Assembly: GCA_902583645.1 (NCBI GenBank)
Contig: CACHWQ010000004.1
Span: 1 to 64,000, forward strand
Source of the DNA: an uncultured Pelagibacteraceae bacterium
Lineage (GTDB): Bacteria; Pseudomonadota; Alphaproteobacteria; Pelagibacterales; Pelagibacteraceae
Direction of reading: 5' to 3'
Length of the DNA: 64,000 nt
Positions 1 to 64,000 of the stretch are shown one piece after another. Each line of letters opens with the position of its first letter. Within the stretch, counting starts at the first letter, position 1. The translations under genes were made by a program, and so were the position numbers. The notes below the pieces were generated by a model, which did not search any database, was not told the DNA's origin, and worked only from the letters and a program-made list of their open reading frames with translations.

Positions 1-557
1 TCTAAAAATTCTGCCAATGTAAGCGCAACCACACCTCCCAATTTATAACCAGACCACCATCCCACAACTGCTACAGCTGCACCTGCTGCCATAGCTTCCT
101 TTTCCTCTTTTTCGATTTGTTCTATTCTTAATGCATCCACTGTTATGTCTTGGGTTGCTGAGGCTATCGCAATAATCAATCCAGCTCCGATAACAAGATT
201 TAAATTTTGTACAGGGTTAATAAAACTCCAAAATATAAGCCCTAATAAAATTATTATTTGCATAAGAAAAATCCAAGATTTTCTATGACCAATTTTCTTT
301 GTTAAAAAAGGTATTTGAATTCTGTCAATTAAAGGTGCCCAAAAATAATTAAAAGCATAAACTGCGAAAATTAATCCAGCCCATCCAATTGTTGTTCTTG
401 ATAAGCCATCTTCCTTCAGCCATAAACTTAGACTACTTCCAATAATTACCCATGGAAATCCACTAATCGCTCCAAGAAGTAAAATCTTTAACATTCTTAC
501 GTCAAAGTAGAATTTTATAGCATTCCAAAATGTTTTTTGTTTTTTTATTTCAATCAT
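1..557 (-). CDS. AmpG-like MFS permease, C-terminal part beyond window
   Basis: Partial inner-membrane transporter; the gene runs off the left edge, so only about 185 N-terminal residues are visible. The start is the ATG at 557, overlapping the trkH stop in an ATGA. The visible part has several hydrophobic segments and AmpG/acetyl-CoA-transporter family hallmarks: a first helix with GAISGFPW, then GLSRTTIGWAGL, FWAPLIDR after helix 2, and SATQDITVDALRIE, matching the SASQDIVFDAW region of AmpG. AmpG imports anhydro-muropeptides for cell-wall recycling, which would suit the AmgK and MurU genes near 19 kb. Substrate is not provable from a fragment, and related PAT-family permeases carry other cargo. 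Confidence 0.75.
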   Translation of the reverse strand, partial: MIEIKKQKTFWNAIKFYFDVRMLKILLLGAISGFPWVIIGSSLSLWLKEDGLSRTTIGWAGLIFAVYAFNYFWAPLIDRIQIPFLTKKIGHRKSWIFLMQIIILLGLIFWSFINPVQNLNLVIGAGLIIAIASATQDITVDALRIEQIEKEEKEAMAAGAAVAVVGWWSGYKLGGVVALTLAEFL

Positions 558-1999
558 TTTTTCCAAAAAGAAGGTAAAAATAACACTAATATAGCAAATA
601 GCTCAAGTCTACCTAATATCATTGCAGCACTAAGTATCCATTTTGATAAATCAGGTAAGGTAGAAAAATTTCCATTTGCACCAATTACAGACCCCAATCC
701 AGGACCAACATTTGAAATTGAAGTAGCTGCTCCTGAAATTGAGGTAATAAAATCTAATCCAGTAAGAGATAAAAGTGCTGTGATTAAAAAAAAGATAAGA
801 ATATATAAATATATAAAAGCTATAATTGAAGCTAAAAACTTGTCATTAATATTATTTTTTTCGTACTTAATTACAAAAATTCCTCTTGGAAAAATAATTC
901 TTTTTAATTGATTGATTACAAATTTATATAATATCTGAACTCTAAATATCTTAACTCCACAGGTAGTGGATCCAGCACATCCGCCAATAAACATTAAAAT
1001 TAAAAAGTAAAATAGAGAAAAACTACCCCATTGATCAAATTTTCCAGTTACATACCCTGTTCCTGTTAAAATTGAGATTGAATTAAAACTAACTGATCTT
1101 AAATCTGTAAAACTAAAATTTTCAATTTTAAAAAATAAATAAATTAAAATTATAAGAATTGAAACTATTACTAGTTTGATAAAAGTAATTATCTGAGAAT
1201 CTCTAAAAAATATTTTCTTATTACCATTTAAAAATTTAATATATGCAATAAATGGCAAACTACCCAAGATTATAAAAAACATTGCAGTAATTTCTATTTT
1301 TACGTTATTAAAATATCCAATAGACTCATTGTAGTTTGAAAATCCACCAGTAGCTATGGTTGTCATAGAATGAGTTAAACTATCAAATAAGCTCATTCCA
1401 AATAATTTATAAACTGATGCACATAGTAAAGTTAAAAGAAAGTAAATTAAAACTAATTTTAAGGAAATTTCTTTAGATGAAGGTAAAATTTCATCAGAAG
1501 AGTCTGTGTTTAAAACTTTAAATAAAAGCATGCCACCAATATTCATTATTGGCATTAGAGTAATTGCCATAACTATGATTCCTATACCACCAAGCCATTG
1601 TAGTAGAGCTCTCCAGAGCAAGATACTTTTTGGGACAATTTCTAAATTTGTAATTATTGTAGAGCCCGTAGTTGTAAGTCCTGACATACTTTCAAAAAAG
1701 GAGTCTGTGAATGTTAAATTTAAATTAGAGAAATATAAAGGCAGTGCTCCGAAAATTGCAATTGTCAACCATGATAGCGTAGTTAGAAGAAAAGCCTGCT
1801 GTAAATTAATTTTTTTATCGTAATCTAGATTTGATAAAACAAACAACACTCCAAAAACCAATGTAATTGCAGAGGATGTTATAAATGAAGAGTCGATCTC
1901 ACTTACAATTAATTGTAAAAGAATTGGAATAGCCATAAATATACCTAGAATTATTTGAAGCACACCAATAATGAAAAAAACTGTTTTATAATTGGACAT
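554..1999 (-). CDS. trkH: TrkH-type potassium uptake channel subunit
   Basis: Inner-membrane K+ translocating subunit of the Trk system, 481 residues, the normal TrkH length. The four pore-loop repeats are visible with their filter glycines: TTTGS near 109-113, ATGGF near 216-220, LTGTGY near 311-316 and SNVGPGLG near 429-436. Hydrophobic helices fill the rest. The regulatory NAD-binding subunit TrkA, normally required, is not in this window. The gene is read away from lysK, with about 87 bases between the two starts, and is translationally coupled to the downstream AmpG-like permease by ATGA. The N-terminus starts directly with hydrophobic sequence, so the ATG at 1999 is plausible. Confidence 0.93.
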   Translation of the reverse strand: MSNYKTVFFIIGVLQIILGIFMAIPILLQLIVSEIDSSFITSSAITLVFGVLFVLSNLDYDKKINLQQAFLLTTLSWLTIAIFGALPLYFSNLNLTFTDSFFESMSGLTTTGSTIITNLEIVPKSILLWRALLQWLGGIGIIVMAITLMPIMNIGGMLLFKVLNTDSSDEILPSSKEISLKLVLIYFLLTLLCASVYKLFGMSLFDSLTHSMTTIATGGFSNYNESIGYFNNVKIEITAMFFIILGSLPFIAYIKFLNGNKKIFFRDSQIITFIKLVIVSILIILIYLFFKIENFSFTDLRSVSFNSISILTGTGYVTGKFDQWGSFSLFYFLILMFIGGCAGSTTCGVKIFRVQILYKFVINQLKRIIFPRGIFVIKYEKNNINDKFLASIIAFIYLYILIFFLITALLSLTGLDFITSISGAATSISNVGPGLGSVIGANGNFSTLPDLSKWILSAAMILGRLELFAILVLFLPSFWKK

Positions 2000-2086
2000 T
2001 TTGTTTGAACATTATTTTATGGTAAATAAATTTCAACACTATAAGAATTAACAAAAACAACCAAATATATGAATTTTTGAAAACTA

Positions 2087-3655
2087 GTGATCGATAAAGC
2101 TAATATAGATAAGACAAACTCTTGGCCTTTTGTTGAAGCCAAGAAAATACTTAAAGAAAGAAACAAATCAATAAAAAGCAAAGGTAAAATTACTCTTCAA
2201 ACAGGATATGGTCCTAGCGGACTTCCTCATATAGGAACCTTTGGAGAGGTTGCTAGAACCAGCATGATTGTCAATGCATTAAACCAGATTACAGACATAC
2301 CTAAAGAAATAATTACTTTTTCCGATGATATGGATGGATTAAGAAAAATTCCAGATAATGTTCCTAATCAAAAAAGATTAGAGGAGAATTTGCACAAACC
2401 ACTTACTTCCGTCCCAGATCCTTTTGAAAAATTTGACAGCTTTGGTGAACATAACAATGAAATGCTTAAAAAATTTTTAGATAATTTTAGTTTTAAATAT
2501 ACTTTTAAAAGTTCAACAAAACTCTATAAAGCTGGTTTTTTTAACGAAACACTAAATCATATATTAAAAAATTATAATGGAATAATGAATATAATAATCC
2601 CAACCCTTGGTAAGGAAAGACAAAAAACTTACTCACCATTTCTTCCAATTTGTCCTAATACAAATAAGGTTTTGGAAATACCAGTTTTAGAGATAGATGA
2701 AAAAAAATCAAAAATTATTTTTGATAATAGTGGTCAAAAACTTGAAGCAAGTATTTTAGATGGAAATTGCAAGCTGCAATGGAAAGTTGACTGGGCAATG
2801 AGATGGTATGCATTAGATATTGATTTTGAGATGTATGGAAAAGATCTTATCGAAAGTGCAATACTATCAACAAAAATTATTAAACTGCTAGGAAAACAAA
2901 ATCCGAGTGGATTTGCCTATGAACTGTTCTTAGACGAAAAGGGAGAAAAAATTTCAAAATCAAAAGGTAATGGAATAACGATTGATCAATGGCTAGAATA
3001 TGCTTCTCCAGAAAGTTTATCTTTGTTTATGTATCAAAATCCAAAGAGAGCAAAAAAACTTTATAAAGAAATAATACCAAAATCTGTTGATGAATACTTA
3101 GATTTTATTGAAAAAGGTAAATCTCAGGATGATCTTCAGCTCCTCATGAATCCAGCTTGGCATGTTCATAGTTCAAATATGCCTAAGGAAAATTATATAA
3201 TGAGCTTTTCTATGCTTTTAAATTTAGTTGAAACTAGCAATGCTGATAATAAAGATTTGTTATGGAAGTTTGTTAAAAAATATAAAACAGATATTTCAGA
3301 AAACAAACAACCTATATTTGATAGTTTAGTAGGATATGCAATCAAATATTTTAATGACGTAATAAAAAAGACAAAAAAATACAAAAAACCAAATAATGAT
3401 GAAAAAAATGCTTTGGAAGCTTTAATAAATGCTCTTGATGATTGTAATGATGAAATGAAACCAGAAGATATTCAAACAAAAATTTATTCTGTTGGAAAAG
3501 AAAATGGTTATGAGAAAAATTTGCGAGATTGGTTTAAGTTAATTTATGAAGTTGTTTTTGGTGTTGAAAATGGTCCAAGAATTGGTTTTTTTATTAGTTT
3601 TTTTGGTGTTAAAGAAACTAAAATTTTAATAAAAGAAAAGTTAAACAATGTTTGA
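2087..3655 (+). CDS. lysK: Lysyl-tRNA synthetase, class I
   Basis: Charges tRNA-Lys in the cytoplasm. At 522 residues it is a class I enzyme, not the class II LysS of most bacteria. The Rossmann-fold signatures are the HIGH-type motif HIGT at 48-51 (in GPSGLPHIGT) and the KMSKS-type motif KISKS at 288-292. The start is a GTG at 2087: an upstream ATG at 2069 hits a stop at once and the next internal ATG lies after the HIGH motif. Class I LysRS is characteristic of archaea, spirochaetes and many alphaproteobacteria. Its 3' end overlaps pyrD by eight bases, so the two are probably cotranscribed. Confidence 0.95.
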   Translation: MIDKANIDKTNSWPFVEAKKILKERNKSIKSKGKITLQTGYGPSGLPHIGTFGEVARTSMIVNALNQITDIPKEIITFSDDMDGLRKIPDNVPNQKRLEENLHKPLTSVPDPFEKFDSFGEHNNEMLKKFLDNFSFKYTFKSSTKLYKAGFFNETLNHILKNYNGIMNIIIPTLGKERQKTYSPFLPICPNTNKVLEIPVLEIDEKKSKIIFDNSGQKLEASILDGNCKLQWKVDWAMRWYALDIDFEMYGKDLIESAILSTKIIKLLGKQNPSGFAYELFLDEKGEKISKSKGNGITIDQWLEYASPESLSLFMYQNPKRAKKLYKEIIPKSVDEYLDFIEKGKSQDDLQLLMNPAWHVHSSNMPKENYIMSFSMLLNLVETSNADNKDLLWKFVKKYKTDISENKQPIFDSLVGYAIKYFNDVIKKTKKYKKPNNDEKNALEALINALDDCNDEMKPEDIQTKIYSVGKENGYEKNLRDWFKLIYEVVFGVENGPRIGFFISFFGVKETKILIKEKLNNV

Positions 3656-4688
3656 AAAAATTAGAGGTCTAATATTTAAATTAGATCCAGAAACAGCGCA
3701 TAATTTAGCAATTAAAACATTAAAGTTTAATTTTATCCCAAATAAAAAAGTTCAACAAAATAATCTTTTAGAAACTAAGATCTTTGGTAAAAAAATACCA
3801 AACCCTATTGGCATTGCAGCTGGCTTTGATAAAGATGCTGAAGTATATAATTCCTTATTTAAATTAGGATTTGGCTATGTCGAGGTTGGCACTATTACGC
3901 CACTCAAGCAGTATGGTAATCCTAAACCTAGAGTTTTCAGACTTGAGGAGGACGAAGCATTAATAAATAGATTGGGATTTAATAATTCAGGCTCAGATAA
4001 AGTAAGATCTAGAATATTATCCAGTCCACCTACTGGTCTTTTAGGAATAAATATAGGACCCAATAAAGATACAAAAGATAGAGTAAAAGATTTTTTAGTT
4101 GGTTTAAGAAAATTCCATGACATTGGAGACTATTTAACAATAAATATTTCATCACCAAATACTGAAAATTTAAGAAATTTTCATAACGACGAGGAGATGG
4201 GTGAACTGCTTGAAGAAATACAAACTGAAAAAGATAAACTGAAAACAAATATTCCTATTGCAATAAAAATTTCTCCTGATTTGGAGTTTAAAAGCATTGA
4301 TAAAATATGTGAAATTTTAATTAAAAATAAAATTTCTACAGTAATTATTTCAAATTCTACTGATAGAACTAGAGAAAATTTAAAAAATATTAACAAATTA
4401 GAAAAAGGGGGATTGTCAGGAAAACCTCTAGAAAATAAGTCAAATTTTTTAATAAATGAATTTTATAAAAGTTTTAAATCAGATATTACAATAATAGGTG
4501 TTGGTGGTATTGATAGTGGCAGATCAGTTTATGAAAAAATAATTAATGGAGCAAAGCTTGTTCAACTTTACACAGGAATGGTTTTTAAAGGTCCTAATAT
4601 TGTATTTAAAATAAATAATGAATTGATAGAAATTATAAAAAAAACTGGCGTAAATAATATTTCAGAACTAAGAGGTTCTAAAAAATAA
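3648..4688 (+). CDS. pyrD: Dihydroorotate dehydrogenase (quinone), class 2
   Basis: Oxidises dihydroorotate to orotate in pyrimidine synthesis, passing electrons to membrane quinone through FMN. The 346-residue length and N-terminal amphipathic segment (about 1-40) are those of membrane-associated class 2 enzymes. Visible landmarks are [11 protein letters not shown] (55-65), the NRLGFNNSG segment near 107-115, and NISSPNT (166-172), where class 2 enzymes have a serine base instead of the class 1 cysteine. FMN phosphate-binding elements GVGGIDSG and LVQLYTGMV lie near the C-terminus. The ATG overlaps the lysK stop by eight bases, indicating coupled translation. Confidence 0.96.
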
Positions 4689-4690
4689 CC

Positions 4691-4719
4691 TTGACGTAGT
4701 AATTTTCTACGAATATACA
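4691..4719 (+). promoter_or_regulatory. Sigma-70-type promoter for rpmB
   Basis: TTGACG at 4691-4696 and TATACA at 4714-4719 are separated by exactly 17 bases. They lie in the 43-base gap between pyrD and rpmB. Transcription would start about 6-8 bases downstream, leaving a leader of only a few bases before the ATG at 4732. This is the cleanest promoter match in the window. Confidence 0.65.
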
Positions 4720-4731
4720 TTCTTAAAATTT

Positions 4732-5013
4732 ATGTCAAAAAAATGTGAACTAACTGGAAAAATACCTTTAAAAGGTCATAAGGTAAGTCATGCGAATAAT
4801 AAAACTAAAAGAAGATTTTTACCAAATTTAAAGAAAGTAAGATTTAAGAGTGAAACATTAAATAAAAGTTTAAAATTGACTGTTTCTAACTCTGGTATCC
4901 GTTCTGTTGATAAAAAAGGAAGTTTTGACCAATTTATAAAATCAGCAAAAAGCAAAAACTTATCTTTTAGATTAAAAAAAATTAAGAAAACTCTATTAAA
5001 TAAATCAGTTTAA
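4732..5013 (+). CDS. rpmB: 50S ribosomal protein L28
   Basis: Small basic ribosomal protein, 93 residues, within the 75-100 range of alphaproteobacterial L28. It starts [32 protein letters not shown], carrying the conserved C-x-TGK...G..VSHA.NKTKR.F.PNL pattern of the family. It has its own strong promoter signature just upstream. The stop codon shares one base with the next ATG (TAATG), coupling it to the queuosine-precursor transporter. Confidence 0.96.
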
Positions 5014-5561
5014 TGAACAAAGTATTTATTTCCCTAGCGTTTTTGATGGGTTTAGTTGTTTTATCTTCTAATTATCTTGTTCAGTTTCCAATTAAACATT
5101 ATGGATTAGAGGAAATTTTAACTTACGGTGCCTTTAGCTATCCCATAGCTTTTTTAATAACTGATCTTGCGAATAGATCATTTGGTAAAATAGTTGCAAG
5201 AAAAATAGTTTATATAGGGTTTACGATTGGAATTTTATTCACTTTAATATTTTCTACAAATTTTGCTGACCTAATTTCTGTAAGAATTGCCATTGGTTCA
5301 GGCACTGCCTTCATAATTGCGCAGTTACTAGATGTGCAAATTTTCGATCAATTAAGGCAAAAGAAGTGGTTTATTGCTCCATTAACATCTTCGTTAGTAG
5401 GTTCAACTGTTGATACATTTTTATTTTTCTCGATTTCATTTTATGGAACGGGAATACCTTGGGTAACATTATCATTAGGAGATTTGGCGGTTAAAATATT
5501 TGTAGCATTGTTAATGCTTATCCCGTTTAGATTGTTACTTGGTACACTCAAATCTGCCTAA
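5013..5561 (+). CDS. yhhQ: Queuosine precursor transporter, VUT/YhhQ family
   Basis: Integral membrane protein of 182 residues with about five to six hydrophobic segments. The VUT-family (DUF165) pattern is visible: an early GAFSYPIAFLITDLANRSFG stretch, with the typical TD-x-x-x-x-x-FG, and a later IAQLLDVQIFDQLRQ segment. The E. coli member imports the queuosine precursors preQ0/preQ1; that substrate is carried over from the family and is not shown here. It is somewhat shorter than E. coli YhhQ (about 220 residues). Cotranscription with rpmB is likely from the one-base overlap. Confidence 0.85.
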   Translation: MNKVFISLAFLMGLVVLSSNYLVQFPIKHYGLEEILTYGAFSYPIAFLITDLANRSFGKIVARKIVYIGFTIGILFTLIFSTNFADLISVRIAIGSGTAFIIAQLLDVQIFDQLRQKKWFIAPLTSSLVGSTVDTFLFFSISFYGTGIPWVTLSLGDLAVKIFVALLMLIPFRLLLGTLKSA

Positions 5562-6620
5562 TTAAAGTTTTGGTTCTTGTTGCGTCATGCAATGTATTGC
5601 ACCAAATCCCCAAATTAATCTGCTACAGTCAACTGGTATTATTTTTTTATTTTTAAAAAAATTACTAAATATTTTGATTACTTCTTTATCTTCTTTTACA
5701 TTAAAAATAGGTAATAAAACTTTTTTATTAGTAATTAAAAAATTTAAATAACTTGCGGGAACTCTTATTTTTTTAATAAATATTGGTGTAGGCATTGGAA
5801 TTTTAATTATTTTAAATTTTTTTTTTTTATTATTTCTTTTTCTAGATAATATTTTTAAATTTTGTTTTAAGTTTTTAAAATTTGTGTCTTTTTTGTTATT
5901 TTCTACTGCGGTCATTATTGTATTTTTACTTACAAATCGAGCAATATCATCAATATGCCCATGAGTATCATCCCCTGATATCCCCTTTTTCAGCCAAATA
6001 AAATTATTGATACCTAAATATCTTGAAAAGATATCCTCATAATCTTTTTTTTTGAAACCCTTATTTCTTTCTTGTACTTTACTGAGTAGGCACTCTTCAG
6101 TAAGTAGCAAAGATTTATCTCCGTTTGTATCAAATGCTCCGCCTTCCATAACTATTGATCTAATCTTTTTACCAAGTTTAATTTTTGGTTTAATTGTTTG
6201 GATTTTTGTAACTTTGCTTATATTATTATTAATTTTATTATCGTTACTAAAATTATGATATTTCGCCCATGCATTAAATTTAAAATCTAATATGACTTTC
6301 TTTTTTATTGTCCTATTAATTAAGAAAATTGGTCCTGAGTCCCGCAACCATATTCTATCAGTTTTAATTTTATGAAAACTAATATTACTTATTTTAGCTT
6401 TATAGAATTTTAATATTTTTAAAACTTGTTGTTTATCCTCATTAATTAACAAATCAACTTTCTGGTTTTCTGAAATTGCTTTAACAATTTTCGCAACTAC
6501 TTCTGGAATAAAATAAAAAAGAGCTGGCCAATCTTTTTTATTATAGGGCCATGCTATCCAAATTGATTTTTGAGGTTCCCATTCGGCAGGCATCCTAAAT
6601 CCATCAAGTTTCTCAATCAT
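5562..6620 (-). CDS. aguA: Agmatine deiminase
   Basis: Converts agmatine to N-carbamoylputrescine plus ammonia (guanidine-modifying/Porphyromonas peptidylarginine deiminase fold). The 352 residues begin with the family opening FRMPAEWEPQKSIWIAWP. WLRDSGP is at 91-97, EGGAFD at 159-164 and GDDTHGHIDD at 216-225, which supplies the catalytic His and Asp. The nucleophile is Cys344 in GAIHCMTQQEP, nine residues from the end. It is the last gene of the polyamine operon and its start overlaps the aguB stop by eight bases. No arginine decarboxylase, the usual source of agmatine, is visible in the window. Confidence 0.95.
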   Translation of the reverse strand: MIEKLDGFRMPAEWEPQKSIWIAWPYNKKDWPALFYFIPEVVAKIVKAISENQKVDLLINEDKQQVLKILKFYKAKISNISFHKIKTDRIWLRDSGPIFLINRTIKKKVILDFKFNAWAKYHNFSNDNKINNNISKVTKIQTIKPKIKLGKKIRSIVMEGGAFDTNGDKSLLLTEECLLSKVQERNKGFKKKDYEDIFSRYLGINNFIWLKKGISGDDTHGHIDDIARFVSKNTIMTAVENNKKDTNFKNLKQNLKILSRKRNNKKKKFKIIKIPMPTPIFIKKIRVPASYLNFLITNKKVLLPIFNVKEDKEVIKIFSNFFKNKKIIPVDCSRLIWGFGAIHCMTQQEPKL

Positions 6621-7494
6621 CTTCCGGATTCTTTAATATTCCTTTATAGAAATCTACTCGTCTATCTCTTAAAAACGGCCAATGCTCTCTTGCAGTATCA
6701 ATTTTATTATAATTGATCTCACGAATTAAAATACCTTCTTTTTTATTTCCCAATTTACCAATTATCTTTCCACTCGGATCAATGATCATAGAATTTCCCC
6801 AAAATTCAATTTTTTTATTTCCTTTTTTTTCAGTACCAACTCTATTAACTGCAACAACATAAGTCCCATTGGCTATAGCATGTGATTTTTGCATAGTGAT
6901 CCAAGAATCCAATTGTGCTTTTCCAAATTTTTTCTTTTCTTTGGGGTGCCATCCAATTGCAGTAGGATAAAAAATTATTTGTGCCCCTTTTAAAGCAGTA
7001 AGTCTAGCAGCTTCAGGAAACCATTGATCCCAACATATTAATGGACCTAAATTTCCATATTTAGTTTTAATAGATTTAAAACCAAGATCACCTGGGGTGA
7101 AATAAAATTTTTCATAATATCCAGGATCGTCAGGAATATGCATTTTTCTATACTTTGATAAAATTTTACCTTTTTCATTTATAACAATACTAGTGTTATG
7201 ATAAAAACCTCTAGTTTTTTTCTCAAACATAGAAATCATTAAAACAACATTCAATTCTTTTGACAAGTCACTAAAAATCTTTGAAGTTTTGCCTGGTATT
7301 TTTTCTGCAAATTTAAAATTTGAATGACTTTCTGTTTGACAGAAATAATTTGTTAAAAAAAGCTCGGGTAGACAAATTATCTTCGCACTTCTATTTGCAG
7401 CTTTTTTAATATTTTTTATTGCAATACTTAGATTAGAATTATAACTACTTAAAATCTTACTCTGTATGATACCAATAATTGTTTTTTTAGGCAT
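6613..7494 (-). CDS. aguB: N-carbamoylputrescine amidohydrolase
   Basis: Nitrilase-superfamily enzyme that hydrolyses N-carbamoylputrescine to putrescine, CO2 and ammonia, completing the agmatine route with AguA. The Glu-Lys-Cys triad is intact: Glu44 in LPELF, Lys117 in YRKMHIPD and Cys154 in LICWDQWFPEAAR. The 293-residue length is normal, and YRKMHIPDDPGYYEKFYFTPGD is the typical AguB form of the Lys motif. It sits four bases downstream of the deoxyhypusine-synthase-like gene and overlaps aguA, so all four polyamine genes look like one transcript. Confidence 0.95.
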   Translation of the reverse strand: MPKKTIIGIIQSKILSSYNSNLSIAIKNIKKAANRSAKIICLPELFLTNYFCQTESHSNFKFAEKIPGKTSKIFSDLSKELNVVLMISMFEKKTRGFYHNTSIVINEKGKILSKYRKMHIPDDPGYYEKFYFTPGDLGFKSIKTKYGNLGPLICWDQWFPEAARLTALKGAQIIFYPTAIGWHPKEKKKFGKAQLDSWITMQKSHAIANGTYVVAVNRVGTEKKGNKKIEFWGNSMIIDPSGKIIGKLGNKKEGILIREINYNKIDTAREHWPFLRDRRVDFYKGILKNPEDD

Positions 7495-7498
7495 TCAA

Positions 7499-8539
7499 TC
7501 AAAATATTTCTGAAAAGTTTTTTCTTTCTCTATTTTTCCACTCTCCAGTATGATATGCGTCACTCGCAATTAAAGGTAGCACACTTGTTGCCTCTGCAAA
7601 AACCATTTGTTCTTTTGATGTATCAACTTTACCCCATGAGCTTGCTTCTTTAAGCGTTGAACTACTACATGCTCCATCCCTAGAATCGGCAACTGTAATT
7701 TGGATTGCATATTTGTGCATATCAACATCTTTACCTAAAAGCTCAGCACATATAACTGTGTCTTGAATGAAATTTTTTGGAACTCCTCCCCCTATCATGA
7801 ATAAACCTGATCCTTTAGATCTTATTTTAATTTCCGTTAATTCTCTAAATTCTCTGATTGAGTCTATTGTAATATGCTTATTTGGGTTTCTCTCTTGATG
7901 CATTACTAATCCGAACCCTGCACTTGAATCTGTAAAAGCAGGACAAAATATTGGAACATTATTATCGTAAGCAGTTTCTATTAATGAGCCTTTTTTTTTT
8001 GAATTTATTTTTAAATATTTACCAATTTCTTTTATAAATTCTCTAGAAGTATAAGCTTTTGGTTCTAAATTATCTGCAATTTCTCCAATAGTTTTATCAC
8101 ACATTTGAAGCTCATCTTCATCGATGTAAGTATCATAAATTCTATCTATGTAATTTTTTCTCAGTTCATCGTCATTTTGAAATTGTGAGCCCTGATAATG
8201 TTTAAATCCAAGAGCCTCAAAGAAATCCATATCAATTATTGATGCTCCTGTTGCTACAATAGCATCTACCATATTGTATTTAACTAAGTCTCTGTAAATA
8301 TGCATACAGCCGGCTGCAGATGTGGAACCAGCTAATGTTAAAAAAATAGTACAATTTTTATCTTTAAGCATTTCGTTATATATTTTTGTTGCATTGGCAG
8401 TTTCTCTTGAAACAAAAGACATTTTTTCCATTGAGGATATAATTTTTCTACTATCAAACTTTGTAATATCAATATGCTCAACAGGTTTATTTAAAAAGTC
8501 TTTTTTACTATTATGACCTAGATTTTTTTTATCAGACAT
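7499..8539 (-). CDS. Deoxyhypusine synthase-like aminobutyltransferase (possible homospermidine synthase)
   Basis: 346-residue NAD-dependent protein of the deoxyhypusine synthase family. In eukaryotes and archaea this enzyme moves an aminobutyl group from spermidine to a lysine of eIF5A; bacteria lack eIF5A, so the acceptor here is presumably a small amine. Visible elements: LTLAGSTSAAGC near 71-82, VDAIVATGASIIDMDF near 92-107, IGGGVPKNF near 247-255, and ASSWGKV, in which Lys304 matches the lysine that carries the enzyme-imine intermediate. It lies between the PLP decarboxylase (one-base overlap) and aguB-aguA. Homospermidine from two putrescines is the most likely product, by inference; other aminobutyl acceptors are possible. 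Confidence 0.82.
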   Translation of the reverse strand: MSDKKNLGHNSKKDFLNKPVEHIDITKFDSRKIISSMEKMSFVSRETANATKIYNEMLKDKNCTIFLTLAGSTSAAGCMHIYRDLVKYNMVDAIVATGASIIDMDFFEALGFKHYQGSQFQNDDELRKNYIDRIYDTYIDEDELQMCDKTIGEIADNLEPKAYTSREFIKEIGKYLKINSKKKGSLIETAYDNNVPIFCPAFTDSSAGFGLVMHQERNPNKHITIDSIREFRELTEIKIRSKGSGLFMIGGGVPKNFIQDTVICAELLGKDVDMHKYAIQITVADSRDGACSSSTLKEASSWGKVDTSKEQMVFAEATSVLPLIASDAYHTGEWKNRERKNFSEIF

Positions 8540-9717
8540 TAAGCGACAAGGAATGCTTTATCTTTTTCTTTGTCGTACATACTCATTATAGGTTGATCTT
8601 GTACTTCGAAGATACTATCAGAATAGAAACCATTAAATTTAGTTCTAAAAGTCAATCCATATGCACCCAATTGACCAAGTTCAATGTAATCATTTTCTTT
8701 AATGTTGTTAGGTAAAATAAACGGTCCTTTCATATAATCCATGCTATCACATGTTGGTCCATAAAAATCAAATGATGTTAATTTTTTTGAAATCAGTCTT
8801 CCATTAGAGATCATTCTTGAAGGGTAAACAATATTCGGGACACCTGCATCAAATAAAGTTCCGTAAGTTCCATCATTTATATATAGTTTTTGTTTTTTTC
8901 TTAAATCTACTCTTACAATTGTTGAGCCACTTTCAGCCACAATAGCTCTACCAGGTTCGCAAATAATTTGAGGTTTTTTTGTTAATTTGAGTTTTTCTAA
9001 AGAAGTTTTAATTTCCTTAAAATAGTTATCTAAAGTCTGAGGGACTAAATCCGGGTAAATTGTAGGAAATCCACCACCAACATTAATATAGTCTGGTGAA
9101 ATTTTAGTTTTTTTAATTATACTTCCTATTTCTGAAATTCCTTTAGAATAAGATATTGGATGCATACATTGTGAACCAACATGAAAACTTAATCCAATTT
9201 TTTTTGCGTATTGTTTAGTTAATCTCAGGAGTCCCAAAGCCTCGCTGTGTAAAGCACCAAACTTTTTAGATAAATCTATTTCTGCATGTTCATTTGAAAC
9301 TGCAACTCTCACAAACAATTCTAGATCTTTAGCTCGATTTGTTGCTTCTATAATTTTTATTAATTCTTCCTTAGTATCTAAAGAAAAAGTTTTAACACCA
9401 TATTTAAAGTAAGCTTCATTTATGCTTTCTCTGTTTTTAACAGTATGCATAAAAGAACATTTAAGTTCTGGATTTATTTTTTTGATTTGTTCTATTTCTT
9501 TGAGCGAAGCTACGTCAAAATTCTTAATACCACTTTCAATAATAGTATTTACAACTAAAGGATGTGGATTAGTTTTCACAGCGTATAAAATTGTACCTGG
9601 AAATTTTTTTTGGAAAGTTTTTGATGCTAATTGTATCGAATTTTTTCTGATACAATATATCGGCTCAACAGGTTTGAGTTGACTTACAAGTTCGTCAACA
9701 CTTTTAAATTTTTCCAT
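8539..9717 (-). CDS. Ornithine/lysine-type decarboxylase, alanine-racemase fold (group IV)
   Basis: PLP-dependent basic amino acid decarboxylase of 392 residues, the size of eukaryote-like ornithine decarboxylases rather than the large 650-residue biosynthetic arginine decarboxylase SpeA. The PLP lysine is Lys48 in YAVKTN. Further landmarks are FHVGSQC near 178-184, GGGFPTIYP near 214-222, ICEPGRAIVA near 251-260, and the active-site CDSMD near 339-343. Ornithine to putrescine is the most probable reaction given the neighbours; lysine, or both substrates, cannot be excluded from sequence. First gene of the polyamine operon, with a promoter-like sequence about 70-100 bases upstream. Confidence 0.9.
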   Translation of the reverse strand: MEKFKSVDELVSQLKPVEPIYCIRKNSIQLASKTFQKKFPGTILYAVKTNPHPLVVNTIIESGIKNFDVASLKEIEQIKKINPELKCSFMHTVKNRESINEAYFKYGVKTFSLDTKEELIKIIEATNRAKDLELFVRVAVSNEHAEIDLSKKFGALHSEALGLLRLTKQYAKKIGLSFHVGSQCMHPISYSKGISEIGSIIKKTKISPDYINVGGGFPTIYPDLVPQTLDNYFKEIKTSLEKLKLTKKPQIICEPGRAIVAESGSTIVRVDLRKKQKLYINDGTYGTLFDAGVPNIVYPSRMISNGRLISKKLTSFDFYGPTCDSMDYMKGPFILPNNIKENDYIELGQLGAYGLTFRTKFNGFYSDSIFEVQDQPIMSMYDKEKDKAFLVA

Positions 9718-9756
9718 TTAATAGCCCCTCGAAAAAAAATTTAACAAAAAAAATTA

Positions 9757-9771
9757 GCATAACTAGTATGC
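9757..9771. other. 15-base dyad in the polyamine operon leader
   Basis: GCATA and TATGC arms flank a five-base ACTAG centre, between the predicted promoter and the decarboxylase start. It could be an operator or a small leader hairpin. The arms are only five bases long, so chance is a serious alternative. Confidence 0.25.
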
Positions 9772-9789
9772 AATTTTGTAATTAATCTC

Positions 9790-9818
9790 TAATTATGAGA
9801 AATGAAAGGTATTGTCAA
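9790..9818 (-). promoter_or_regulatory. Sigma-70-type promoter for the polyamine operon
   Basis: On the minus strand, TTGACA (9818-9813) is followed after 17 bases by TAATTA (9795-9790); a CATAAT reading with a 15-base spacer is an alternative -10. The -35 is a perfect consensus, while the -10 is only a partial match. It lies about 70 bases upstream of the decarboxylase ATG, in the divergent gap with regA. Confidence 0.45.
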
Positions 9819-9869
9819 AGTAATTTTCCCCTTAATAAACAAGCCTTTAATTTTAGAATTTTTGGTCTA

Positions 9870-9897
9870 TTGAAAAGTCTGTCATCAATCCTATATA
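9870..9897 (+). promoter_or_regulatory. regA: Promoter for regA, possibly giving a leaderless mRNA
   Basis: TTGAAA (9870-9875), a 16-base spacer and TATATA (9892-9897) stand directly before the regA ATG at 9904. The expected transcription start would fall on or next to the A of the ATG. No Shine-Dalgarno sequence is visible before this start, consistent with leaderless translation. It rests on hexamer matches only, in AT-rich DNA. Confidence 0.38.
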
Positions 9898-9903
9898 GCC
9901 TAT

Positions 9904-10461
9904 ATGACAGAAAGTGCACAAAATATTGCAGATTTTGCTGATAAATCGCTATTAATAGTTGATGACGATAATACCTTCAGAGAAAGACTAGCAAGAGCTA
10001 TGGAGAAAAAAGGCTTCGTAGTTTCTCAAGCTGAGAGTGTAAAATCAGGTATTACCTCGCTTAATAGCAAGAATCCTGCATTTGCTGTTGTTGACTTAAG
10101 GCTTGGAGATGGAAATGGACTTGAGGTTGTAAAGGAATTACAAAAAAAAAATTCAAAAAGTAAAATCATAATGTTAACTGGATATGGAAATATTCCAACT
10201 GCGGTTGCTGCAATAAAACAAGGTGCAATTGATTATCTCGCAAAACCAGCAGACGCAGATGATGTCGAAAAAGCTCTTTTAGCTGATCCAAAAAGTAAAG
10301 CTCAACCACCAGAAAATCCTATGTCTGCTGATAGAGTAAAATGGGAACATATTCACAGGGTATTTGAGCTATGTAATAGAAATGTTTCTGAAACGGCCAG
10401 AAGACTCAAAATGCACAGACGTACATTACAAAGAATCTTGTATAAAAGATCGCCTAAATAA
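9904..10461 (+). CDS. regA: RegA/ActR/PrrA-type redox response regulator
   Basis: 185-residue DNA-binding response regulator. The receiver domain (about 15-130) has the acidic pocket at 20-22 and the phosphoacceptor Asp64 in VVDLRLGDG. It is followed by the proline-bearing linker (PPENPMSADRVKWEHI) and a Fis-type helix-turn-helix ending HRRTLQRIL, the very conserved ActR/RegA signature. In other alphaproteobacteria RegA works with the membrane kinase RegB (ActS/PrrB) to control genes for respiration, carbon and nitrogen use according to redox state. RegB is not adjacent here. The 3' end overlaps the convergent bioY by eight bases. Confidence 0.94.
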   Translation: MTESAQNIADFADKSLLIVDDDNTFRERLARAMEKKGFVVSQAESVKSGITSLNSKNPAFAVVDLRLGDGNGLEVVKELQKKNSKSKIIMLTGYGNIPTAVAAIKQGAIDYLAKPADADDVEKALLADPKSKAQPPENPMSADRVKWEHIHRVFELCNRNVSETARRLKMHRRTLQRILYKRSPK

Positions 10462-11005
10462 TTTTTCTAATTTTAGTAATATATGAGGCTAAAAATGTTA
10501 GCAGAAGAACTTTAAATAATTCAGCATAAATAAACGGCTTTACTCCAATCTCAAAAATTGGTTTTTCCCATCCTATCAAAATACCTAGCCAAACTATTCC
10601 GAATAAATAAATAAAAAAAACAGAGAATAAAAGCTTAATAAAAATTGATATTATATTTGTTTGAAAATTTAAATAACCTGAAAAAAAAGCTGCTAGTAAA
10701 AATCCAATTAAATAACCCATTGTTGGACCTGTAAAATAAATTAAACCTACTCCTTTTTCTGGGGAATTTGAGAAAACAGGAATTCCTAATACACCTTCTA
10801 GAAGGTAAACAAAAACTGTAATCACTGCAATTTTATAACCCAAAGATATCCCTAAAAAAAGAACCATGAAAGTTTGCATAGTCATGGGAACTGGATAAAA
10901 AGGTATCTTTATTTTTGCAGATATGGTTAATAAGACTGAACCAAAAATAACAATCAAAAGATATTTTAATACTTTTTGATTGTTAGAAATACTTATATTT
11001 TCCAT
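10454..11005 (-). CDS. bioY: BioY-family biotin transporter (ECF S component)
   Basis: 183-residue inner-membrane protein with about six hydrophobic segments. The BioY pattern is clear: an early AKIKIPFYPVPMTMQTFMVLFLG, the conserved P-V-P-x-T-x-Q-T, then EGVLGIPVFSN and FTGPTMGYLIGFLLAAFFSGYL. BioY captures biotin, either alone or with the energising BioMN module; the latter is not in this window. A biotin-uptake gene suggests at least partial dependence on external vitamin, common in streamlined marine bacteria. It lies 32 bases downstream of the ABC ATPase gene on the same strand. Confidence 0.92.
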   Translation of the reverse strand: MENISISNNQKVLKYLLIVIFGSVLLTISAKIKIPFYPVPMTMQTFMVLFLGISLGYKIAVITVFVYLLEGVLGIPVFSNSPEKGVGLIYFTGPTMGYLIGFLLAAFFSGYLNFQTNIISIFIKLLFSVFFIYLFGIVWLGILIGWEKPIFEIGVKPFIYAELFKVLLLTFLASYITKIRKII

Positions 11006-11037
11006 TTTTATACTTTACAATTTATAAATCATTTTTG

Positions 11038-11967
11038 CTAGTTTTTTGTTAAGTTTGTATAAACATCTTCAATATTCCCATCAGCAGTTGAAATATCTAA
11101 AATATTTATATTTTTATTTGAAAGGTGAGTTATTATTTCATCAATTTTGATATTATTTTTTTCATAAGATACTGTTATTTTATTTTCCCCTTGAGATAAT
11201 ATTTTCAAAGATTTTAAGGGAATATTATCTATTTTTTTATTTCCACTTGTTGTGAAAGTAACAATTTTTGTTTGTATTTTGTTTATTAAGTTTTTGGTTG
11301 TATCTAAAGCAACTAAATTTCCATTGTTTAATATTCCTATTCTATCACACATTTGTTCAGCCTCAATTAAATAGTGAGTAGTTAAAATTATTGTTACACC
11401 AATTTTATTTAGAAGTTTTACATTTTCCCAAAGATTTTTTCTGAGTTCAACATCCACACCTGCGGTTGGTTCATCTAGTATTAAAATTGGTGGTTTATGA
11501 ACCAATGCTTTTGCAATTAAAAGTCTTCTTTTCATTCCTCCCGAAAGACTTCTTGCATAACTATCTGCGTTACTTTCAAGTGAAACTAATCTCAAAATCT
11601 CATCAGTTATTTGATCCTTTCTTTTTACACCGTACATTCCTGCATGTAATTCTAAAAGCTTTCTTGGATTAAAAAATGGATCTAGATTTACTTCCTGAGG
11701 CACTATTCCCAAAGAAGCTCTAACTTGTCTAGGGTCTTTATCTATGTCATACCCCCAAACGTTTACAGTGCCTCTTGATTTAATAACTATTCCTCCTAAA
11801 ATATTTATAAAGGTTGACTTACCTGCTCCGTTAGGACCTAATAAACCAAAAATTTCGCCTTGTTTCACGTCTAAGTTTAAATTGTTTAAAGCATTTACTG
11901 GCGTTGAATTGTTTTTGGTATAAATTTTACTTAAATTTTTTACAGACAATACATCTTTTTTTTTCAT
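11038..11967 (-). CDS. ABC-2-type exporter ATPase subunit (YadG-like), no permease nearby
   Basis: 309-residue ATP-binding protein. It has Walker A GPNGAGKS at 44-51, the Q-loop region IVPQEVNL, the signature LSGGMKRRL, Walker B LILDEPTAGVD and the switch His in TTHYLIEAEQ. A C-terminal extension of about 90 residues (from about 220) is typical of DrrA/YadG/NodI-like ATPases of ABC-2 exporters. Such ATPases need a separate membrane permease (YadH-like), which is missing on both sides: bioY follows and polA is divergent. The exported substrate is unknown. The permease is presumably elsewhere in the genome. Confidence 0.88.
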   Translation of the reverse strand: MKKKDVLSVKNLSKIYTKNNSTPVNALNNLNLDVKQGEIFGLLGPNGAGKSTFINILGGIVIKSRGTVNVWGYDIDKDPRQVRASLGIVPQEVNLDPFFNPRKLLELHAGMYGVKRKDQITDEILRLVSLESNADSYARSLSGGMKRRLLIAKALVHKPPILILDEPTAGVDVELRKNLWENVKLLNKIGVTIILTTHYLIEAEQMCDRIGILNNGNLVALDTTKNLINKIQTKIVTFTTSGNKKIDNIPLKSLKILSQGENKITVSYEKNNIKIDEIITHLSNKNINILDISTADGNIEDVYTNLTKN

Positions 11968-12017
11968 AATGATTTATACATTTATAACATTCGTATAAAT
12001 TAAGTTAACATTTATTA

Positions 12018-14792
12018 ATGAACAAAATTAAAAAAAGCGATCATTTTTATTTAATTGATGGCTCTGGATACATCTTTAGAGCATACTATGCCTTGCCACC
12101 CCTGAGCAGAAAAAGTGATGGCATGCCAACTGGTGCAGTAAACGGTTTTTGTAATATGTTATTTAAGCTGCTTGAAGACGCAAAATCTAAAGAAAATTTA
12201 CAGAAGCCTACTCACTTTGCTGTTATTTTTGATTCTGCTAGAAAAAATTTTAGGAATGAAATTTATAAAGATTATAAAGCAAATAGATCTGATGCACCAG
12301 ATGATTTAATACCGCAATTTGATTTTATAAGAAAATCAGTTAATGCGTTTAATTTGCCTTCTGTAGAACTTATTAATTACGAAGCTGATGATTTGATTGC
12401 AACTTATGTTGATCAGATTTTAAAAATTGGAGCTAAGGTAACCATAGTATCCTCCGACAAGGATTTAATGCAGCTTTATAATAAGAATGTGAGAATTTAT
12501 GATCCAATGAAAAATAAATTCATTGCCGAAGAAGATGTAGTCAAAAAGTTTGGTGTCAAATCTGACAAAGTAATTGAGGTTCAATCTCTTGCAGGTGATA
12601 GCAGCGATAATGTTCCCGGAGTTCCTGGCATTGGAGTAAAAACGGCAGCAGAATTAATTAATAAATATGGAAATTTAGAAAAACTTTTATCAAATGCACA
12701 TGAGATAAAACAAAACAAAAGAAGAGAAACTATTTTAGAAAATAAAGAAAAAGCTCTGATAAGCAAAAAATTAGTAACCTTAAAAAAAGATGTTCCTGTT
12801 AAAGCAAAATTAAATGAGTTTATTTTAAAGAATATTGAAAAAGATAAATTATACGAATTTTTAAGAGACATGGAGTTTAATAGACTCTTAAGTAGTGTCA
12901 TATCACAGTATGGAGAACCTAAATTTAAGAAAAAAGAGAAATCTTCTTTAGATGGGAAAGAGATTTCAAATATTGATCGAACAAAATATAAATTGATCAA
13001 TAGACTAGATGATATTGATGATTGGTTAAAAGATGCGGAGGAGAGGGGAGAATTATGTATAGATACTGAGACAACATCTCTTGATCCACATTTAGCTGAA
13101 TTAGTCGGAATATCTTTATCTACTGATATTGGTAAAGCTTGCTATATTCCCCTCAAACACAACTCTACGGATGTTTTAGATACAAATAAAGTTATACAAA
13201 AAATTAAATCAACCTTAGAGGATAAATCAATTAAAAAAATAGGGCAAAATATTAAATTCGATTATATTATTTTTTTTCATCGAGGAATTAAAATGAACTC
13301 AATGGAAGATACTATGCTTATGTCATATGTACTTGATGCTGGTAAAAATAGACATAATATGGATATACTTTCAGAGCTCCATTTAGGACATAAAACCATA
13401 TCTTATAAAGATTTGGTTGGATCTGGTAAAAAGCAACTTACTTTTGATCAAGTTGAAATTAAAAAAGCCACAGAATACGCAGCGGAAGACGCAGATGTAA
13501 CTTTTAGATTATACAAATTGCTAAAGAAAAATTTAATAAGCGAAAAACTTGAGAATATTTATGAATTATTTGAAAAACCTTTAATTGAAATATTAGCAAA
13601 TATGGAGATTCAAGGGGTCAAAGTAGATGATAAATTTTTAAAAATTCTTTCAAAAAAATTTGAAAAAAAAATTTCTTTGATCGAAGATAAAATTTATAAA
13701 ATTTCCAAGAAAAAATTTAATATCGCCTCAACAAAGCAACTTGGTGAAATTATGTATGAAGATTTAAAGATAGCATCTCTTAAAAAGACAAAAAAAGGCA
13801 GTTACGCAACAAGTGCTTCAGTTTTAGAGGATTTGGCTTTCAAGGGTAACGATTTTCCAAAACTTATATTAGACTGGAGACAAATTTCAAAACTCAAAAA
13901 TACTTATTCAGACTCTTTGCAAGAGCATATCAATCCAAAGACTAAAAGAGTTCATACGTCTTTTCTATTGGCCGCAACTACAACGGGCAGGTTAGCTTCA
14001 AGCGATCCAAATTTACAAAATATACCTATCAAAACTGAAGATGGTAAAGATATAAGAAAATCATTTATCTCTGAAAAAGGAAGTATCTTAATATCAGCAG
14101 ATTATAACCAAATCGAGATGAGAATCTTAGCAGATTTAGCAGATGTAAAAGAGTTAAAAAAAGCTTTTAATAATCAACAAGATATTCATTCGCTTACGGC
14201 CAGCCAAGTGTTTAATGTAAAAATAACCGAAATTAATTCAGATATGAGAAGAAAAGCAAAAGCAATTAATTTTGGAATTATTTATGGAATTTCTCAATAT
14301 GGTCTAGCAAAACAAATTATGGTATCAAACAATGAAGCTGCAGAGTTTTTAAATTCATACTTTAAAAAATTTCCAGAAATTAAAGATTATATGAATGAAA
14401 CGATTAAATTTTGTCGAAAAAGTGGTTTTGTAAATAATATATTTGGTAGACGAAGTCATATAACTGGAATAAATGACAAAAATTTTAATATTAGAAACTT
14501 TCAAGAAAGAGCAGCAATAAATGCACCAATACAGGGATCTGCTGCCGAAATTATGAGACTAGCAATGATAAGAATTTCTAAAAGAATCAAAGAAACCAAA
14601 GAGCAAAAATTTAAAATGTTGCTTCAAATTCATGACGAGCTCATATTCGAAGTTCCAAAGGAAAGTGAAAAAAAATTCACAAATTTAATAAAACAAGAAA
14701 TGACAAGTGTAAAGGACAGCGATCTACATTCCTTTTCAACACCTATTACAGTAGATGTGAATAGTGGAGAAAATTGGGGCTTACTACAGTAG
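12018..14792 (+). CDS. polA: DNA polymerase I
   Basis: 924-residue repair and Okazaki-fragment polymerase with all three domains. The 5'-3' exonuclease (about 1-300) has FRAYYALPP, EADDLIATY, SSDKDLMQL and the helix-hairpin-helix DSSDNVPGVPGIGVKTA. The 3'-5' exonuclease (about 325-515) keeps its metal ligands, with DTETTSLDP, NIKFD and YAAEDADVT, so proofreading should be active. The polymerase domain has motif A DYNQIEMRILA, motif B KAINFGIIYG (with the Phe equivalent to E. coli Phe762) and motif C QIHDELIFE. Length matches E. coli Pol I (928). Read divergently from the ABC ATPase. Confidence 0.97.
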   Translation: MNKIKKSDHFYLIDGSGYIFRAYYALPPLSRKSDGMPTGAVNGFCNMLFKLLEDAKSKENLQKPTHFAVIFDSARKNFRNEIYKDYKANRSDAPDDLIPQFDFIRKSVNAFNLPSVELINYEADDLIATYVDQILKIGAKVTIVSSDKDLMQLYNKNVRIYDPMKNKFIAEEDVVKKFGVKSDKVIEVQSLAGDSSDNVPGVPGIGVKTAAELINKYGNLEKLLSNAHEIKQNKRRETILENKEKALISKKLVTLKKDVPVKAKLNEFILKNIEKDKLYEFLRDMEFNRLLSSVISQYGEPKFKKKEKSSLDGKEISNIDRTKYKLINRLDDIDDWLKDAEERGELCIDTETTSLDPHLAELVGISLSTDIGKACYIPLKHNSTDVLDTNKVIQKIKSTLEDKSIKKIGQNIKFDYIIFFHRGIKMNSMEDTMLMSYVLDAGKNRHNMDILSELHLGHKTISYKDLVGSGKKQLTFDQVEIKKATEYAAEDADVTFRLYKLLKKNLISEKLENIYELFEKPLIEILANMEIQGVKVDDKFLKILSKKFEKKISLIEDKIYKISKKKFNIASTKQLGEIMYEDLKIASLKKTKKGSYATSASVLEDLAFKGNDFPKLILDWRQISKLKNTYSDSLQEHINPKTKRVHTSFLLAATTTGRLASSDPNLQNIPIKTEDGKDIRKSFISEKGSILISADYNQIEMRILADLADVKELKKAFNNQQDIHSLTASQVFNVKITEINSDMRRKAKAINFGIIYGISQYGLAKQIMVSNNEAAEFLNSYFKKFPEIKDYMNETIKFCRKSGFVNNIFGRRSHITGINDKNFNIRNFQERAAINAPIQGSAAEIMRLAMIRISKRIKETKEQKFKMLLQIHDELIFEVPKESEKKFTNLIKQEMTSVKDSDLHSFSTPITVDVNSGENWGLLQ

Positions 14793-14854
14793 TTTTTTTG
14801 GTAACCTTGCCCAATTAAGAACAATTTAGTATTTGTATAAGTAGATACATATTT

Positions 14855-15556
14855 ATGAAACAAACTATTGCATTAATTGATGACGATAGAAATATTCTAA
14901 CCAGCATTAGCATTGCTCTAGAAAAAGAGGGTTTCAATGTACAAACGTATTTAGACGGTGAGAGCGCTCTAATTGGTTTAACAAGGCAGCCACCAGATTT
15001 AGCAATAATCGATATTAAGATGCCAAAAATGGATGGTGAAGAACTTTTAAAAAAACTTAGAAAAAAAACAACCTTACCAGTAATTTTTCTAACTTCTAAA
15101 GATGACGAGATTGATGAACTATTAGGACTTAAACTTGGTGCTGACGATTTTGTAAAAAAATCAGGAGGTTTTTCCATTAAGGTGTTGATTGAAAGAATAA
15201 GGATCCAATTAAGAAAAAAAAATCTTAATTCAATTGAAGATACGAAAAATGTAATTTCCCATGGAAAATTAAAACTTGACCCCTCACAATTAGAGTGTGA
15301 ATGGGATGGAAAGCAATTACCCGATAAACTTACAACTACTGAATTTTTAATTGTTCAGGAACTTGCAAAAAGACCTGGAATAATTAAAGAAAGATCTCAA
15401 TTAATGGATATTGCCTATAGGGAAGATACCGATATTGAGGATAGAACAATTGATAGTCACGTTAAAAGAATTAGAAAAAAATTTAAAAAAGTAGATCAAA
15501 ACTTCTCTGCCATTGAGACAAGGTATGGAAGTGGTTATAGATGGAATGTAAGTTAA
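14855..15556 (+). CDS. chvI: ChvI-like response regulator (OmpR family)
   Basis: 233-residue response regulator with an N-terminal receiver (acidic DDD at 9-11, phosphoacceptor Asp53 in IIDIKMPKMDG, Lys in DDFVKK) and a C-terminal OmpR/PhoB winged helix ending RYGSGYRW. It is followed after three bases by a membrane histidine kinase, forming one operon. ChvI-ChvG in alphaproteobacteria senses envelope or acid stress and controls surface polysaccharides and outer-membrane proteins. The assignment over generic OmpR rests on sequence character and on ahcY and tsaE lying downstream, as in rhizobia. Confidence 0.88.
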   Translation: MKQTIALIDDDRNILTSISIALEKEGFNVQTYLDGESALIGLTRQPPDLAIIDIKMPKMDGEELLKKLRKKTTLPVIFLTSKDDEIDELLGLKLGADDFVKKSGGFSIKVLIERIRIQLRKKNLNSIEDTKNVISHGKLKLDPSQLECEWDGKQLPDKLTTTEFLIVQELAKRPGIIKERSQLMDIAYREDTDIEDRTIDSHVKRIRKKFKKVDQNFSAIETRYGSGYRWNVS

Positions 15557-15559
15557 TTA

Positions 15560-17083
15560 ATGGGTTCTATATTAAAGAATTTCTCAATTTTAAAAAAATT
15601 TTTATTTATAAATCTCATTGTTTTTATAGTTATTGGAATTTTAACAATCGTCTACCTTAACTTTTCAAAACCAAACTTAATTTACAAAAAAACTTCAAAT
15701 CATATAGCTGTAATAAATAATACGACAGATCATATTAAGAGATTAAAAATAAATTTTAATAAAGAAGATTTAAGAAGATTTTTATTTTCAACAGGGTTTT
15801 TATTTCAAAGTTTAGATAGAGTAATTTTTTTAGACTCTGAATTTAATGTGATTGCAGATACAGACACATTAGACTTAGATCCAAGAGCTTTCTCCCAAAG
15901 AACTGACCAAATACAATTTGACGATTTAACAAACAATGTTGACGAAGTATTAAATAATATTAAAAAAGATAATCAGAAAAGTCTAAGCAATATTACAAGA
16001 GAATATTTTAACTCTAAAGAATACGGAAAACCATTTACCTATACAGAAGAATTTTATGATCAATTTATTTTAAATACCTTAAAAAATTTTATAATAAACG
16101 ATAAAAATGTTGGTTTTATTTTAGTATCTGAAAGAGCAAACGATATTAAAACAGCCATAGATGAAAGAAAAAATTTTGTTATTAGAACAGCTTTATTGGT
16201 AACATTAGTTATTTTAGTATTTTCTTTTGTATTAAACAGGTATTTTTTAAAACCAATTAAAAATCTTGTCGATTATACAAAAATTATTAAAGATAAAAGT
16301 GAAAAAAAAACAAATATACAAAATTTAAAAAAAAGAGACGATGAACTGGGGACGCTATCAAGCTCATTAGATGACATGACTCATGAACTTCAAAAACGAG
16401 CAGATAGTGCTGAAAACTTCTCAACTGATCTTGTTCATGAAATTAGAAATCCACTTGCATCCCTAAAAAGTGCTTCTGAGATTATTTCAGAAACAGATGA
16501 TAAAAATCAAAGAGATAAACTTGTTAAAATCTTAAGTCATGATGTTGAACGAATAGAAAGACTTATAACTGATTATTCTCAAATGCTTAAGGATGAAGTT
16601 GCAATTACAAAAGAGCAAATGAAAAAAATTGATCTGAGACCAATTGTTACTTCGGTAGTTGACGATTTTAATAGTATATATATGAACAAAAGAGGAATAA
16701 AAATTTCCCTAAATTTAAATGAGAATGGAAATAAGATTGAAATTATGGGAATTGAAAATAGAATTGAACAAATTTTAGCAAATTTACTTGAAAATTCTAT
16801 TTCTTTCAGTGAAGATAATAAAAAAATCACAGTAAAGCTTTCAAAAAAAAATAATTCGGTAATGCTTGATGTCTTAGATGAAGGATTAGGCTTTAAAGAA
16901 AATGATACAAAAAAAATATTTAAGAGATTTTACAGTAATAGACCTGGAAAATTTGGGGAACATTCTGGACTTGGGTTAAATATAGTGAAAAATTTGATTG
17001 ATCTCCATGGTGGTACAATTAGCGCAAGCAATAATACTAAAGGAAAGGGCGCAAAAATTGAAATTATTTTCCCTTCAGTGTAA
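15560..17083 (+). CDS. chvG: ChvG/ExoS-like sensor histidine kinase
   Basis: 507-residue membrane kinase. It has a first transmembrane helix at about 14-34, a periplasmic sensor of about 170 residues, a second helix at about 208-226, and a HAMP region to about 285. The dimerisation/phosphoacceptor box LVHEIRNPLASLKSA carries His293. The ATPase domain has the N box (ANLLENSISFS), the G1 box (DVLDEGLGF) and the G2 box (HSGLGLNIVKN). It would phosphorylate the ChvI-like regulator encoded just upstream. In many alphaproteobacteria hprK, a PTS EIIA gene and ptsH follow; here ahcY comes next after only 45 bases. Confidence 0.88.
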   Translation: MGSILKNFSILKKFLFINLIVFIVIGILTIVYLNFSKPNLIYKKTSNHIAVINNTTDHIKRLKINFNKEDLRRFLFSTGFLFQSLDRVIFLDSEFNVIADTDTLDLDPRAFSQRTDQIQFDDLTNNVDEVLNNIKKDNQKSLSNITREYFNSKEYGKPFTYTEEFYDQFILNTLKNFIINDKNVGFILVSERANDIKTAIDERKNFVIRTALLVTLVILVFSFVLNRYFLKPIKNLVDYTKIIKDKSEKKTNIQNLKKRDDELGTLSSSLDDMTHELQKRADSAENFSTDLVHEIRNPLASLKSASEIISETDDKNQRDKLVKILSHDVERIERLITDYSQMLKDEVAITKEQMKKIDLRPIVTSVVDDFNSIYMNKRGIKISLNLNENGNKIEIMGIENRIEQILANLLENSISFSEDNKKITVKLSKKNNSVMLDVLDEGLGFKENDTKKIFKRFYSNRPGKFGEHSGLGLNIVKNLIDLHGGTISASNNTKGKGAKIEIIFPSV

Positions 17084-17128
17084 TGAAAAGTTGATTATTT
17101 AAAATTATACTGTTACAAAATCGCCCAT

Positions 17129-18415
17129 ATGCAGGATTATAAAGTAAAAGACATTTCTCAAGCTGAATTCGGGAGAAAGGAAATTTCTCTAGCTGAAACT
17201 GAAATGCCAGGTTTAATGGCACTGAGAAAAGAGTATAAGGGCAAATCTCCCTTAAAAGGCGCTAAGATTCTTGGCTGTCTTCACATGACTATTCAAACTG
17301 CAGTTTTAATTGAAACATTAGTAGATCTTGGAGCTGAGGTAAGATGGTCTTCATGTAATATATTTTCTACACAGGATCACGCTGCTGCAGCTATTGCAAA
17401 AGCTGGTGTTCCAGTATTTGCTTGGAAAGGTGAGACAGAGGAAGAGTATTGGTGGTGTGTAAAACAAACTATTGAAGGCAAAAAAGATTGGAAACCTAAT
17501 ATGATATTAGATGATGGTGGAGACCTCACTGCTCTAATGCATAAAGACTACAAAGAATTATTAAAAGATATCAAGGGATTAAGCGAAGAGACTACTACAG
17601 GAGTTTTAGCTCTAAAAAAGATGGAAGAGCAAGGAACTCTAATGGTGCCTGCAATAAATGTAAATGACTCAGTCACAAAATCAAAATTTGATAACTTATA
17701 TGGATGCAGAGAAAGTTTAGTAGATGGTATCAAAAGAGCAACTGATGTAATGATGTCGGGAAAAGTTGCGATCGTTGCAGGTTTTGGAGATGTCGGTAAA
17801 GGAAGTGCTGCATCTTTAAGACAAAGTGGTGCAAGAGTAATGATAACAGAGACAGACCCTATATGCGCGCTACAAGCTGCTATGGAGGGATACGAAGTTG
17901 TTCTTATGGATGAGGTGATAGGACAAGCCGATATCGTTGTTACAGCTACAGGGAATAAAGATATTGTAACTGCTGACCACATGAGAGCTATGAAAGATAG
18001 ATCAATATTATGTAACATTGGCCACTTTGATAATGAGATACAAGTTGAAGCTTTGAAAAATTATAAATGGGATGAAATTAAACCACAAGTTCATGAAATT
18101 ACTTTTCCAGATAACAAAAGATTAATTCTGTTAGCAGAGGGTAGGTTAGTGAATTTGGGATGTGCAACAGGCCATCCAAGCTTTGTAATGAGTGCTTCTT
18201 TTACAAATCAAGTTACTGCACAAATAGAATTATGGAATAACTCAGAAAAATATGAAAAGAAAGTTTATGTTTTGCCAAAACATCTTGATGAAAAAGTTGC
18301 TAGATTACACTTAGAAAAAGTTGGAGCTAAACTAACACCTTTATCAAAAGATCAAGCAGATTACATAAGTGTAAAACCAGAAGGTCCATACAAACCAGAT
18401 GCGTATCGCTACTAA
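17129..18415 (+). CDS. ahcY: Adenosylhomocysteinase
   Basis: Hydrolyses S-adenosylhomocysteine to adenosine and homocysteine, keeping the methylation cycle running; cytosolic and NAD-dependent. 428 residues, the compact form without the roughly 40-residue insert found in many bacterial enzymes. Landmarks are [11 protein letters not shown] (50-60), [16 protein letters not shown] (74-89), the Rossmann loop [10 protein letters not shown] (218-227) and the C-terminal [13 protein letters not shown], with the NAD-contacting Lys and Tyr. The 45-base gap to chvG is too short for an SAH riboswitch. Its end overlaps the tsaE-amgK start by 17 bases. Confidence 0.97.
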
Positions 18416-19841
18416 CAGTAGCAAAATTGATATATCTAAAGAAAATAAAACAGCCTCTTTAGCTAAAATTTTTTCAACCCTCTTAAATACAGGAGACATT
18501 ATTTTCCTTTATGGAGAAATTGGGGCTGGGAAAACCACATTTGTAAGATATCTTATAAATTATTTACAAAGAAGATCTAAAAAACCCTTGAGTGAAGTCA
18601 CCAGTCCAACCTTTAATATTATGAATGAGTATCAAATTAAAAATTTAATTATAAATCATTTTGACTTATTCAGAATAGAAAAGACAAAGGATCTCCAAAA
18701 TACTGGATTATTTAATGACTACAAAAGCAAACTTACTTTAGTTGAATGGCCTGAAAAAATTACGTCTAAACCTAAGGATAGATATGAACTTTTTTTTGAA
18801 TTTAATAGAAATACAAAAAAAAGATTTTTAAAAATCAAAAAAATAATATTTGACCTTGAAATTAAAGAAAATCTTGGAGAAAATAAATATGTTAGGATTA
18901 AAGGCGACGCATCATTTAGAACATTTTTGAGAAAATCCAAAGGTAAAAGAAGTTCTATTATTGTTCATTGTAAAAAAGAGAAGAAAAAAAACCTTTTGGA
19001 TTATGATGCTATTAATAAAATTTTTATAAAAAATAAAATTATTGCACCAAAACTCTATTATCAAAACTATAAAAGTAATTTTATTGAAATAAAGGACCTA
19101 GGGAATAAAACAGTTTTTGATATTTTTATAAAAAAAAATAAAAATAAAAATATTAAAACCTACAAAAATATTATTTTATTCTTACTCAAAATTCAGAAAA
19201 TTCAACCAAAAAAGATCAAAAATTTTATGGGCGATTATTATAAAATTCCTAAATATACAAATATGAAAATTTTTAATGAAGCAAAACTTTTTTGTGATTG
19301 GTATGTAGCTACTAATAAAAAGAAGAAAGACATTAAAAAAATAAATTCACGTTTGAAAATAATAATTAAATCCCTAATTAAAAATATAAGGTTAAGAAAT
19401 GATACATTTGTTCATAGAGATTTCCATATATCTAATATAATTCCGTGTAAAAACTCTTATGGTATTTTAGACTCGCAAGATGCAGCAATAGGTAATAAAG
19501 CTTATGATTTGGCCTCTTTAATAGATGATGTCAGATTTCAAACTAGTGAAAAACTTAAGGTAAAACTTCTAAATTACTATATTGAGATTAATAAAAACAA
19601 AATTAGTAAGATAGAATTTGAAAATGACTTTTATATTTTATCTGTGCTTAGAAATTTAAAAATTATTGGAATTTTTACGAGACTTTCTTTGAGAGACCAA
19701 AAAAACCAATATTTAAAATTAATCCCATACGCTTGGAAATTAATTGAAAATCGAATTAAAAATAAGTCAGTTTTTAAAGATCTTAAATTTTTTTTAAATA
19801 AAAACTTTTCAACTAAACTAAGAAAAAAATATGCAAATTGA
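18399..19841 (+). CDS. TsaE-AmgK fusion: t6A-synthesis ATPase plus cell-wall amino sugar kinase
   Basis: 480-residue two-domain protein. Residues about 1-150 are TsaE, with P-loop GEIGAGKTT at 39-47, [12 protein letters not shown] near 67-78, HFDLFRI near 87-93 and LVEWPEKI near 114-121. TsaE is the ATPase needed for t6A37 in ANN-decoding tRNAs. Residues about 160-480 are an aminoglycoside-phosphotransferase-like kinase: VHRDFHISN near 338-346 with the catalytic Asp341, and the metal ligand Asp358 in ILDSQD. The next gene is MurU-like, so this kinase is probably AmgK, which phosphorylates MurNAc/GlcNAc at C1. The fusion is recurrent in alphaproteobacteria. The kinase half is very lysine-rich. 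Confidence 0.9.
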
Positions 19842-20523
19842 TACAGCACTTATATTGTGTGCAGGTTTTGGAAAAAGACTACTTCCCTTAACCCGAAATA
19901 TGCCTAAACCTTTATTAAAAATAGGAGATCTGACATTATTAGAGAAAACAATTAAATTAATTGGAAAACTAAAAATAAAGAGAATTAAAATAAATATTTT
20001 TTATCTTTCAAATGAGATAAAAAAATTTGTAAATCAACTGAATACAAATATAGATATCGAGCTTATAGAAGATGGCAAAGAGATTCTTGATACAGGAGGT
20101 GGTATTTTTAATATGATAAAAGATTCTACTGATGAAAATTTTTTGGTTTTCAATCCAGATACCATATGGAATGATAGCTATAATAAATACATACTGGAAA
20201 TGACTGATTTATATTTTAAACAAGAAATTAATAATATTTTACTAGTTGTTCATAGAGATATGAGTTTTGATAAAAGATTAAAAGGTGATTTTAACTTAGT
20301 TAATGGGAAACTCACTAGAGATGATAATAAAAATTTTATATATACTGGATGTCAAATTTTTAATAAAAATATTTTTTCTAAAACTAGTAAAAAAAAATTT
20401 TCAATGAATGAGATATGGACTAAACAAATAAAAGAGTCACGACTTTTTGGATATAAAAGTAATATTGAATTTTTACACACAACTGACTTAGAGATTTACA
20501 ACAAAATTTTAAAAAACCAATAA
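19831..20523 (+). CDS. murU: MurU-like N-acetylmuramate 1-phosphate uridylyltransferase
   Basis: 230-residue sugar-1-phosphate nucleotidyltransferase. The N-terminal nucleotide-binding motif reads LILCAGFGKRLLPLTRNMPKPLL (residues 6-28), followed by EDGKEILDTGGGI near 80-92 and FLVFNPDTIW near 103-112, with the metal-binding Asp. MurU joins UTP to MurNAc-1-phosphate, giving UDP-MurNAc and bypassing de novo synthesis. Its start lies 11 bases inside the end of tsaE-amgK, so kinase and uridylyltransferase are made together. A generic hexose-1-phosphate nucleotidyltransferase cannot be excluded, but the pairing supports recycling. Confidence 0.85.
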   Translation: MQIDTALILCAGFGKRLLPLTRNMPKPLLKIGDLTLLEKTIKLIGKLKIKRIKINIFYLSNEIKKFVNQLNTNIDIELIEDGKEILDTGGGIFNMIKDSTDENFLVFNPDTIWNDSYNKYILEMTDLYFKQEINNILLVVHRDMSFDKRLKGDFNLVNGKLTRDDNKNFIYTGCQIFNKNIFSKTSKKKFSMNEIWTKQIKESRLFGYKSNIEFLHTTDLEIYNKILKNQ

Positions 20524-21225
20524 ATCTTGAGCTCTCTCTTTATCGAGGTATCTGCATTTACTAATCTTTAATTTTTTATCCAATTCAATATGAAGGGGAT
20601 TTCCAGTAGGTATTTCAAGCTTAGGAATCTGTTTTTCATCTAACTTAAATAAAAATTTACAAAGTGCTCTCACTGAATTTCCATGTGCTGATATAAGAAT
20701 ATTCTTTTCATTTTTTATTTCAGTATTAATTTTTTCTGTAAAATAGTTAACTACTCTATTATAAGTATCTTTAAGTGACTCTGTATCTGGAATATTTTCT
20801 TTTGGAATATTTTTATATATATCTATATTAATAGGATGATAGGGACTATTTTGATTTAAAGGATTAGGTCTTATGTCCCATGATCGTCTAAATTCATGTA
20901 TTTTTTCTTCTCCAAGCTTATTTTTCATTTCCTCTTTATTTAGTCCTGTCAGCGAGCCATAATGTCTTTCATTGAGCTCCCATGCTTTTGTGAATTCTGA
21001 ATTATCTCTTAACGTATTTTTTATTAACTTTAATGTATTTATTGCTCTTAATTGGTAGGAGCTGTAAAATAAGTCAATTTTAACATTTGTTGATTTTATC
21101 GCCTCTCCTGCCTTACAAGCCTCTAATTTTCCATGTGGTGTTAAATCAACATCTACCCATCCAGTGAACTTTTTTTGTAAATTCCATTGACTTTGCCCGT
21201 GTCTAACTAAAAATAAATGACTCAT
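20509..21225 (-). CDS. gpmA: 2,3-bisphosphoglycerate-dependent phosphoglycerate mutase
   Basis: Interconverts 3- and 2-phosphoglycerate in glycolysis and gluconeogenesis. 238 residues, near the 228-250 norm. The phosphohistidine motif LVRHGQSQWN puts the nucleophile at His9; FTGWVDVDLTPHG follows, then LNERHYGSLTGLNKEE with the proton-donor Glu, and a second active-site His in ISAHGNSVRAL. A cofactor-dependent mutase in an AT-rich marine alphaproteobacterium indicates an intact lower glycolytic/gluconeogenic segment, with pgi found near 51 kb. Its 3' end overlaps the convergent murU by 15 bases. Confidence 0.96.
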   Translation of the reverse strand: MSHLFLVRHGQSQWNLQKKFTGWVDVDLTPHGKLEACKAGEAIKSTNVKIDLFYSSYQLRAINTLKLIKNTLRDNSEFTKAWELNERHYGSLTGLNKEEMKNKLGEEKIHEFRRSWDIRPNPLNQNSPYHPINIDIYKNIPKENIPDTESLKDTYNRVVNYFTEKINTEIKNEKNILISAHGNSVRALCKFLFKLDEKQIPKLEIPTGNPLHIELDKKLKISKCRYLDKERAQDLLVF

Positions 21226-21256
21226 ATAAAAAATTTAAATATAAGAAAACTATATC

Positions 21257-21643
21257 ATGTTTAAATTATTATTTTATTTAATAAATACAATATTTGCAAT
21301 TTTCTATTTATATCCGGGAAGTTTATTAGGATTTATTTTATATAAAAACTTAAATAAACAGCCTCAACTAACAGATGATTTTAATTTCTTATTATTTAAT
21401 TTTTCGTCTAATCATGTTTATGCTTTTTTAATTCTTTCATTTTTTAGTTTTTTTCTTTTTTTTTAAAAAAAAAAAAAAATTATCCTTACATATTTTTTTT
21501 TAATATCCTTTTTATATGAATTACTCCATCTATTTATACCAAATAGAAGTTTTCAGATTTCTGATTTATATGGAAATATACTAGGTGTATTAATATCATT
21601 AATATTATTTCTATGTTTTTCTTATGTTAAAAAAAAAAATTAA
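21257..21643 (+). pseudogene. VanZ-like membrane protein interrupted by an in-frame TAA
   Basis: The reading frame from the ATG at 21257 encodes 69 hydrophobic residues and stops at TAA 21464-21466, on the junction of a nine-T and a fifteen-A run. The same frame then continues without further stops to 21643. It encodes a helix and ELLHLFIPNRSFQISDLYGN, which fits the VanZ-family pattern E-x-x-Q/H-x-F-IP-x-R-x-F-x-x-x-D. The whole would be about 128 residues with four membrane segments, the VanZ-like size. VanZ-like proteins are small membrane proteins of poorly known role, one of which gives low-level teicoplanin resistance. Either a real nonsense allele or a homopolymer assembly error. The end overlaps the nuclease gene. 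Confidence 0.7.
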
Positions 21644-22133
21644 AGTTTTTTTTCTTATATTTTTTTTGATCCCAAGTAATGTTTACCCTGAAATAATTGA
21701 AGGGAAAGCTTTAGTAATTGATGGTGATACAATTAAAATTAAAAACAACAAAATTAGGTTATCTGGTGTTGATGCACCAGAAGCAAAACAATCATGTAAA
21801 AAAATTTTTCTGAGTATCCAATTTTTCTCTTTTAATAAAAAATATCCCTGCGGAAAAATTTCTACAAATAAATTAAAAAAATTATTAAAAAATAAAATAA
21901 TATTATGTAAGGTTGAAAATATAGATAGATATAAAAGGAAACTCGCAACTTGTTATAAAAATAAATTGAATATTAACTCTTGGCTTGTAAGAAATGGATA
22001 TGCCATAGCTTATGTTAAGTACTCAAAAAAATATATTTTACAAGAAAAAGAGGCAGAAAGAGATAAACTAGGTTTGTGGCAGGGTACATTCGAAAAGCCA
22101 TGGGAATGGAGAAAAAATGAAAAAAAAAAATAA
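21624..22133 (+). CDS. Secreted thermonuclease-like (SNase) protein
   Basis: 169 residues with an N-terminal signal peptide (KKK then a hydrophobic stretch to about residue 22). The staphylococcal-nuclease OB-fold follows: VIDGDTIKI near 32-40 with the calcium-binding Asp, IRLSGVDAPE near 44-53 with the catalytic Arg and Asp, NIDRYKRKLATC near 99-110 with the second catalytic Arg, and LVRNGYAIAY near 121-130. It probably degrades nucleic acid outside the cytoplasmic membrane, useful for phosphorus or nucleotide scavenging, though DNA versus RNA preference is unknown. The start lies inside the end of the VanZ-like frame, and its end overlaps the next lipoprotein by 17 bases. Confidence 0.85.
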   Translation: MLKKKIKVFFLIFFLIPSNVYPEIIEGKALVIDGDTIKIKNNKIRLSGVDAPEAKQSCKKIFLSIQFFSFNKKYPCGKISTNKLKKLLKNKIILCKVENIDRYKRKLATCYKNKLNINSWLVRNGYAIAYVKYSKKYILQEKEAERDKLGLWQGTFEKPWEWRKNEKKK

Positions 22134-22716
22134 TATTTTATTTTTATTAGTTTGTTTATTACTTTTTTCTTGTTCTTCTATTCCTAAAAATACTGCAGAT
22201 GGTTGTTCAATATTTTCTGAAAGATATCTTTGGTATAAACATGCAAAAAATACTGAAAAAAAATGGGGTACCCCAATATATTTGCAGCTTGCTATAATTA
22301 AAATGGAGTCAGATTTTGATTGGCTTGCAAAACCAAAAAGAAATAAAATTTTTAAAGTTATTCCGTATAAAAGACCATCTTCTTCGTTTGGATATTCCCA
22401 AGCAGTTAAAGGAACATGGAAACAATATAAGCAAGAAACTAATAATCCACTAGCGACAAGAACTCGTTTTAAGGACAGTGTAGATTTTATAGGATGGTAC
22501 ACTAATAAAACTGAGAAAATTTTAAAAATTTCAAAAAAAGATGTATTTAGGCAATATATTGCTTATCATGAGGGATGGGGAAACTACAAAAACTATAAAC
22601 AAAATTCTAAAGTTATATCTCTAGCTAAGAAGGTTCAAACACAATCTAAAAAGTATAAGTCGCAATTATCAAAATGCAAAAGTTCTCTCAAAACAAGAAA
22701 ATATATTATTTTTTAA
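22117..22716 (+). CDS. Lysozyme-fold (SLT-like) lipoprotein
   Basis: 199 residues. A lipoprotein signal peptide ends in the lipobox LFSC with Cys19. The mature part resembles a transglycosylase domain: LQLAIIKMESDFDW (57-70), where Glu64 is in the position of the catalytic acid, SSSFGYSQAVKGTW like the GLMQ region, and RQYIAYHEGWGNY near the end, matching the AYNGG/YHEG element of the family. It would cleave or remodel peptidoglycan at the outer membrane. Overlaps the nuclease gene upstream and, by four bases, the convergent RND pump gene. Enzyme activity is inferred from the fold pattern. Confidence 0.78.
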   Translation: MKKKNNILFLLVCLLLFSCSSIPKNTADGCSIFSERYLWYKHAKNTEKKWGTPIYLQLAIIKMESDFDWLAKPKRNKIFKVIPYKRPSSSFGYSQAVKGTWKQYKQETNNPLATRTRFKDSVDFIGWYTNKTEKILKISKKDVFRQYIAYHEGWGNYKNYKQNSKVISLAKKVQTQSKKYKSQLSKCKSSLKTRKYIIF

Positions 22717-25700
22717 TTAAGTTGTTTTTTTAATTCAATATCAACAGCATCAATTCTTTTAGTGTTTTTTGCTAACATCAAATACATAGTTGGGGTCACA
22801 TAAAGAGTAAAAAATGTTGATATAATCATGCCACCTAAAATAGTAGATCCAACTGCAAGTCTAGAACCTTCTCCAGCTCCAGGTCCAATATTTCCAATTA
22901 CCAATGGAACCATTGCTATCATTGTGCTTAGAGATGTCATTATTATAGGTCTAAATCTCATATCACATGCTTCCTTAATTGCATTTTCAATACTTTTACC
23001 GGATGCTCTAAGTTGATTTGCAAAATCCACTATTAAAATACTATTTTTTGTAGATATACCAATCAGAATAACAAGTGCAATTTGTGAAAAAATATTGATT
23101 GAACTATTTAAAAAAAGAATGAAAACCAACCCACCAAATACTGCTAATGGTACTGTCATTATAATTATAAATGGATGAATAAATGAATTAAAAGTAGCAG
23201 CCATAACTAGATATGCGGTTACTAATGCCAACCCAAATATAATAAATAATTCATTAGAAGTTTCTTTTAATTCCTCAGATTTTCCTTTCCAAGAAATCTG
23301 ATTCTGAGGTGATATATTTTCTATAGTTTTTTCTAAATATTTAATTGCTTCACTTAATGAATACCCCTCATTAATATTAGCAGATATAGTTACTGCTCTT
23401 TGTCTATTATATCTTGAAAGTGTTTTAGCTGACCCTTCTTCCTTAAAATCAACTAAGTTTGCCAATGAAATAAGTTTTGAATTATTTTCAGATCTTACAA
23501 AAATTTTTGCCAGACTTTCTTTACTTCTTCTATCTGATAAATATTTTTGTAGAATAATTGGATATTCCTTTCCAAGCTTATTAAATGTTGTCACAGTTTT
23601 TCCACCGTAGAGAGTCTCCAAAGTCTTACCTATCTGATCTGTTGATACCCCTAAATCTTTTAATTTATTTTTGTTTATAATTAACTTTACTTCTGGTTTG
23701 TTTTTAGAATAATCTGACTCAATTCTTGATAAATTTTTATTCTTTCTTAATTCTGATATAAAATTATTCTGTATTTCCTCAAGCTCTTCGTAAGATGATC
23801 CTAAAATTACCATTTGGACTGGTTTGTTATAATTTGAGACTCTTATTGATTGCGGTGAAATAGGAAAAGCAATTGCCTGTGGATTAGTTACTATTTTTCC
23901 AATGGCTTCTCTCATTACTGATTGAGTATTTTTACTCCTTTCATCCCAATGATTTAATAAAGCTATTATTATAAATGTATTAAACGAATTACTTGATCTG
24001 CCGAAACCAGGAACTCGCATTATAAATCTTCTATATGGGCTATTTTTTTCTTGTAGCAAAGGAATTAATTTAGACTCTATTTCCTGGGCTCTTTCTTGTG
24101 TATACTCAAATGAGCTTCCTTCATCAGTCATCCCAATTATTAAATATGCCCCTCTGTCTTCAAGAGGAAGCAGTTCTTTTTTTGATAAGCTAAACAATAA
24201 TACTGATGAAACAATTACTATAATCATAAAGGAAATTACTAACTTCTGTTTGTCTAGAAAATAAGTGAGGCTTTCTTTATAAAATTTTAAAAATGATTTA
24301 AAAAAATTATTAAATTTAGTTATAATTTTATTTTGTTTTGGTTTCAAAGTTAAAAATCTACTTCCAAGCATTGGTGATAAAGTTAGTGCAACAAAAGATG
24401 AGACCACTACAGAAAAAGATAATGCTATTGCAGTTTCTCTAAATAAAGTTCCTGAAATTCCTTTTATGAAAATTAGAGGTAAAAATACTGCAACTAATAT
24501 TAAAGTAGTAGCAATTATTGCGAATGTAATCTGCTTTGATCCTTTATAAGCAGCCATAAGTGGTTTTTCCCCTTTTTCAATTCTTCTATAAATTGCGTCT
24601 GTCATAATCACCGAGTCATCTGTAATTATTCCAATTGCTAAAATAAAAGATAATAAAACAAAAATATTTATGGACAGATCGAAAATATAAATTCCCAAAA
24701 AAGATGCAATTAGACTAACTGGAAGCGCAACTGCCGGAACAATGACCGCTTTTAAGTTTCCAAGAAATAAATAAATAATGATTACAACTAAAATAAAAGC
24801 TATGAAAAGAGTTTTGTATACTTCATTGATAGCGGCCCCTACATAGTTTGCTCTATTAAATGCAACTTCAATATTTAATCCATCTGGTAATGATTTTCTA
24901 ACTTCTTTTATTTTTTTTTTGATATCTTTTGATAGTTCGACGGTTGATGCTCCACTTCTGGCATAGATACCTATACCAACCGTTTTTAAGTTAAGATTGC
25001 CTTTTCTTTGTGCTTTGAATAATGTTTTTTCAGAAACAGGTCCAAACTCAACTTGAGCAACATCAGATAATTTTACTATATTGTCTTTGTTCTTTTTTAA
25101 AGGTAAACTTTTTAATTGATCAATAGTTGTATAAGATTTATCTAGATTAAGTGTAAGATCAACATTAGTTGCTTCTAAAGTTCCAGCTGGAAGACTTACA
25201 TTTTCGCTTCTGAGTGCATTTTCTAATTCTTGTATGGTTAAATCATTAGCAGCTAATTTTATTGGGTCTATCCAAATCCTAACACTTAACTCTCTAAGAC
25301 CACCTACTAAAATTCTACCAACATTTTTAATACTTGAGAACCTATCAACCAAATATCTCTCTGCATAATCTCCCAATTCTAAATCACTCCATGTAGGAGA
25401 AGAAAGTGCAATCCACATAGTTGTTGTAAAACCTGCTGCCTGTTTTAATATTTGAGGAGGCTCAGCCTCAGTAGGCAAGTTATCTGCAACCCTAGCTACT
25501 CTTTCTCTTATATCGTTTGCAGCATTATCTAAGTCCATTTCTGTATCAAACTCTATGCTAATTGTGCTTCGCCCATTTTCAGAAACAGAATCAATATTTT
25601 TAATACCTTCTGCTCCACCAATCACATCCTCTAATACCTGAGTAACCTCTTGATCAATTATTGGTGCTGACGCAGACTTGTAATCCACCTTCACTTGAAC

Positions 25701-25835
25701 AACAGGTGGCTGGAGACCTGACGGCAGTTCTCTTACAGGTAACTTCCAAAATACAAATAAACCAAATAAAACTAATATAAGAGACATTACCCAAGAGACT
25801 ACAGGTCTTCGTATACTTAAATCAGTTATAAACAT
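22713..25835 (-). CDS. RND (HAE1-type) efflux pump, inner-membrane transporter
   Basis: 1040-residue proton-driven exporter, the AcrB/MexF length. It opens with the family pattern FITDLSIRRPVVSWVMSL. The proton-relay Asp pair in helix 4 is intact (GIITDDSVIM), as is the helix 10 lysine (IGISTKNSILIVDFA). Two large periplasmic loops follow helices 1 and 7. It clusters with the hydrophobic/amphiphile-efflux family rather than metal pumps. Coupled to the adaptor gene immediately upstream (zero-base gap). No TolC-like outer-membrane gene is nearby. Substrates are unknown. Confidence 0.93.
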   Translation of the reverse strand: MFITDLSIRRPVVSWVMSLILVLFGLFVFWKLPVRELPSGLQPPVVQVKVDYKSASAPIIDQEVTQVLEDVIGGAEGIKNIDSVSENGRSTISIEFDTEMDLDNAANDIRERVARVADNLPTEAEPPQILKQAAGFTTTMWIALSSPTWSDLELGDYAERYLVDRFSSIKNVGRILVGGLRELSVRIWIDPIKLAANDLTIQELENALRSENVSLPAGTLEATNVDLTLNLDKSYTTIDQLKSLPLKKNKDNIVKLSDVAQVEFGPVSEKTLFKAQRKGNLNLKTVGIGIYARSGASTVELSKDIKKKIKEVRKSLPDGLNIEVAFNRANYVGAAINEVYKTLFIAFILVVIIIYLFLGNLKAVIVPAVALPVSLIASFLGIYIFDLSINIFVLLSFILAIGIITDDSVIMTDAIYRRIEKGEKPLMAAYKGSKQITFAIIATTLILVAVFLPLIFIKGISGTLFRETAIALSFSVVVSSFVALTLSPMLGSRFLTLKPKQNKIITKFNNFFKSFLKFYKESLTYFLDKQKLVISFMIIVIVSSVLLFSLSKKELLPLEDRGAYLIIGMTDEGSSFEYTQERAQEIESKLIPLLQEKNSPYRRFIMRVPGFGRSSNSFNTFIIIALLNHWDERSKNTQSVMREAIGKIVTNPQAIAFPISPQSIRVSNYNKPVQMVILGSSYEELEEIQNNFISELRKNKNLSRIESDYSKNKPEVKLIINKNKLKDLGVSTDQIGKTLETLYGGKTVTTFNKLGKEYPIILQKYLSDRRSKESLAKIFVRSENNSKLISLANLVDFKEEGSAKTLSRYNRQRAVTISANINEGYSLSEAIKYLEKTIENISPQNQISWKGKSEELKETSNELFIIFGLALVTAYLVMAATFNSFIHPFIIIMTVPLAVFGGLVFILFLNSSINIFSQIALVILIGISTKNSILIVDFANQLRASGKSIENAIKEACDMRFRPIIMTSLSTMIAMVPLVIGNIGPGAGEGSRLAVGSTILGGMIISTFFTLYVTPTMYLMLAKNTKRIDAVDIELKKQLN

Positions 25836-26705
25836 TTATTTTTTTATTGGTTTAATTTTACCTTTTGGATTTACTTTTTTAAGACCCTCAGCAACTATTA
25901 GATCTCCTTCATTTAGTCCTGAAATTACCTCTATAAGTCCTTCATCTCTATTTCCTATTTGGATTTGAATTTTGTTTAAACTATTATCTTCAAGCACTCT
26001 ATAAACAAAAGCATTCTCCCCTTCTAACATCACACTTGTATCAGGAACTGATATAGAGCTTCTTTCATTGAATTTTACACTTACTTCAAGTAGCGACCCT
26101 GGTATCAGCTCGTAATCCTTATTATTTATTTTTATTCTTGTTAGTAAACTTCTAGTATCTGCACTAATTCTACTCGAATAACCTTCTACTTTTCCTGAAA
26201 AAATTTTATTTTTTAACCCTGAAAACTTTACATCTACAGGTAAATTTTTTTTAATAACTGGAGCGAAAGACTCTGGTATTTTTAAGTCAGCGTATATTAC
26301 TGAACTATCATCCAAAGTTATTATTAATGAATTGTCAGATCCAAGAACATCTTCAGTTATACCTCGATAACCTAGTACACCACTAAATGGTGCAATAATA
26401 TCCCTATCTTTCAATTTTACTATTAGGGATCCTTTTTCTACATAATTGTCTAATTTTAGTTCTGAAATTAAGTCACTTTTTTGAATTCGATATGACTTTG
26501 TTTTTTTAGAAATTGCTGTACCAAAACTCTCAATTTTCTCCGAGAAAACTTTTTCAGAGACTAATTTGACAATTATTCCGGGAGGTGGTCTTTTACTAAA
26601 TTTTTTTTTAAAATGATTTCCTACCATTGTTCTTCCAATTACAACAATAGCAATTACTATAAAAAAAATTACAACACCGATTAAAACTTTTTTTGAGGTT
26701 TTCAT
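25836..26705 (-). CDS. RND periplasmic adaptor (MFP) lacking the alpha-hairpin
   Basis: 289 residues, short for this family (about 350-400). An N-terminal membrane anchor (about 8-27) is followed by the lipoyl/barrel-sandwich domain, beta-barrel and membrane-proximal domain. In ordinary adaptors the two lipoyl halves are split by a coiled-coil hairpin of roughly 60 or more residues that docks on TolC. Here the first half (VEKGSLIVKLKD, about 89-100) runs straight into the second (IIAPFSGVLGYRG, about 103-115), so the hairpin is gone. A hairpin-less adaptor is known from Borrelia (BesA). The first gene of the pump operon, just downstream of the sulfurtransferase gene. Confidence 0.88.
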   Translation of the reverse strand: MKTSKKVLIGVVIFFIVIAIVVIGRTMVGNHFKKKFSKRPPPGIIVKLVSEKVFSEKIESFGTAISKKTKSYRIQKSDLISELKLDNYVEKGSLIVKLKDRDIIAPFSGVLGYRGITEDVLGSDNSLIITLDDSSVIYADLKIPESFAPVIKKNLPVDVKFSGLKNKIFSGKVEGYSSRISADTRSLLTRIKINNKDYELIPGSLLEVSVKFNERSSISVPDTSVMLEGENAFVYRVLEDNSLNKIQIQIGNRDEGLIEVISGLNEGDLIVAEGLKKVNPKGKIKPIKK

Positions 26706-26708
26706 AAA

Positions 26709-27524
26709 TTATATTCTGCCATACTCTGACCATGAGCCATCATAAATGACAGGGTTATATTTATTATCAATTAAGGAATATGCAAGTGCTAAAACTGAGG
26801 CTGTAACTCCAGAGCCACAAGAAAATACAACTTTTGATGAAAAATCATGTTTTAAAACTGATTTAAAAATTTTTGACAATTCATCTTTAGATTTGAATGT
26901 TTTATTCTTTTCCAAAAGTTGTTTGAATGGCAAGCATAAAGAATTTGGTATAGATCCACTTCTTAAGCCTTTTCTCGGCTCTGTTTCTTTCCCCTCAAAT
27001 CTTTCTTTACTTCTCGCATCAAGAATTTTAAATTCCTGTTTTAAGATATTTTCATCTATTTGAATTTTTGATTTTACTAAATCTTTTTTTTCTTTTGAAA
27101 TATATTTAGATTGGGAAAAATTATTTAGTTCTTTAGTAACCAGTCTTTTTTCTGATTGCCATTTTTCAAGGCCGCCATTAAGAACACTTATAAGCCTGGG
27201 GTCATGTCCGAAATAAATAAAACTATACCACAACCTACAAGAACTTATTAAATCTGAATTATCGTAAACGATAATTCTGTCTTCATTTTTTATACCTAAA
27301 CCTGAAATAATTTCATCCCATCTTTTACTAGATGGCAACATATGTGGTAATTCCGATTTTTCATCAGAATTTTTATCTAAATCAAAAAATAATGCATTTG
27401 GTAAATGCTGATTTAAATATTCTTCATATGGATTTCTGGCGGCGCTAGGTAGATGCCAGGAGCAATCAATTAATTTGATTTTACTTAAATTATTTTCGAC
27501 CCAATTTGTTTCTACTAAAGACAT
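26709..27524 (-). CDS. sseA: Thiosulfate/3-mercaptopyruvate sulfurtransferase
   Basis: 271-residue tandem rhodanese protein. The inactive N-terminal domain has VETNWVENNL and IKLIDCSWHLPSAARNPYEEY. The C-terminal domain has ILDARSKERFEGKETEPRKGLRSGSIP and the catalytic loop CGSGVTA with Cys236. CGSGVTA is the mercaptopyruvate-type loop, as opposed to the CRKGVTA of thiosulfate rhodaneses. It would transfer sulfur from mercaptopyruvate to an acceptor such as thioredoxin or cyanide. One base separates it from msrA upstream, and three bases from the RND adaptor, so they probably share a transcript. Confidence 0.92.
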   Translation of the reverse strand: MSLVETNWVENNLSKIKLIDCSWHLPSAARNPYEEYLNQHLPNALFFDLDKNSDEKSELPHMLPSSKRWDEIISGLGIKNEDRIIVYDNSDLISSCRLWYSFIYFGHDPRLISVLNGGLEKWQSEKRLVTKELNNFSQSKYISKEKKDLVKSKIQIDENILKQEFKILDARSKERFEGKETEPRKGLRSGSIPNSLCLPFKQLLEKNKTFKSKDELSKIFKSVLKHDFSSKVVFSCGSGVTASVLALAYSLIDNKYNPVIYDGSWSEYGRI

Positions 27525-27968
27525 TTATCTTTTTTCCAAATATTTTTGATGATATTCTTCAGCAGTACAATAATTTTTTATTTGAGAGAGTTCAGTAACC
27601 ACTTTTCCAGAAAGTTTTTTGTTATATTTTTCAATTATTCTTTTTGCAATATTTTTTTGTTCATCATTAATATAAAAAATTTCACTTCTATATTGTGTAC
27701 CAAAGTCTAGCCCTTGAGAGTTTAAGGTAGTAGGATCGTGTATTTCGAAAAAATAGTCTAAAATTTTTTCATATGTTATTATTTTTGGATCAAATTCTAA
27801 CTTAACAACTTCAGCATGATTTGTATTTCCTTCACAAACTTCTTGATAGCTTGTTTTGCTCGTATTACCACCGCAATACCCTACTTCAGTTTTATAAATC
27901 CCATCTAACCTGCTGAACTTTATTTCAGGTCCCCAAAAACATCCACAAGCTAATACTGCTATTTCCAT
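27525..27968 (-). CDS. msrA: Peptide methionine sulfoxide reductase A
   Basis: 147 residues; repairs oxidised methionine (S-sulfoxide) in proteins. The catalytic GCFWG motif is at 9-13 with the nucleophile Cys10, and further landmarks are EVGYCGGNT near 28-36, HAEVVKLEFDP near 51-61, HDPTTLNSQGLDFGTQYRS near 76-94, and the C-terminal AEEYHQKYLEKR. It is a compact version, shorter than the usual 170-210 residues, with almost no N-terminal extension. MsrB is not in the window. First gene of a minus-strand set reaching through the sulfurtransferase to the RND pump; divergent from the EamA exporter. Confidence 0.94.
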   Translation of the reverse strand: MEIAVLACGCFWGPEIKFSRLDGIYKTEVGYCGGNTSKTSYQEVCEGNTNHAEVVKLEFDPKIITYEKILDYFFEIHDPTTLNSQGLDFGTQYRSEIFYINDEQKNIAKRIIEKYNKKLSGKVVTELSQIKNYCTAEEYHQKYLEKR

Positions 27969-28002
27969 TGATTATTAAGTTTATTAAACTAAAGTTAATC
28001 TT

Positions 28003-28884
28003 ATGTTTTCTAAAAATCAATTGGGTTTTTTGTACATGTTCTTGTCTGTATGTGCATTTTCAGTGATGGATCTTATTGTAAAATGGTCAGATAATTACCC
28101 TCTTGGCCAGGTAATTTTTTTTAGAGGTTTTTTCGGCTTAGTTCTTTATTATTTTGTGATCCCTAGAGAAAGACTTAAAGATTTTTACTTCACAAAAAGG
28201 CCAATGTTACACTTCTCAAGATGCTTTTTTGGACTTATGGCATTATTATCTATATTCACGGCGTTGAGAAACCTTCCATTGGCAACCGTTGTAAGTATTT
28301 CGTTTGCTGCACCAATTTTTACAACAATTTTTTCTATTTTTTTTTTAAGTGAAAGAGTTGGCTATTTTAGATGGTTAGCAGTTTTTGTTGGTTTCGTAGG
28401 AATTATTTTTATATCTGAACCAGGTTTTAGTTCATTAAATGTTTATTATATCTTTCCAGTTATTTTCGTTTTAGGAATGTCATATGTTGCTATTTCAATC
28501 AGACAATTGTCCTCGACCGAACCAGTTTGGTTGATATCTTTGTATTTTTCTGCAGCAATTACATTAGCGGGCTTATTTACGATACCTTATGGTTGGTTAG
28601 TGCCAAATTTAAAAGATTTAATACTTTTATCTTTCATAGGAATTTTTGGAGGTGTTGCAAATTTATGGTTGAGCCAATCTTATAAATTTTCAGAGGTGTC
28701 ATTAGTTACACCATTAAAATATTTAGCTTTAGTTTTTGCAATAATTTTTGGTTATCTTATTTGGGATGAAATACCAACAATTAAAACTTTAATAGGTGCA
28801 TCATTAGTAATTGTTTCATCAATAATTATATTTAGAAGAGAAATTTTATTAAAAAAACAAATTTCAACAGCAAGACATGACTAA
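28003..28884 (+). CDS. EamA-family (DMT) transporter
   Basis: 293-residue inner-membrane protein with ten hydrophobic segments arranged as two EamA repeats (about 10-140 and 150-285). The first repeat has SVMDLIVKWSDNYPLGQVIFFRGFFGL and LPLATVVSISFAAPIFTTIFSIFFLSERV, the second has KFSEVSLVTPLKYLALVFAIIFGYLIWDE. These match the drug/metabolite exporter pattern, close in style to RhaT/SAM-transporter members of alphaproteobacteria. Substrate cannot be named from sequence. Its end overlaps the DNA glycosylase gene by eight bases. Confidence 0.88.
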   Translation: MFSKNQLGFLYMFLSVCAFSVMDLIVKWSDNYPLGQVIFFRGFFGLVLYYFVIPRERLKDFYFTKRPMLHFSRCFFGLMALLSIFTALRNLPLATVVSISFAAPIFTTIFSIFFLSERVGYFRWLAVFVGFVGIIFISEPGFSSLNVYYIFPVIFVLGMSYVAISIRQLSSTEPVWLISLYFSAAITLAGLFTIPYGWLVPNLKDLILLSFIGIFGGVANLWLSQSYKFSEVSLVTPLKYLALVFAIIFGYLIWDEIPTIKTLIGASLVIVSSIIIFRREILLKKQISTARHD

Positions 28885-29503
28885 ACCACCTAAATATTGG
28901 AAAAAAGCAACACGTTATTTATCTTCAAAAGATAAGATTATGAAGACCCTTATTAAAAAGTATGATGACAAATTTTTAACTACTAGAAAAGATGTTTTTT
29001 TTTCCCTATGTAAAAGTATTATAGGCCAACAGATCAGTGTAGCAGCAGCAAACTCAGTTTTTATTAAATTTAAAAAACTTTGTAAAAATAAAATAGAACC
29101 TAAAACAGTAAATAAATTAAGTTCACAAAAACTTAAGAAATGTGGATTGAGTCGTCAAAAAGTTAAAGGCATAAAAGAACTTGCTTATAAGTTTTATCAT
29201 AAAAGGTTTAATCCGAATTTAATAAAAAAAATGAGCGACGAAGACGCGATAGCTTATCTTTCAACTCTTAGACAGATCGGCAGGTGGTCAGCTGAAATGA
29301 TTTTACTTTTCACTTTTAATAGACAAAATATCTGGCCTTTACAGGATATAGGCCTTCTGAGAGCGATATCTAATAACTATAAAAAAAAATATTTACCACC
29401 AAAAATTTTTGTCAGTAAATTATACAGAAAATTTTCACCTTACTGTTCGGTAGCAACCTGGTATTTATGGAGATCCATAGACGATGAGCCTATTCAGTAT
29501 TAG
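28877..29503 (+). CDS. DNA-3-methyladenine glycosylase II-like (HhH-GPD) protein
   Basis: 208 residues; base-excision repair of alkylated purines is the likely role. Landmarks are the N-terminal part (about 40-60) LCKSIIGQQISVAAANSVF, typical of AlkA/Mag1-type enzymes (I-x-QQ-x-S), the helix-hairpin-helix LRQIGRWSAEMILLF (about 131-145), and the following PLQDIGLLRAI, whose Asp is in the catalytic position. There is no iron-sulfur cluster loop as in endonuclease III, and no N-terminal AlkA beta-domain, so it resembles the compact Mag1 type. Overlaps the EamA gene; convergent with the DUF1330 gene. Confidence 0.88.
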   Translation: MTKPPKYWKKATRYLSSKDKIMKTLIKKYDDKFLTTRKDVFFSLCKSIIGQQISVAAANSVFIKFKKLCKNKIEPKTVNKLSSQKLKKCGLSRQKVKGIKELAYKFYHKRFNPNLIKKMSDEDAIAYLSTLRQIGRWSAEMILLFTFNRQNIWPLQDIGLLRAISNNYKKKYLPPKIFVSKLYRKFSPYCSVATWYLWRSIDDEPIQY

Positions 29504-29787
29504 CTGCCCTCTACTATTTGGTGGTGTCTTACAACATAACCATTAAGAATGTCATGTGCTTCCTGATATTCCTTTGAGTCATAACATTCTACAGCAGCAT
29601 TATAATCAGGAAATTCAACTACAACTGTTCGAGGCGAATTAATCCCATCGGTCGTTCTATTTTTTCCGCCTCTAACTAGAAATTTTCCTGAAAACTTTTC
29701 TACAGCTGGTTTAGCTTTAGCGGCGTACTCTTTTAATTTTTCTGAACTATGAATTTTTTCATAAACACATACCCAATAAGCTTTCAT
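29500..29787 (-). CDS. DUF1330 family small protein
   Basis: 95 residues when started at the ATG at 29787. A longer frame opens 15 bases upstream, but that would overlap the preceding gene, and MKAYWVCVYEKI is the usual DUF1330 beginning. The family is a small dimeric alpha-beta barrel related to EthD/ABM monooxygenases. Visible elements are AAKAKPAVEKFSGKFLVRGGK, VVVEFPDYNAAVECYDSKEYQEA and a C-terminal HHQIVEG. No biochemical function is established for the family. Two bases downstream of the glycosyltransferase gene. Confidence 0.87.
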   Translation of the reverse strand: MKAYWVCVYEKIHSSEKLKEYAAKAKPAVEKFSGKFLVRGGKNRTTDGINSPRTVVVEFPDYNAAVECYDSKEYQEAHDILNGYVVRHHQIVEGS

Positions 29788-29789
29788 AT

Positions 29790-30680
29790 TTAATCTAACC
29801 ACCTTTCAAATTTTTTCTTATTTTCTCTTATATATTGCGGCAATCTATCAAATTCAAATTTAGAAAGCTTTGGGCCTTTACCAAATTTTGTTTTTCTTTG
29901 ATCTACGTTTAAATTATATATAGCATGTTTCTGATTCATTATTTTTTCAATTTCATCAATTGAAAGTGGATTAATATCAAACTCGAGATGATGAAGATAA
30001 GATTTTAATTTATGCTCAATTTCTTTTGCAGACTTCATATTTGTAAAATGCCATCCACCATCATCTATAAGTCTAATACTTGTGTATTTAGTTTTTGAGA
30101 AAAAAGCATCTATCCTATAAAAAGGATATTTTTTATCTTTAATATTTCTTAGCCATTGAGGACTAATCAAATCTTTCTTTCTACACCCTTTTGTCCCGAC
30201 CCATATATATTTAGGAAGTTTAAGGTTAAATTTATAATAAAACATATCTTGCTTAAACATTATTATTTTTTCTTTAATATTTAAAAAATCAGTTTTTTTT
30301 AGGTTAGGTATTTCATCAACATCAGAAATTAGAATTATATCGTTATCTTGAGCTTGATTTATCCCATTAGATAAAAAATTTCTTTGTCCATTCTCTCTTT
30401 TTCCAGCATTTAAAATATATTTGCCGTTTGTAATATTTTTACTGTCATTTTTATTAAAAATTTCTAAATCTTCAGGTTCTTTATCAAAAACTAAATAAAT
30501 TATTTTGTTCTTAAACTCTTTATAATGATTGATATTGAATTTTAGGTCTCTCTTTTCTCCTTTATGATTAAATTTACTTTCAACAATAACAAAGTAGTCA
30601 ACAAAATCATTTAATGAGTTAAGTCTTAAATCTAAAACTATATCTTCATCAAAATACATGAAACAGTCAAATATTTTCAT
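29790..30680 (-). CDS. GT17-like glycosyltransferase
   Basis: 296 residues without membrane segments. The N-terminal MKIFDCFMYFDEDIVLDLRL...VIVESKFNHKGEKRDL is the pattern of glycosyltransferase family 17, whose eukaryotic member is beta-1,4-mannosyl-glycoprotein GlcNAc-transferase (bisecting GlcNAc). A DVDEIP motif (about 120-125) is the probable nucleotide-sugar/metal site, and GGWHFTNM near 198-205 is a second conserved element. In bacteria these enzymes act on surface polysaccharides, but the acceptor is unknown. Divergent from the phosphoribosyltransferase with 42 bases between. Confidence 0.85.
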   Translation of the reverse strand: MKIFDCFMYFDEDIVLDLRLNSLNDFVDYFVIVESKFNHKGEKRDLKFNINHYKEFKNKIIYLVFDKEPEDLEIFNKNDSKNITNGKYILNAGKRENGQRNFLSNGINQAQDNDIILISDVDEIPNLKKTDFLNIKEKIIMFKQDMFYYKFNLKLPKYIWVGTKGCRKKDLISPQWLRNIKDKKYPFYRIDAFFSKTKYTSIRLIDDGGWHFTNMKSAKEIEHKLKSYLHHLEFDINPLSIDEIEKIMNQKHAIYNLNVDQRKTKFGKGPKLSKFEFDRLPQYIRENKKKFERWLD

Positions 30681-30722
30681 AAATATATTTAATTCAACTT
30701 AATACTATAATAATAATTATAA

Positions 30723-31244
30723 ATGGAAAAAAAATTAATTATTAATTTTGATGAATACTTAGAAACAGTTGAAAAACTAGCAATAGAAGTAAATAAAGAA
30801 TTTAAACCAACAGTTCTGGTCGGTATAATGAGAGGAGCTGCCCCGATAATAGACATTTTATCAAGAATTTTTAAATTACCTACAGCGTATATTGTAATAC
30901 AGAGTTATTCAGGAAAAGGATTGGAGGATAAGCAAGGAGATTTAGTGTTTGCAAGAGACATAAGTTCAATAGCAAGGCAAAAGGATTTCGAGAGAGTATT
31001 ACTTGTTGATGATTTGTCAGATACTGGTCTTACTTTAAATAAGAGTATCGATTGGCTTAAAAGTTATGATCCAGTTAAGAGTTATATTAAGGACATAAAA
31101 ACAGCATGTTTGTGGAAAAAAAAATCTTCAAAATTTAATCCAGACTTTTGTCCAATAAAATTAGATAATGATCCTTGGATAGTACAACCAACTGAGCATT
31201 ATGAAGAGATATCGATAAAGGAAATAGTTGAGAAAAATAAATAA
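30723..31244 (+). CDS. Purine (xanthine-guanine/hypoxanthine) phosphoribosyltransferase-like protein
   Basis: 173-residue type I PRTase. The PRPP-binding loop is VLLVDDLSDTGLTL (about 100-113), preceded by VGIMRGAAPIIDIL (about 33-46), the pyrophosphate loop region, and a C-terminal PWIVQPTEHYEE like that of Gpt-family enzymes, where W stacks on the purine. It would convert a free purine base to its nucleotide. The convergent neighbour is an AzgA-type purine permease sharing the same terminator, which supports purine salvage. The exact base (xanthine, guanine or hypoxanthine) is not decided. Confidence 0.82.
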   Translation: MEKKLIINFDEYLETVEKLAIEVNKEFKPTVLVGIMRGAAPIIDILSRIFKLPTAYIVIQSYSGKGLEDKQGDLVFARDISSIARQKDFERVLLVDDLSDTGLTLNKSIDWLKSYDPVKSYIKDIKTACLWKKKSSKFNPDFCPIKLDNDPWIVQPTEHYEEISIKEIVEKNK

Positions 31245-31266
31245 GGCCAGAATAAATCTGGCCTTA
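31242..31266. terminator. Bidirectional rho-independent terminator
   Basis: Perfect nine-base stem TAAGGCCAG/CTGGCCTTA with a seven-base loop. It begins in the TAA stop codon of the phosphoribosyltransferase gene. On the minus strand it is followed by TTTATTTTT, a good tail for ending AzgA transcripts; on the plus strand the tail is TAAAATTTAATTTT. It lies in the 34-base gap between two convergent genes. Confidence 0.75.
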
Positions 31267-31278
31267 TAAAATTTAATT

Positions 31279-32589
31279 TTAAGCTACTGCAAAACTTATT
31301 GCACTTAGAATGGCAATAACCCAAATAGCGGGAGATGTAGTTGAGAATTTTCCAGTAAATATCTTTATTAAAGCATATGAGATAAATGCTAAAGCTATTC
31401 CATTGCTTATGCTGTAAGTTAGAGGCATAGCAATCATCGCAAGTACTGCAGGCGCAGACTCAGCAATATCATCCCATTCAATATCAGTAATATTTCTAAC
31501 AAATAAAACTGCAACATATAATAAAGCTGCTCCATCTATTTCTTTTGGTAAACTCGTAGCTAATGGAGCAAAAAATAGACACGCTAGGAAAAGTACACCA
31601 ATTACTAAAGATGTCATTCCTGTTCTTCCACCTGCTTTTACTCCTGCTCCAGATTCAACATAACTTGTTACAGTTGTGGTGCCCATGAAAGCTCCAGCTA
31701 CTGTCCCAACGCTATCAGCCATCATAGCTTTGTTAATGTCTTGGACTCTACCTTTGTTATCAACTTTGCCCGCAACATTTGCAACTGATGTTAAAGTTCC
31801 AGCAGTATCAAAAAAATCTATAAATAGTAATGTAAATACAACAGTAGACATGCTTGCAGTTAATGCAGCAGACAGATCAAAATCAAATAGATATGTCATA
31901 GGAGGTATACTACCAACGACCCCATTAAATTTTGCTAGTCCGCTTAACCAGGCAATAATACTAAAAGCAATAATTCCAATTATTATATTTCCTTTAATAT
32001 TTAATTTTTCCATAACTATAATTGCCACAAAAGTTAGACAACCAAGGATAACTAATGGATTTTTTATATCTCCCAAAGTAACAAGTGTGACCGGATGATC
32101 GCCAACTACTCCCATAATTTCCAATCCAATAATTGCTAAAAACAATCCAATACCCGCACCTATTCCTAGTTTTAAACTTTTTGGTATGGAGTTAATTAAC
32201 CAAGATCTTATTGGTGTTAAAGATATAATTAAAAATAATACACCAGCTACTAAAACAGCTCCAAGTGCTTCTTGAGGTGTATAACCCATTCCCGCAACAA
32301 CACCAAAAGCAACAAATGCATTTATACCCATTCCTGGAGCCAAACCTATTGGCCAAGTTTTTCCATAGAAAGCCATGATAAAGCATGCCAAGGATGTAGC
32401 CAATATTGTTGCTGTGAAAACAGCACCGAAATCAAAGAAACCTTTTTCTGGTCCTGCAAACTCTCCTGACAGAATAAAGGGATTTAAAAACATGATATAT
32501 GCCATTGTTAAGAAAGTAGTAACTCCGGCAATCACTTCGGTTTTAAAATTTGTCTTATGTTTTTTGTAATTAAAATATTTATCTAACAT
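31279..32589 (-). CDS. AzgA-type NCS2 purine permease
   Basis: 436 residues from the ATG at 32589, chosen because an AGGAGG ribosome-binding site lies seven bases upstream; the frame opens further 5' but without such a site. A multi-helix membrane protein, it starts YFNYKKHKTNFKTEVIAGVTTFLTMAYIMFLNP, the AzgA/GhxP pattern. Later landmarks are IGLAPGMGINAFVAFG, GIGLFLAIIGLE, LLFIDFFDTAGTLTSVAN and the TTTVTSYVESGAGVKAGGRTG stretch that forms part of the purine site. It imports adenine, guanine or hypoxanthine with protons. No purine riboswitch is evident in the 129-base upstream gap. Confidence 0.93.
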   Translation of the reverse strand: MLDKYFNYKKHKTNFKTEVIAGVTTFLTMAYIMFLNPFILSGEFAGPEKGFFDFGAVFTATILATSLACFIMAFYGKTWPIGLAPGMGINAFVAFGVVAGMGYTPQEALGAVLVAGVLFLIISLTPIRSWLINSIPKSLKLGIGAGIGLFLAIIGLEIMGVVGDHPVTLVTLGDIKNPLVILGCLTFVAIIVMEKLNIKGNIIIGIIAFSIIAWLSGLAKFNGVVGSIPPMTYLFDFDLSAALTASMSTVVFTLLFIDFFDTAGTLTSVANVAGKVDNKGRVQDINKAMMADSVGTVAGAFMGTTTVTSYVESGAGVKAGGRTGMTSLVIGVLFLACLFFAPLATSLPKEIDGAALLYVAVLFVRNITDIEWDDIAESAPAVLAMIAMPLTYSISNGIALAFISYALIKIFTGKFSTTSPAIWVIAILSAISFAVA

Positions 32590-32718
32590 ATAAATCCTCC
32601 TAATAAGATTGAACAATAAACGATTCTTTTTCAAAATTCCTTTTAATTGAGGGGTTTATTAACATTTTTCAACTTAGAATTTAATTTTTTAATAAAACAA
32701 ATCTGATAAACTGATCAA

Positions 32719-33024
32719 GTGCGATTAATAGCCTTTATAATTGTATTTTCAATTCTTTTGATCAAATTGACGGGTTGCCAAACTGTAAAGAATAAAACGG
32801 ATGAAATTGTTAAAAAAGAAAACGAAAAATTAAGTCAATTTATTGGTCAGCCAGCTTCTGAACTAAAAATCGTTATGGGTTTACCTGATAATGAGTATAA
32901 GTCCGATACAGGTACAAAAGTTTTTGTATATAAAACAAAAAAATATGGAATTCCTTGTGAAAGAAAATTTGAAATCAGTAATAATGATATGGTAATTGGT
33001 TTTGTGTCTAAGGGATGTTTTTAA
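32719..33024 (+). CDS. Small lipoprotein, SmpA/BamE-like tail
   Basis: 101 residues from a GTG start. The signal peptide ends in lipobox LTGC (Cys about 19), so the protein is probably anchored in the outer membrane. The mature part has an acidic/lysine linker followed by FIGQPASELKIVMGLPDNEYKSDTGTKVFVYK and two cysteines (about 81 and 100) that may pair. The G-x-x-x-x-x-L-x-x-x-x-G-x-P-D layout resembles SmpA/OmlA-type domains, but homology is unproven. Read divergently from the purine permease; convergent with hsp20. Confidence 0.72.
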   Translation: MRLIAFIIVFSILLIKLTGCQTVKNKTDEIVKKENEKLSQFIGQPASELKIVMGLPDNEYKSDTGTKVFVYKTKKYGIPCERKFEISNNDMVIGFVSKGCF

Positions 33025-33047
33025 CTTGTGGGGATGTACCCCACAAG
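33025..33047. terminator. Hairpin between convergent genes, possible terminator
   Basis: Perfect nine-base stem CTTGTGGGG/CCCCACAAG with a five-base loop, starting directly after the lipoprotein stop codon. It is strikingly GC-rich for this DNA. It lacks a good T tail on either strand, so intrinsic termination is uncertain; a 3'-end-protecting hairpin is an alternative. Confidence 0.5.
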
Positions 33048-33059
33048 CAAGGTTGATAC

Positions 33060-33506
33060 TTATTTAATTTCAATAAGTTTTTTCTTTTTATAATCTGGCA
33101 CAATTCTTTCACATGCAATTGTCAAAAGACCGTCTTTAAGCTCTGCACCATTTACTTTAACGTCATCGGCAATTGTAAATGATCTTGCAAACTGTCTTTG
33201 TGAAATACCTTTATGAATGATTTCACCATCTTTATTTTGATTTTCTGATTTATTAACTTGTTTAGTTCTTACAGTTAACAAATTATCCTCGAACTCTACC
33301 TCTACATCTTTTTTTGAAAACCCGGCAAGGGCTACTTCAATTGAATATTTATCCTTTCCGGTTTTTCTGATGTTGTATGGTGGATAATTAGATTGCATTG
33401 TTAAACCACCATTACCTAGCATATTTTCAAATTGATCAAACATGTCATCAAAACCAATTGAAAATGGTCTAAGTGAGTTAAATATAGATAGATCCTTACT
33501 TGTCAT
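33060..33506 (-). CDS. Small heat-shock protein, Hsp20/IbpA type
   Basis: 148 residues from the ATG at 33506, which has an AGGAGG site five bases upstream; a longer frame exists but lacks a site. ATP-independent holdase that binds unfolding proteins. The N-terminal FDDMFDQFENML is the IbpA/HspA opening. The alpha-crystallin domain (about 40-130) has YNIRKTGKDKYSIEVALAGFSKKDVEVE and GISQRQFARSFTIADDVKV, and ends with the diagnostic G-x-L-type segment DGLLTIACER. A C-terminal KKLIEIK may supply the I-x-I oligomer contact. A sigma-32-like promoter lies upstream. Confidence 0.93.
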   Translation of the reverse strand: MTSKDLSIFNSLRPFSIGFDDMFDQFENMLGNGGLTMQSNYPPYNIRKTGKDKYSIEVALAGFSKKDVEVEFEDNLLTVRTKQVNKSENQNKDGEIIHKGISQRQFARSFTIADDVKVNGAELKDGLLTIACERIVPDYKKKKLIEIK

Positions 33507-33564
33507 TTTTCCTCCTTTGTTAGCAAGGTTATTTGTAAGCTCCAATAAGGCAACTTACATATTT

Positions 33565-33594
33565 ACATGTAGGTACTAAATTTAATTTTTCAAG
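33565..33594 (-). promoter_or_regulatory. Sigma-32 (RpoH)-type promoter for hsp20
   Basis: On the minus strand CTTGAAA (33594-33588), 14 bases, then CCTACATGT (33573-33565). This fits the heat-shock consensus of CTTGAAA and CCCCATNT-like elements. It lies about 60 bases before the hsp20 ATG and just past the end of the oligopeptidase gene. A similar arrangement precedes groES. Confidence 0.55.
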
Positions 33595-33600
33595 TAACGA

Positions 33601-35685
33601 TTAAATTTTTCCAGCGATCTTTAAAACAAATGCGTAGTCGAAAGCTATCTCTTCAATGGCTCCGTCTCTACCTGACTTACCTCCATGACCTGCATTCATT
33701 TCCGTCTTAAGTAGCAAAAGATTATTATCAGTTTTATAATCTCTTAGCTTTGCAGTAAACTTAGCTGGTTCATCAAATAGAACTCTGTTATCACTTAAAC
33801 TCGTTGTAATTAAGATGTTTGGGTAATCCATTTTTTTAATATTATTATATGGAGCATAAGAATAAATATAATTAAAGTGATCCTTATTATCCTTGGCATT
33901 ACCAAATTCATCAAATTCTCCAATTGTTAATGGCAGAGAATGATCTAGGTTAGTTGTTAAACTATCTACAAAAGGAACAGCCATTATCATTCCTAAAAAT
34001 AAATCTGGATCTTTATTAACAACTGCCCCCATAAGCAATCCCCCCGCAGAACCACCCATTCCTATAATTTTACCCTTTGAGGTAAACTTTTTGTTTATCA
34101 AAAATTTTGCAGCAGCAATATAATCATTAAAAGTATTTTTCTTATTAAGAAGCTTGCCTTCTTTCCACCATTTCATTCCTCTTTCCATTCCCCCGCGAAT
34201 ATGTGCAGTTACCCAAATAATATTTCTGTTGATTAAACTTAATCTAGTAGAAGAAAAAGAGGGAGACATTGATGCGCCATATGAACCATATCCATATAAA
34301 AGAAGATTTGCAGATCCATCTAAAGGTGTGTTTTTGTGTCTAGTTATTGTTAAAGGTACTTTTCTTCCATCATAAGAATTACACTCGACTCTTTCTACTA
34401 TGTAATTTTTTGGATCATGTCCTGAAGGAATAATTTGTTCCTTTACCAATTTCTTTTCTTTAGTCTTTAAATTATATAAATAAGTTCTCGCTTGAGTTTT
34501 TGGGGTAGAGTAAGAGATATAGATTAAATCAGTGTTTCTATCTCTTTGGGTATGCGAAATATTAGCATCATAAACTTTTTCATCTGTAAAAATGAGTTCT
34601 TCTTCTTTATTTGATTTTATATCTCTTACAAAAATTTTATCTAAAGCGTTTGTAAGCTCAGATCTTATAATCCAATTATTCAAAAAAGTAAGTCCACCGA
34701 TCATGCTTTCATCTTTCGCTGGAATAAATACCTCCCATTTTGGCGACTCTAAACTTTTTGATTTTTCAATTTTAAAATCCTCAGCGTCTTTGTTGGTGTG
34801 AATATAAAAATAATCTCCCCAAGAACTGACGCTATAGATAATTCCTTTTTCCCTTTTTTTAATTATTTTTGGTTTAGGCAATTTTTCATTAGCTTTAAAA
34901 TAATATTTTTCAGAGGTATTATGATCAGAAGAATTGATAAAATAATATTTTTCATCCGCGCTAATGCCAATGCTCACTGTAAACGCAGGAGTTTTTTCCT
35001 CAAATATTAAAAGATCATCCCTGATCGATTTTCCAATTTCATGTCTAAAAATTTTTTTTGGCCTGTGATTTTCATCAAGCTTAGAATAAAAAATAAATTT
35101 ATCATCTAAACTAAACAACACAGAACCCGAGGTATTTTCTATTTTCTCTGTAATGATTTCATTTGTCCTAATGTCTCTTACATGAATAGTAAAATACTCA
35201 GAACCTTTTAAATCTAATGAATATGCCAAATACTTGTCATTATAGCTTACTTCTAAATCACCAATACCAAAATATTCAGTTTTTAGTTTTTCTTTTTCTT
35301 TATCTCCATTCCAAATTTCTTCGATATCATTAGATCCAATTTTTTTTCTTAATTTAATTGAATAATTTCCTTTTGTTGTTGTTTTTGTCCAATACTCATA
35401 ATTCGTATCTTTAAATGTCAAAGACTCATCATCTAACTTAATTCTACCCTTGATTTCATCAAAAAGTTTTTTTTGATATTCTTTCGTATCTTTTAAATTC
35501 TCCTCTGTATAACTGTTTTCATCTTCCAGATATTTCCTAACTTCTGGCAAGAGTTTAGAGCTATCTTTTAAAACTTCTAAAATATTATTTTGATGAATCC
35601 AGCTATAATTATCCTCCCAAGTCACATTGTGACAAGATTTTAGTTCTAGTTTTTTCTCAAGTTGTGGTATTTTCATTTTAAACAT
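33601..35685 (-). CDS. ptrB: Oligopeptidase B-like serine peptidase (S9A)
   Basis: 694 residues; cleaves small peptides after basic residues. An N-terminal beta-propeller (about 70-400) is followed by the alpha/beta-hydrolase domain, with LLLYGYGSYGASMSPSF (about 459-475), HIRGGMERGMKWW, the nucleophile loop GMGGSAGGLLMGAV (about 539-552), and late catalytic Asp and His in NRVLFDEPAKF and MNAGHGGKSG. The GGSAGG loop and length match PtrB of E. coli (686). The frame begins FKMKIPQLEKK; the internal ATG four codons in is also possible. Five bases downstream of hsp20's promoter, read on the same strand. Confidence 0.93.
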   Translation of the reverse strand: MFKMKIPQLEKKLELKSCHNVTWEDNYSWIHQNNILEVLKDSSKLLPEVRKYLEDENSYTEENLKDTKEYQKKLFDEIKGRIKLDDESLTFKDTNYEYWTKTTTKGNYSIKLRKKIGSNDIEEIWNGDKEKEKLKTEYFGIGDLEVSYNDKYLAYSLDLKGSEYFTIHVRDIRTNEIITEKIENTSGSVLFSLDDKFIFYSKLDENHRPKKIFRHEIGKSIRDDLLIFEEKTPAFTVSIGISADEKYYFINSSDHNTSEKYYFKANEKLPKPKIIKKREKGIIYSVSSWGDYFYIHTNKDAEDFKIEKSKSLESPKWEVFIPAKDESMIGGLTFLNNWIIRSELTNALDKIFVRDIKSNKEEELIFTDEKVYDANISHTQRDRNTDLIYISYSTPKTQARTYLYNLKTKEKKLVKEQIIPSGHDPKNYIVERVECNSYDGRKVPLTITRHKNTPLDGSANLLLYGYGSYGASMSPSFSSTRLSLINRNIIWVTAHIRGGMERGMKWWKEGKLLNKKNTFNDYIAAAKFLINKKFTSKGKIIGMGGSAGGLLMGAVVNKDPDLFLGMIMAVPFVDSLTTNLDHSLPLTIGEFDEFGNAKDNKDHFNYIYSYAPYNNIKKMDYPNILITTSLSDNRVLFDEPAKFTAKLRDYKTDNNLLLLKTEMNAGHGGKSGRDGAIEEIAFDYAFVLKIAGKI

Positions 35686-35692
35686 CTATTAC

Positions 35693-36202
35693 ATGAATAT
35701 TTTTTTCTTAACACTAATTATTTTTGTCCTAGTCTATTTATTGCTTAATTGGTTTGTAAAGACGTCAAGTACCAAAATTTCTAAAGGAATTAGAACTTTT
35801 ACGATTATTTTATCTATAGTTCTTGCTGTGATAATGGCCTTTGCTGGAAGGTATATATTCTCTCTACCGTTTTTACTTATGATTTTGCCACTTATAAAGA
35901 CCAAAGCCGGGTTAACCTTGCTTCAGTTTGTAAGAATTTGGGGGCTATTAAGATTTTTGAAAAATTCAGGAAGGTTTAATTTTAGCAACTCGGGATCTGC
36001 TGCAAACACTCAATCTATGTCTGTAGATGAAGCTTATAAAATACTAAATTTAAATCTAAAACAAAAATATTCTAGAGAAGAAGTTATGAAATCATATAAA
36101 AATATTATGAAAAAAATTCATCCAGACGTAAGTCCTGAGTTATCTAGATTAGCTGCAATAGTTAATGAGGCTAAAGAAATTGTTTTGAAAGATGTTAGTT
36201 AA
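35693..36202 (+). CDS. Membrane-anchored J-domain protein
   Basis: 169 residues. It has an N-terminal transmembrane helix (about 3-19), a second hydrophobic region (about 35-65), a linker, and a C-terminal J-domain-like segment with SVDEAYKILNL, YSREEVMKSYKNIMKKIHPDVS and the diagnostic HPD near 143-145. This layout, with membrane anchor first and J domain last, resembles mitochondrial Pam18/Tim14 and the alphaproteobacterial homologues. It would recruit DnaK to the inner membrane. Read divergently from oligopeptidase B with seven bases between starts; convergent with GT9. Confidence 0.86.
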   Translation: MNIFFLTLIIFVLVYLLLNWFVKTSSTKISKGIRTFTIILSIVLAVIMAFAGRYIFSLPFLLMILPLIKTKAGLTLLQFVRIWGLLRFLKNSGRFNFSNSGSAANTQSMSVDEAYKILNLNLKQKYSREEVMKSYKNIMKKIHPDVSPELSRLAAIVNEAKEIVLKDVS

Positions 36203-37160
36203 TTAATTCTTTAAATTTAAAAAATATTTTTTGTGGATCGATTTTATCTTTACCTAAAGTATTGTGCTTAACAGTTACTTCTCCATCAGGAATTATCGGA
36301 AACATATTTGAACTATAACTCCCATATATTAAAGGAGTATCTGCCATCAAAACTATAGTTGGTATACCAATTGCAGCAGATAAATGGCTAAAACTAGAGT
36401 CATTACAAATTGCAATATCACAATTAGCAATAATAGGAAAAGTCTGAAATAAACTCATTTTATCTAAAGATAAGCATCTAGAATTATATTTTGAACTCAA
36501 TATATCTTTCAAGATGCTTTGTTCGTCATCAGAAGTTCCTGTAGCTAAAAAAAATCTGCAAGTATATTGGTTTTCACACTTTTCCATAAATTTCAAAAAT
36601 ATTTTTGATGGTATCCTTTTCGTATTTCCAGACCCACCTATACCCAATATTATATTTTTTTCATTCTTTGTTATTTTAAACTTATTTGCAGTTTCGGTAA
36701 TACTTTTTTTGTCTATATCAATTATAGGTTCACTTTTTATAGTTTTACCGATTGTATCTTTAAGAAAATTTTGTGCTGCTAAAATTATATGCTGGTTTTT
36801 TTTTTCAAATAATGGATATTGATATATCTCTTTAATATATGCTAATTTGCATATTAGTTTAAATCTCAAAGATGAATTAAAGATAAAAACTTTTTCAAAG
36901 TTATAATTTTTTAACTGGTTTGCTAAACTGATAGATCCAAAAAAACCATCGTGCTTTCCTTTTTTATTTTTATTATTTCTGTCCAAATTTATAATCTCCC
37001 CAATAAATTTATTATCTTTTAAAATTTCTGAAGCTTTAGAGTTTTCTTTAACTAGAATGTCGATTTTTGTATTATATTTTTTAGATATTGCTTCTACAAA
37101 GGGTAAATATATTATCATATCGCCAATACCCATTCTGTTTTGAATCGCTAGAATTTTCAT
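36195..37160 (-). CDS. GT9-family (heptosyltransferase-like) glycosyltransferase
   Basis: 321 residues. The N-terminal MKILAIQNRMGIGDMIIYLPFVEAI is the G-x-G-D opening of ADP-heptose:LPS heptosyltransferases, here with GIGD. The second half has ILGIGGSGNTKRIPSKIFLKF and CDIAICNDSSFSHLSAAIGIPTIVLMADT, where the D-S/T-x-x-x-H-x-A-A element contacts the nucleotide sugar. It would add a sugar to lipopolysaccharide core or another surface glycan, but the donor is not known. Divergent from the DapA-like aldolase. Confidence 0.87.
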   Translation of the reverse strand: MKILAIQNRMGIGDMIIYLPFVEAISKKYNTKIDILVKENSKASEILKDNKFIGEIINLDRNNKNKKGKHDGFFGSISLANQLKNYNFEKVFIFNSSLRFKLICKLAYIKEIYQYPLFEKKNQHIILAAQNFLKDTIGKTIKSEPIIDIDKKSITETANKFKITKNEKNIILGIGGSGNTKRIPSKIFLKFMEKCENQYTCRFFLATGTSDDEQSILKDILSSKYNSRCLSLDKMSLFQTFPIIANCDIAICNDSSFSHLSAAIGIPTIVLMADTPLIYGSYSSNMFPIIPDGEVTVKHNTLGKDKIDPQKIFFKFKELIN

Positions 37161-37207
37161 TTTTTTATCAACTTTACTAAAATTTGATTTTTATATAAGT
37201 TTTTATT

Positions 37208-38092
37208 ATGAGTAAAATTAATGGCATTTATGCGGCTTCTGTATCTGTGCTAGATAAAGAGTTAAATTTAGATATAGATAAAACAATCAAACATTCAGAA
37301 AATTTGATTTTACAGGGATGCCATGGAGTTGTCATTTTTGGAAGCACAGGACAAGCCCAACTAATTTCTGTTGCAGAAAAAATAAAATTAATTGAGAAAC
37401 TTTCAAAAAGCGAATTTAAAAATAAATTTATAATCGGCACAGGTTTTAATTCACTTAAAGAGACCATCTCTTTTCTAAATGTATGTAAAAATTTTTATTT
37501 TGAAAATTTTCTTATAATGCCACCTGCTTACTATATTTATGAAGATAATGATGCCATTAATTTTTATTCTGAAATAATTAAAAATCATCCATGGTGTAAA
37601 ATCATTTTATATAATTTTGAAAGATTGTGTGGATATAAATTCTCAATAGAATGTATTGAGGAGCTGGTTAAAAGTTATCCAGATCAGATCATAGGGGTTA
37701 AAGACAGTACCTATAATTTATATAAAAACTTAAAATTAAAAAACTTTTCTGTTCTACCTGGGTCAGAATTAAAATTAATAAGTGGTCTAGAGTTAGGATG
37801 TTCAGGGATAATTACTGCAACCTGTAATGTTACAGCAGAGCTATCAAGAAATGTTTATGATAATTTTGTGAATAAAATTGAACAAGTAAATAACCAAAAA
37901 TTATGTAATGTAAGAGAGATATTTGATAAATATAATTTAATTTCAGGCATTCATACATTTTTATCTATCGCAGATAATTCTTATGCGAATTTATTGCCAC
38001 CACTTTCCTTGTTAAATGAAGATAGTAAAAAAAAATTACTTGATGATTTAACTAAATTAGATTTTAATTATAATTTTTTAAAAGTAGCTTAA
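37208..38092 (+). CDS. DapA-family aldolase/lyase, substrate unknown
   Basis: 294-residue class I (beta/alpha)8 aldolase of the dihydrodipicolinate synthase/N-acetylneuraminate lyase family. The Schiff-base lysine is in IIGVKDSTYN (about residue 163), and the conserved tyrosine is in ILYNFER (about 137). The family's GTTGE signature reads GSTGQ (about 46-50), so the usual Glu is Gln. This and the lack of lysine-pathway neighbours argue against a standard DapA; a sugar-acid or hydroxyproline-type aldolase is as likely. One base separates it from cfa. Confidence 0.75.
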   Translation: MSKINGIYAASVSVLDKELNLDIDKTIKHSENLILQGCHGVVIFGSTGQAQLISVAEKIKLIEKLSKSEFKNKFIIGTGFNSLKETISFLNVCKNFYFENFLIMPPAYYIYEDNDAINFYSEIIKNHPWCKIILYNFERLCGYKFSIECIEELVKSYPDQIIGVKDSTYNLYKNLKLKNFSVLPGSELKLISGLELGCSGIITATCNVTAELSRNVYDNFVNKIEQVNNQKLCNVREIFDKYNLISGIHTFLSIADNSYANLLPPLSLLNEDSKKKLLDDLTKLDFNYNFLKVA

Positions 38093-38093
38093 T

Positions 38094-39287
38094 ATGAAAT
38101 TGGCAAAATTCTTAAATAGCTTATTTATCAAAAATGGATTTATTTTAATCGACGCAGATAATAATAAGTATAAGATTGGAAATCCTAAAAAAGAAAATCC
38201 AGTTATACTTAAACTTTTGGATAAAAGCCTGCATTCTAAATTATTTTTACATCCAGATCTTTATTTTGGTGAAGCTTATACTAATGGATCCCTGATTATT
38301 GAAAATGGATCATTAACAGAATTTCTAGAAATTGCATTTGAAAATATCGGAAGAGGAGAGATAAATAATTATGGAATGCTAATTAATAAGCTTAGAGGAT
38401 TTTATAAAACTTTAACTAGCTTTAACTTTGTAAAAAACTCTAAAAAAAATGTAGCACATCATTATGATATATCTGAAAAACTTTACGACTTATTTTTAGA
38501 TGAGAAAAGACAATATTCTTGCGCATATTTTAAAGATGAAAAAAATACTTTAGAGGAAGCCCAAAATAATAAAATTAATCACATAATAAAAAAACTTAAA
38601 TTAGAAAACGATCAAAAAGTTTTAGATATTGGAAGTGGATGGGGTACATTAGCTTTAGAGATAGCTAAAAAAACCAAATGTTCAGTTCTTGGCATAACTC
38701 TCTCAGAAAATCAGTTGCGATATAGCAAGCAGAAGGCAAAACAGATGAATCTAGAAAATCAAGTAGACTTTAGGCTCGTCGATTATAGAAATTTAAATGA
38801 AAGGTTTGATAGAATAGTAAGTGTTGGAATGTTTGAACATGTTGGGAAAAAATTTTACAATACCTACTTTAATACAGTATCAAAACTACTTTCTGAAAAT
38901 GGAATTGCACTGATACATACCATAGGATCTATTAATCCACCACGGGATCCACAGCCATGGATTAATAAATATATTTTTCCAGGAGGCTATACACCAAGTT
39001 TAAGTGAGGTTGCTCACCCAATTGAAAAATCTGGATTAGTACTTTCCGATATTGAGGTTTTAAGAAAGCATTACGCTCACACCTTAAGGCACTGGAAAGA
39101 GCGATTTTTAAGTAAAAAAAGTAAAGTTTTAGAAATGTTTGATGAAAAATTTTTTAGGATGTGGGAATTTTATCTTGCAAGTTGTGAAATGGCTTTTAAA
39201 TGGGGAGATCAGGTTGTATTTCAATTTCAATTATCCAAAAAATTAGGTTCTGTTCCAAATACAAGAGACTATATTTATCAACAATAA
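38094..39287 (+). CDS. cfa: Cyclopropane-fatty-acyl-phospholipid synthase
   Basis: 397 residues. SAM-dependent transfer of methylene to unsaturated phospholipid acyl chains at the inner membrane. The N-terminal lipid-binding part (about 1-115) includes HPDLYFGEAYTNGSL. The methyltransferase part has VAHHYDISEKLYDLFLDEKRQYSCAYF, the SAM site VLDIGSGWGTLALEIA and GITLSENQL, then VSVGMFEHVGKKFYNTYF and IHTIGS. C-terminal EVLRKHYAHTLRHWKERF is also typical. Similar enzymes make other C1-modified lipids, so the cyclopropane product is by family. Confidence 0.92.
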   Translation: MKLAKFLNSLFIKNGFILIDADNNKYKIGNPKKENPVILKLLDKSLHSKLFLHPDLYFGEAYTNGSLIIENGSLTEFLEIAFENIGRGEINNYGMLINKLRGFYKTLTSFNFVKNSKKNVAHHYDISEKLYDLFLDEKRQYSCAYFKDEKNTLEEAQNNKINHIIKKLKLENDQKVLDIGSGWGTLALEIAKKTKCSVLGITLSENQLRYSKQKAKQMNLENQVDFRLVDYRNLNERFDRIVSVGMFEHVGKKFYNTYFNTVSKLLSENGIALIHTIGSINPPRDPQPWINKYIFPGGYTPSLSEVAHPIEKSGLVLSDIEVLRKHYAHTLRHWKERFLSKKSKVLEMFDEKFFRMWEFYLASCEMAFKWGDQVVFQFQLSKKLGSVPNTRDYIYQQ

Positions 39288-39313
39288 ATTGATAAATCTT
39301 TATAATTCTCTAA

Positions 39314-40471
39314 ATGAAAAAAAAGAAAAAAAAAAATAAAAAAACTAAAAAAAATCCTAAATTCAAAAAAATTAAAAAACTTCCAGCTAGCTCGAAAAAT
39401 CAAAAAAAAATTAAAAAAAGAAAAAAAGTTTCAAAAAAAAAAGTTAAAGTTAATAAAAATATCAAAGAAAATAAAATTCTCTTAAAATTAATACGATTTC
39501 AAAGCTCTTTGAAGCCAGACATAAAAATAAGCTTTAATCCCTTTATAACCATCGACAACTTCCTACAAAAATTCTTTACAAAAATCTCAGATACCATAAG
39601 CGAATATAAAGTATTGCAAAAGGATGAATCGAGAAGAAAAAAGATTGAAGAGATGGAAAGAATCGAGAAAGAGAAAATAGATAAAAAATTAAGACTAGAA
39701 GAACAAAAAAGAGCTAATTTAAAACTAAAAGAACAATTATTGAAAGATGAAATAAAATTTGAGAAAGCGAGAGCTAAAGACATAAAATCATTTTTAAGAA
39801 AAGAACAAGCAATCATAAGACAAGAACAAGCCGAAAAGCAGAGAAAATTTCTTGAACAGCTTAAATTAGAAAAACAAATTGAAAAATTTAGAATAAGAGA
39901 AATAAAAGAATTAGAACAATTAGAAAAAATCTCGCTAAAAGAAAAAAGAGAAGATTATGCTGGGCTACAGGAGAGAATAGATAAATTAAGAGAAAAATAT
40001 AGAATTATTAGAGATCAAAAAATTCGAGAAAGAGTAGAGGCCCTAGGAGTAAAAATACAAGGTGACGAAGATAGGGAAACATTACTTCGAAAGGAAAAAG
40101 ACTATACTTTAGCAAGACAAAAAATTGAGTTTGCATTAGAAAGTTTTTATAGAAGCGCAAGTAGTTTAGTATTCCAGCTTAATAAAAGACATATTACTAG
40201 GCAAATGTCTATCTTAAGATGTATAGACCGAAGATTTGAAACAGGGGAGATCTTTATAAAATGGGATGAAAATGAAGATGATAACTGGCTAATATTAATT
40301 TATATAAAAAATAATTCTCCAGATGAGGGAATAATAATAGAGGATAAAACTAATACAGAAAAAAATTTGTCTTATGATTATAAAACTACGGAAATTTTTA
40401 AAGCCTCAGATCAAATGGTAGATTCTTTAACACAATTAATTGCTAGGGTAAGAAAAAAAAAAGAAAATTAA
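39314..40471 (+). CDS. Lysine-rich coiled-coil protein of unknown function
   Basis: 385 residues; I do not recognise the family. Residues 1-55 are extremely lysine-rich (including a six-lysine run near the start), a short hydrophobic-aromatic patch follows (about 60-100), and about 100-250 is a highly charged Glu/Lys/Arg/Gln coiled coil. The C-terminal 130 residues look folded, with YRSASSLVFQLNKRHITRQM, CIDRRFETGEIFIKWDENEDDNWLILIYI and a basic end. No signal peptide. The basic tail suggests binding to nucleic acid or to acidic membrane lipids. Twenty-six bases after cfa; convergent with the DUF6134-like gene. Confidence 0.7.
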   Translation: MKKKKKKNKKTKKNPKFKKIKKLPASSKNQKKIKKRKKVSKKKVKVNKNIKENKILLKLIRFQSSLKPDIKISFNPFITIDNFLQKFFTKISDTISEYKVLQKDESRRKKIEEMERIEKEKIDKKLRLEEQKRANLKLKEQLLKDEIKFEKARAKDIKSFLRKEQAIIRQEQAEKQRKFLEQLKLEKQIEKFRIREIKELEQLEKISLKEKREDYAGLQERIDKLREKYRIIRDQKIRERVEALGVKIQGDEDRETLLRKEKDYTLARQKIEFALESFYRSASSLVFQLNKRHITRQMSILRCIDRRFETGEIFIKWDENEDDNWLILIYIKNNSPDEGIIIEDKTNTEKNLSYDYKTTEIFKASDQMVDSLTQLIARVRKKKEN

Positions 40472-40475
40472 TTTT

Positions 40476-41156
40476 TTAATTATAGTTTTTTAATTTATAT
40501 TCCCAGCTACCCATTCTTTCATATTTAATTTTTAAAATTATATTGGTAGTAGGATCTATCCATATAAGAAAATCAAGCTTTTTATCCTCAGCGATGTTTT
40601 GATTTTTGGATTTTATACTAAATTTATTTGTATTTATTTTTCTACCTAGAATTTCCAATACTTCATCACCTATATATTTTACTTTTTGTTTTTTTACACT
40701 TCCTGATAAAGGACTTATTTGTGTATCAGTTTGTAAAATTTGATAGTTCCACCAATTTCCTATGACATTATCTAGAGTAGCATTTCCTTTATATGACGAA
40801 CCATCTATTAAATATTTAGTTTCATCGTCTGAAAGTTTTAATTTTACATACTTAATTTTTTTGTTTTGAAAAGTTTCAGATTCAAATGAGACTAACTTAT
40901 TATTTTTATAAATTTCAGTTCCCAAGCTGTCAATTTTAAATAAATTTACACCTAAAATATCTACTTTAAATTTTGTATTATTTTCAACTTTTAAAAAATC
41001 ATTTTTTTTTGAGAATTTATAATTTGAAAAACCAATCACCTCGCCATTTCTTAACACCTGCATCTCGATAAACTGTAAATTTATAAGTTCTTTAGAAATA
41101 CAGGTTTTAAATATACTAACTGTCGAAATTATAACGGTAATGAATATTTTTTTCAT
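40476..41156 (-). CDS. DUF6134-like secreted protein
   Basis: 226 residues from the ATG at 41156, which opens directly into a signal peptide (KKIF, hydrophobic stretch, cleavage near residue 22); the frame extends 18 codons further upstream without a signal-like start. The mature protein is mostly beta-strand, with the pattern VLRNGEVIGFSNYKF, VENNTKFKVDILGVNLFKIDSLGTEIYKNNKLVSFES, GNWWNYQIL and a C-terminal LDFLIWIDPTTNIILKIKYER. This resembles periplasmic DUF6134/DUF3108-type proteins that may bind a lipid or glycan. Function unknown. Confidence 0.7.
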   Translation of the reverse strand: MKKIFITVIISTVSIFKTCISKELINLQFIEMQVLRNGEVIGFSNYKFSKKNDFLKVENNTKFKVDILGVNLFKIDSLGTEIYKNNKLVSFESETFQNKKIKYVKLKLSDDETKYLIDGSSYKGNATLDNVIGNWWNYQILQTDTQISPLSGSVKKQKVKYIGDEVLEILGRKINTNKFSIKSKNQNIAEDKKLDFLIWIDPTTNIILKIKYERMGSWEYKLKNYN

Positions 41157-41255
41157 AAATATAAGTTTATAGATTTTTTTAATTACTAAAATAAGATTAT
41201 TGATTTGCAAATTATTTTTTATTAGGATTTATTAGGTTTTATAACTAAGTAAATA

Positions 41256-41903
41256 ATGTTTCTAAAAATTAAAAATATCCCTAGAGTTTCATGGAGTTCT
41301 GAAAAGGCTCTTAATTTAAAACCAAGACTATCAACTTTTTTCTTTTTATGTTTTGGATTAAGTTTATTTGGTATAGGCGAAGGTTTATTGCTTGTATCTT
41401 ATACAGGCGCTTCCCCTTGGAGTGTATTAGCGCAAGGCATTTCTTTAAAAGTAAATCTTTCAATTGGAATTATAACTTTTTTTATTAGTATTTTTGTAAT
41501 TTCTCTTTGGGTTTTTTTGAGTCAAAAGCCGGGGATTGGAACAATACTAAATGCAGTAATTATAGCTGCAATGATAGATTTTTGTTTAAAATACGTTTCT
41601 ACTCCAGAAAGTTTTATTTTAAAAATGATCTTGGCAGTATTAGCTGTTCTACTAGTGGGAATAGGAAGCGGTATTTATCTTGTAGCAAATTTGGGTCCTG
41701 GGCCTAGAGATGGTTTAATGACTGGATTACAAAAAAAAACAAATTTGCCTATTGCAGCAGTAAGAGCGTTTTTAGAAATAACAGTAGTTAGTATTGGTTG
41801 GTATCTAGGGGGAACTGTTGGTATAGGGACTATACTTTTTGCCTTTGGTATTGGGCCAGCAGTGGCACTTGGCTTGTTTATTGTTGGTAGAATTTTTAGT
41901 TAA
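41256..41903 (+). CDS. YczE/YyaS-like membrane protein
   Basis: 215-residue inner-membrane protein with about five hydrophobic segments. It shows the YczE-family features of an early LFGIGEGLLLVSYTGASPWSVLAQGIS, KPGIGTILNAVIIAAMIDF in the middle, GIYLVANLGPGPRDGLMTGLQKKTNLPIAAVR, and a glycine-rich final helix with GGTVGIGTILFAFGIGPAVAL. The glycine repetition GxxxGxGT occurs twice, consistent with internal duplication. The family has no firm transport substrate. A 43-base gap precedes the PsiE-like gene. Confidence 0.83.
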   Translation: MFLKIKNIPRVSWSSEKALNLKPRLSTFFFLCFGLSLFGIGEGLLLVSYTGASPWSVLAQGISLKVNLSIGIITFFISIFVISLWVFLSQKPGIGTILNAVIIAAMIDFCLKYVSTPESFILKMILAVLAVLLVGIGSGIYLVANLGPGPRDGLMTGLQKKTNLPIAAVRAFLEITVVSIGWYLGGTVGIGTILFAFGIGPAVALGLFIVGRIFS

Positions 41904-41946
41904 TTTCTAGTATTTTGTAAATCGAATCAGTTAACTTAAAAATAAT

Positions 41947-42330
41947 ATGAAAGATTTAGTAAAATATTTACAACTTGGTCTGCTTGGAATAATTTTAGTT
42001 AGCACTATCATTGCTGTTATTTTAGAGATTAAATTAATGTTTATAAATACTTCAGTAACTCTTGCTGATTTACTTTTAATGTTTCTATATTTGGAGGTGT
42101 TGGCAATGGTCAGAGTATTTTGGGACCAACAATCAATAAGTATCACTTTACCACTTTTAATTGCAATTACTGCTCTTTCACGATTTATAATTTTGCAAGG
42201 AAAAGAAATGGATCCCTCGGCGTTAGTTTATGAAGCTGTAGCTATAGTTTTAATTGCTGGTGCAATTGTTATCCTAAGATTAAGACATAGTGATAAATTA
42301 GGAATATCAAAAAAAAAGAGAAGTAAATAA
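41947..42330 (+). CDS. PsiE-family membrane protein
   Basis: 127 residues with four hydrophobic helices. The VTLADLLLMFLYLEVLAMVRVFWDQQSISITLPLLIAITALSRFIIL core is the PsiE (phosphate-starvation-inducible E) pattern, including the conserved L-x-E-x-L-A-M-V-R and A-I-T-A-L-x-R motifs. The role of PsiE is not known; in E. coli its gene responds to phosphate limitation and cAMP-CRP. No Pho box was recognised upstream. The C-terminal tail is basic (KKKRSK). About 130 bases of gene-free DNA follow before the groEL-tail copy. Confidence 0.86.
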   Translation: MKDLVKYLQLGLLGIILVSTIIAVILEIKLMFINTSVTLADLLLMFLYLEVLAMVRVFWDQQSISITLPLLIAITALSRFIILQGKEMDPSALVYEAVAIVLIAGAIVILRLRHSDKLGISKKKRSK

Positions 42331-42458
42331 ATAGAATTTTCAACAAATTGGTGATTTATACAACTTATTAAGAAGTGTATGATTCAGAATGTGGTTTGTT
42401 AGAATTAGACTACATAAATTTGTTAGATTAACTTTTCATCCACCATGAAGAGAATTGG

Positions 42459-42492
42459 AAAAAAAAGGGCAGTTAAAAACCGCCCTTTTGAA
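42459..42492 (-). terminator. Rho-independent terminator downstream of the DUF805 gene
   Basis: Minus-strand stem GGGCGGT/ACTGCCC with a five-base loop, followed by eight T. The one changed stem base gives a G-U pair on the minus-strand RNA but an A-C mismatch on the plus strand, consistent with use by minus-strand transcripts. It is the diverged copy of the groEL terminator. Confidence 0.8.
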
Positions 42493-42537
42493 TTTTTGTT
42501 TGAGTTTAATGGGGATTACATGTGCATTCCACCCATT
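42459..42537 (-). repeat. Copy A of a groEL 3'-end/terminator duplication
   Basis: About 79 bases, close to 88-89% identical to the real groEL end at 43013-43092. Read on the minus strand it holds codons for MGGMHM and a TAA, matching the last codons of groEL, then the same 3' untranslated sequence (17- and 14-base identical blocks) and the same terminator stem. No other groEL sequence precedes it; the DUF805 gene does instead. See the matching copy at 43013. Confidence 0.85.
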
Positions 42538-42557
42538 TATTATAATATCTAAATTAA

Positions 42558-42929
42558 TTATTTTTTAAGTTTAATTGGTTTGCCGTGAGAGTTATTTTTT
42601 TTTGTTCCTTCAGTTGCCATCCAAATTATTAATGGAATTATACCTACAATTGTTAATGATATTAATTGCCACCAACCAGATTTATTAACGTCATGAAGAC
42701 GTCTTGCTCCAACAGCAATCGAAGGTATGAAGACGACAGCGTAAGCAATCCAATACATTACACCACTTCCACTTGTATCACCTGTTGCGGCATCCCAAAC
42801 TGTACCTACAAATTGTAAAATGAAACCAAACAGAAAAAACCACCAACATTCTGATCTACTTGCTCTTCCATTAAAGTTTGCATAGTTTGAGAAACAATAA
42901 GCAATAGATTGACCAAAATTCATAATCAA
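42558..42929 (-). CDS. DUF805 family membrane protein
   Basis: 123 residues. It begins FGQSIAYCFSNYANFNGRASRSECWWFFLFG, the standard DUF805 opening (Y-x-x-F-x-G-R-A-x-R-x-E-x-W-x-F), and has PSIAVGARRLHDVNKSGWWQLI, with the family's A-R-R-L-H-D-x-x-x-S-G-W-W. About three to four hydrophobic helices and a C-terminal TEGTKKNNSHG tail. Function unknown; some members lie near phage or stress genes. It sits exactly between the two copies of the groEL 3' end and uses the outer copy's terminator, so it looks like a later arrival at the groEL locus. Confidence 0.92.
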   Translation of the reverse strand: MIMNFGQSIAYCFSNYANFNGRASRSECWWFFLFGFILQFVGTVWDAATGDTSGSGVMYWIAYAVVFIPSIAVGARRLHDVNKSGWWQLISLTIVGIIPLIIWMATEGTKKNNSHGKPIKLKK

Positions 42930-43012
42930 ACCTTATTAATTAATCTCTAATAAGTCAAAATTAATTTCATTACAGAATTTTTAAAAGTTCATTGCAGATT
43001 TTTGTTTCGGGT

Positions 43013-44741
<1,729 letters not shown>

Positions 44742-45035
44742 TTATTTTCCTGTTGAAATACCCATAATGTCTGACTCTTTCATTATGTTGTATTCTTTAC
44801 CATCAATTTTGACTTCAGTTCCAGACCATTTGCCAAAAAGAACTTTATCACCAACTTTCACATCCATTGGTATTATTTTCCCGTCCTCAGTTTTTGCTCC
44901 ACCACCAACAGCTACAACTTTTCCTTCTTGTGGCTTTTCTTGAGCTGTATCAGGTATTATTATTCCTCCCGCAGTTTTTTCACTACTATCAAGGACTTCA
45001 ATTAGCACCCTGTCGTGCAAAGGTTTAAATTTCAT
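44742..45035 (-). CDS. groES: Co-chaperonin GroES (Cpn10)
   Basis: 97 residues from the ATG at 45035, which has an AGGAG site six bases upstream and gives the canonical start [14 protein letters not shown]. The frame opens 21 codons earlier, but that extension is unlike GroES. The mobile loop ([20 protein letters not shown], about 17-36), the [10 protein letters not shown] roof region and the C-terminal [13 protein letters not shown] are all present. Forms the lid of the GroEL chamber. First gene of the groESL operon, with a heat-shock-type promoter upstream. Confidence 0.97.
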
Positions 45036-45059
45036 AAAAACTCCTATAAATATGAGGTT

Positions 45060-45089
45060 CATATAAAGATGGTCAGCAATTATTTCAAG
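45060..45089 (-). promoter_or_regulatory. Sigma-32 (RpoH)-type promoter for groESL
   Basis: On the minus strand CTTGAAA (45089-45083) and, after about 14 bases, CTTTATATG (45068-45060). This is close to the alphaproteobacterial heat-shock pattern CTTG, 17-18 bases, CCTATNT. No CIRCE inverted repeat is present, so HrcA control is not indicated. Confidence 0.5.
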
Positions 45090-45155
45090 ATATCTCAAAG
45101 AAATTTAAACCCAAAAAACCAAGAAATATTGATTTTTTTGAGTTATATCTCATAA

Positions 45156-45972
45156 ATGTCGAAAAATTTAGATGAATTAGGGCTTAAGTCCATAGCAGAT
45201 GATTACGATATATTCTTTATTGATATATGGGGAGTTATTCATAATGGCATAGATCTTTACCAAACTTCAGTTGAGGTATTAAGTCAAATAGAGAAGCTTA
45301 ATAAGAGGTATGTTTTACTCACTAACGCTCCAAGGCCAAATAAAACTGTAATAGAGTTTTTAAAAAAATTGGGACTGGATGAGGACAAATGTAAGCAAGT
45401 CTATACGTCTGGCGAGTCTGCACTTAAATATTTAGAAAAAAATTTAAAAACAAATAAGTTTTTTCATATTGGACCCCCCCGGGATTTTGATCTTTTTAAA
45501 CTTTTTGAAAAAAATAAAATAAATAGTCTAGAAAAATCTGATTTCATATTATGTACAGGTTTGTTTGAGGATTATGAAAGTGATTTAAATTATTATAAAG
45601 ATTTACTTAAAAAATTTTGATGATAAAAAAATGATATGTACAAATCCAGATTTAATCGTAGATAAAGGTGATAGAAGAGAATATTGTGCAGGATCAGTTG
45701 CAAAGATATTTGAAGACCTCGGAGGTAAGGTAAAGTATTTTGGCAAACCTTATCCACCAGTTTATCAACAATCGATTAATATCCAGGGTCAAAAAGTATT
45801 ATGCATCGGAGACAATCTAAATACTGATATTAGAGGGGCTAATATTCAAAATTTTGACTCCATGTTAATATCTTCAGGTATACATAAAAAAGAGATAAAA
45901 AAAAATATAGAAAATATAGAAAATAAATACAAGGTGAAGATTGATTATTATCAATCATTTTTAAAATGGTAA
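45156..45972 (+). pseudogene. HAD-IIA phosphatase (TIGR01459-like), frame broken by one base
   Basis: Two frames together make one HAD subfamily IIA protein of about 272 residues. The first part (45156-45620) has FFIDIWGVIHNGIDLY and VLLTNAPRPN and stops at TGA 45618-45620; the second resumes in the next frame at DDKKMICTNPDLIVDKG with GKPYPPVYQQ and the acidic motif GDNLNTDIRGAN. The break is in a run of six A and four T: removing one base restores the frame. Either a mutation, a homopolymer error or a UUU-UGA frameshift site. TIGR01459 members often adjoin ribF, as here, and may dephosphorylate a flavin-pathway intermediate; that role is unproven. Confidence 0.82.
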
Positions 45973-46898
45973 AAAAATTAACTTATTATAAAAATTTTAA
46001 TATTAAAAAGAAACATAAACACTCAATAATTTTAATAGGTAATTTTGATGGTGTTCATTTAGGACACCAAAAATTATTTAGAAAAGCGTTAATTTTAAAA
46101 AAAAGAAAAAAGTATAAAATTGGAGTTGTAACCTTTGATCCAATTCCAAAAATGTTTTTTTATAAAAAAATAAAAAATTATAGAATTTCTAATTTAAAAC
46201 AAAAGTTAGAAATTTTTAAATATTTTGATGTTGATTTTGTTATTAATAAAAAATTTAACTTTGAATTTTCTAAAATAAATTATCTTACTTTTATAAAAAA
46301 ATTTTTGTATAAAAAATTGTCGGCTAAATTAATTTTTGTAAGTAATAATTTTAGATTTGGGCACAAAAGAGAAGGAGACGTAAGATTGCTTAAATTTTTT
46401 GAAAACAAATATAATTATAAAATAATCAATCCATCCCCGTTAAAAAAAAAACAAAAGATTATCTCATCAACATTTATAAGAAAACTTTTAGAGCAAGGAA
46501 AGATTTCTATTGCAAATAATTACCTAAATAGAAATTGGTCAATACAAGGTGTTGTAAAACATGGAAGAAGAATTGGTAAAAAAATTGGATTTCCAACTTG
46601 TAACATTGATATAGGCAATTATGTAATAGCAAAGCCAGGAGTTTACGCAGTGGAAATTTTTAAAAATAAATCAAAAAAGAGTTTAAAAGGCATTGCAAAC
46701 CTTGGCTTTAGACCAACTTTTAATCAAAAAAAAATTCTTTTAGAGGTTAATATTTTTAATTTTAAAGGAAATCTTTATAATAAAAAGTTAACTGTTGAAT
46801 TTTTAAAGTTTATAAGAGGAGAAAAAAAATTTAAAGGTATAAAGGAATTGAAAAAACAAATTAAAAAAGACATACAACAAGCTAAAAATTTTAAATGA
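45966..46898 (+). CDS. ribF: Bifunctional riboflavin kinase/FAD synthetase
   Basis: 310 residues; makes FMN and then FAD from riboflavin. The N-terminal FAD synthetase half has GNFDGVHLGHQKLF (about 24-37) and SSTFIRKLLEQGKI (about 176-189). The C-terminal flavokinase half has VKHGRRIGKKIGFPTCNID (about 198-216), containing the G-x-P-T site, then GVYAVEIF and GIANLGFRPTF. The length is as in E. coli RibF (313). Its start overlaps the HAD phosphatase frame by seven bases and its end overlaps ileS by four (ATGA), so the group is cotranscribed. Strongly lysine-rich. Confidence 0.95.
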   Translation: MVKKLTYYKNFNIKKKHKHSIILIGNFDGVHLGHQKLFRKALILKKRKKYKIGVVTFDPIPKMFFYKKIKNYRISNLKQKLEIFKYFDVDFVINKKFNFEFSKINYLTFIKKFLYKKLSAKLIFVSNNFRFGHKREGDVRLLKFFENKYNYKIINPSPLKKKQKIISSTFIRKLLEQGKISIANNYLNRNWSIQGVVKHGRRIGKKIGFPTCNIDIGNYVIAKPGVYAVEIFKNKSKKSLKGIANLGFRPTFNQKKILLEVNIFNFKGNLYNKKLTVEFLKFIRGEKKFKGIKELKKQIKKDIQQAKNFK

Positions 46899-49633
46899 GC
46901 AAAGATCAAATTAATCTTCCCAAAACAGCTTTCACTATGAAAGCAAATCTACCTATGAAAGAGCCTAAAATCATTGAACATTGGAATAAGATTGATCTCT
47001 ATAATTTATTAAGAAAAAATAACAAAGGCAAAGAAAAGTTTGTTCTTCATGACGGACCTCCATATGCAAATGGAAATATTCATATGGGAACTGCATTTAA
47101 TAAAATTCTAAAAGATATAATCACAAAATTTCACCAAATGGACGGAAAGGACTCAGTTTATGTCCCAGGATGGGATTGTCATGGACTGCCTATTGAGTGG
47201 AAAATAGAGGAGCAATATAAAAAAAATAAAAAAAATAAAAATGATGTTCCAGTTGTTGAATTTAGAAAAGAATGTAGAGAGTTTGCTAGCAAATGGATCA
47301 AAGTTCATAAAGAGCAATTCAAAAGACTTGGAGTTATTGGAGATTGGGAAAATTATTATTCTACAATGAGTTATGATGCTGAGGCTCAAATAGTTAGAGA
47401 GTTAGGTAAATTTCTTAAGGAAGGAAGCTTATATAGAGGTTATAAGCCAGTTTTATGGTCTACTGTTGAAAAGACAGCTCTTGCTGACGCTGAGGTAGAA
47501 TATATGGATCATGTATCAGATACAATTTATGTTTCTTTCCCTGTAAAAGCATCTAAGACAAAAGATCTTTTGAATACTGAAATTATTATTTGGACAACTA
47601 CTCCGTGGACAATTCCAGCAAATAAAGCTTTAGCTTACAACAAATCCCTAAGGTATGTTGTAGTTCAAATTAATGACCAAAATGATTTTATTAATAGAAA
47701 AATTATTGTCGCAAAAGATCTTTTAAAGAATGTAATAGAAGATTGTAAAATTAAAGATTATAAAATTTTAAGTGAAATAAACGGTTCTGATTTTAATGAA
47801 ACAATTTGTTCTCATCCGTTTAAGAAACTAGGTTATGACTATGATATACCAATGCTTGAGGCAAGATTTGTTACGACTGAACAAGGCTCAGGAATTGTTC
47901 ATTGTGCTCCAAGCCATGGACCAGATGATTTTAATTTATGTTTAAATAATAATATAAAAGCTGTTGAAACTGTCGACGACGATGGAAAGTATACAAAGCA
48001 TGTTTTAAATTTTGAGGGTATTCATATTTTTAAAGCAAATCCAATTGTAATTGAGAAACTTAAAAGTGAGAAGAATTTACTAGCGAACGGAAAATTAAAT
48101 CACTCGTATCCTCATTCATGGAGATCTAAAGCTCCATTAGTTCATAGAGCTACACCTCAATGGTTTATTTCTATGGAAAGCCATAAATTAAGAGACAAAG
48201 CTTTAAAAGCGATCGATGATACACAATTTTATCCCACAAAAGGGAAGGAGAGATTAAGATCCATGATAGAAACTAGACCAGATTGGTGTGTTTCAAGACA
48301 GAGAGTTTGGGGAGTTCCATTGCCTATATTTATCTCTAAATCAGACGGCAAGGTTTTAGCAGATGATGAAGTATTTGAAAATATTGCTGCTATCTATGAA
48401 AAAGAAGGATCAGATTGCTGGTTTTCAGACGACCCTCAAAAATTTTTGGGAAACAAATATAAAGCAGATGATTTTGTTAAACTAAAAGATATTGTTGAGG
48501 TTTGGTTTGATAGTGGATCCACACACTCATTTGTTTTAGAAAAAAGAGAAGATTTAAAATGGCCTGCATCGATGTACTTAGAGGGATCTGATCAACATAG
48601 AGGCTGGTTTCATTCTTCGTTATTAGAGTCTTGCGGCACGAGAGGAAAAGCTCCTTTTGAAAGTATTTTATCTCACGGGTTTGTGATGGATGGTAAAGGT
48701 TTAAAAATGTCAAAGTCATTAGGAAACCAAATCTTTCCTGAGGATATTTTAAAAAAATACGGAGCAGATATTCTTAGAGTTTGGGTAGCCGCGTCTGATT
48801 ATTCAGAGGATTTAAGAATAGACTATTCTATTTTAGAGCAACATGCTGAAGCGTATAGAAAGATAAGAAATACATTTAGATATTTAATGGGAAATATAAA
48901 TGATAATTATTTAGAACAAGAATATAATAAGATAGATATAAGCAAACTCCCAGAACTTGAAAAATTAATGTTACACAAATTATATGTTTTAAATGAAAAA
49001 TTTAATGCAAATTTTAAAGATTATAATTTCCATGTGCTGTATAAAGAACTATTAAACTTTTGTACTGTAGATCTATCTTCATTTTATTTTGATATTAGAA
49101 AAGATACTTTATATTGTGATAATAAAAACTCAGAAAAGAGACAAAGCTGTATTTTAATATTAAATACAATATTAGATGCTTTATTAAAATGGTTTGCACC
49201 AATTTTATCATTTACTGCTGAGGAAGTTTTTAGCCTTTTAAAGAAAGATAACAAAAACAGCATTCATTTAAAAAAATTTCCAGACTTTCCTAAATCTTGG
49301 AAAAATGAGGAACTTAATAAAAATTGGACAAAAATAAATAAAATACGAGCTAGTGTAAACATAAGTATTGAAGAAAAGAGAGCAGCAAAGATGATTGGGT
49401 CTAGTTTGGAAACAATAGTTGATATCAAATTAAACAAGGATTTGTACGACCTTGCAAAAAAATACGATTTTTCAGAAATATGTATTACATCACTTGCAAA
49501 TATTGTTTTGGATAAAAATATAAAAGATCAGATAGAAGTTAAAACTTCAAAAGCAAAAGGAAAAAAATGTTCTGTTTGTTGGAAAATTAGAGAAACTGAG
49601 TGTGAAAGACATCCAATATGTAATTTTAAATGA
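46895..49633 (+). CDS. ileS: Isoleucyl-tRNA synthetase
   Basis: 912 residues, class I synthetase with editing domain. HIGH-type motif HMGT in PPYANGNIHMGTAFNK (about 54-69), WSTVEKTALADAEVEY, editing-domain TTPWTIPANKAL, KMSKS in GKGLKMSKSLGN (about 602-613), and the WFDSGSTHSFVL and EGSDQHRGWFHSSLL segments. A zinc-knuckle-like end is compact: CSVC then ECERHPIC, with only three residues after the last Cys, against the longer CxxC...CxxC tail of E. coli IleS (938). ATGA overlap with lspA. Confidence 0.97.
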   Translation: MSKDQINLPKTAFTMKANLPMKEPKIIEHWNKIDLYNLLRKNNKGKEKFVLHDGPPYANGNIHMGTAFNKILKDIITKFHQMDGKDSVYVPGWDCHGLPIEWKIEEQYKKNKKNKNDVPVVEFRKECREFASKWIKVHKEQFKRLGVIGDWENYYSTMSYDAEAQIVRELGKFLKEGSLYRGYKPVLWSTVEKTALADAEVEYMDHVSDTIYVSFPVKASKTKDLLNTEIIIWTTTPWTIPANKALAYNKSLRYVVVQINDQNDFINRKIIVAKDLLKNVIEDCKIKDYKILSEINGSDFNETICSHPFKKLGYDYDIPMLEARFVTTEQGSGIVHCAPSHGPDDFNLCLNNNIKAVETVDDDGKYTKHVLNFEGIHIFKANPIVIEKLKSEKNLLANGKLNHSYPHSWRSKAPLVHRATPQWFISMESHKLRDKALKAIDDTQFYPTKGKERLRSMIETRPDWCVSRQRVWGVPLPIFISKSDGKVLADDEVFENIAAIYEKEGSDCWFSDDPQKFLGNKYKADDFVKLKDIVEVWFDSGSTHSFVLEKREDLKWPASMYLEGSDQHRGWFHSSLLESCGTRGKAPFESILSHGFVMDGKGLKMSKSLGNQIFPEDILKKYGADILRVWVAASDYSEDLRIDYSILEQHAEAYRKIRNTFRYLMGNINDNYLEQEYNKIDISKLPELEKLMLHKLYVLNEKFNANFKDYNFHVLYKELLNFCTVDLSSFYFDIRKDTLYCDNKNSEKRQSCILILNTILDALLKWFAPILSFTAEEVFSLLKKDNKNSIHLKKFPDFPKSWKNEELNKNWTKINKIRASVNISIEEKRAAKMIGSSLETIVDIKLNKDLYDLAKKYDFSEICITSLANIVLDKNIKDQIEVKTSKAKGKKCSVCWKIRETECERHPICNFK

Positions 49634-50130
49634 TAAAATTTTTAAACAACAAATTTATTTATTATTTTTTAATCACATTATTTATATTTGCTTTAGATAG
49701 AACTTCAAAGATTTACGTTATAAATATTGCGGAAACATATGGTCAGGTAGATATATATATTAACAAATTTCTAAATATAATTTTAGTTTGGAATTCAGGA
49801 ATCGGTTTTGGATTGTTTTCATTTGAAAAACAATTTGCATATAACTTAATAACTCTAATAATAGCATTGGTGAATTGTTTGATTTTATACCTTGGAATTA
49901 AGTCAAAAAATTTTAAAGGATTCATATTTTTCATTATTCTAGGAGGATCACTTGGAAACCTTTTTGACAGACTATATTATTCTGCTGTACCTGACTTTAT
50001 AGATATAAATTACAATGATTTTCATTGGTTTATTTTTAATGTAGCTGATATATTTATCTCATTGGGTATCATATGCCTTATTTTTGTTGAATTATTTTCG
50101 AATAAAGAGAAAGAAAGAAATGAAGCATAA
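49630..50130 (+). CDS. lspA: Lipoprotein signal peptidase (signal peptidase II)
   Basis: 166 residues, four hydrophobic helices. The aspartyl-protease dyad is visible in two conserved blocks: GGSLGNLFDRLYYSAVPDFIDI (about 98-120), and WFIFNVADIFISLGII (about 137-152), where the Asp follows N-V-A. An early LDRTSK matches the D-x-x-x-K element. It removes prolipoprotein signal peptides at the inner membrane. It follows ileS, the arrangement seen in many proteobacteria, and overlaps by 11 bases the lipoprotein gene that is a likely substrate. Confidence 0.96.
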   Translation: MIKFLNNKFIYYFLITLFIFALDRTSKIYVINIAETYGQVDIYINKFLNIILVWNSGIGFGLFSFEKQFAYNLITLIIALVNCLILYLGIKSKNFKGFIFFIILGGSLGNLFDRLYYSAVPDFIDINYNDFHWFIFNVADIFISLGIICLIFVELFSNKEKERNEA

Positions 50131-50434
50131 ATACATTTTTATAATTTCCATATTACTTCTTTTAAATGCTTGCCAATCTATTAGAGACGGATTGGCAGGA
50201 AATAAAAATAATAATAGTGATGAATTTTTAATTGAAAAAAAAAACCCCTTAGAAACACCACCAGATTTTGGATTACTTCCTGAGCCAAAGAAAGAAACAG
50301 AAATAATAGATCAAGCAGAAAAAATTGATGAAGATATTGAAATCTTGCTAAAAAAAGAAGGTGGAATTAAAAATACTTCAGAAATTGATAAATCAACTGA
50401 AGATTTTATTTTAAAAAAAATAAAAAAAAATTGA
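50120..50434 (+). CDS. DUF3035-type lipoprotein
   Basis: 104 residues from the ATG at 50120 (the frame extends upstream inside lspA, but the signal peptide begins here: KHKYIFIISILLLLNAC, Cys about 18). DEFLIEKKNPLETPPDFGLLPEP is the DUF3035 pattern of alphaproteobacteria, which lies in an outer-membrane lipoprotein associated with the beta-barrel assembly (BAM) complex in some members. The rest is a charged, glutamate/lysine-rich tail. Embedded between lspA (11-base overlap) and pgi (one-base overlap). Confidence 0.82.
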   Translation: MKHKYIFIISILLLLNACQSIRDGLAGNKNNNSDEFLIEKKNPLETPPDFGLLPEPKKETEIIDQAEKIDEDIEILLKKEGGIKNTSEIDKSTEDFILKKIKKN

Positions 50435-51594
50435 TGTTAACGAAAAATATCCAATTTAATGGATTTGAAATTAAAAAAAATAGAGTCAAAATAAAGTCTA
50501 ATATTTTAAAAAAATTAGATGCTTATAAAGATCATAAATTAATTCAAAGTTTTTCAGAAGATTACATATACGATTTTACTCAATCAGAAATTAAAAAATT
50601 TAAAAACTTTAAAAGTTATAATTTAATTGGTATGGGAGGTTCATCACTGGGTTCCAAAGCAATATATAAATTTTTGAAACCAAAGATTAAAAAGAAATTT
50701 ACATTTTTAGATAATTTAAATTCAAAAAAAAATAATAAAATCAGCAACAAAAGTCTTAATATAATAATCTCAAAATCGGGCAGTACTCTAGAAACAATCG
50801 CAAACTATTCATCTATTAAAACAAATAAAAAAAATTTATTCATATGTGAAAATTCCAATAATTATATTAAGTCTCTAGCTAGAAAACTTAATTGCAAAGT
50901 AATTAATCATAAAAATTATATTGGTGGAAGATATTCAGTGCTTTCAGAAGTTGGAATGCTACCAGCGATTTTCATGGGTTTAAAACCAGATAAATTCAAA
51001 AATTTTAACACTCTAGTAAAAAATAAAAATTTTGTTAACTCTCTAGTAGATAGTGTTACATCAATATCGTATTTTTTAGTAAATAGAAAATTCAATTCGA
51101 TTATATTAAATTATGATGAACTTTCATTAGACTTATTTAGTTGGTATCAGCAACTGGTTGCTGAGAGTTTAGGAAAAGATTCAAAGGGTATTTTGCCATT
51201 AGTTTCAAGTATGCCTAAAGATAATCACAGTTTAATGCAACTATATTTAGATGGGCCGGGAAACTCTTTTTTCACTTTTTTTGACGTTGATGATCACGAC
51301 AATCAAAAAATTATTAATAGGGAAATATTACCATCTTTAAATTACCTTAAAAATAAAAATTTGTATCAGATAAAATCCGCACAAAAAAAAGCAACTGAGG
51401 CTGTTTTTAGAAAAAGAAATATACCATTTAGAAGTTTTAAAGTTTTACTACGCTCTGAAGAAGCACTAGGGGAACTGTTTACTTTTTTTATGCTAGAAAC
51501 AATTCTTCTTGCAGATTTTATGAAAATTAACCCTTTCAATCAGCCTTCTGTAGAATTAATTAAAACAGAAACAAAAAGAATTCTTACAAATTAA
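50434..51594 (+). CDS. pgi: Glucose-6-phosphate isomerase, short form
   Basis: 386 residues from the ATG at 50434 (a TTG one codon earlier is less likely; the ATG shares its A with the preceding TGA). Interconverts glucose-6- and fructose-6-phosphate. SIS-domain landmarks are LIGMGGSSLGSKAIY (about 63-77), the phosphate loop IISKSGSTLET (about 110-120), IGGRYSVLSEVGMLPAIF (about 160-177), SKGILPLVSSMPKDNHSLMQLYLDGPG and the C-terminal FNQPSVELIKTETKRIL. Much shorter than E. coli Pgi (549): N-terminal segments and surface loops are absent. Convergent with rsmD by four bases. Confidence 0.9.
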   Translation: MLTKNIQFNGFEIKKNRVKIKSNILKKLDAYKDHKLIQSFSEDYIYDFTQSEIKKFKNFKSYNLIGMGGSSLGSKAIYKFLKPKIKKKFTFLDNLNSKKNNKISNKSLNIIISKSGSTLETIANYSSIKTNKKNLFICENSNNYIKSLARKLNCKVINHKNYIGGRYSVLSEVGMLPAIFMGLKPDKFKNFNTLVKNKNFVNSLVDSVTSISYFLVNRKFNSIILNYDELSLDLFSWYQQLVAESLGKDSKGILPLVSSMPKDNHSLMQLYLDGPGNSFFTFFDVDDHDNQKIINREILPSLNYLKNKNLYQIKSAQKKATEAVFRKRNIPFRSFKVLLRSEEALGELFTFFMLETILLADFMKINPFNQPSVELIKTETKRILTN

Positions 51595-52154
51595 AATTTT
51601 CCAAAATATATTTTAGATAATCCATAAGTTCTATCAGAAATAATATTGAAGTAATTTGGGAATCTATCTCTAGTTTTTTTATTTCTATGCAAAATAAATA
51701 AAGTTTTTTTTTTATAAATTTTTTTTTCAGAAACTAAATTAAATAATTCCTCTATTTTGCTTTCTTTATAAGGAGGATCTAAAAATATAATGTCATATTT
51801 AGTTTTGTTGTCATTTGAGTATTTAATAAATTCAAAAACATTTTCATTAAATAAAGCTACTCGACTAATACAGTCTAGATATTCAACGTTTTTTTTTAAA
51901 ATTTTAAATGCAGGCAAATAATCTTCACAAAAATCTACTTTCAAAGCTCCTCTAGATAAACATTCTAAACCGAAGGAGCCTGAGCCTGAATAAAGATCGA
52001 GAACAGATGAATTTGAAATTTTGTTCTCTAGGAGGTTTGAATGTTCAATAATATTAAATATAGACTCTCTTACCATATCTTTAAGAGGTCTTGTAAAATT
52101 ATCAGTTGGTAAATAAATTTTTTTATTTTTAAATTTACCACTAATAATTCTCAT
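51591..52154 (-). CDS. rsmD: 16S rRNA (guanine-966-N2)-methyltransferase
   Basis: 187 residues from the ATG at 52154, which gives the standard RsmD start MRIISGKFKNKKI; a longer frame would overlap purD. SAM-dependent methylation of G966 in 30S assembly. VRESIFNII, LDLYSGSGSFGLECLSRGA with the SAM-binding loop, EDYLPAFKILKKNVE and the target-base motif FLDPPYKE are all present, as in E. coli RsmD (198). Two bases after the purD stop, in the same operon; the 3' end overlaps pgi. Confidence 0.95.
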   Translation of the reverse strand: MRIISGKFKNKKIYLPTDNFTRPLKDMVRESIFNIIEHSNLLENKISNSSVLDLYSGSGSFGLECLSRGALKVDFCEDYLPAFKILKKNVEYLDCISRVALFNENVFEFIKYSNDNKTKYDIIFLDPPYKESKIEELFNLVSEKKIYKKKTLFILHRNKKTRDRFPNYFNIISDRTYGLSKIYFGKF

Positions 52155-52156
52155 AA

Positions 52157-53416
52157 TTAAGTTACCTTGTAAGCAATATCTTTTCGGAAAAATCCTTCTT
52201 TCCAATCTAATTCATCTAAAATTTTTATAGATTTTTCTTTCGACTTTCGAAAATTTTCTGTTGTTGAAACTATATTTAATACTCTTCCTCCCGTTGCCAA
52301 AAAATTACCATCTTTTATTTTTGTTCCTGCATGAAATATGTATTCGTCATTATTGAGTTTAATATTATTTATTTGATTAATTTTTATATTTTTTTGGTAA
52401 TTATCTGGATATCCATTAGAACACAAAACTATACACACACTTTTTTTTGTTTTCCATTTTATATTAATATCGCGTAATTTTTTATTACAACAAGATAAAA
52501 TTATTTCTCCTAAATCTGTATCTAATATTGGTAATATAGTTTGACATTCAGGATCACCCATTCTTACATTAAATTCAATTAGAAATGGCTCATTATTAAC
52601 AACCATTAATCCTATGTATAAAAACCCACAATAGTTAGTTCCCAGTTCTTTAATACCTTTTAAAGTTGGATAAATAATTCTTTCGTTTATTTTTTTATTC
52701 ATTTCACTATTATAAAGTCTTGAAGGTGAATACGCACCCATACCTCCTGTATTTTTACCTGTATCATTTTCACCAACACGTTTATGATCTTGAGCTGTTT
52801 GAAAAAATTTATGAGTTATTCCATCAGAAATAATAAAATAACTCATTTCCTCACCTTGTAAAAATTCTTCAATAAGGACACAGTCAGCTTTACCAAACCG
52901 TCCACCAAATATTTCCCCAATTGCCAATCTTCCTTCTTTGTAGTTTTTACATATATAAACTCCTTTTCCTGATGCTAGTCCATCAGCTTTAACAACCATT
53001 GGATATTTAATAGAGCTTAAATATTTTAAAGCTGATTTTTCCTCACTAAATATCTCAAATTTTGCCGTAGGTATTTTATATTCTTTACATAATTTTTTTG
53101 TAAATGTTTTTGACCCTTCTAATTGTGAACTAATTTTATTAGGTCCAAAAATTTTTATTTTTGTATCTTTAAAATATTCAACAATACCATCAACCAAAGG
53201 TTTTTCAGGCCCAACTACAATGAGTTCAATTTTTTTCTCCTCGCATTTTTTTTTGATATTTTCAAAATCAGAAACATCAATGTTGATATTTTCAGCAATT
53301 AGAGATGTACCTGCATTACCTGGGAAACAATAAATTTTATCTATAATTTTAGAATCCCTAAGTTTAAAACACAAGGAATGCTCTCTACCACCACTTCCAA
53401 TAATTCCAATGTTCAT
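52157..53416 (-). CDS. purD: Phosphoribosylamine-glycine ligase
   Basis: 419 residues from the ATG at 53416, which gives the standard MNIGIIGSGGREHSL; the frame opens five codons earlier. ATP-grasp enzyme making glycinamide ribonucleotide, step two of purine synthesis. Landmarks are VVGPEKPLVDGI (about 65-76), VVKADGLASGKGVYIC (about 139-154), DHKRVGENDTGKNTGGMGAYSP (about 211-232), and FNVRMGDPECQTILP (about 287-301). Length is close to E. coli PurD (429). First gene of the purD-rsmD pair and divergent from the small DUF2093 gene. Confidence 0.97.
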   Translation of the reverse strand: MNIGIIGSGGREHSLCFKLRDSKIIDKIYCFPGNAGTSLIAENINIDVSDFENIKKKCEEKKIELIVVGPEKPLVDGIVEYFKDTKIKIFGPNKISSQLEGSKTFTKKLCKEYKIPTAKFEIFSEEKSALKYLSSIKYPMVVKADGLASGKGVYICKNYKEGRLAIGEIFGGRFGKADCVLIEEFLQGEEMSYFIISDGITHKFFQTAQDHKRVGENDTGKNTGGMGAYSPSRLYNSEMNKKINERIIYPTLKGIKELGTNYCGFLYIGLMVVNNEPFLIEFNVRMGDPECQTILPILDTDLGEIILSCCNKKLRDINIKWKTKKSVCIVLCSNGYPDNYQKNIKINQINNIKLNNDEYIFHAGTKIKDGNFLATGGRVLNIVSTTENFRKSKEKSIKILDELDWKEGFFRKDIAYKVT

Positions 53417-53438
53417 ATATATTTTATACAACTAAATA

Positions 53439-53618
53439 ATGAAAAATAAATTAGCTAAATTAAAATATTTGCCAAATAACTTTGAAATAATCGAAAATGG
53501 AGATCATGTTATATGTGCTGTTTCAGGAAAAAAAATACAACTTGAAAAACTAAATTATTGGAATGAGGAATTGCAGGAGGCTTATTTTTCATACGTTGAG
53601 GCGTCTAAAAAAAGGTAG
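53439..53618 (+). CDS. DUF2093 family small protein
   Basis: 59 residues. It shows the alphaproteobacterial DUF2093 pattern: an initial AKLKYLPNNFEIIENGDHVICAVSGKKI, then IQLEKLNYWNEELQEAY, the W-x-x-E-x-Q-E-A-Y motif, and an Ala/Lys end. The Val-x-Cys-Ala-Val-x-Gly core is conserved in the family. Function unknown. It is divergent from purD (22-base gap), and DUF2093 commonly lies beside purD and the exonuclease VII gene xseA in alphaproteobacteria. xseA is not present here. Confidence 0.82.
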   Translation: MKNKLAKLKYLPNNFEIIENGDHVICAVSGKKIQLEKLNYWNEELQEAYFSYVEASKKR

Positions 53619-53631
53619 AATACAAGACTCT

Positions 53632-54495
53632 TTACAATTTCCATTTATTATGCGTCCATATCCACTGGTCTGGGTTTATTAGAATTTTTTTTTCAAGCCA
53701 AGTATTTAGTTTTTGAGTTATGCTCTCAATATCATCGTTTTTTGTAAAATGAATTGGACTTTCCACAGTCATATCAAAATAAATTTTATTTTTTCTTTCA
53801 ATATAAATAGGCACAACTGGACAATTATATTTTTTTACCAACTGTGCAGGAATAGTGGTTGTGTAGGTGGGCATTTTAAATAGTAATGATTTTTTCCCTT
53901 CAGTAACCCTTTGATCAATCATTAATGCAATAGATGTATTTTTTGAAACAGCTTTAATTACCTCCCTAATCCCACCAATTCCTTTTTTAATTTGATTTTT
54001 ACAAATAAAATTTTTTCTTAAATTTTCCATAGTTTTATTCAAAAAAATATTATTAAGTGGTCTATAAATCGCTGACAATTTAATTCCAAATAACTCCAAT
54101 TGCATAGCCATTAGTTCAAAATTGTTAAAATGACCAGATATAAAAATTACGGGCTTATTATTTTTTTGTATTTCTTCTAAAATTTTTTTACCATTTATAT
54201 TTAAATATTTTTCAAGTTCTTTTGATCTAAATTTTTGAATAAACATATACTCAGAAAAAATTCTTCCATAATTCTCCCACATTTTTTTTATTAATTTATT
54301 TCTTTCTTTATCTTTAATATTGGGAATGCAATTTTTAATATTATTTTCAGTTATTTTTTTTGATCTAAATAAAGGTCCTAAATTAGATCCTATTTTTGCT
54401 CCTAAATTAGATGCATTTTTATAACCAATAATTTTAAATATAAAAAAAAGCATTTTTATAAATAAAAACTCAATTAAATATTTTATATTTTTCAT
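53632..54495 (-). CDS. LpxL/HtrB-like lipid A lauroyl-type acyltransferase
   Basis: 287 residues. An N-terminal hydrophobic helix (about 8-24) is followed by the acyltransferase domain. The H-x4-D/E site is ISGHFNNFE (about 119-127), with the general base His. The later EGKKSLLFKMPTYTTTIPAQLVKKYNCPVVPIYIER and the C-terminal WIWTHNKWK are the LpxL/LpxM hallmarks. It would add a secondary acyl chain to Kdo2-lipid A. Which chain is not decidable. Last gene of the waaA/lpxK block, four bases downstream of lpxK. Confidence 0.9.
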   Translation of the reverse strand: MKNIKYLIEFLFIKMLFFIFKIIGYKNASNLGAKIGSNLGPLFRSKKITENNIKNCIPNIKDKERNKLIKKMWENYGRIFSEYMFIQKFRSKELEKYLNINGKKILEEIQKNNKPVIFISGHFNNFELMAMQLELFGIKLSAIYRPLNNIFLNKTMENLRKNFICKNQIKKGIGGIREVIKAVSKNTSIALMIDQRVTEGKKSLLFKMPTYTTTIPAQLVKKYNCPVVPIYIERKNKIYFDMTVESPIHFTKNDDIESITQKLNTWLEKKILINPDQWIWTHNKWKL

Positions 54496-54499
54496 AAGT

Positions 54500-55426
54500 C
54501 TATAAAATTAAATTTATTAATTCACTCTCATTAGAAATTTCTAAATCTATTTCAACAAAATTTATGTCATCTCTCAATTCTTCTTGTATTCTAAAGTAGT
54601 CTTTTTCAGTTGTAATAATTTCTAAATTTTTATCTTTAGCAAATTTTTTAAGATTATCTATTTCATTTTTTTTATAATTATAATGATCTGGAAATGTGAA
54701 ATGTTTAAATACCTTAAAGTTATTTTCTTTTAATGTATAATCAAAACTTTTTGGATTTCCTATACCAGAAAATATCAGATAGTTTTTCGATGTATCTAAA
54801 TTATAAGAATTTTTAAGTTTATAACTACCTTCAAATATTTTAATATTACTATTTATTTTCGAAATTTTCTCTTTAATAACTTTGTTTTCTATGTCTGGTC
54901 CGTTTAAAAATATTATATCAAAATTTTTAATTGAATTAACTTCTTCTCTCAAGGGACCCGCGGGAATAGTCAATCCGTTTCCAATCCAATTATTTGAGCT
55001 GAAACAACAAATTTTAAAATCATAGTTTATATGATTCTCTTGAAGCCCATCATCTAAAATTGCGTATTTAAAATTTTGCTTTATTGCGCTATCCAGTGAA
55101 TCTTTACGATTTATTTTACTTATTAAATTTGTTTTTTTGTTTATAAGTATTTGCTCATCTTTTTGATCAACATAAAATTTTTTTATTACGGTAGCTTTTA
55201 AATTTTTTGAATTGAGCAATTTACTAATTTTTATTGACAAAGGAGTCTTCCCAGTTCCGCCAATGTAAATGTTACCAACACAAATAGTTTTGATTTCAGG
55301 AAAGTTTAAATTTTCACTTTTTCTTAATGATTTTAATAGTTGAATTATTTTAGATATTGGTAAAATTAAATAGGCTATAAGACTTGGTTTTTTTTCATCC
55401 CAAAAATCTGGCTTTTTAATTTTCAT
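54500..55426 (-). CDS. lpxK: Tetraacyldisaccharide 4'-kinase
   Basis: 308 residues; phosphorylates the 4' position of the lipid A disaccharide precursor at the inner membrane. The P-loop is VGNIYIGGTGKTPL (about 51-64), preceded by a membrane-associating N-terminus (PSLIAYLILPISKII). Further landmarks are LDDGLQENHINYDFKICCF, with the conserved Asp-Asp-Gly-x-Q-x, and FPDHYNYKKNEI near the end. Overlaps waaA by four bases (ATGA), as commonly seen in alphaproteobacterial lipid A clusters. Confidence 0.95.
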   Translation of the reverse strand: MKIKKPDFWDEKKPSLIAYLILPISKIIQLLKSLRKSENLNFPEIKTICVGNIYIGGTGKTPLSIKISKLLNSKNLKATVIKKFYVDQKDEQILINKKTNLISKINRKDSLDSAIKQNFKYAILDDGLQENHINYDFKICCFSSNNWIGNGLTIPAGPLREEVNSIKNFDIIFLNGPDIENKVIKEKISKINSNIKIFEGSYKLKNSYNLDTSKNYLIFSGIGNPKSFDYTLKENNFKVFKHFTFPDHYNYKKNEIDNLKKFAKDKNLEIITTEKDYFRIQEELRDDINFVEIDLEISNESELINLIL

Positions 55427-56673
55427 TTTATAATTGTGCTTTCAATTTCCTTTTTTGCATTAACTAAAATTTTATCACCTAGTTTTTTTACTTTTTTAAT
55501 GAGAGATTTAGTATTTTTTTTATTTTTTATTAAAATTTCTATATTTTTTTTTAAACTCTTTTCACTTTCGATTTTCTTAGATGCTTGAATTTGGTTTAAA
55601 TAGTTATAGATATTTTTAAAATTATTTACATAAGGACCATGCAAAACCTTACAACCGTGTCTTGCTGGTTCCAAGGGATTTTGGCCACCATGATTTATTA
55701 AAGATCCGCCTATAAATACTGTTTTAACCAAATTAAAAAATTTTTCTGTCTCACCATAAGTATCTACTAGGTATATATCTATTTCATTTAGTTTTTTATT
55801 TTTCCAACTATGACAATGTACTTTCAAATTATGATTGTTATACATTTCGAGTAGTTCTTTTGATCGATCGATATGTCTTGGTATAACTATACTTAATAAA
55901 TTCTTATATTTTTTTTTCAAAATTTGATGAACCTTCATGCATATAAATTCTTCACCTCTATGAGTACTTGATGCGCACCATACTTTTCTATTTAGAAAGA
56001 ATTTCTTTAAATCTTTTGGCAAAGAAAGACTTTTTGATTTATTTTGGGCAAATTTCAAATTACCTATTGGTTTGATATTTTTTACTCCAAAATATTTTAA
56101 ATATTTTGTAGTTTCATTATTTGATGGCAAACATTTATGAAAACATTGAAAGATCATTTTTGTAAAATTTCCCAAAATTTTCCATCTTTTAAAAGATTTT
56201 TTTGTTATTCTCCCATTTAGAAGTAAAATTGGAATTGATTTACTTTTAAGATTTAAAAACATATTTGGCCATATTTCCGAGTCTATAAAAATAGCTATAT
56301 TTGGCTTCCAATAATTAATAAATTTTTTTGAAAAAGAATTAGTATCTATTGGAAAAAACTGGTGAATAGTTTTTTTAAACCTAAATTGATCAAATATTTT
56401 TGATGAGCTTAATGTTGACGAAGTTACTAATATTTGATCAATTTTTTTATTATTTTCTAATTGAAGAACTAACGGAAGCACACTTGAAATTTCTCCAACG
56501 CTAGCCCCATGAAACCAAATTAAATTTTTTTTATATTTTTTTTGTGTAAAAATACATAATTTTTCGATAAACCTTTTTTTATCTTCCTTATTTACAAAAA
56601 TCCTTATTAAAATTATTATTGGAGATAGAACTAAAATAATATTTATGATAATTCTATATATTATTAGTAGCAT
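55423..56673 (-). CDS. waaA: Kdo transferase (3-deoxy-D-manno-octulosonic acid transferase)
   Basis: 416 residues; attaches Kdo to lipid IVA. An N-terminal membrane anchor (about 3-25) is followed by GT-B folds. The family's FHGASVGEISSVLPL (about 54-68) contains the catalytic Glu, and further landmarks are FIDSEIWPNM, LLLNGRITKKSFKRW, CASSTHRGEEFI and FVGGSLINHGGQNPLEPA (about 333-350), the donor-binding part. Length matches E. coli WaaA (425). Five bases after msbA stop and overlapping lpxK. Confidence 0.95.
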   Translation of the reverse strand: MLLIIYRIIINIILVLSPIIILIRIFVNKEDKKRFIEKLCIFTQKKYKKNLIWFHGASVGEISSVLPLVLQLENNKKIDQILVTSSTLSSSKIFDQFRFKKTIHQFFPIDTNSFSKKFINYWKPNIAIFIDSEIWPNMFLNLKSKSIPILLLNGRITKKSFKRWKILGNFTKMIFQCFHKCLPSNNETTKYLKYFGVKNIKPIGNLKFAQNKSKSLSLPKDLKKFFLNRKVWCASSTHRGEEFICMKVHQILKKKYKNLLSIVIPRHIDRSKELLEMYNNHNLKVHCHSWKNKKLNEIDIYLVDTYGETEKFFNLVKTVFIGGSLINHGGQNPLEPARHGCKVLHGPYVNNFKNIYNYLNQIQASKKIESEKSLKKNIEILIKNKKNTKSLIKKVKKLGDKILVNAKKEIESTIIK

Positions 56674-56677
56674 TAAT

Positions 56678-58414
56678 TTAATTAGCTTGCTTTTGATAAA
56701 AACTTTTATAAATCTTTGAATTTTCTATTAACTCTTTATGAGTTCCAGAGTCTACTATTTTCCCTTTGTCTACTACAAAAATTTTATTTGCATTTAAAAT
56801 TGTTGAAAGTCTATGTGCGATAACAAGAGTAGTTTTATTTTTAGTTAAAATCTCCATAGCACTTTGTATCTTATTTTCTGTTTCGGCATCCAATGATGAG
56901 GTTGCTTCATCTAAAAGGATAACTGGTGATTTTTTTAACATTGCTCTTGCAATGGAAATTCTTTGTTTCTCACCACCAGATAGACGTATTCCATTTTCAC
57001 CAATTACAGTATCAAATTGCTGTGGCAACTTCTCCACAAAATCACTTACTGAGGATTTTCTAGCAACATCAAAGAATTCCTTTTCAGATGCTGTTGGGTT
57101 TGCATATAGAATATTATTTTTTATAGTATCATCAAAAAGCGTTACATCTTGTGTAACAAGAGAAATATTTTTTCTTAAGTCTTTAATTTTAACTGAATAA
57201 ATTGATTGATTATCAATTTTAATATCTCCTTCATCACAATCATAAAATCTAGGAATAAGATTTAAAATTGAGGATTTGCCTGCTCCGGTATAACCAACTA
57301 AAGCCGTCATTTTGCCTCCACTTAAAACTATATTTAATTTATCCAGTGTTAAATTTTCTGATTTATTATATTTAAAACTACAGTTTTCGAATTTTATTTC
57401 ACCACTGTCTATTTCTAATGAATTGTTGCCTTCTTTTTCATCAATTTCATTTTTTATATCTATAATTGGTATTATTCTTTTTGCAGCTGACAAACCGGTA
57501 TTAATAGTGAGGTTAAGTGTTGCCAGAGCTCTTACAGGCTGATAGGCGAGCATCATAGCAGCTAGAAATGAAAAAAAATTATTTATTTCTAATTCGCCAC
57601 CAATTATTAATTTACCAGAGAAAAAAATTAATAAAGCTATCATAATACCTGTTAAAATTTCCATTATTGGAGATGCTCTAACAAATACAATTGCAATCTT
57701 TTTTCCTTTTTCTAGAACATTTTTTAAAAAAATATCAACTCTCCTTATTTCAAAATTTTCTGTTTGAAAAATTTTTATTAGTTTATGATTTTTAAATATT
57801 TCCATTAAATGTTTTGTTAGTTCTTCTGATTTTATTGCTGTTTCTGTTGTAACTTTGCTAATTCTTTTTCCTAAAGACTTAGCAGCAAATGATGCCAAGG
57901 GTATCATTATCATCGCAATTAAAGATAGCTTCCAATTTTGGTAAAACATTACACATAATAAAAAAACTAATGTTAAACTATCTTTAAAAAGACTAAGCAG
58001 AGCAGTACTAACTAAGTTTACAATGAGTGATGTATCAAAGGTTAAATTAGAGATAAATTTCCCTGTATGTTTATTGTCTATAAAACCTGTGTCAGCTTTA
58101 ATAAGACTTGTAACCATATCCTTTTGAATATCTTTTTTTATTTGTTGACCGACTTCTATCATAATGACTTTAGCTAGATACAACGAAATACCCTTGGCAG
58201 AAAAAGAAATTATTATAGCCAAAGGGATCAATAAAATTAATTTTTCATCTTTCTCAATAAATATTTTTTTAATTGCAGGATCTAAAAGCCAGGCAATGGC
58301 AGATGTAGACAAAGCAACTATAATCGAAAAAATTATAGCAATAATTATTTTACCAATAAAACGTTTTGTATAATTTTTATAAAGCCTAATAATAATATCT
58401 TTACTTTGGGTCAT
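56678..58414 (-). CDS. msbA: MsbA-like lipid A/phospholipid flippase ABC transporter
   Basis: 578 residues, one half-transporter of a homodimer. Six transmembrane helices (about 15-310) precede an ATPase domain with Walker A GYTGAGKSS (about 375-383), signature LSGGEKQRISIARAML, Walker B VILLDEATSSLD and the switch His in VIAHRLSTI. It is the MsbA size (582 in E. coli) and sits between ubiA and waaA, so it most likely flips lipid A-core to the periplasmic face. A general multidrug half-transporter is a less likely alternative. Confidence 0.9.
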   Translation of the reverse strand: MTQSKDIIIRLYKNYTKRFIGKIIIAIIFSIIVALSTSAIAWLLDPAIKKIFIEKDEKLILLIPLAIIISFSAKGISLYLAKVIMIEVGQQIKKDIQKDMVTSLIKADTGFIDNKHTGKFISNLTFDTSLIVNLVSTALLSLFKDSLTLVFLLCVMFYQNWKLSLIAMIMIPLASFAAKSLGKRISKVTTETAIKSEELTKHLMEIFKNHKLIKIFQTENFEIRRVDIFLKNVLEKGKKIAIVFVRASPIMEILTGIMIALLIFFSGKLIIGGELEINNFFSFLAAMMLAYQPVRALATLNLTINTGLSAAKRIIPIIDIKNEIDEKEGNNSLEIDSGEIKFENCSFKYNKSENLTLDKLNIVLSGGKMTALVGYTGAGKSSILNLIPRFYDCDEGDIKIDNQSIYSVKIKDLRKNISLVTQDVTLFDDTIKNNILYANPTASEKEFFDVARKSSVSDFVEKLPQQFDTVIGENGIRLSGGEKQRISIARAMLKKSPVILLDEATSSLDAETENKIQSAMEILTKNKTTLVIAHRLSTILNANKIFVVDKGKIVDSGTHKELIENSKIYKSFYQKQAN

Positions 58415-59280
58415 AGTATAATTTTTCCTATCAAAATATTTACAAAAATTAAAAAACCCAAAAAATTATTTGATTTAAATATTTTTAAACAATCTTTGCC
58501 TGACTCGATATTTAGATTAAAAAGTTGATAGAAAAATAAATGCAAAATAATTATAATCAATCCAAAAAAATATAAGTTTGAGAAGTTCATTTTATAACCA
58601 ATAAAAAATAAAGAGATTATAAATATTAAATAACATGCAAATATAAATAATTTTGGATATTTTTTAAATTTTATTGATGTAGATTTTACTCCTATTATTT
58701 CATCATCTTTGATATCTTGAAATCCATATATAGTGTCGTAACCTAATGTCCAAAATATGGCTCCAAAATAAAATATTAGTGGAACAATGCTTACTTGGCC
58801 ATAAATAGCAGTCCATCCAAGGATTAAACCATAATTAAAAGTAATACCCAAGAATAATTGGGGCCAATATGTAAATCTTTTCATATACGGGTATGAAAAT
58901 GCTAAAGGCATTGAGAGAAAAGCTAAGATTATTGTGAACGAGTTAAATTGAATTAAAACTAATAGTGCAATAATACAAAGTATTCCCGAAAAAAATAAAG
59001 CAAGTTTTATTGAAATCTTTCCAGATGCAATTGGTCTCATTTTTGTTCTTTCAACTTGAGCATCAAAATCTTTATCAACAATATCATTGATAATACAGCC
59101 AGCTGATCTCATAAGTATTGATCCTAAAAAAAATAAAAAACCAAATTTTAAAAAAAGTTGAATATTATTTGTAAAATCGAAAGCTACAGTAAGACCCCAG
59201 ATACATGGCCAAAACAATAGCATGTATCCAATTGGTCTTTTAAATCTTGTGAGCTCTATGAGGTTATTAATTTTTTCCAT
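58411..59280 (-). CDS. ubiA: 4-Hydroxybenzoate polyprenyltransferase
   Basis: 289 residues, multi-helix prenyltransferase of ubiquinone synthesis. The aspartate-rich motif in RSAGCIINDIVDKDFDAQVERTKMRPIASG (about 59-88) is the N-D-x-x-D-x-x-x-D of the family, and a second, GYDTIYGFQDIKDDEIIGVKSTSIKF (about 178-203), carries the Y-D-x-x-Y-x-x-x-D motif. Both metal-binding sites are intact. Length is like E. coli UbiA (290). Its stop overlaps msbA by four bases, so it leads the lipid A operon. Confidence 0.96.
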   Translation of the reverse strand: MEKINNLIELTRFKRPIGYMLLFWPCIWGLTVAFDFTNNIQLFLKFGFLFFLGSILMRSAGCIINDIVDKDFDAQVERTKMRPIASGKISIKLALFFSGILCIIALLVLIQFNSFTIILAFLSMPLAFSYPYMKRFTYWPQLFLGITFNYGLILGWTAIYGQVSIVPLIFYFGAIFWTLGYDTIYGFQDIKDDEIIGVKSTSIKFKKYPKLFIFACYLIFIISLFFIGYKMNFSNLYFFGLIIIILHLFFYQLFNLNIESGKDCLKIFKSNNFLGFLIFVNILIGKIIL

Positions 59281-59332
59281 CAGAATTTACTTGTAAATAG
59301 CAAACGGTAGTTTCATAATCAAACTGATTCGT

Positions 59333-59737
59333 ATGAATATTGATTATACAGTAACTGCCTTAATGTTTCCCGCTATTCCTTTACTTATGGGAGTGTATAG
59401 CAATAGATTTCATACGCTAAGTAAATTAATAAGAGAACTTCATGATGAACATGTTTATGAAAAACATGTTCCACCAGAATGGCAAAAACAATTCTTAAAT
59501 TTAAGTAATCGTATCTATATTTTAAGATGGACTATAATGTTTGCTGCATTTGGTTTTTTATTCAATATGTTGACTGTCTTTGCCCTCTATTTAGATGAAT
59601 TATTTGTTGCTAGAGTAATTTTTGGATCTTGTTGTTTATCAATGATAATTTCAATAATATTTTTTATAAGAGAAATACAAGTGTCGACTAACGCATTGAA
59701 TCTTCATATGTCTGATATGGATGTAAAAATCGACTAA
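59333..59737 (+). CDS. DUF2721 family membrane protein
   Basis: 134 residues with three hydrophobic segments (about 5-20, 63-85 and 94-114). The pattern ALMFPAIPLLMGVYSNRFHTLSKLIRELHDEH, RIYILRWTIMFAAFGFLFNMLTVFALYL and RVIFGSCCLSMIISIIFFIREIQVSTNALN fits the DUF2721 family. Function unknown. It is divergent from ubiA and ends four bases inside the convergent quinone oxidoreductase gene. Confidence 0.8.
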   Translation: MNIDYTVTALMFPAIPLLMGVYSNRFHTLSKLIRELHDEHVYEKHVPPEWQKQFLNLSNRIYILRWTIMFAAFGFLFNMLTVFALYLDELFVARVIFGSCCLSMIISIIFFIREIQVSTNALNLHMSDMDVKID

Positions 59738-60708
59738 TTAGGGACTATAATAGCTGGCCCTATAATTTTTCTTCCCTCTAAATCTTGATGGGCAGTTACA
59801 ACATCTTTTAAACTATACTTTTTAAAGATGTCAATTTTTACTTTTTCTGTTTTTACCATTTGAAAAAGTTTTATAGCAGCTTCATCTAGCTCACTTCTCG
59901 TTGCAGTATAATGTGCGATACTAGGACGTGTTAAAAATAATCCTTTTGGCGCAATTAATTTTCCAACATCAAGTGGATCAAGTTTTCCAGAAGCATTACC
60001 AAAAGAAACAAATGTGCCTCGCATTTTTAAGCAACCCAATGATTTTACCATAGTTACTTTTCCAACTCCGTCATAAACTACTGGCAACCCCTTATCATTT
60101 GTAATTTCCATAACTTTTTGTTGAAAATCATCTTTCGAATAATTGATTACGTAGTCACATCCAAATTTTTTTGCTATTTCAATTTTTTCGTCAGATCCTA
60201 CTGTCCCTATTACATTACAACCTAAACTTTTTGCCCATTGGCAAAATATTTGCCCTACACCACCTGCTGCAGCATGGAACAATATTGTTTGACCCGATTT
60301 TACAGCATATGTTTTGTGTAATAGATAAAATGTTGTCAGCCCTTTAGTCATTAAAGTTGCAACAACCTCTAAATCAATTCCATCAGGAACTTTTACTAAA
60401 CTTTTAACAGGATAAATTCTATGTGAAGAATATGAGCCTATCGGTGCGGCTGCATAAGCTACTTTATCTCCTTCTTGAAAATCACCTACATTTTTTCCTA
60501 TTTTTTCAATTATACCAGATGCCTCTAATCCTATGCCTGATGGAAGAGGAACAGGGTATAAGCCTGATCTATGATATGTATCAATATAGTTTAGACCAAT
60601 TGCTGAATGTTTTATAAGAACTTCACCATCCTTAGGATCTTCAAGTTTTATATCTTTAAGTTTTAAAACTTCAGGACCACCAGTTTTTTTAATTTCGATT
60701 GCTTGCAC
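59734..60708 (-). CDS. NADPH:quinone oxidoreductase, zeta-crystallin type
   Basis: 324-residue medium-chain dehydrogenase/reductase without zinc-binding cysteines in the catalytic place. The N-terminal GroES-like fold has IDTYHRSGLYPVPLPSGIGLEASGI, with the Q-O-R pattern. The Rossmann loop is HAAAGGVGQIFCQWAKSLG (about 145-163), and YDGVGKVTMVKSLGCLKMRGTFVSFGNASG follows. Length equals E. coli QorA (327). It would reduce quinones by NADPH. Its start shares a base with the pirin stop, so pirin and qor are coupled. Confidence 0.92.
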   Translation of the reverse strand: MQAIEIKKTGGPEVLKLKDIKLEDPKDGEVLIKHSAIGLNYIDTYHRSGLYPVPLPSGIGLEASGIIEKIGKNVGDFQEGDKVAYAAAPIGSYSSHRIYPVKSLVKVPDGIDLEVVATLMTKGLTTFYLLHKTYAVKSGQTILFHAAAGGVGQIFCQWAKSLGCNVIGTVGSDEKIEIAKKFGCDYVINYSKDDFQQKVMEITNDKGLPVVYDGVGKVTMVKSLGCLKMRGTFVSFGNASGKLDPLDVGKLIAPKGLFLTRPSIAHYTATRSELDEAAIKLFQMVKTEKVKIDIFKKYSLKDVVTAHQDLEGRKIIGPAIIVPN

Positions 60709-61544
60709 TATTTTACGAAAGTTCCATTATGATAATCATTTACAGCTTGTAAAATTTCAGATTTAGTATTCATAACGAACGGACCTCCTCTAGCAATTTG
60801 TTCATTAATAGGTTTTCCAGAAATAAGCAAGAATTTTGAATTAGAAATGCATTTAATTTTTAGGTTTTTACCCTTTGATAATAAAATTAAATTTGAATTA
60901 GCTAATTTATCGTGTTCTTTTTCTCCAATTTTAATTTCACCATTTATCAAATAAATGAGAGAATTATGGGTTTTAGGAAGATCATAAATAAACTCTTTGT
61001 CTTTTTTTAATTCTATATCAAAATAAATTGGCTCAACATTATGACCTTTGATTGGACCTTCAGCTTTTTCAAATTTACCTGCTATAGTTTTAACAATTTT
61101 GTCACTGTCCTTGTGTATCTGCATTTCCTTAGAATTGATATAAATGTACTCAGGTTTGCTCATTTTTAATTTAGCAGGCATGTTAATCCATAGTTGGAAA
61201 CCTTGAAGTTTTCCATCACTCATTGCAGGCATTTCCGAATGTATGATTCCACTTCCAGTTTTCATCCACTGAACATCACCAGCTTTCATTCTTCCTTTTC
61301 CACCAGTACTATCTTCGTGTTCAAATTCACCGTGAAGCATGTAGGTTACTGTTTCTATTCCTCTGTGAGGATGAGGCGGAAAACCACCTATATAATCCTC
61401 TTTATCTTCTGATCCAAATTCGTCCAACATTAAAAATGGATCATAATAATTTGGTTCCACCCCAATACTTCTTTTTAATTTAACACCAGCACCATCTGAT
61501 GATGGTATGGGCTTTATTATTTTTTCAACTTCTATAATTTTCAT
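60708..61544 (-). CDS. Pirin family protein
   Basis: 278 residues, bicupin fold. The first cupin holds the metal site in GGFPPHPHRGIETVTYMLHGEFEHEDSTGG (about 54-83), with the His-x-His and Glu ligands, and GDVQWMKTGSGIIHSEMP follows. The second cupin, FDIELKKDKEF onward, is weaker, as usual. Bacterial pirins include quercetin 2,3-dioxygenase-like and redox-linked regulators, so function is uncertain. Between DoxX (two-base gap) and qor (one-base overlap). Confidence 0.93.
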   Translation of the reverse strand: MKIIEVEKIIKPIPSSDGAGVKLKRSIGVEPNYYDPFLMLDEFGSEDKEDYIGGFPPHPHRGIETVTYMLHGEFEHEDSTGGKGRMKAGDVQWMKTGSGIIHSEMPAMSDGKLQGFQLWINMPAKLKMSKPEYIYINSKEMQIHKDSDKIVKTIAGKFEKAEGPIKGHNVEPIYFDIELKKDKEFIYDLPKTHNSLIYLINGEIKIGEKEHDKLANSNLILLSKGKNLKIKCISNSKFLLISGKPINEQIARGGPFVMNTKSEILQAVNDYHNGTFVK

Positions 61545-61546
61545 AA

Positions 61547-61921
61547 TTACTTACTTTTATTATCTAAACTAAATTTCTTTGAACCATTTATAACAAGAAA
61601 CAAAAATCCACCTGCTAATGCAATATTCTTCAAAAAAGAGGTTAGTTGCATTTGGTTACTAAAATCATTGTGGAATATAATTGCTGTTGCTAAACAAAAT
61701 AAACTTAAAAATGCCGCAGTAATTTTTGTTTGATATCCTACTATTATTAAAATTGGTCCTAATATCTCTATTATTATGGCTGGTATTATAAGAATTCCAG
61801 GCACACCATATCCTTCTATCCAACCCACAGTTCCATCATAATTAGTTATTTTAAATATTCCATTTATTAAAAATAATATTGAAATTAATATTCTTGCAAA
61901 AAGATCTAAAATATTTGTCAT
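61547..61921 (-). CDS. DoxX family membrane protein
   Basis: 124 residues with four hydrophobic helices. The family pattern is LFARILISILFLINGIFKITNYDGTVGWIEGYGVP then LIIPAIIIEILGPILIIVGYQTKITAAFLSLFCLATAIIFH and a final NIALAGGFLFLVINGSKK. DoxX proteins are thought to sit in quinone-linked redox complexes. Neighbouring pirin and quinone oxidoreductase genes fit an oxidative-stress or redox cluster. Role unproven. Confidence 0.9.
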   Translation of the reverse strand: MTNILDLFARILISILFLINGIFKITNYDGTVGWIEGYGVPGILIIPAIIIEILGPILIIVGYQTKITAAFLSLFCLATAIIFHNDFSNQMQLTSFLKNIALAGGFLFLVINGSKKFSLDNKSK

Positions 61922-61945
61922 GATTATTTATGAAATAATACTTAA

Positions 61946-62608
61946 TTAAATAATATCAAGTAATTCATTTAAATTTTTTAATTCATACTTAGGAGAATAA
62001 TCTAAATTATCAAATACATCACTATTTCTATTGACCCAGAAACAATTGTATCCAAAGTTTCCACCTCCTGAAATATCCCATGTATTTGAACTCAAAAAAG
62101 CAACCTCTTCTTTATCTATTTTATATTTTTTAATAGGGATTTCGTATACTTTTGAACTTGGTTTAAATATTCCAACCTCCTCTATTGAAAAAATATCATC
62201 AAATAAGTTTTTCATGTCGTTTTTTTCTACTAACTCATTTAGTAGGGAAGGTGTACCATTTGAAAGAATAGCAATTTTATAGTTTTTATTTTTTAGTTGT
62301 TTCAAAGTTTCTATAACCTCTGGATATGGAGATAAAATTTTATACAAGTCTAAAAGCTCATTTCTCATATCATTATTTATTCTGAATTTTTTCATGGATT
62401 TATCTAAGCTGTCCTCAGTTATTTGCCAAAAATTTTTATGTTTACTCATCAAACTTCTTAACCATGTATATTCTAACTGGGTTGTTCGCCAATAATTTGC
62501 AAAATTCTCCCATTTATCTCCAATTTTACTTTTGCATTTTTCAGCTGCTGAATTCACATCAAATAACGTTCCATAAGCATCGAAAATTATTGCTTTAAGA
62601 TTTTTCAT
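61946..62608 (-). CDS. L-2-haloacid dehalogenase-type HAD hydrolase
   Basis: 220 residues. Haloacid dehalogenase type II pattern: the nucleophile Asp in IIFDAYGTLFDVNSAAEKC (Asp10 in FDAYGTL), TTQLEYTWLRSLM (about 42-54), ILSNGTPSLLNELV with the conserved Ser-Asn, and the late lysine in FKPSSKVYEIPIKKY plus SSNTWDISGGGNFGYNCFWVNR. FDAYGTLFDV, LEYTWLRS and SSNxWD are features of dehalogenases of short 2-haloacids. A different phosphatase or dehalogenase substrate remains possible. Confidence 0.9.
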   Translation of the reverse strand: MKNLKAIIFDAYGTLFDVNSAAEKCKSKIGDKWENFANYWRTTQLEYTWLRSLMSKHKNFWQITEDSLDKSMKKFRINNDMRNELLDLYKILSPYPEVIETLKQLKNKNYKIAILSNGTPSLLNELVEKNDMKNLFDDIFSIEEVGIFKPSSKVYEIPIKKYKIDKEEVAFLSSNTWDISGGGNFGYNCFWVNRNSDVFDNLDYSPKYELKNLNELLDII

Positions 62609-62624
62609 AAATTAACTTATTTAA

Positions 62625-63326
62625 ATGAGTAATATTAGATTATTTTTTAGCGAAAGTTTATATATAAATTTAAAATCTAAATTAGATAAAACCCAATCAC
62701 ACTATATTCATAAGGTGATGAGAATTAAAGAAGGACAAAATTTTAGTTTATTTAATCAATCTGGAGAATTTGAAGCAAAAGTAGAAAATATAATAAGAGG
62801 AATAGTAGAGTTTTCAGTAGAAAAAAAATTAAGGTCAGCAGATAATCCAAGAGAAATCTGGCTTGCTTTCACACCCATAAAACTCAATTATCTAAATTTA
62901 ATGATTCAAAAAGCTACCGAGTTAGGAGTAACTAGATTTATCCCACTTCTTTCCGATCGCACAGTCGTAAGGAAGATAAATGAAAAAAGAGTTAAAAAAA
63001 TTATTGTTGAAGCATCAGAGCAAAGTAATAGATTAAATTTACCAATTTTAGATAAATTAAAAAAACTTGAAGAATTTTTAATAGAAAATACTGATACAAC
63101 AATTTTCTTTGGAGATCTTAATTCAGATAACAAAAAAATTGATATTCAAAGTGATGAGCCTATATGTGTTTTGATTGGACCAGAGGGTGATTTCTCCATA
63201 AAAGAAAGAGAAATAATTTCTAAAATGAAAAATATAATTCCTTTGAATATCAATAAAAATATTTTAAGATCTGAAACTGCTGCGATATCGATAATTTCTA
63301 TAATTAGTTATTCTCTTTTATCTTAA
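62625..63326 (+). CDS. rsmE: 16S rRNA (uracil-1498-N3)-methyltransferase
   Basis: 233 residues, SPOUT-class methyltransferase with an N-terminal PUA-like domain. It starts IRLFFSESL and has HYIHKVMRIKEGQNFSLFNQSGEF (about 26-49). The SPOUT knot is shown by KATELGVTRFIPLLSDRTVV (about 95-114), EASEQSNRLNLP, VLIGPEGDFSIKEREII (about 182-198) and LRSETAAISIISIISY near the end. Close to E. coli RsmE (243). Read divergently from the dehalogenase gene; its end overlaps the SCO1 gene by nine bases. Confidence 0.95.
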   Translation: MSNIRLFFSESLYINLKSKLDKTQSHYIHKVMRIKEGQNFSLFNQSGEFEAKVENIIRGIVEFSVEKKLRSADNPREIWLAFTPIKLNYLNLMIQKATELGVTRFIPLLSDRTVVRKINEKRVKKIIVEASEQSNRLNLPILDKLKKLEEFLIENTDTTIFFGDLNSDNKKIDIQSDEPICVLIGPEGDFSIKEREIISKMKNIIPLNINKNILRSETAAISIISIISYSLLS

Positions 63327-63908
63327 ATATTTATTTATCACTTTGAACATGTCTTTGTATTTAGCATGATGATTAATTCTATCTAAATACTTTCCATCTT
63401 TTAAAAGTAATACTGATGAACTGTGATTTATTAAATAATTTCCATCTTGATTAAATATTTTCTCTGATAAAACACCCCAAGATTGAGATAATAAAAAAAC
63501 TTTTTTTGGATCGCCAGTTATTCCAAACATTTTATTTTGGAATGTTTCCAAGTAGTTTTTTATCACACTTGGGCTATCCCTATCAGGATCTATGCTCACA
63601 AAGAAAACCTTGAAGTCTTTTCTCTTTCGCTCACTTAAATTGTTAATAACCAAATCTATATTGCTTAAAGTCATTGGGCATATATCTGGACAATTTGTAA
63701 AACCAAAAAAAATTGCTGTTAAAGGTCCATCAAATGATTTTTCAGTGATTGTGTTATTGTTCACATCCTTAAGTGAAAAAGTTGATCCTTTAAATGATGC
63801 GACAAGATCTTCCTTCTGACCTTGAATAGATAAAAAAACTGGTAGCATTAAAAATAGAAAAATTACCAGACATCCACTTATAATTGCAATTGACGTTTTT
63901 ATTTTCAT
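63318..63908 (-). CDS. SCO1/SenC-like copper chaperone or thioredoxin-fold protein
   Basis: 196 residues with an N-terminal membrane anchor (about 8-25), so it faces the periplasm. The thioredoxin-fold domain has FFGFTNCPDICPMTLSNI (about 68-85), with the copper-binding C-x3-C, VFFVSIDPDRDSPSVIKNYL, and the third copper ligand in HSSSVLLL. SCO1 proteins help load the CuA site of cytochrome c oxidase and may also act in redox stress. No oxidase genes are nearby. Divergent from the partial gene at the right edge. Confidence 0.93.
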   Translation of the reverse strand: MKIKTSIAIISGCLVIFLFLMLPVFLSIQGQKEDLVASFKGSTFSLKDVNNNTITEKSFDGPLTAIFFGFTNCPDICPMTLSNIDLVINNLSERKRKDFKVFFVSIDPDRDSPSVIKNYLETFQNKMFGITGDPKKVFLLSQSWGVLSEKIFNQDGNYLINHSSSVLLLKDGKYLDRINHHAKYKDMFKVINKYLR

Positions 63909-63944
63909 TGTTGATAAATAATAATTATTTATTATATAAGATCC

Positions 63945-64000
63945 ATGAGTAATTTTATAAAGAAACTTTTCGGCACACTAACCGAAAAGCCCTGGGAGAG
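63945..64000 (+). CDS. Start of an unidentified gene, cut by the window edge
   Basis: An ATG at 63945 opens a frame of 18 complete codons to the window end, beginning MSNFIKKLFGTLTEKPWE. It is 36 bases from the divergent SCO1 start, fitting a real gene, and the frame contains no stop. Too short to name; the amphipathic lysine-rich start gives no family. Confidence 0.45.
   Translation, partial: MSNFIKKLFGTLTEKPWE

Follow-up and report, generated by a model that had tools for sequence, protein, structure and literature searches.

A hairpinless RND periplasmic adaptor fixed in the Pelagibacteraceae (SAR11) and its probable BesABC-like pump

Contact made by the alpha-hairpin of the periplasmic adaptor is central in current models of AcrAB-TolC-type pumps. 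In AcrA-AcrB-TolC and MexA-MexB-OprM the hairpin is present and contacts TolC or OprM. The only solved exception found in print is BesA of the spirochaete Borrelia burgdorferi (4KKS, 4KKT, 4KKU), in which a short loop joins the two lipoyl halves; its paper gives it as the sole adaptor of the Borrelia genome. Hairpinless adaptor sequences have been named by Greene et al. in Borrelia, Treponema, Spirochaeta and, rarely, proteobacteria (Legionella), and the kind is therefore already known (PMC3807786). In the available portions of the papers concerned, the primary lock of TolC consists of D153, Y362 and R367 and its secondary acid ring of D371 and D374; contact with the RND permease may free the lower lock, and the adaptor tip was considered necessary for the ring (PMC8277102). 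In the portions available for BesC, its gate system is disrupted (PMC4446572), its ring positions are D363 and K366, such that the first acid is kept and a lysine stands at the second (PMC2279261), and the lack of a hairpin in BesA is linked to weaker gating of the channel (PMC4338810).

The window (the whole stretch of 64,000 nucleotides that was analysed) encodes an adaptor of this kind between an RND permease and a rhodanese-type sulfurtransferase, the latter given as context only (Table 1). The adaptor belongs to the RND periplasmic adaptor family, as it scores 137.2 bits against TIGR01730 (RND_mfp), where the cut-off is 94.9, and an RND permease is encoded alongside. The TIGR01730 match covers only profile positions 130-321 of 322, that is, the part past the hairpin, and the Pfam HlyD_D23 match is to the second half only (profile 110-211 of 214, protein residues 102-203). 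The first-pass annotation had described near-contiguous lipoyl half-motifs in a 289-residue open reading frame, and both coordinates and motifs are as described: G-S-L-I-V-K-L-K-D occupies residues 92-100 and I-I-A-P-F-S-G-V-L-G residues 103-112, with 12 residues between G92 and A105. Between the same two points there are 87 residues in AcrA and MdtA, and 73 in 19/19 hairpin-bearing alphaproteobacterial adaptors, 17 of them from outside the order and two from a sister family. Eleven SAR11 rows measured alongside gave 12 residues in ten cases and 13 in one. With 12 residues against 73-87, and no hairpin in the structure model, the adaptor falls outside the canonical AcrA/MexA-type class, although superfamily, domain order and permease proton-relay residues are shared with those systems.

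Table 1. Features of the adaptor locus, with positions in the window
Feature	Position	Strand	Evidence
Hairpinless RND periplasmic adaptor, 289 aa	25836..26705	-	TIGR01730, orthologues, AF2 model, dN/dS
12-residue joint, residues 93-104, replacing a 73-residue stretch with the coiled-coil hairpin in relatives	26394..26429	-	
N-terminal helix (putative membrane anchor), residues 5-36	26598..26693	-	AF2 model
RND permease, 1040 aa, cognate partner	22713..25835	-	PF00873, 860 bits
Rhodanese-type sulfurtransferase, conserved upstream neighbour (context only)	26709..27524	-	PF00581

An AlphaFold2 (AF2) model of the adaptor (pLDDT 82.3, pTM 0.65; alignment of 43 sequences from the window and the named loci) has strands 94-98 and 102-104 connected by a turn. 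The sole long helix in the model is the N-terminal one, with beta domains after it. The structure prediction of the adaptor alone that the first-pass annotation had proposed shows no hairpin placed elsewhere in the protein, and that reading is rejected. From its sequence we read the N-terminal helix as a probable inner-membrane anchor and not as a lipoprotein signal; a conserved basic and proline-containing stretch comes after it, and H31, F32, K34-F36 and P40-G43 are invariant in the adaptor alignment.

All of the best structural matches of the model are adaptors. Foldseek places BesA (4kku_A) second, with an E-value of 2.5e-14, after a cryo-EM adaptor, and re-ranking with VIA-align brings it to first place (Z 15.2, 230 residues, rmsd 4.5), with hairpin-bearing adaptors close to it at Z 13-15; since differences in Z of less than 1 are ties, BesA and 9qgy_G (MacA, Z 14.9) rank equal. 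The likeness to BesA that had been suggested from the sequence holds, and by architecture the adaptor is of the BesA type, having no hairpin, a short loop between the lipoyl halves and the other domains kept. The two differ in that BesA is lipidated, and the identity between them in the structural alignment is ~17-20%. In the orthologues at loci L028-L041 (frames of 312-339 aa) there is a lysine-rich C-terminal extension of ~20-50 residues past the membrane-proximal domain.

The genes keep the order msrA, rhodanese, adaptor, permease. An adaptor relative was encoded by 482 stretches, and 80 named loci were kept; wherever these had enough DNA, the adaptor is directly followed by the permease (75/75) and directly preceded by the rhodanese (75/75). 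All but one of the 80 are titled Pelagibacteraceae, Pelagibacter or Pelagibacterales, the other (L083) being titled Neomarinimicrobiota. The RND partner is intact, as had been noted, with full length and the proton-relay residues D407, D408, K940, R971 and T978 (AcrB numbering) in place; these are kept in 11/11 SAR11 permeases and 16/16 relatives. Permeases of this RND family occur in 64 of 65 SAR11 genomes, essentially once in each, and extra matches are weak except for split or cut copies in two genomes (G140 and G208). In the first of these, a single-contig genome of genus g15, the permease lies in two overlapping frames at ~3060-6163 of locus L235 (G140:C1:267500-276500), which match the window permease over residues 1-507 and 496-1039, and the adaptor beside it is intact and hairpinless; a frameshift, an error or a true split are all possible.

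Two candidate compensations for the missing arm were considered and rejected. Remodelled permease docking loops are not seen, the loops being of ordinary length and the same as in relatives, and a substitute docking motif at the turn does not fit its sequence, in which residues 100-102 are variable and K99 is found in 39/48. Because the turn is unconserved and the docking loops are of ordinary length, no compensating contact site is visible. The SAR11 permeases are longer than their relatives around AcrB 281-290 and 991-1000.

No OEP/TolC gene lies within the window, which bears out the earlier remark that no channel gene is close. The search for TolC homologues that had been suggested finds one on another contig (G000:C3), a gene of 432 aa beside recA and the one TolC-family gene of this 82% complete genome. 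Family genomes were chosen for completeness (65 for TolC, 65 for RND, 16 for HlyD and 15 for TIGR01730). A TolC homologue is present in 60 of the 65, mostly of high quality, including 11/11 single-contig genomes, and with it the candidate channel partner of a TolC-dependent tripartite pump; the five genomes with no TolC match are drafts and may simply have assembly gaps. At 25 of 29 loci the flank of TolC contains RecA sequence. In 13/15 near-complete genomes no TIGR01730 protein other than the hairpinless adaptor exceeds the cut-off, much as BesA is alone in Borrelia, and the other two (G126 and G143) have an additional one. Type I HlyD over the cut-off was found in none of 16 genomes, with weak hits in 13. 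A TolC conserved in genomes that are streamlined and in which no other adaptor is evident probably works with this pump, and gene content thus suggests TolC as the partner of the RND permease.

We consider it likely that SAR11 has a three-part pump like BesABC, exporting through the unlinked TolC. The adaptor of the single AcrB-family RND pump of the Pelagibacteraceae would be held in the inner membrane by its N-terminal helix and would clamp the permease, and export would pass through the TolC homologue encoded elsewhere, usually beside recA. At the mouth of the channel, direct contact would be made by the permease docking domain and by the rim of lipoyl domains, an arrangement that has been proposed for BesABC of Borrelia. 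Against this stands the fact that tolC is unlinked to the pump genes, whereas besC is in the same operon as besA, and the interaction is one that we infer.

The missing hairpin is the known TolC-docking part, and its absence, together with the unlinked tolC and the lack of a visible compensating site in the turn or the permease loops, would suit a two-part pump without TolC, in which adaptor and permease export substrates of the membrane or the cytoplasm into the periplasm, or handle envelope lipids, and TolC serves something else. AcrB-family permeases, however, take up substrate mostly from the periplasm, so that export directed there would be futile. TolC is kept in all of the single-contig streamlined genomes, mostly with no other adaptor partner found, and hairpinless BesABC is reported to give operon-dependent antibiotic resistance (PMC3807786), which together make a two-part pump unlikely. 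The BesABC-like pump is favoured over a periplasm-only one because TolC is encoded and most near-complete genomes have no other adaptor. The first-pass annotation had offered both consequences, and for the same reason its suggestion that the pump contacts its channel differently is now the better supported, and that it feeds the periplasm only the less so.

Mixed adaptor pairs of the TriAB type occur in other pumps. A fused pair is represented by 6vej, and PDB titles include accessory TolC binders such as YbjP, which would allow for a hairpin supplied in trans, with another adaptor or an accessory protein bridging to TolC in SAR11. This is very unlikely given that a second RND-type adaptor over the cut-off is absent from 13/15 near-complete genomes and type I HlyD over the cut-off from 16/16; the exceptions, G126 and G143, have extra adaptor-like frames, and those of G126 follow a giant-protein frame, in a region that also has a second channel-type gene. 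A second TolC-family frame of 657-926 aa occurs in five genomes (G126, G143, G226, G236 and G281). That of G126 (L292, L293; G126:C1:890500-905500 and 912000-926000) adjoins a giant protein frame of >3000 aa, with adaptor-like frames of 240 and 445 aa further on, and the region may encode an exporter dedicated to a giant surface protein.

The primary lock is kept in the SAR11 TolCs (n=31), with D153 in 31/31, Y362 in 31/31 and R367 in 30/31 (one K). Aspartate stands at the D371 position in 16 and glutamate in 15, and at the D374 position there is no D at all, with Q in 28 and N, T and S in one each. Among other alphaproteobacterial TolCs (the best 28 loci from outside the family, out of 98 matching genomes) D374 is present in 27/28. 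A strong correlation between loss of D374 and loss of the hairpin was considered and is weakened by the control of sister family f2, in which D374 is absent from 18 of 20 TolCs, at least five of those in the family adjoining a hairpin-bearing adaptor; loss of D374 therefore fits a hairpinless pump and is not specific to one. The operon of f2, the other family of the order (L051, L052), is a different one and consists of TolC, a small regulator-like gene, a hairpin adaptor and an RND permease. BesABC resembles the SAR11 system in that its partner channel is altered at the position of D374, and differs in that BesC has lost the primary lock, which SAR11 TolC keeps in full.

In the BesABC-like pump proposed for SAR11, the kept primary lock (D153/Y362/R367) would be released by RND contact, and with the D374 acidic ring gone the hairpin-tip step may not be needed. 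We put forward only tentatively, and with some doubt, the combined reading of a minimal tripartite pump in which the RND permease alone does the work that other pumps divide between it and the adaptor hairpin, its docking domain opening the TolC lock, in which the ring gate was removed by the change of D374 to Q instead of being unlocked, and in which the hairpin was lost secondarily, once, with the loss then fixed in the family and parallel to that in Borrelia. The comparison of gates does yield a testable prediction on the lock served by the hairpin, and not, as the sister family indicates, a simple rule.

A class-wide search of 385 genomes with the orthologue profile gave a match in 317. 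Outside the family, the matches listed mostly start at profile residue 89 or later, approximately the end of the hairpin site, in frames of at least 334 aa; some of those listed start at 57-84 in frames of 338-401 aa, and three of these (G612, G657 and G660) were measured at 73 residues. One candidate hairpinless adaptor, a frame of 257 aa in G412, was rejected on the long hairpin-like sequence upstream of its APF motif. The sole full-length match outside the family among the matches listed is in G495; its 8.5-kb contig has the gene order of SAR11, and this SAR11-form adaptor is most likely contamination. The 17 alphaproteobacterial loci L216-L232 have a homologous adaptor, immediately flanked in 16 cases by a permease from the same clade, and differ in adaptor frames of 334-399 aa with the 73-residue hairpin stretch between the lipoyl halves.

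In a maximum-likelihood tree of 30 permeases (BesB not included, and with a long-branch warning for AcrB and L216) the 11 from SAR11 form one clade (100/100), nested in the alphaproteobacterial set (98/98, 100/100), and the adaptors neighbouring the surrounding permeases have hairpins. That the SAR11 pumps are one clade among hairpin-bearing alphaproteobacterial pumps points to one probable loss of the arm, on the stem of SAR11. An alignment of relatives' adaptors had been proposed for this question, and a single loss is indeed the simplest reading. The SAR11 adaptor would have descended from an ordinary alphaproteobacterial adaptor by one in-frame excision of the alpha-hairpin on that stem, from 73 residues to 12.

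It is even less probable than a hairpin in trans that the hairpinless form is primitive, or was transferred from a hairpinless lineage such as the spirochaetes. BesA was once suggested, in the available part of PMC2279261, to resemble the adaptor progenitor, and the order's other family has no close match to the SAR11 adaptor in 40 genomes (any hits, in 15/40, are at 1e-7 or weaker, and its permease is far from the SAR11 clade). The SAR11 permeases, however, branch within the alphaproteobacterial ones, and the SAR11 adaptor profile matches MexJ, MexA and CusB but does not find BesA among PDB sequences at E <=10, though the two may share a distant common descent. The alphaproteobacterial setting, which indicates secondary loss, bears on the progenitor suggestion as it stands in that part of PMC2279261.

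Within the genus the adaptor is found in 53 of 61 genomes, one match being partial, and shows 43-95% identity to that of the window (itself excluded). The joint is exactly 12 residues in 48/48 aligned orthologues (48 of the 53 matches, window included). Across the Pelagibacteraceae the adaptor is present in 225 of 247 genomes, and in 100/102 good genomes (>=90% complete, <=5% contaminated); in the two others (G287 and G325) the permease frames are truncated, which suggests that the contig ends at the adaptor. Purifying selection is strong, with dN/dS of 0.028-0.049 against nine close named relatives and ~0.10-0.11 against two others that are more remote and have high dS. An artefact of sequencing, assembly or gene decay can be dismissed, given the identical joint in 48/48 genomes, relatives from independent single-cell and metagenome assemblies, and dN/dS of 0.03-0.05. 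A sequence error deleting the hairpin, which the first-pass annotation had allowed for, would leave orthologues with a hairpin, and none of the 48 aligned has one.

SAR11 is one of the ocean's most numerous groups of bacteria. What is added here to the known hairpinless sequences is a whole family in which the form is fixed, in an alphaproteobacterial setting that indicates secondary loss. The SAR11 pump would be a second case after that of Borrelia, with an apparently separate origin, and it suggests that an otherwise ordinary pump of the Alphaproteobacteria can do without the arm. It also shows loss as a route to the hairpinless state, and matched relatives, some having the arm and some lacking it, are at hand for direct tests of channel opening and seal. 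A search of open-licence literature by titles and the starts of abstracts found no paper about a hairpinless SAR11 adaptor and no usable one on the width of the SAR11 periplasm, a possible reason for a shorter pump; the available part of PMC8507841 has no mention of RND, SAR11 or TolC. SAR11 pump loci also occur in bins assigned elsewhere, L291 (G495:C23) in another alphaproteobacterial family and L083 (NZRW01000024.1) in Neomarinimicrobiota, and their placement is most likely due to binning contamination.
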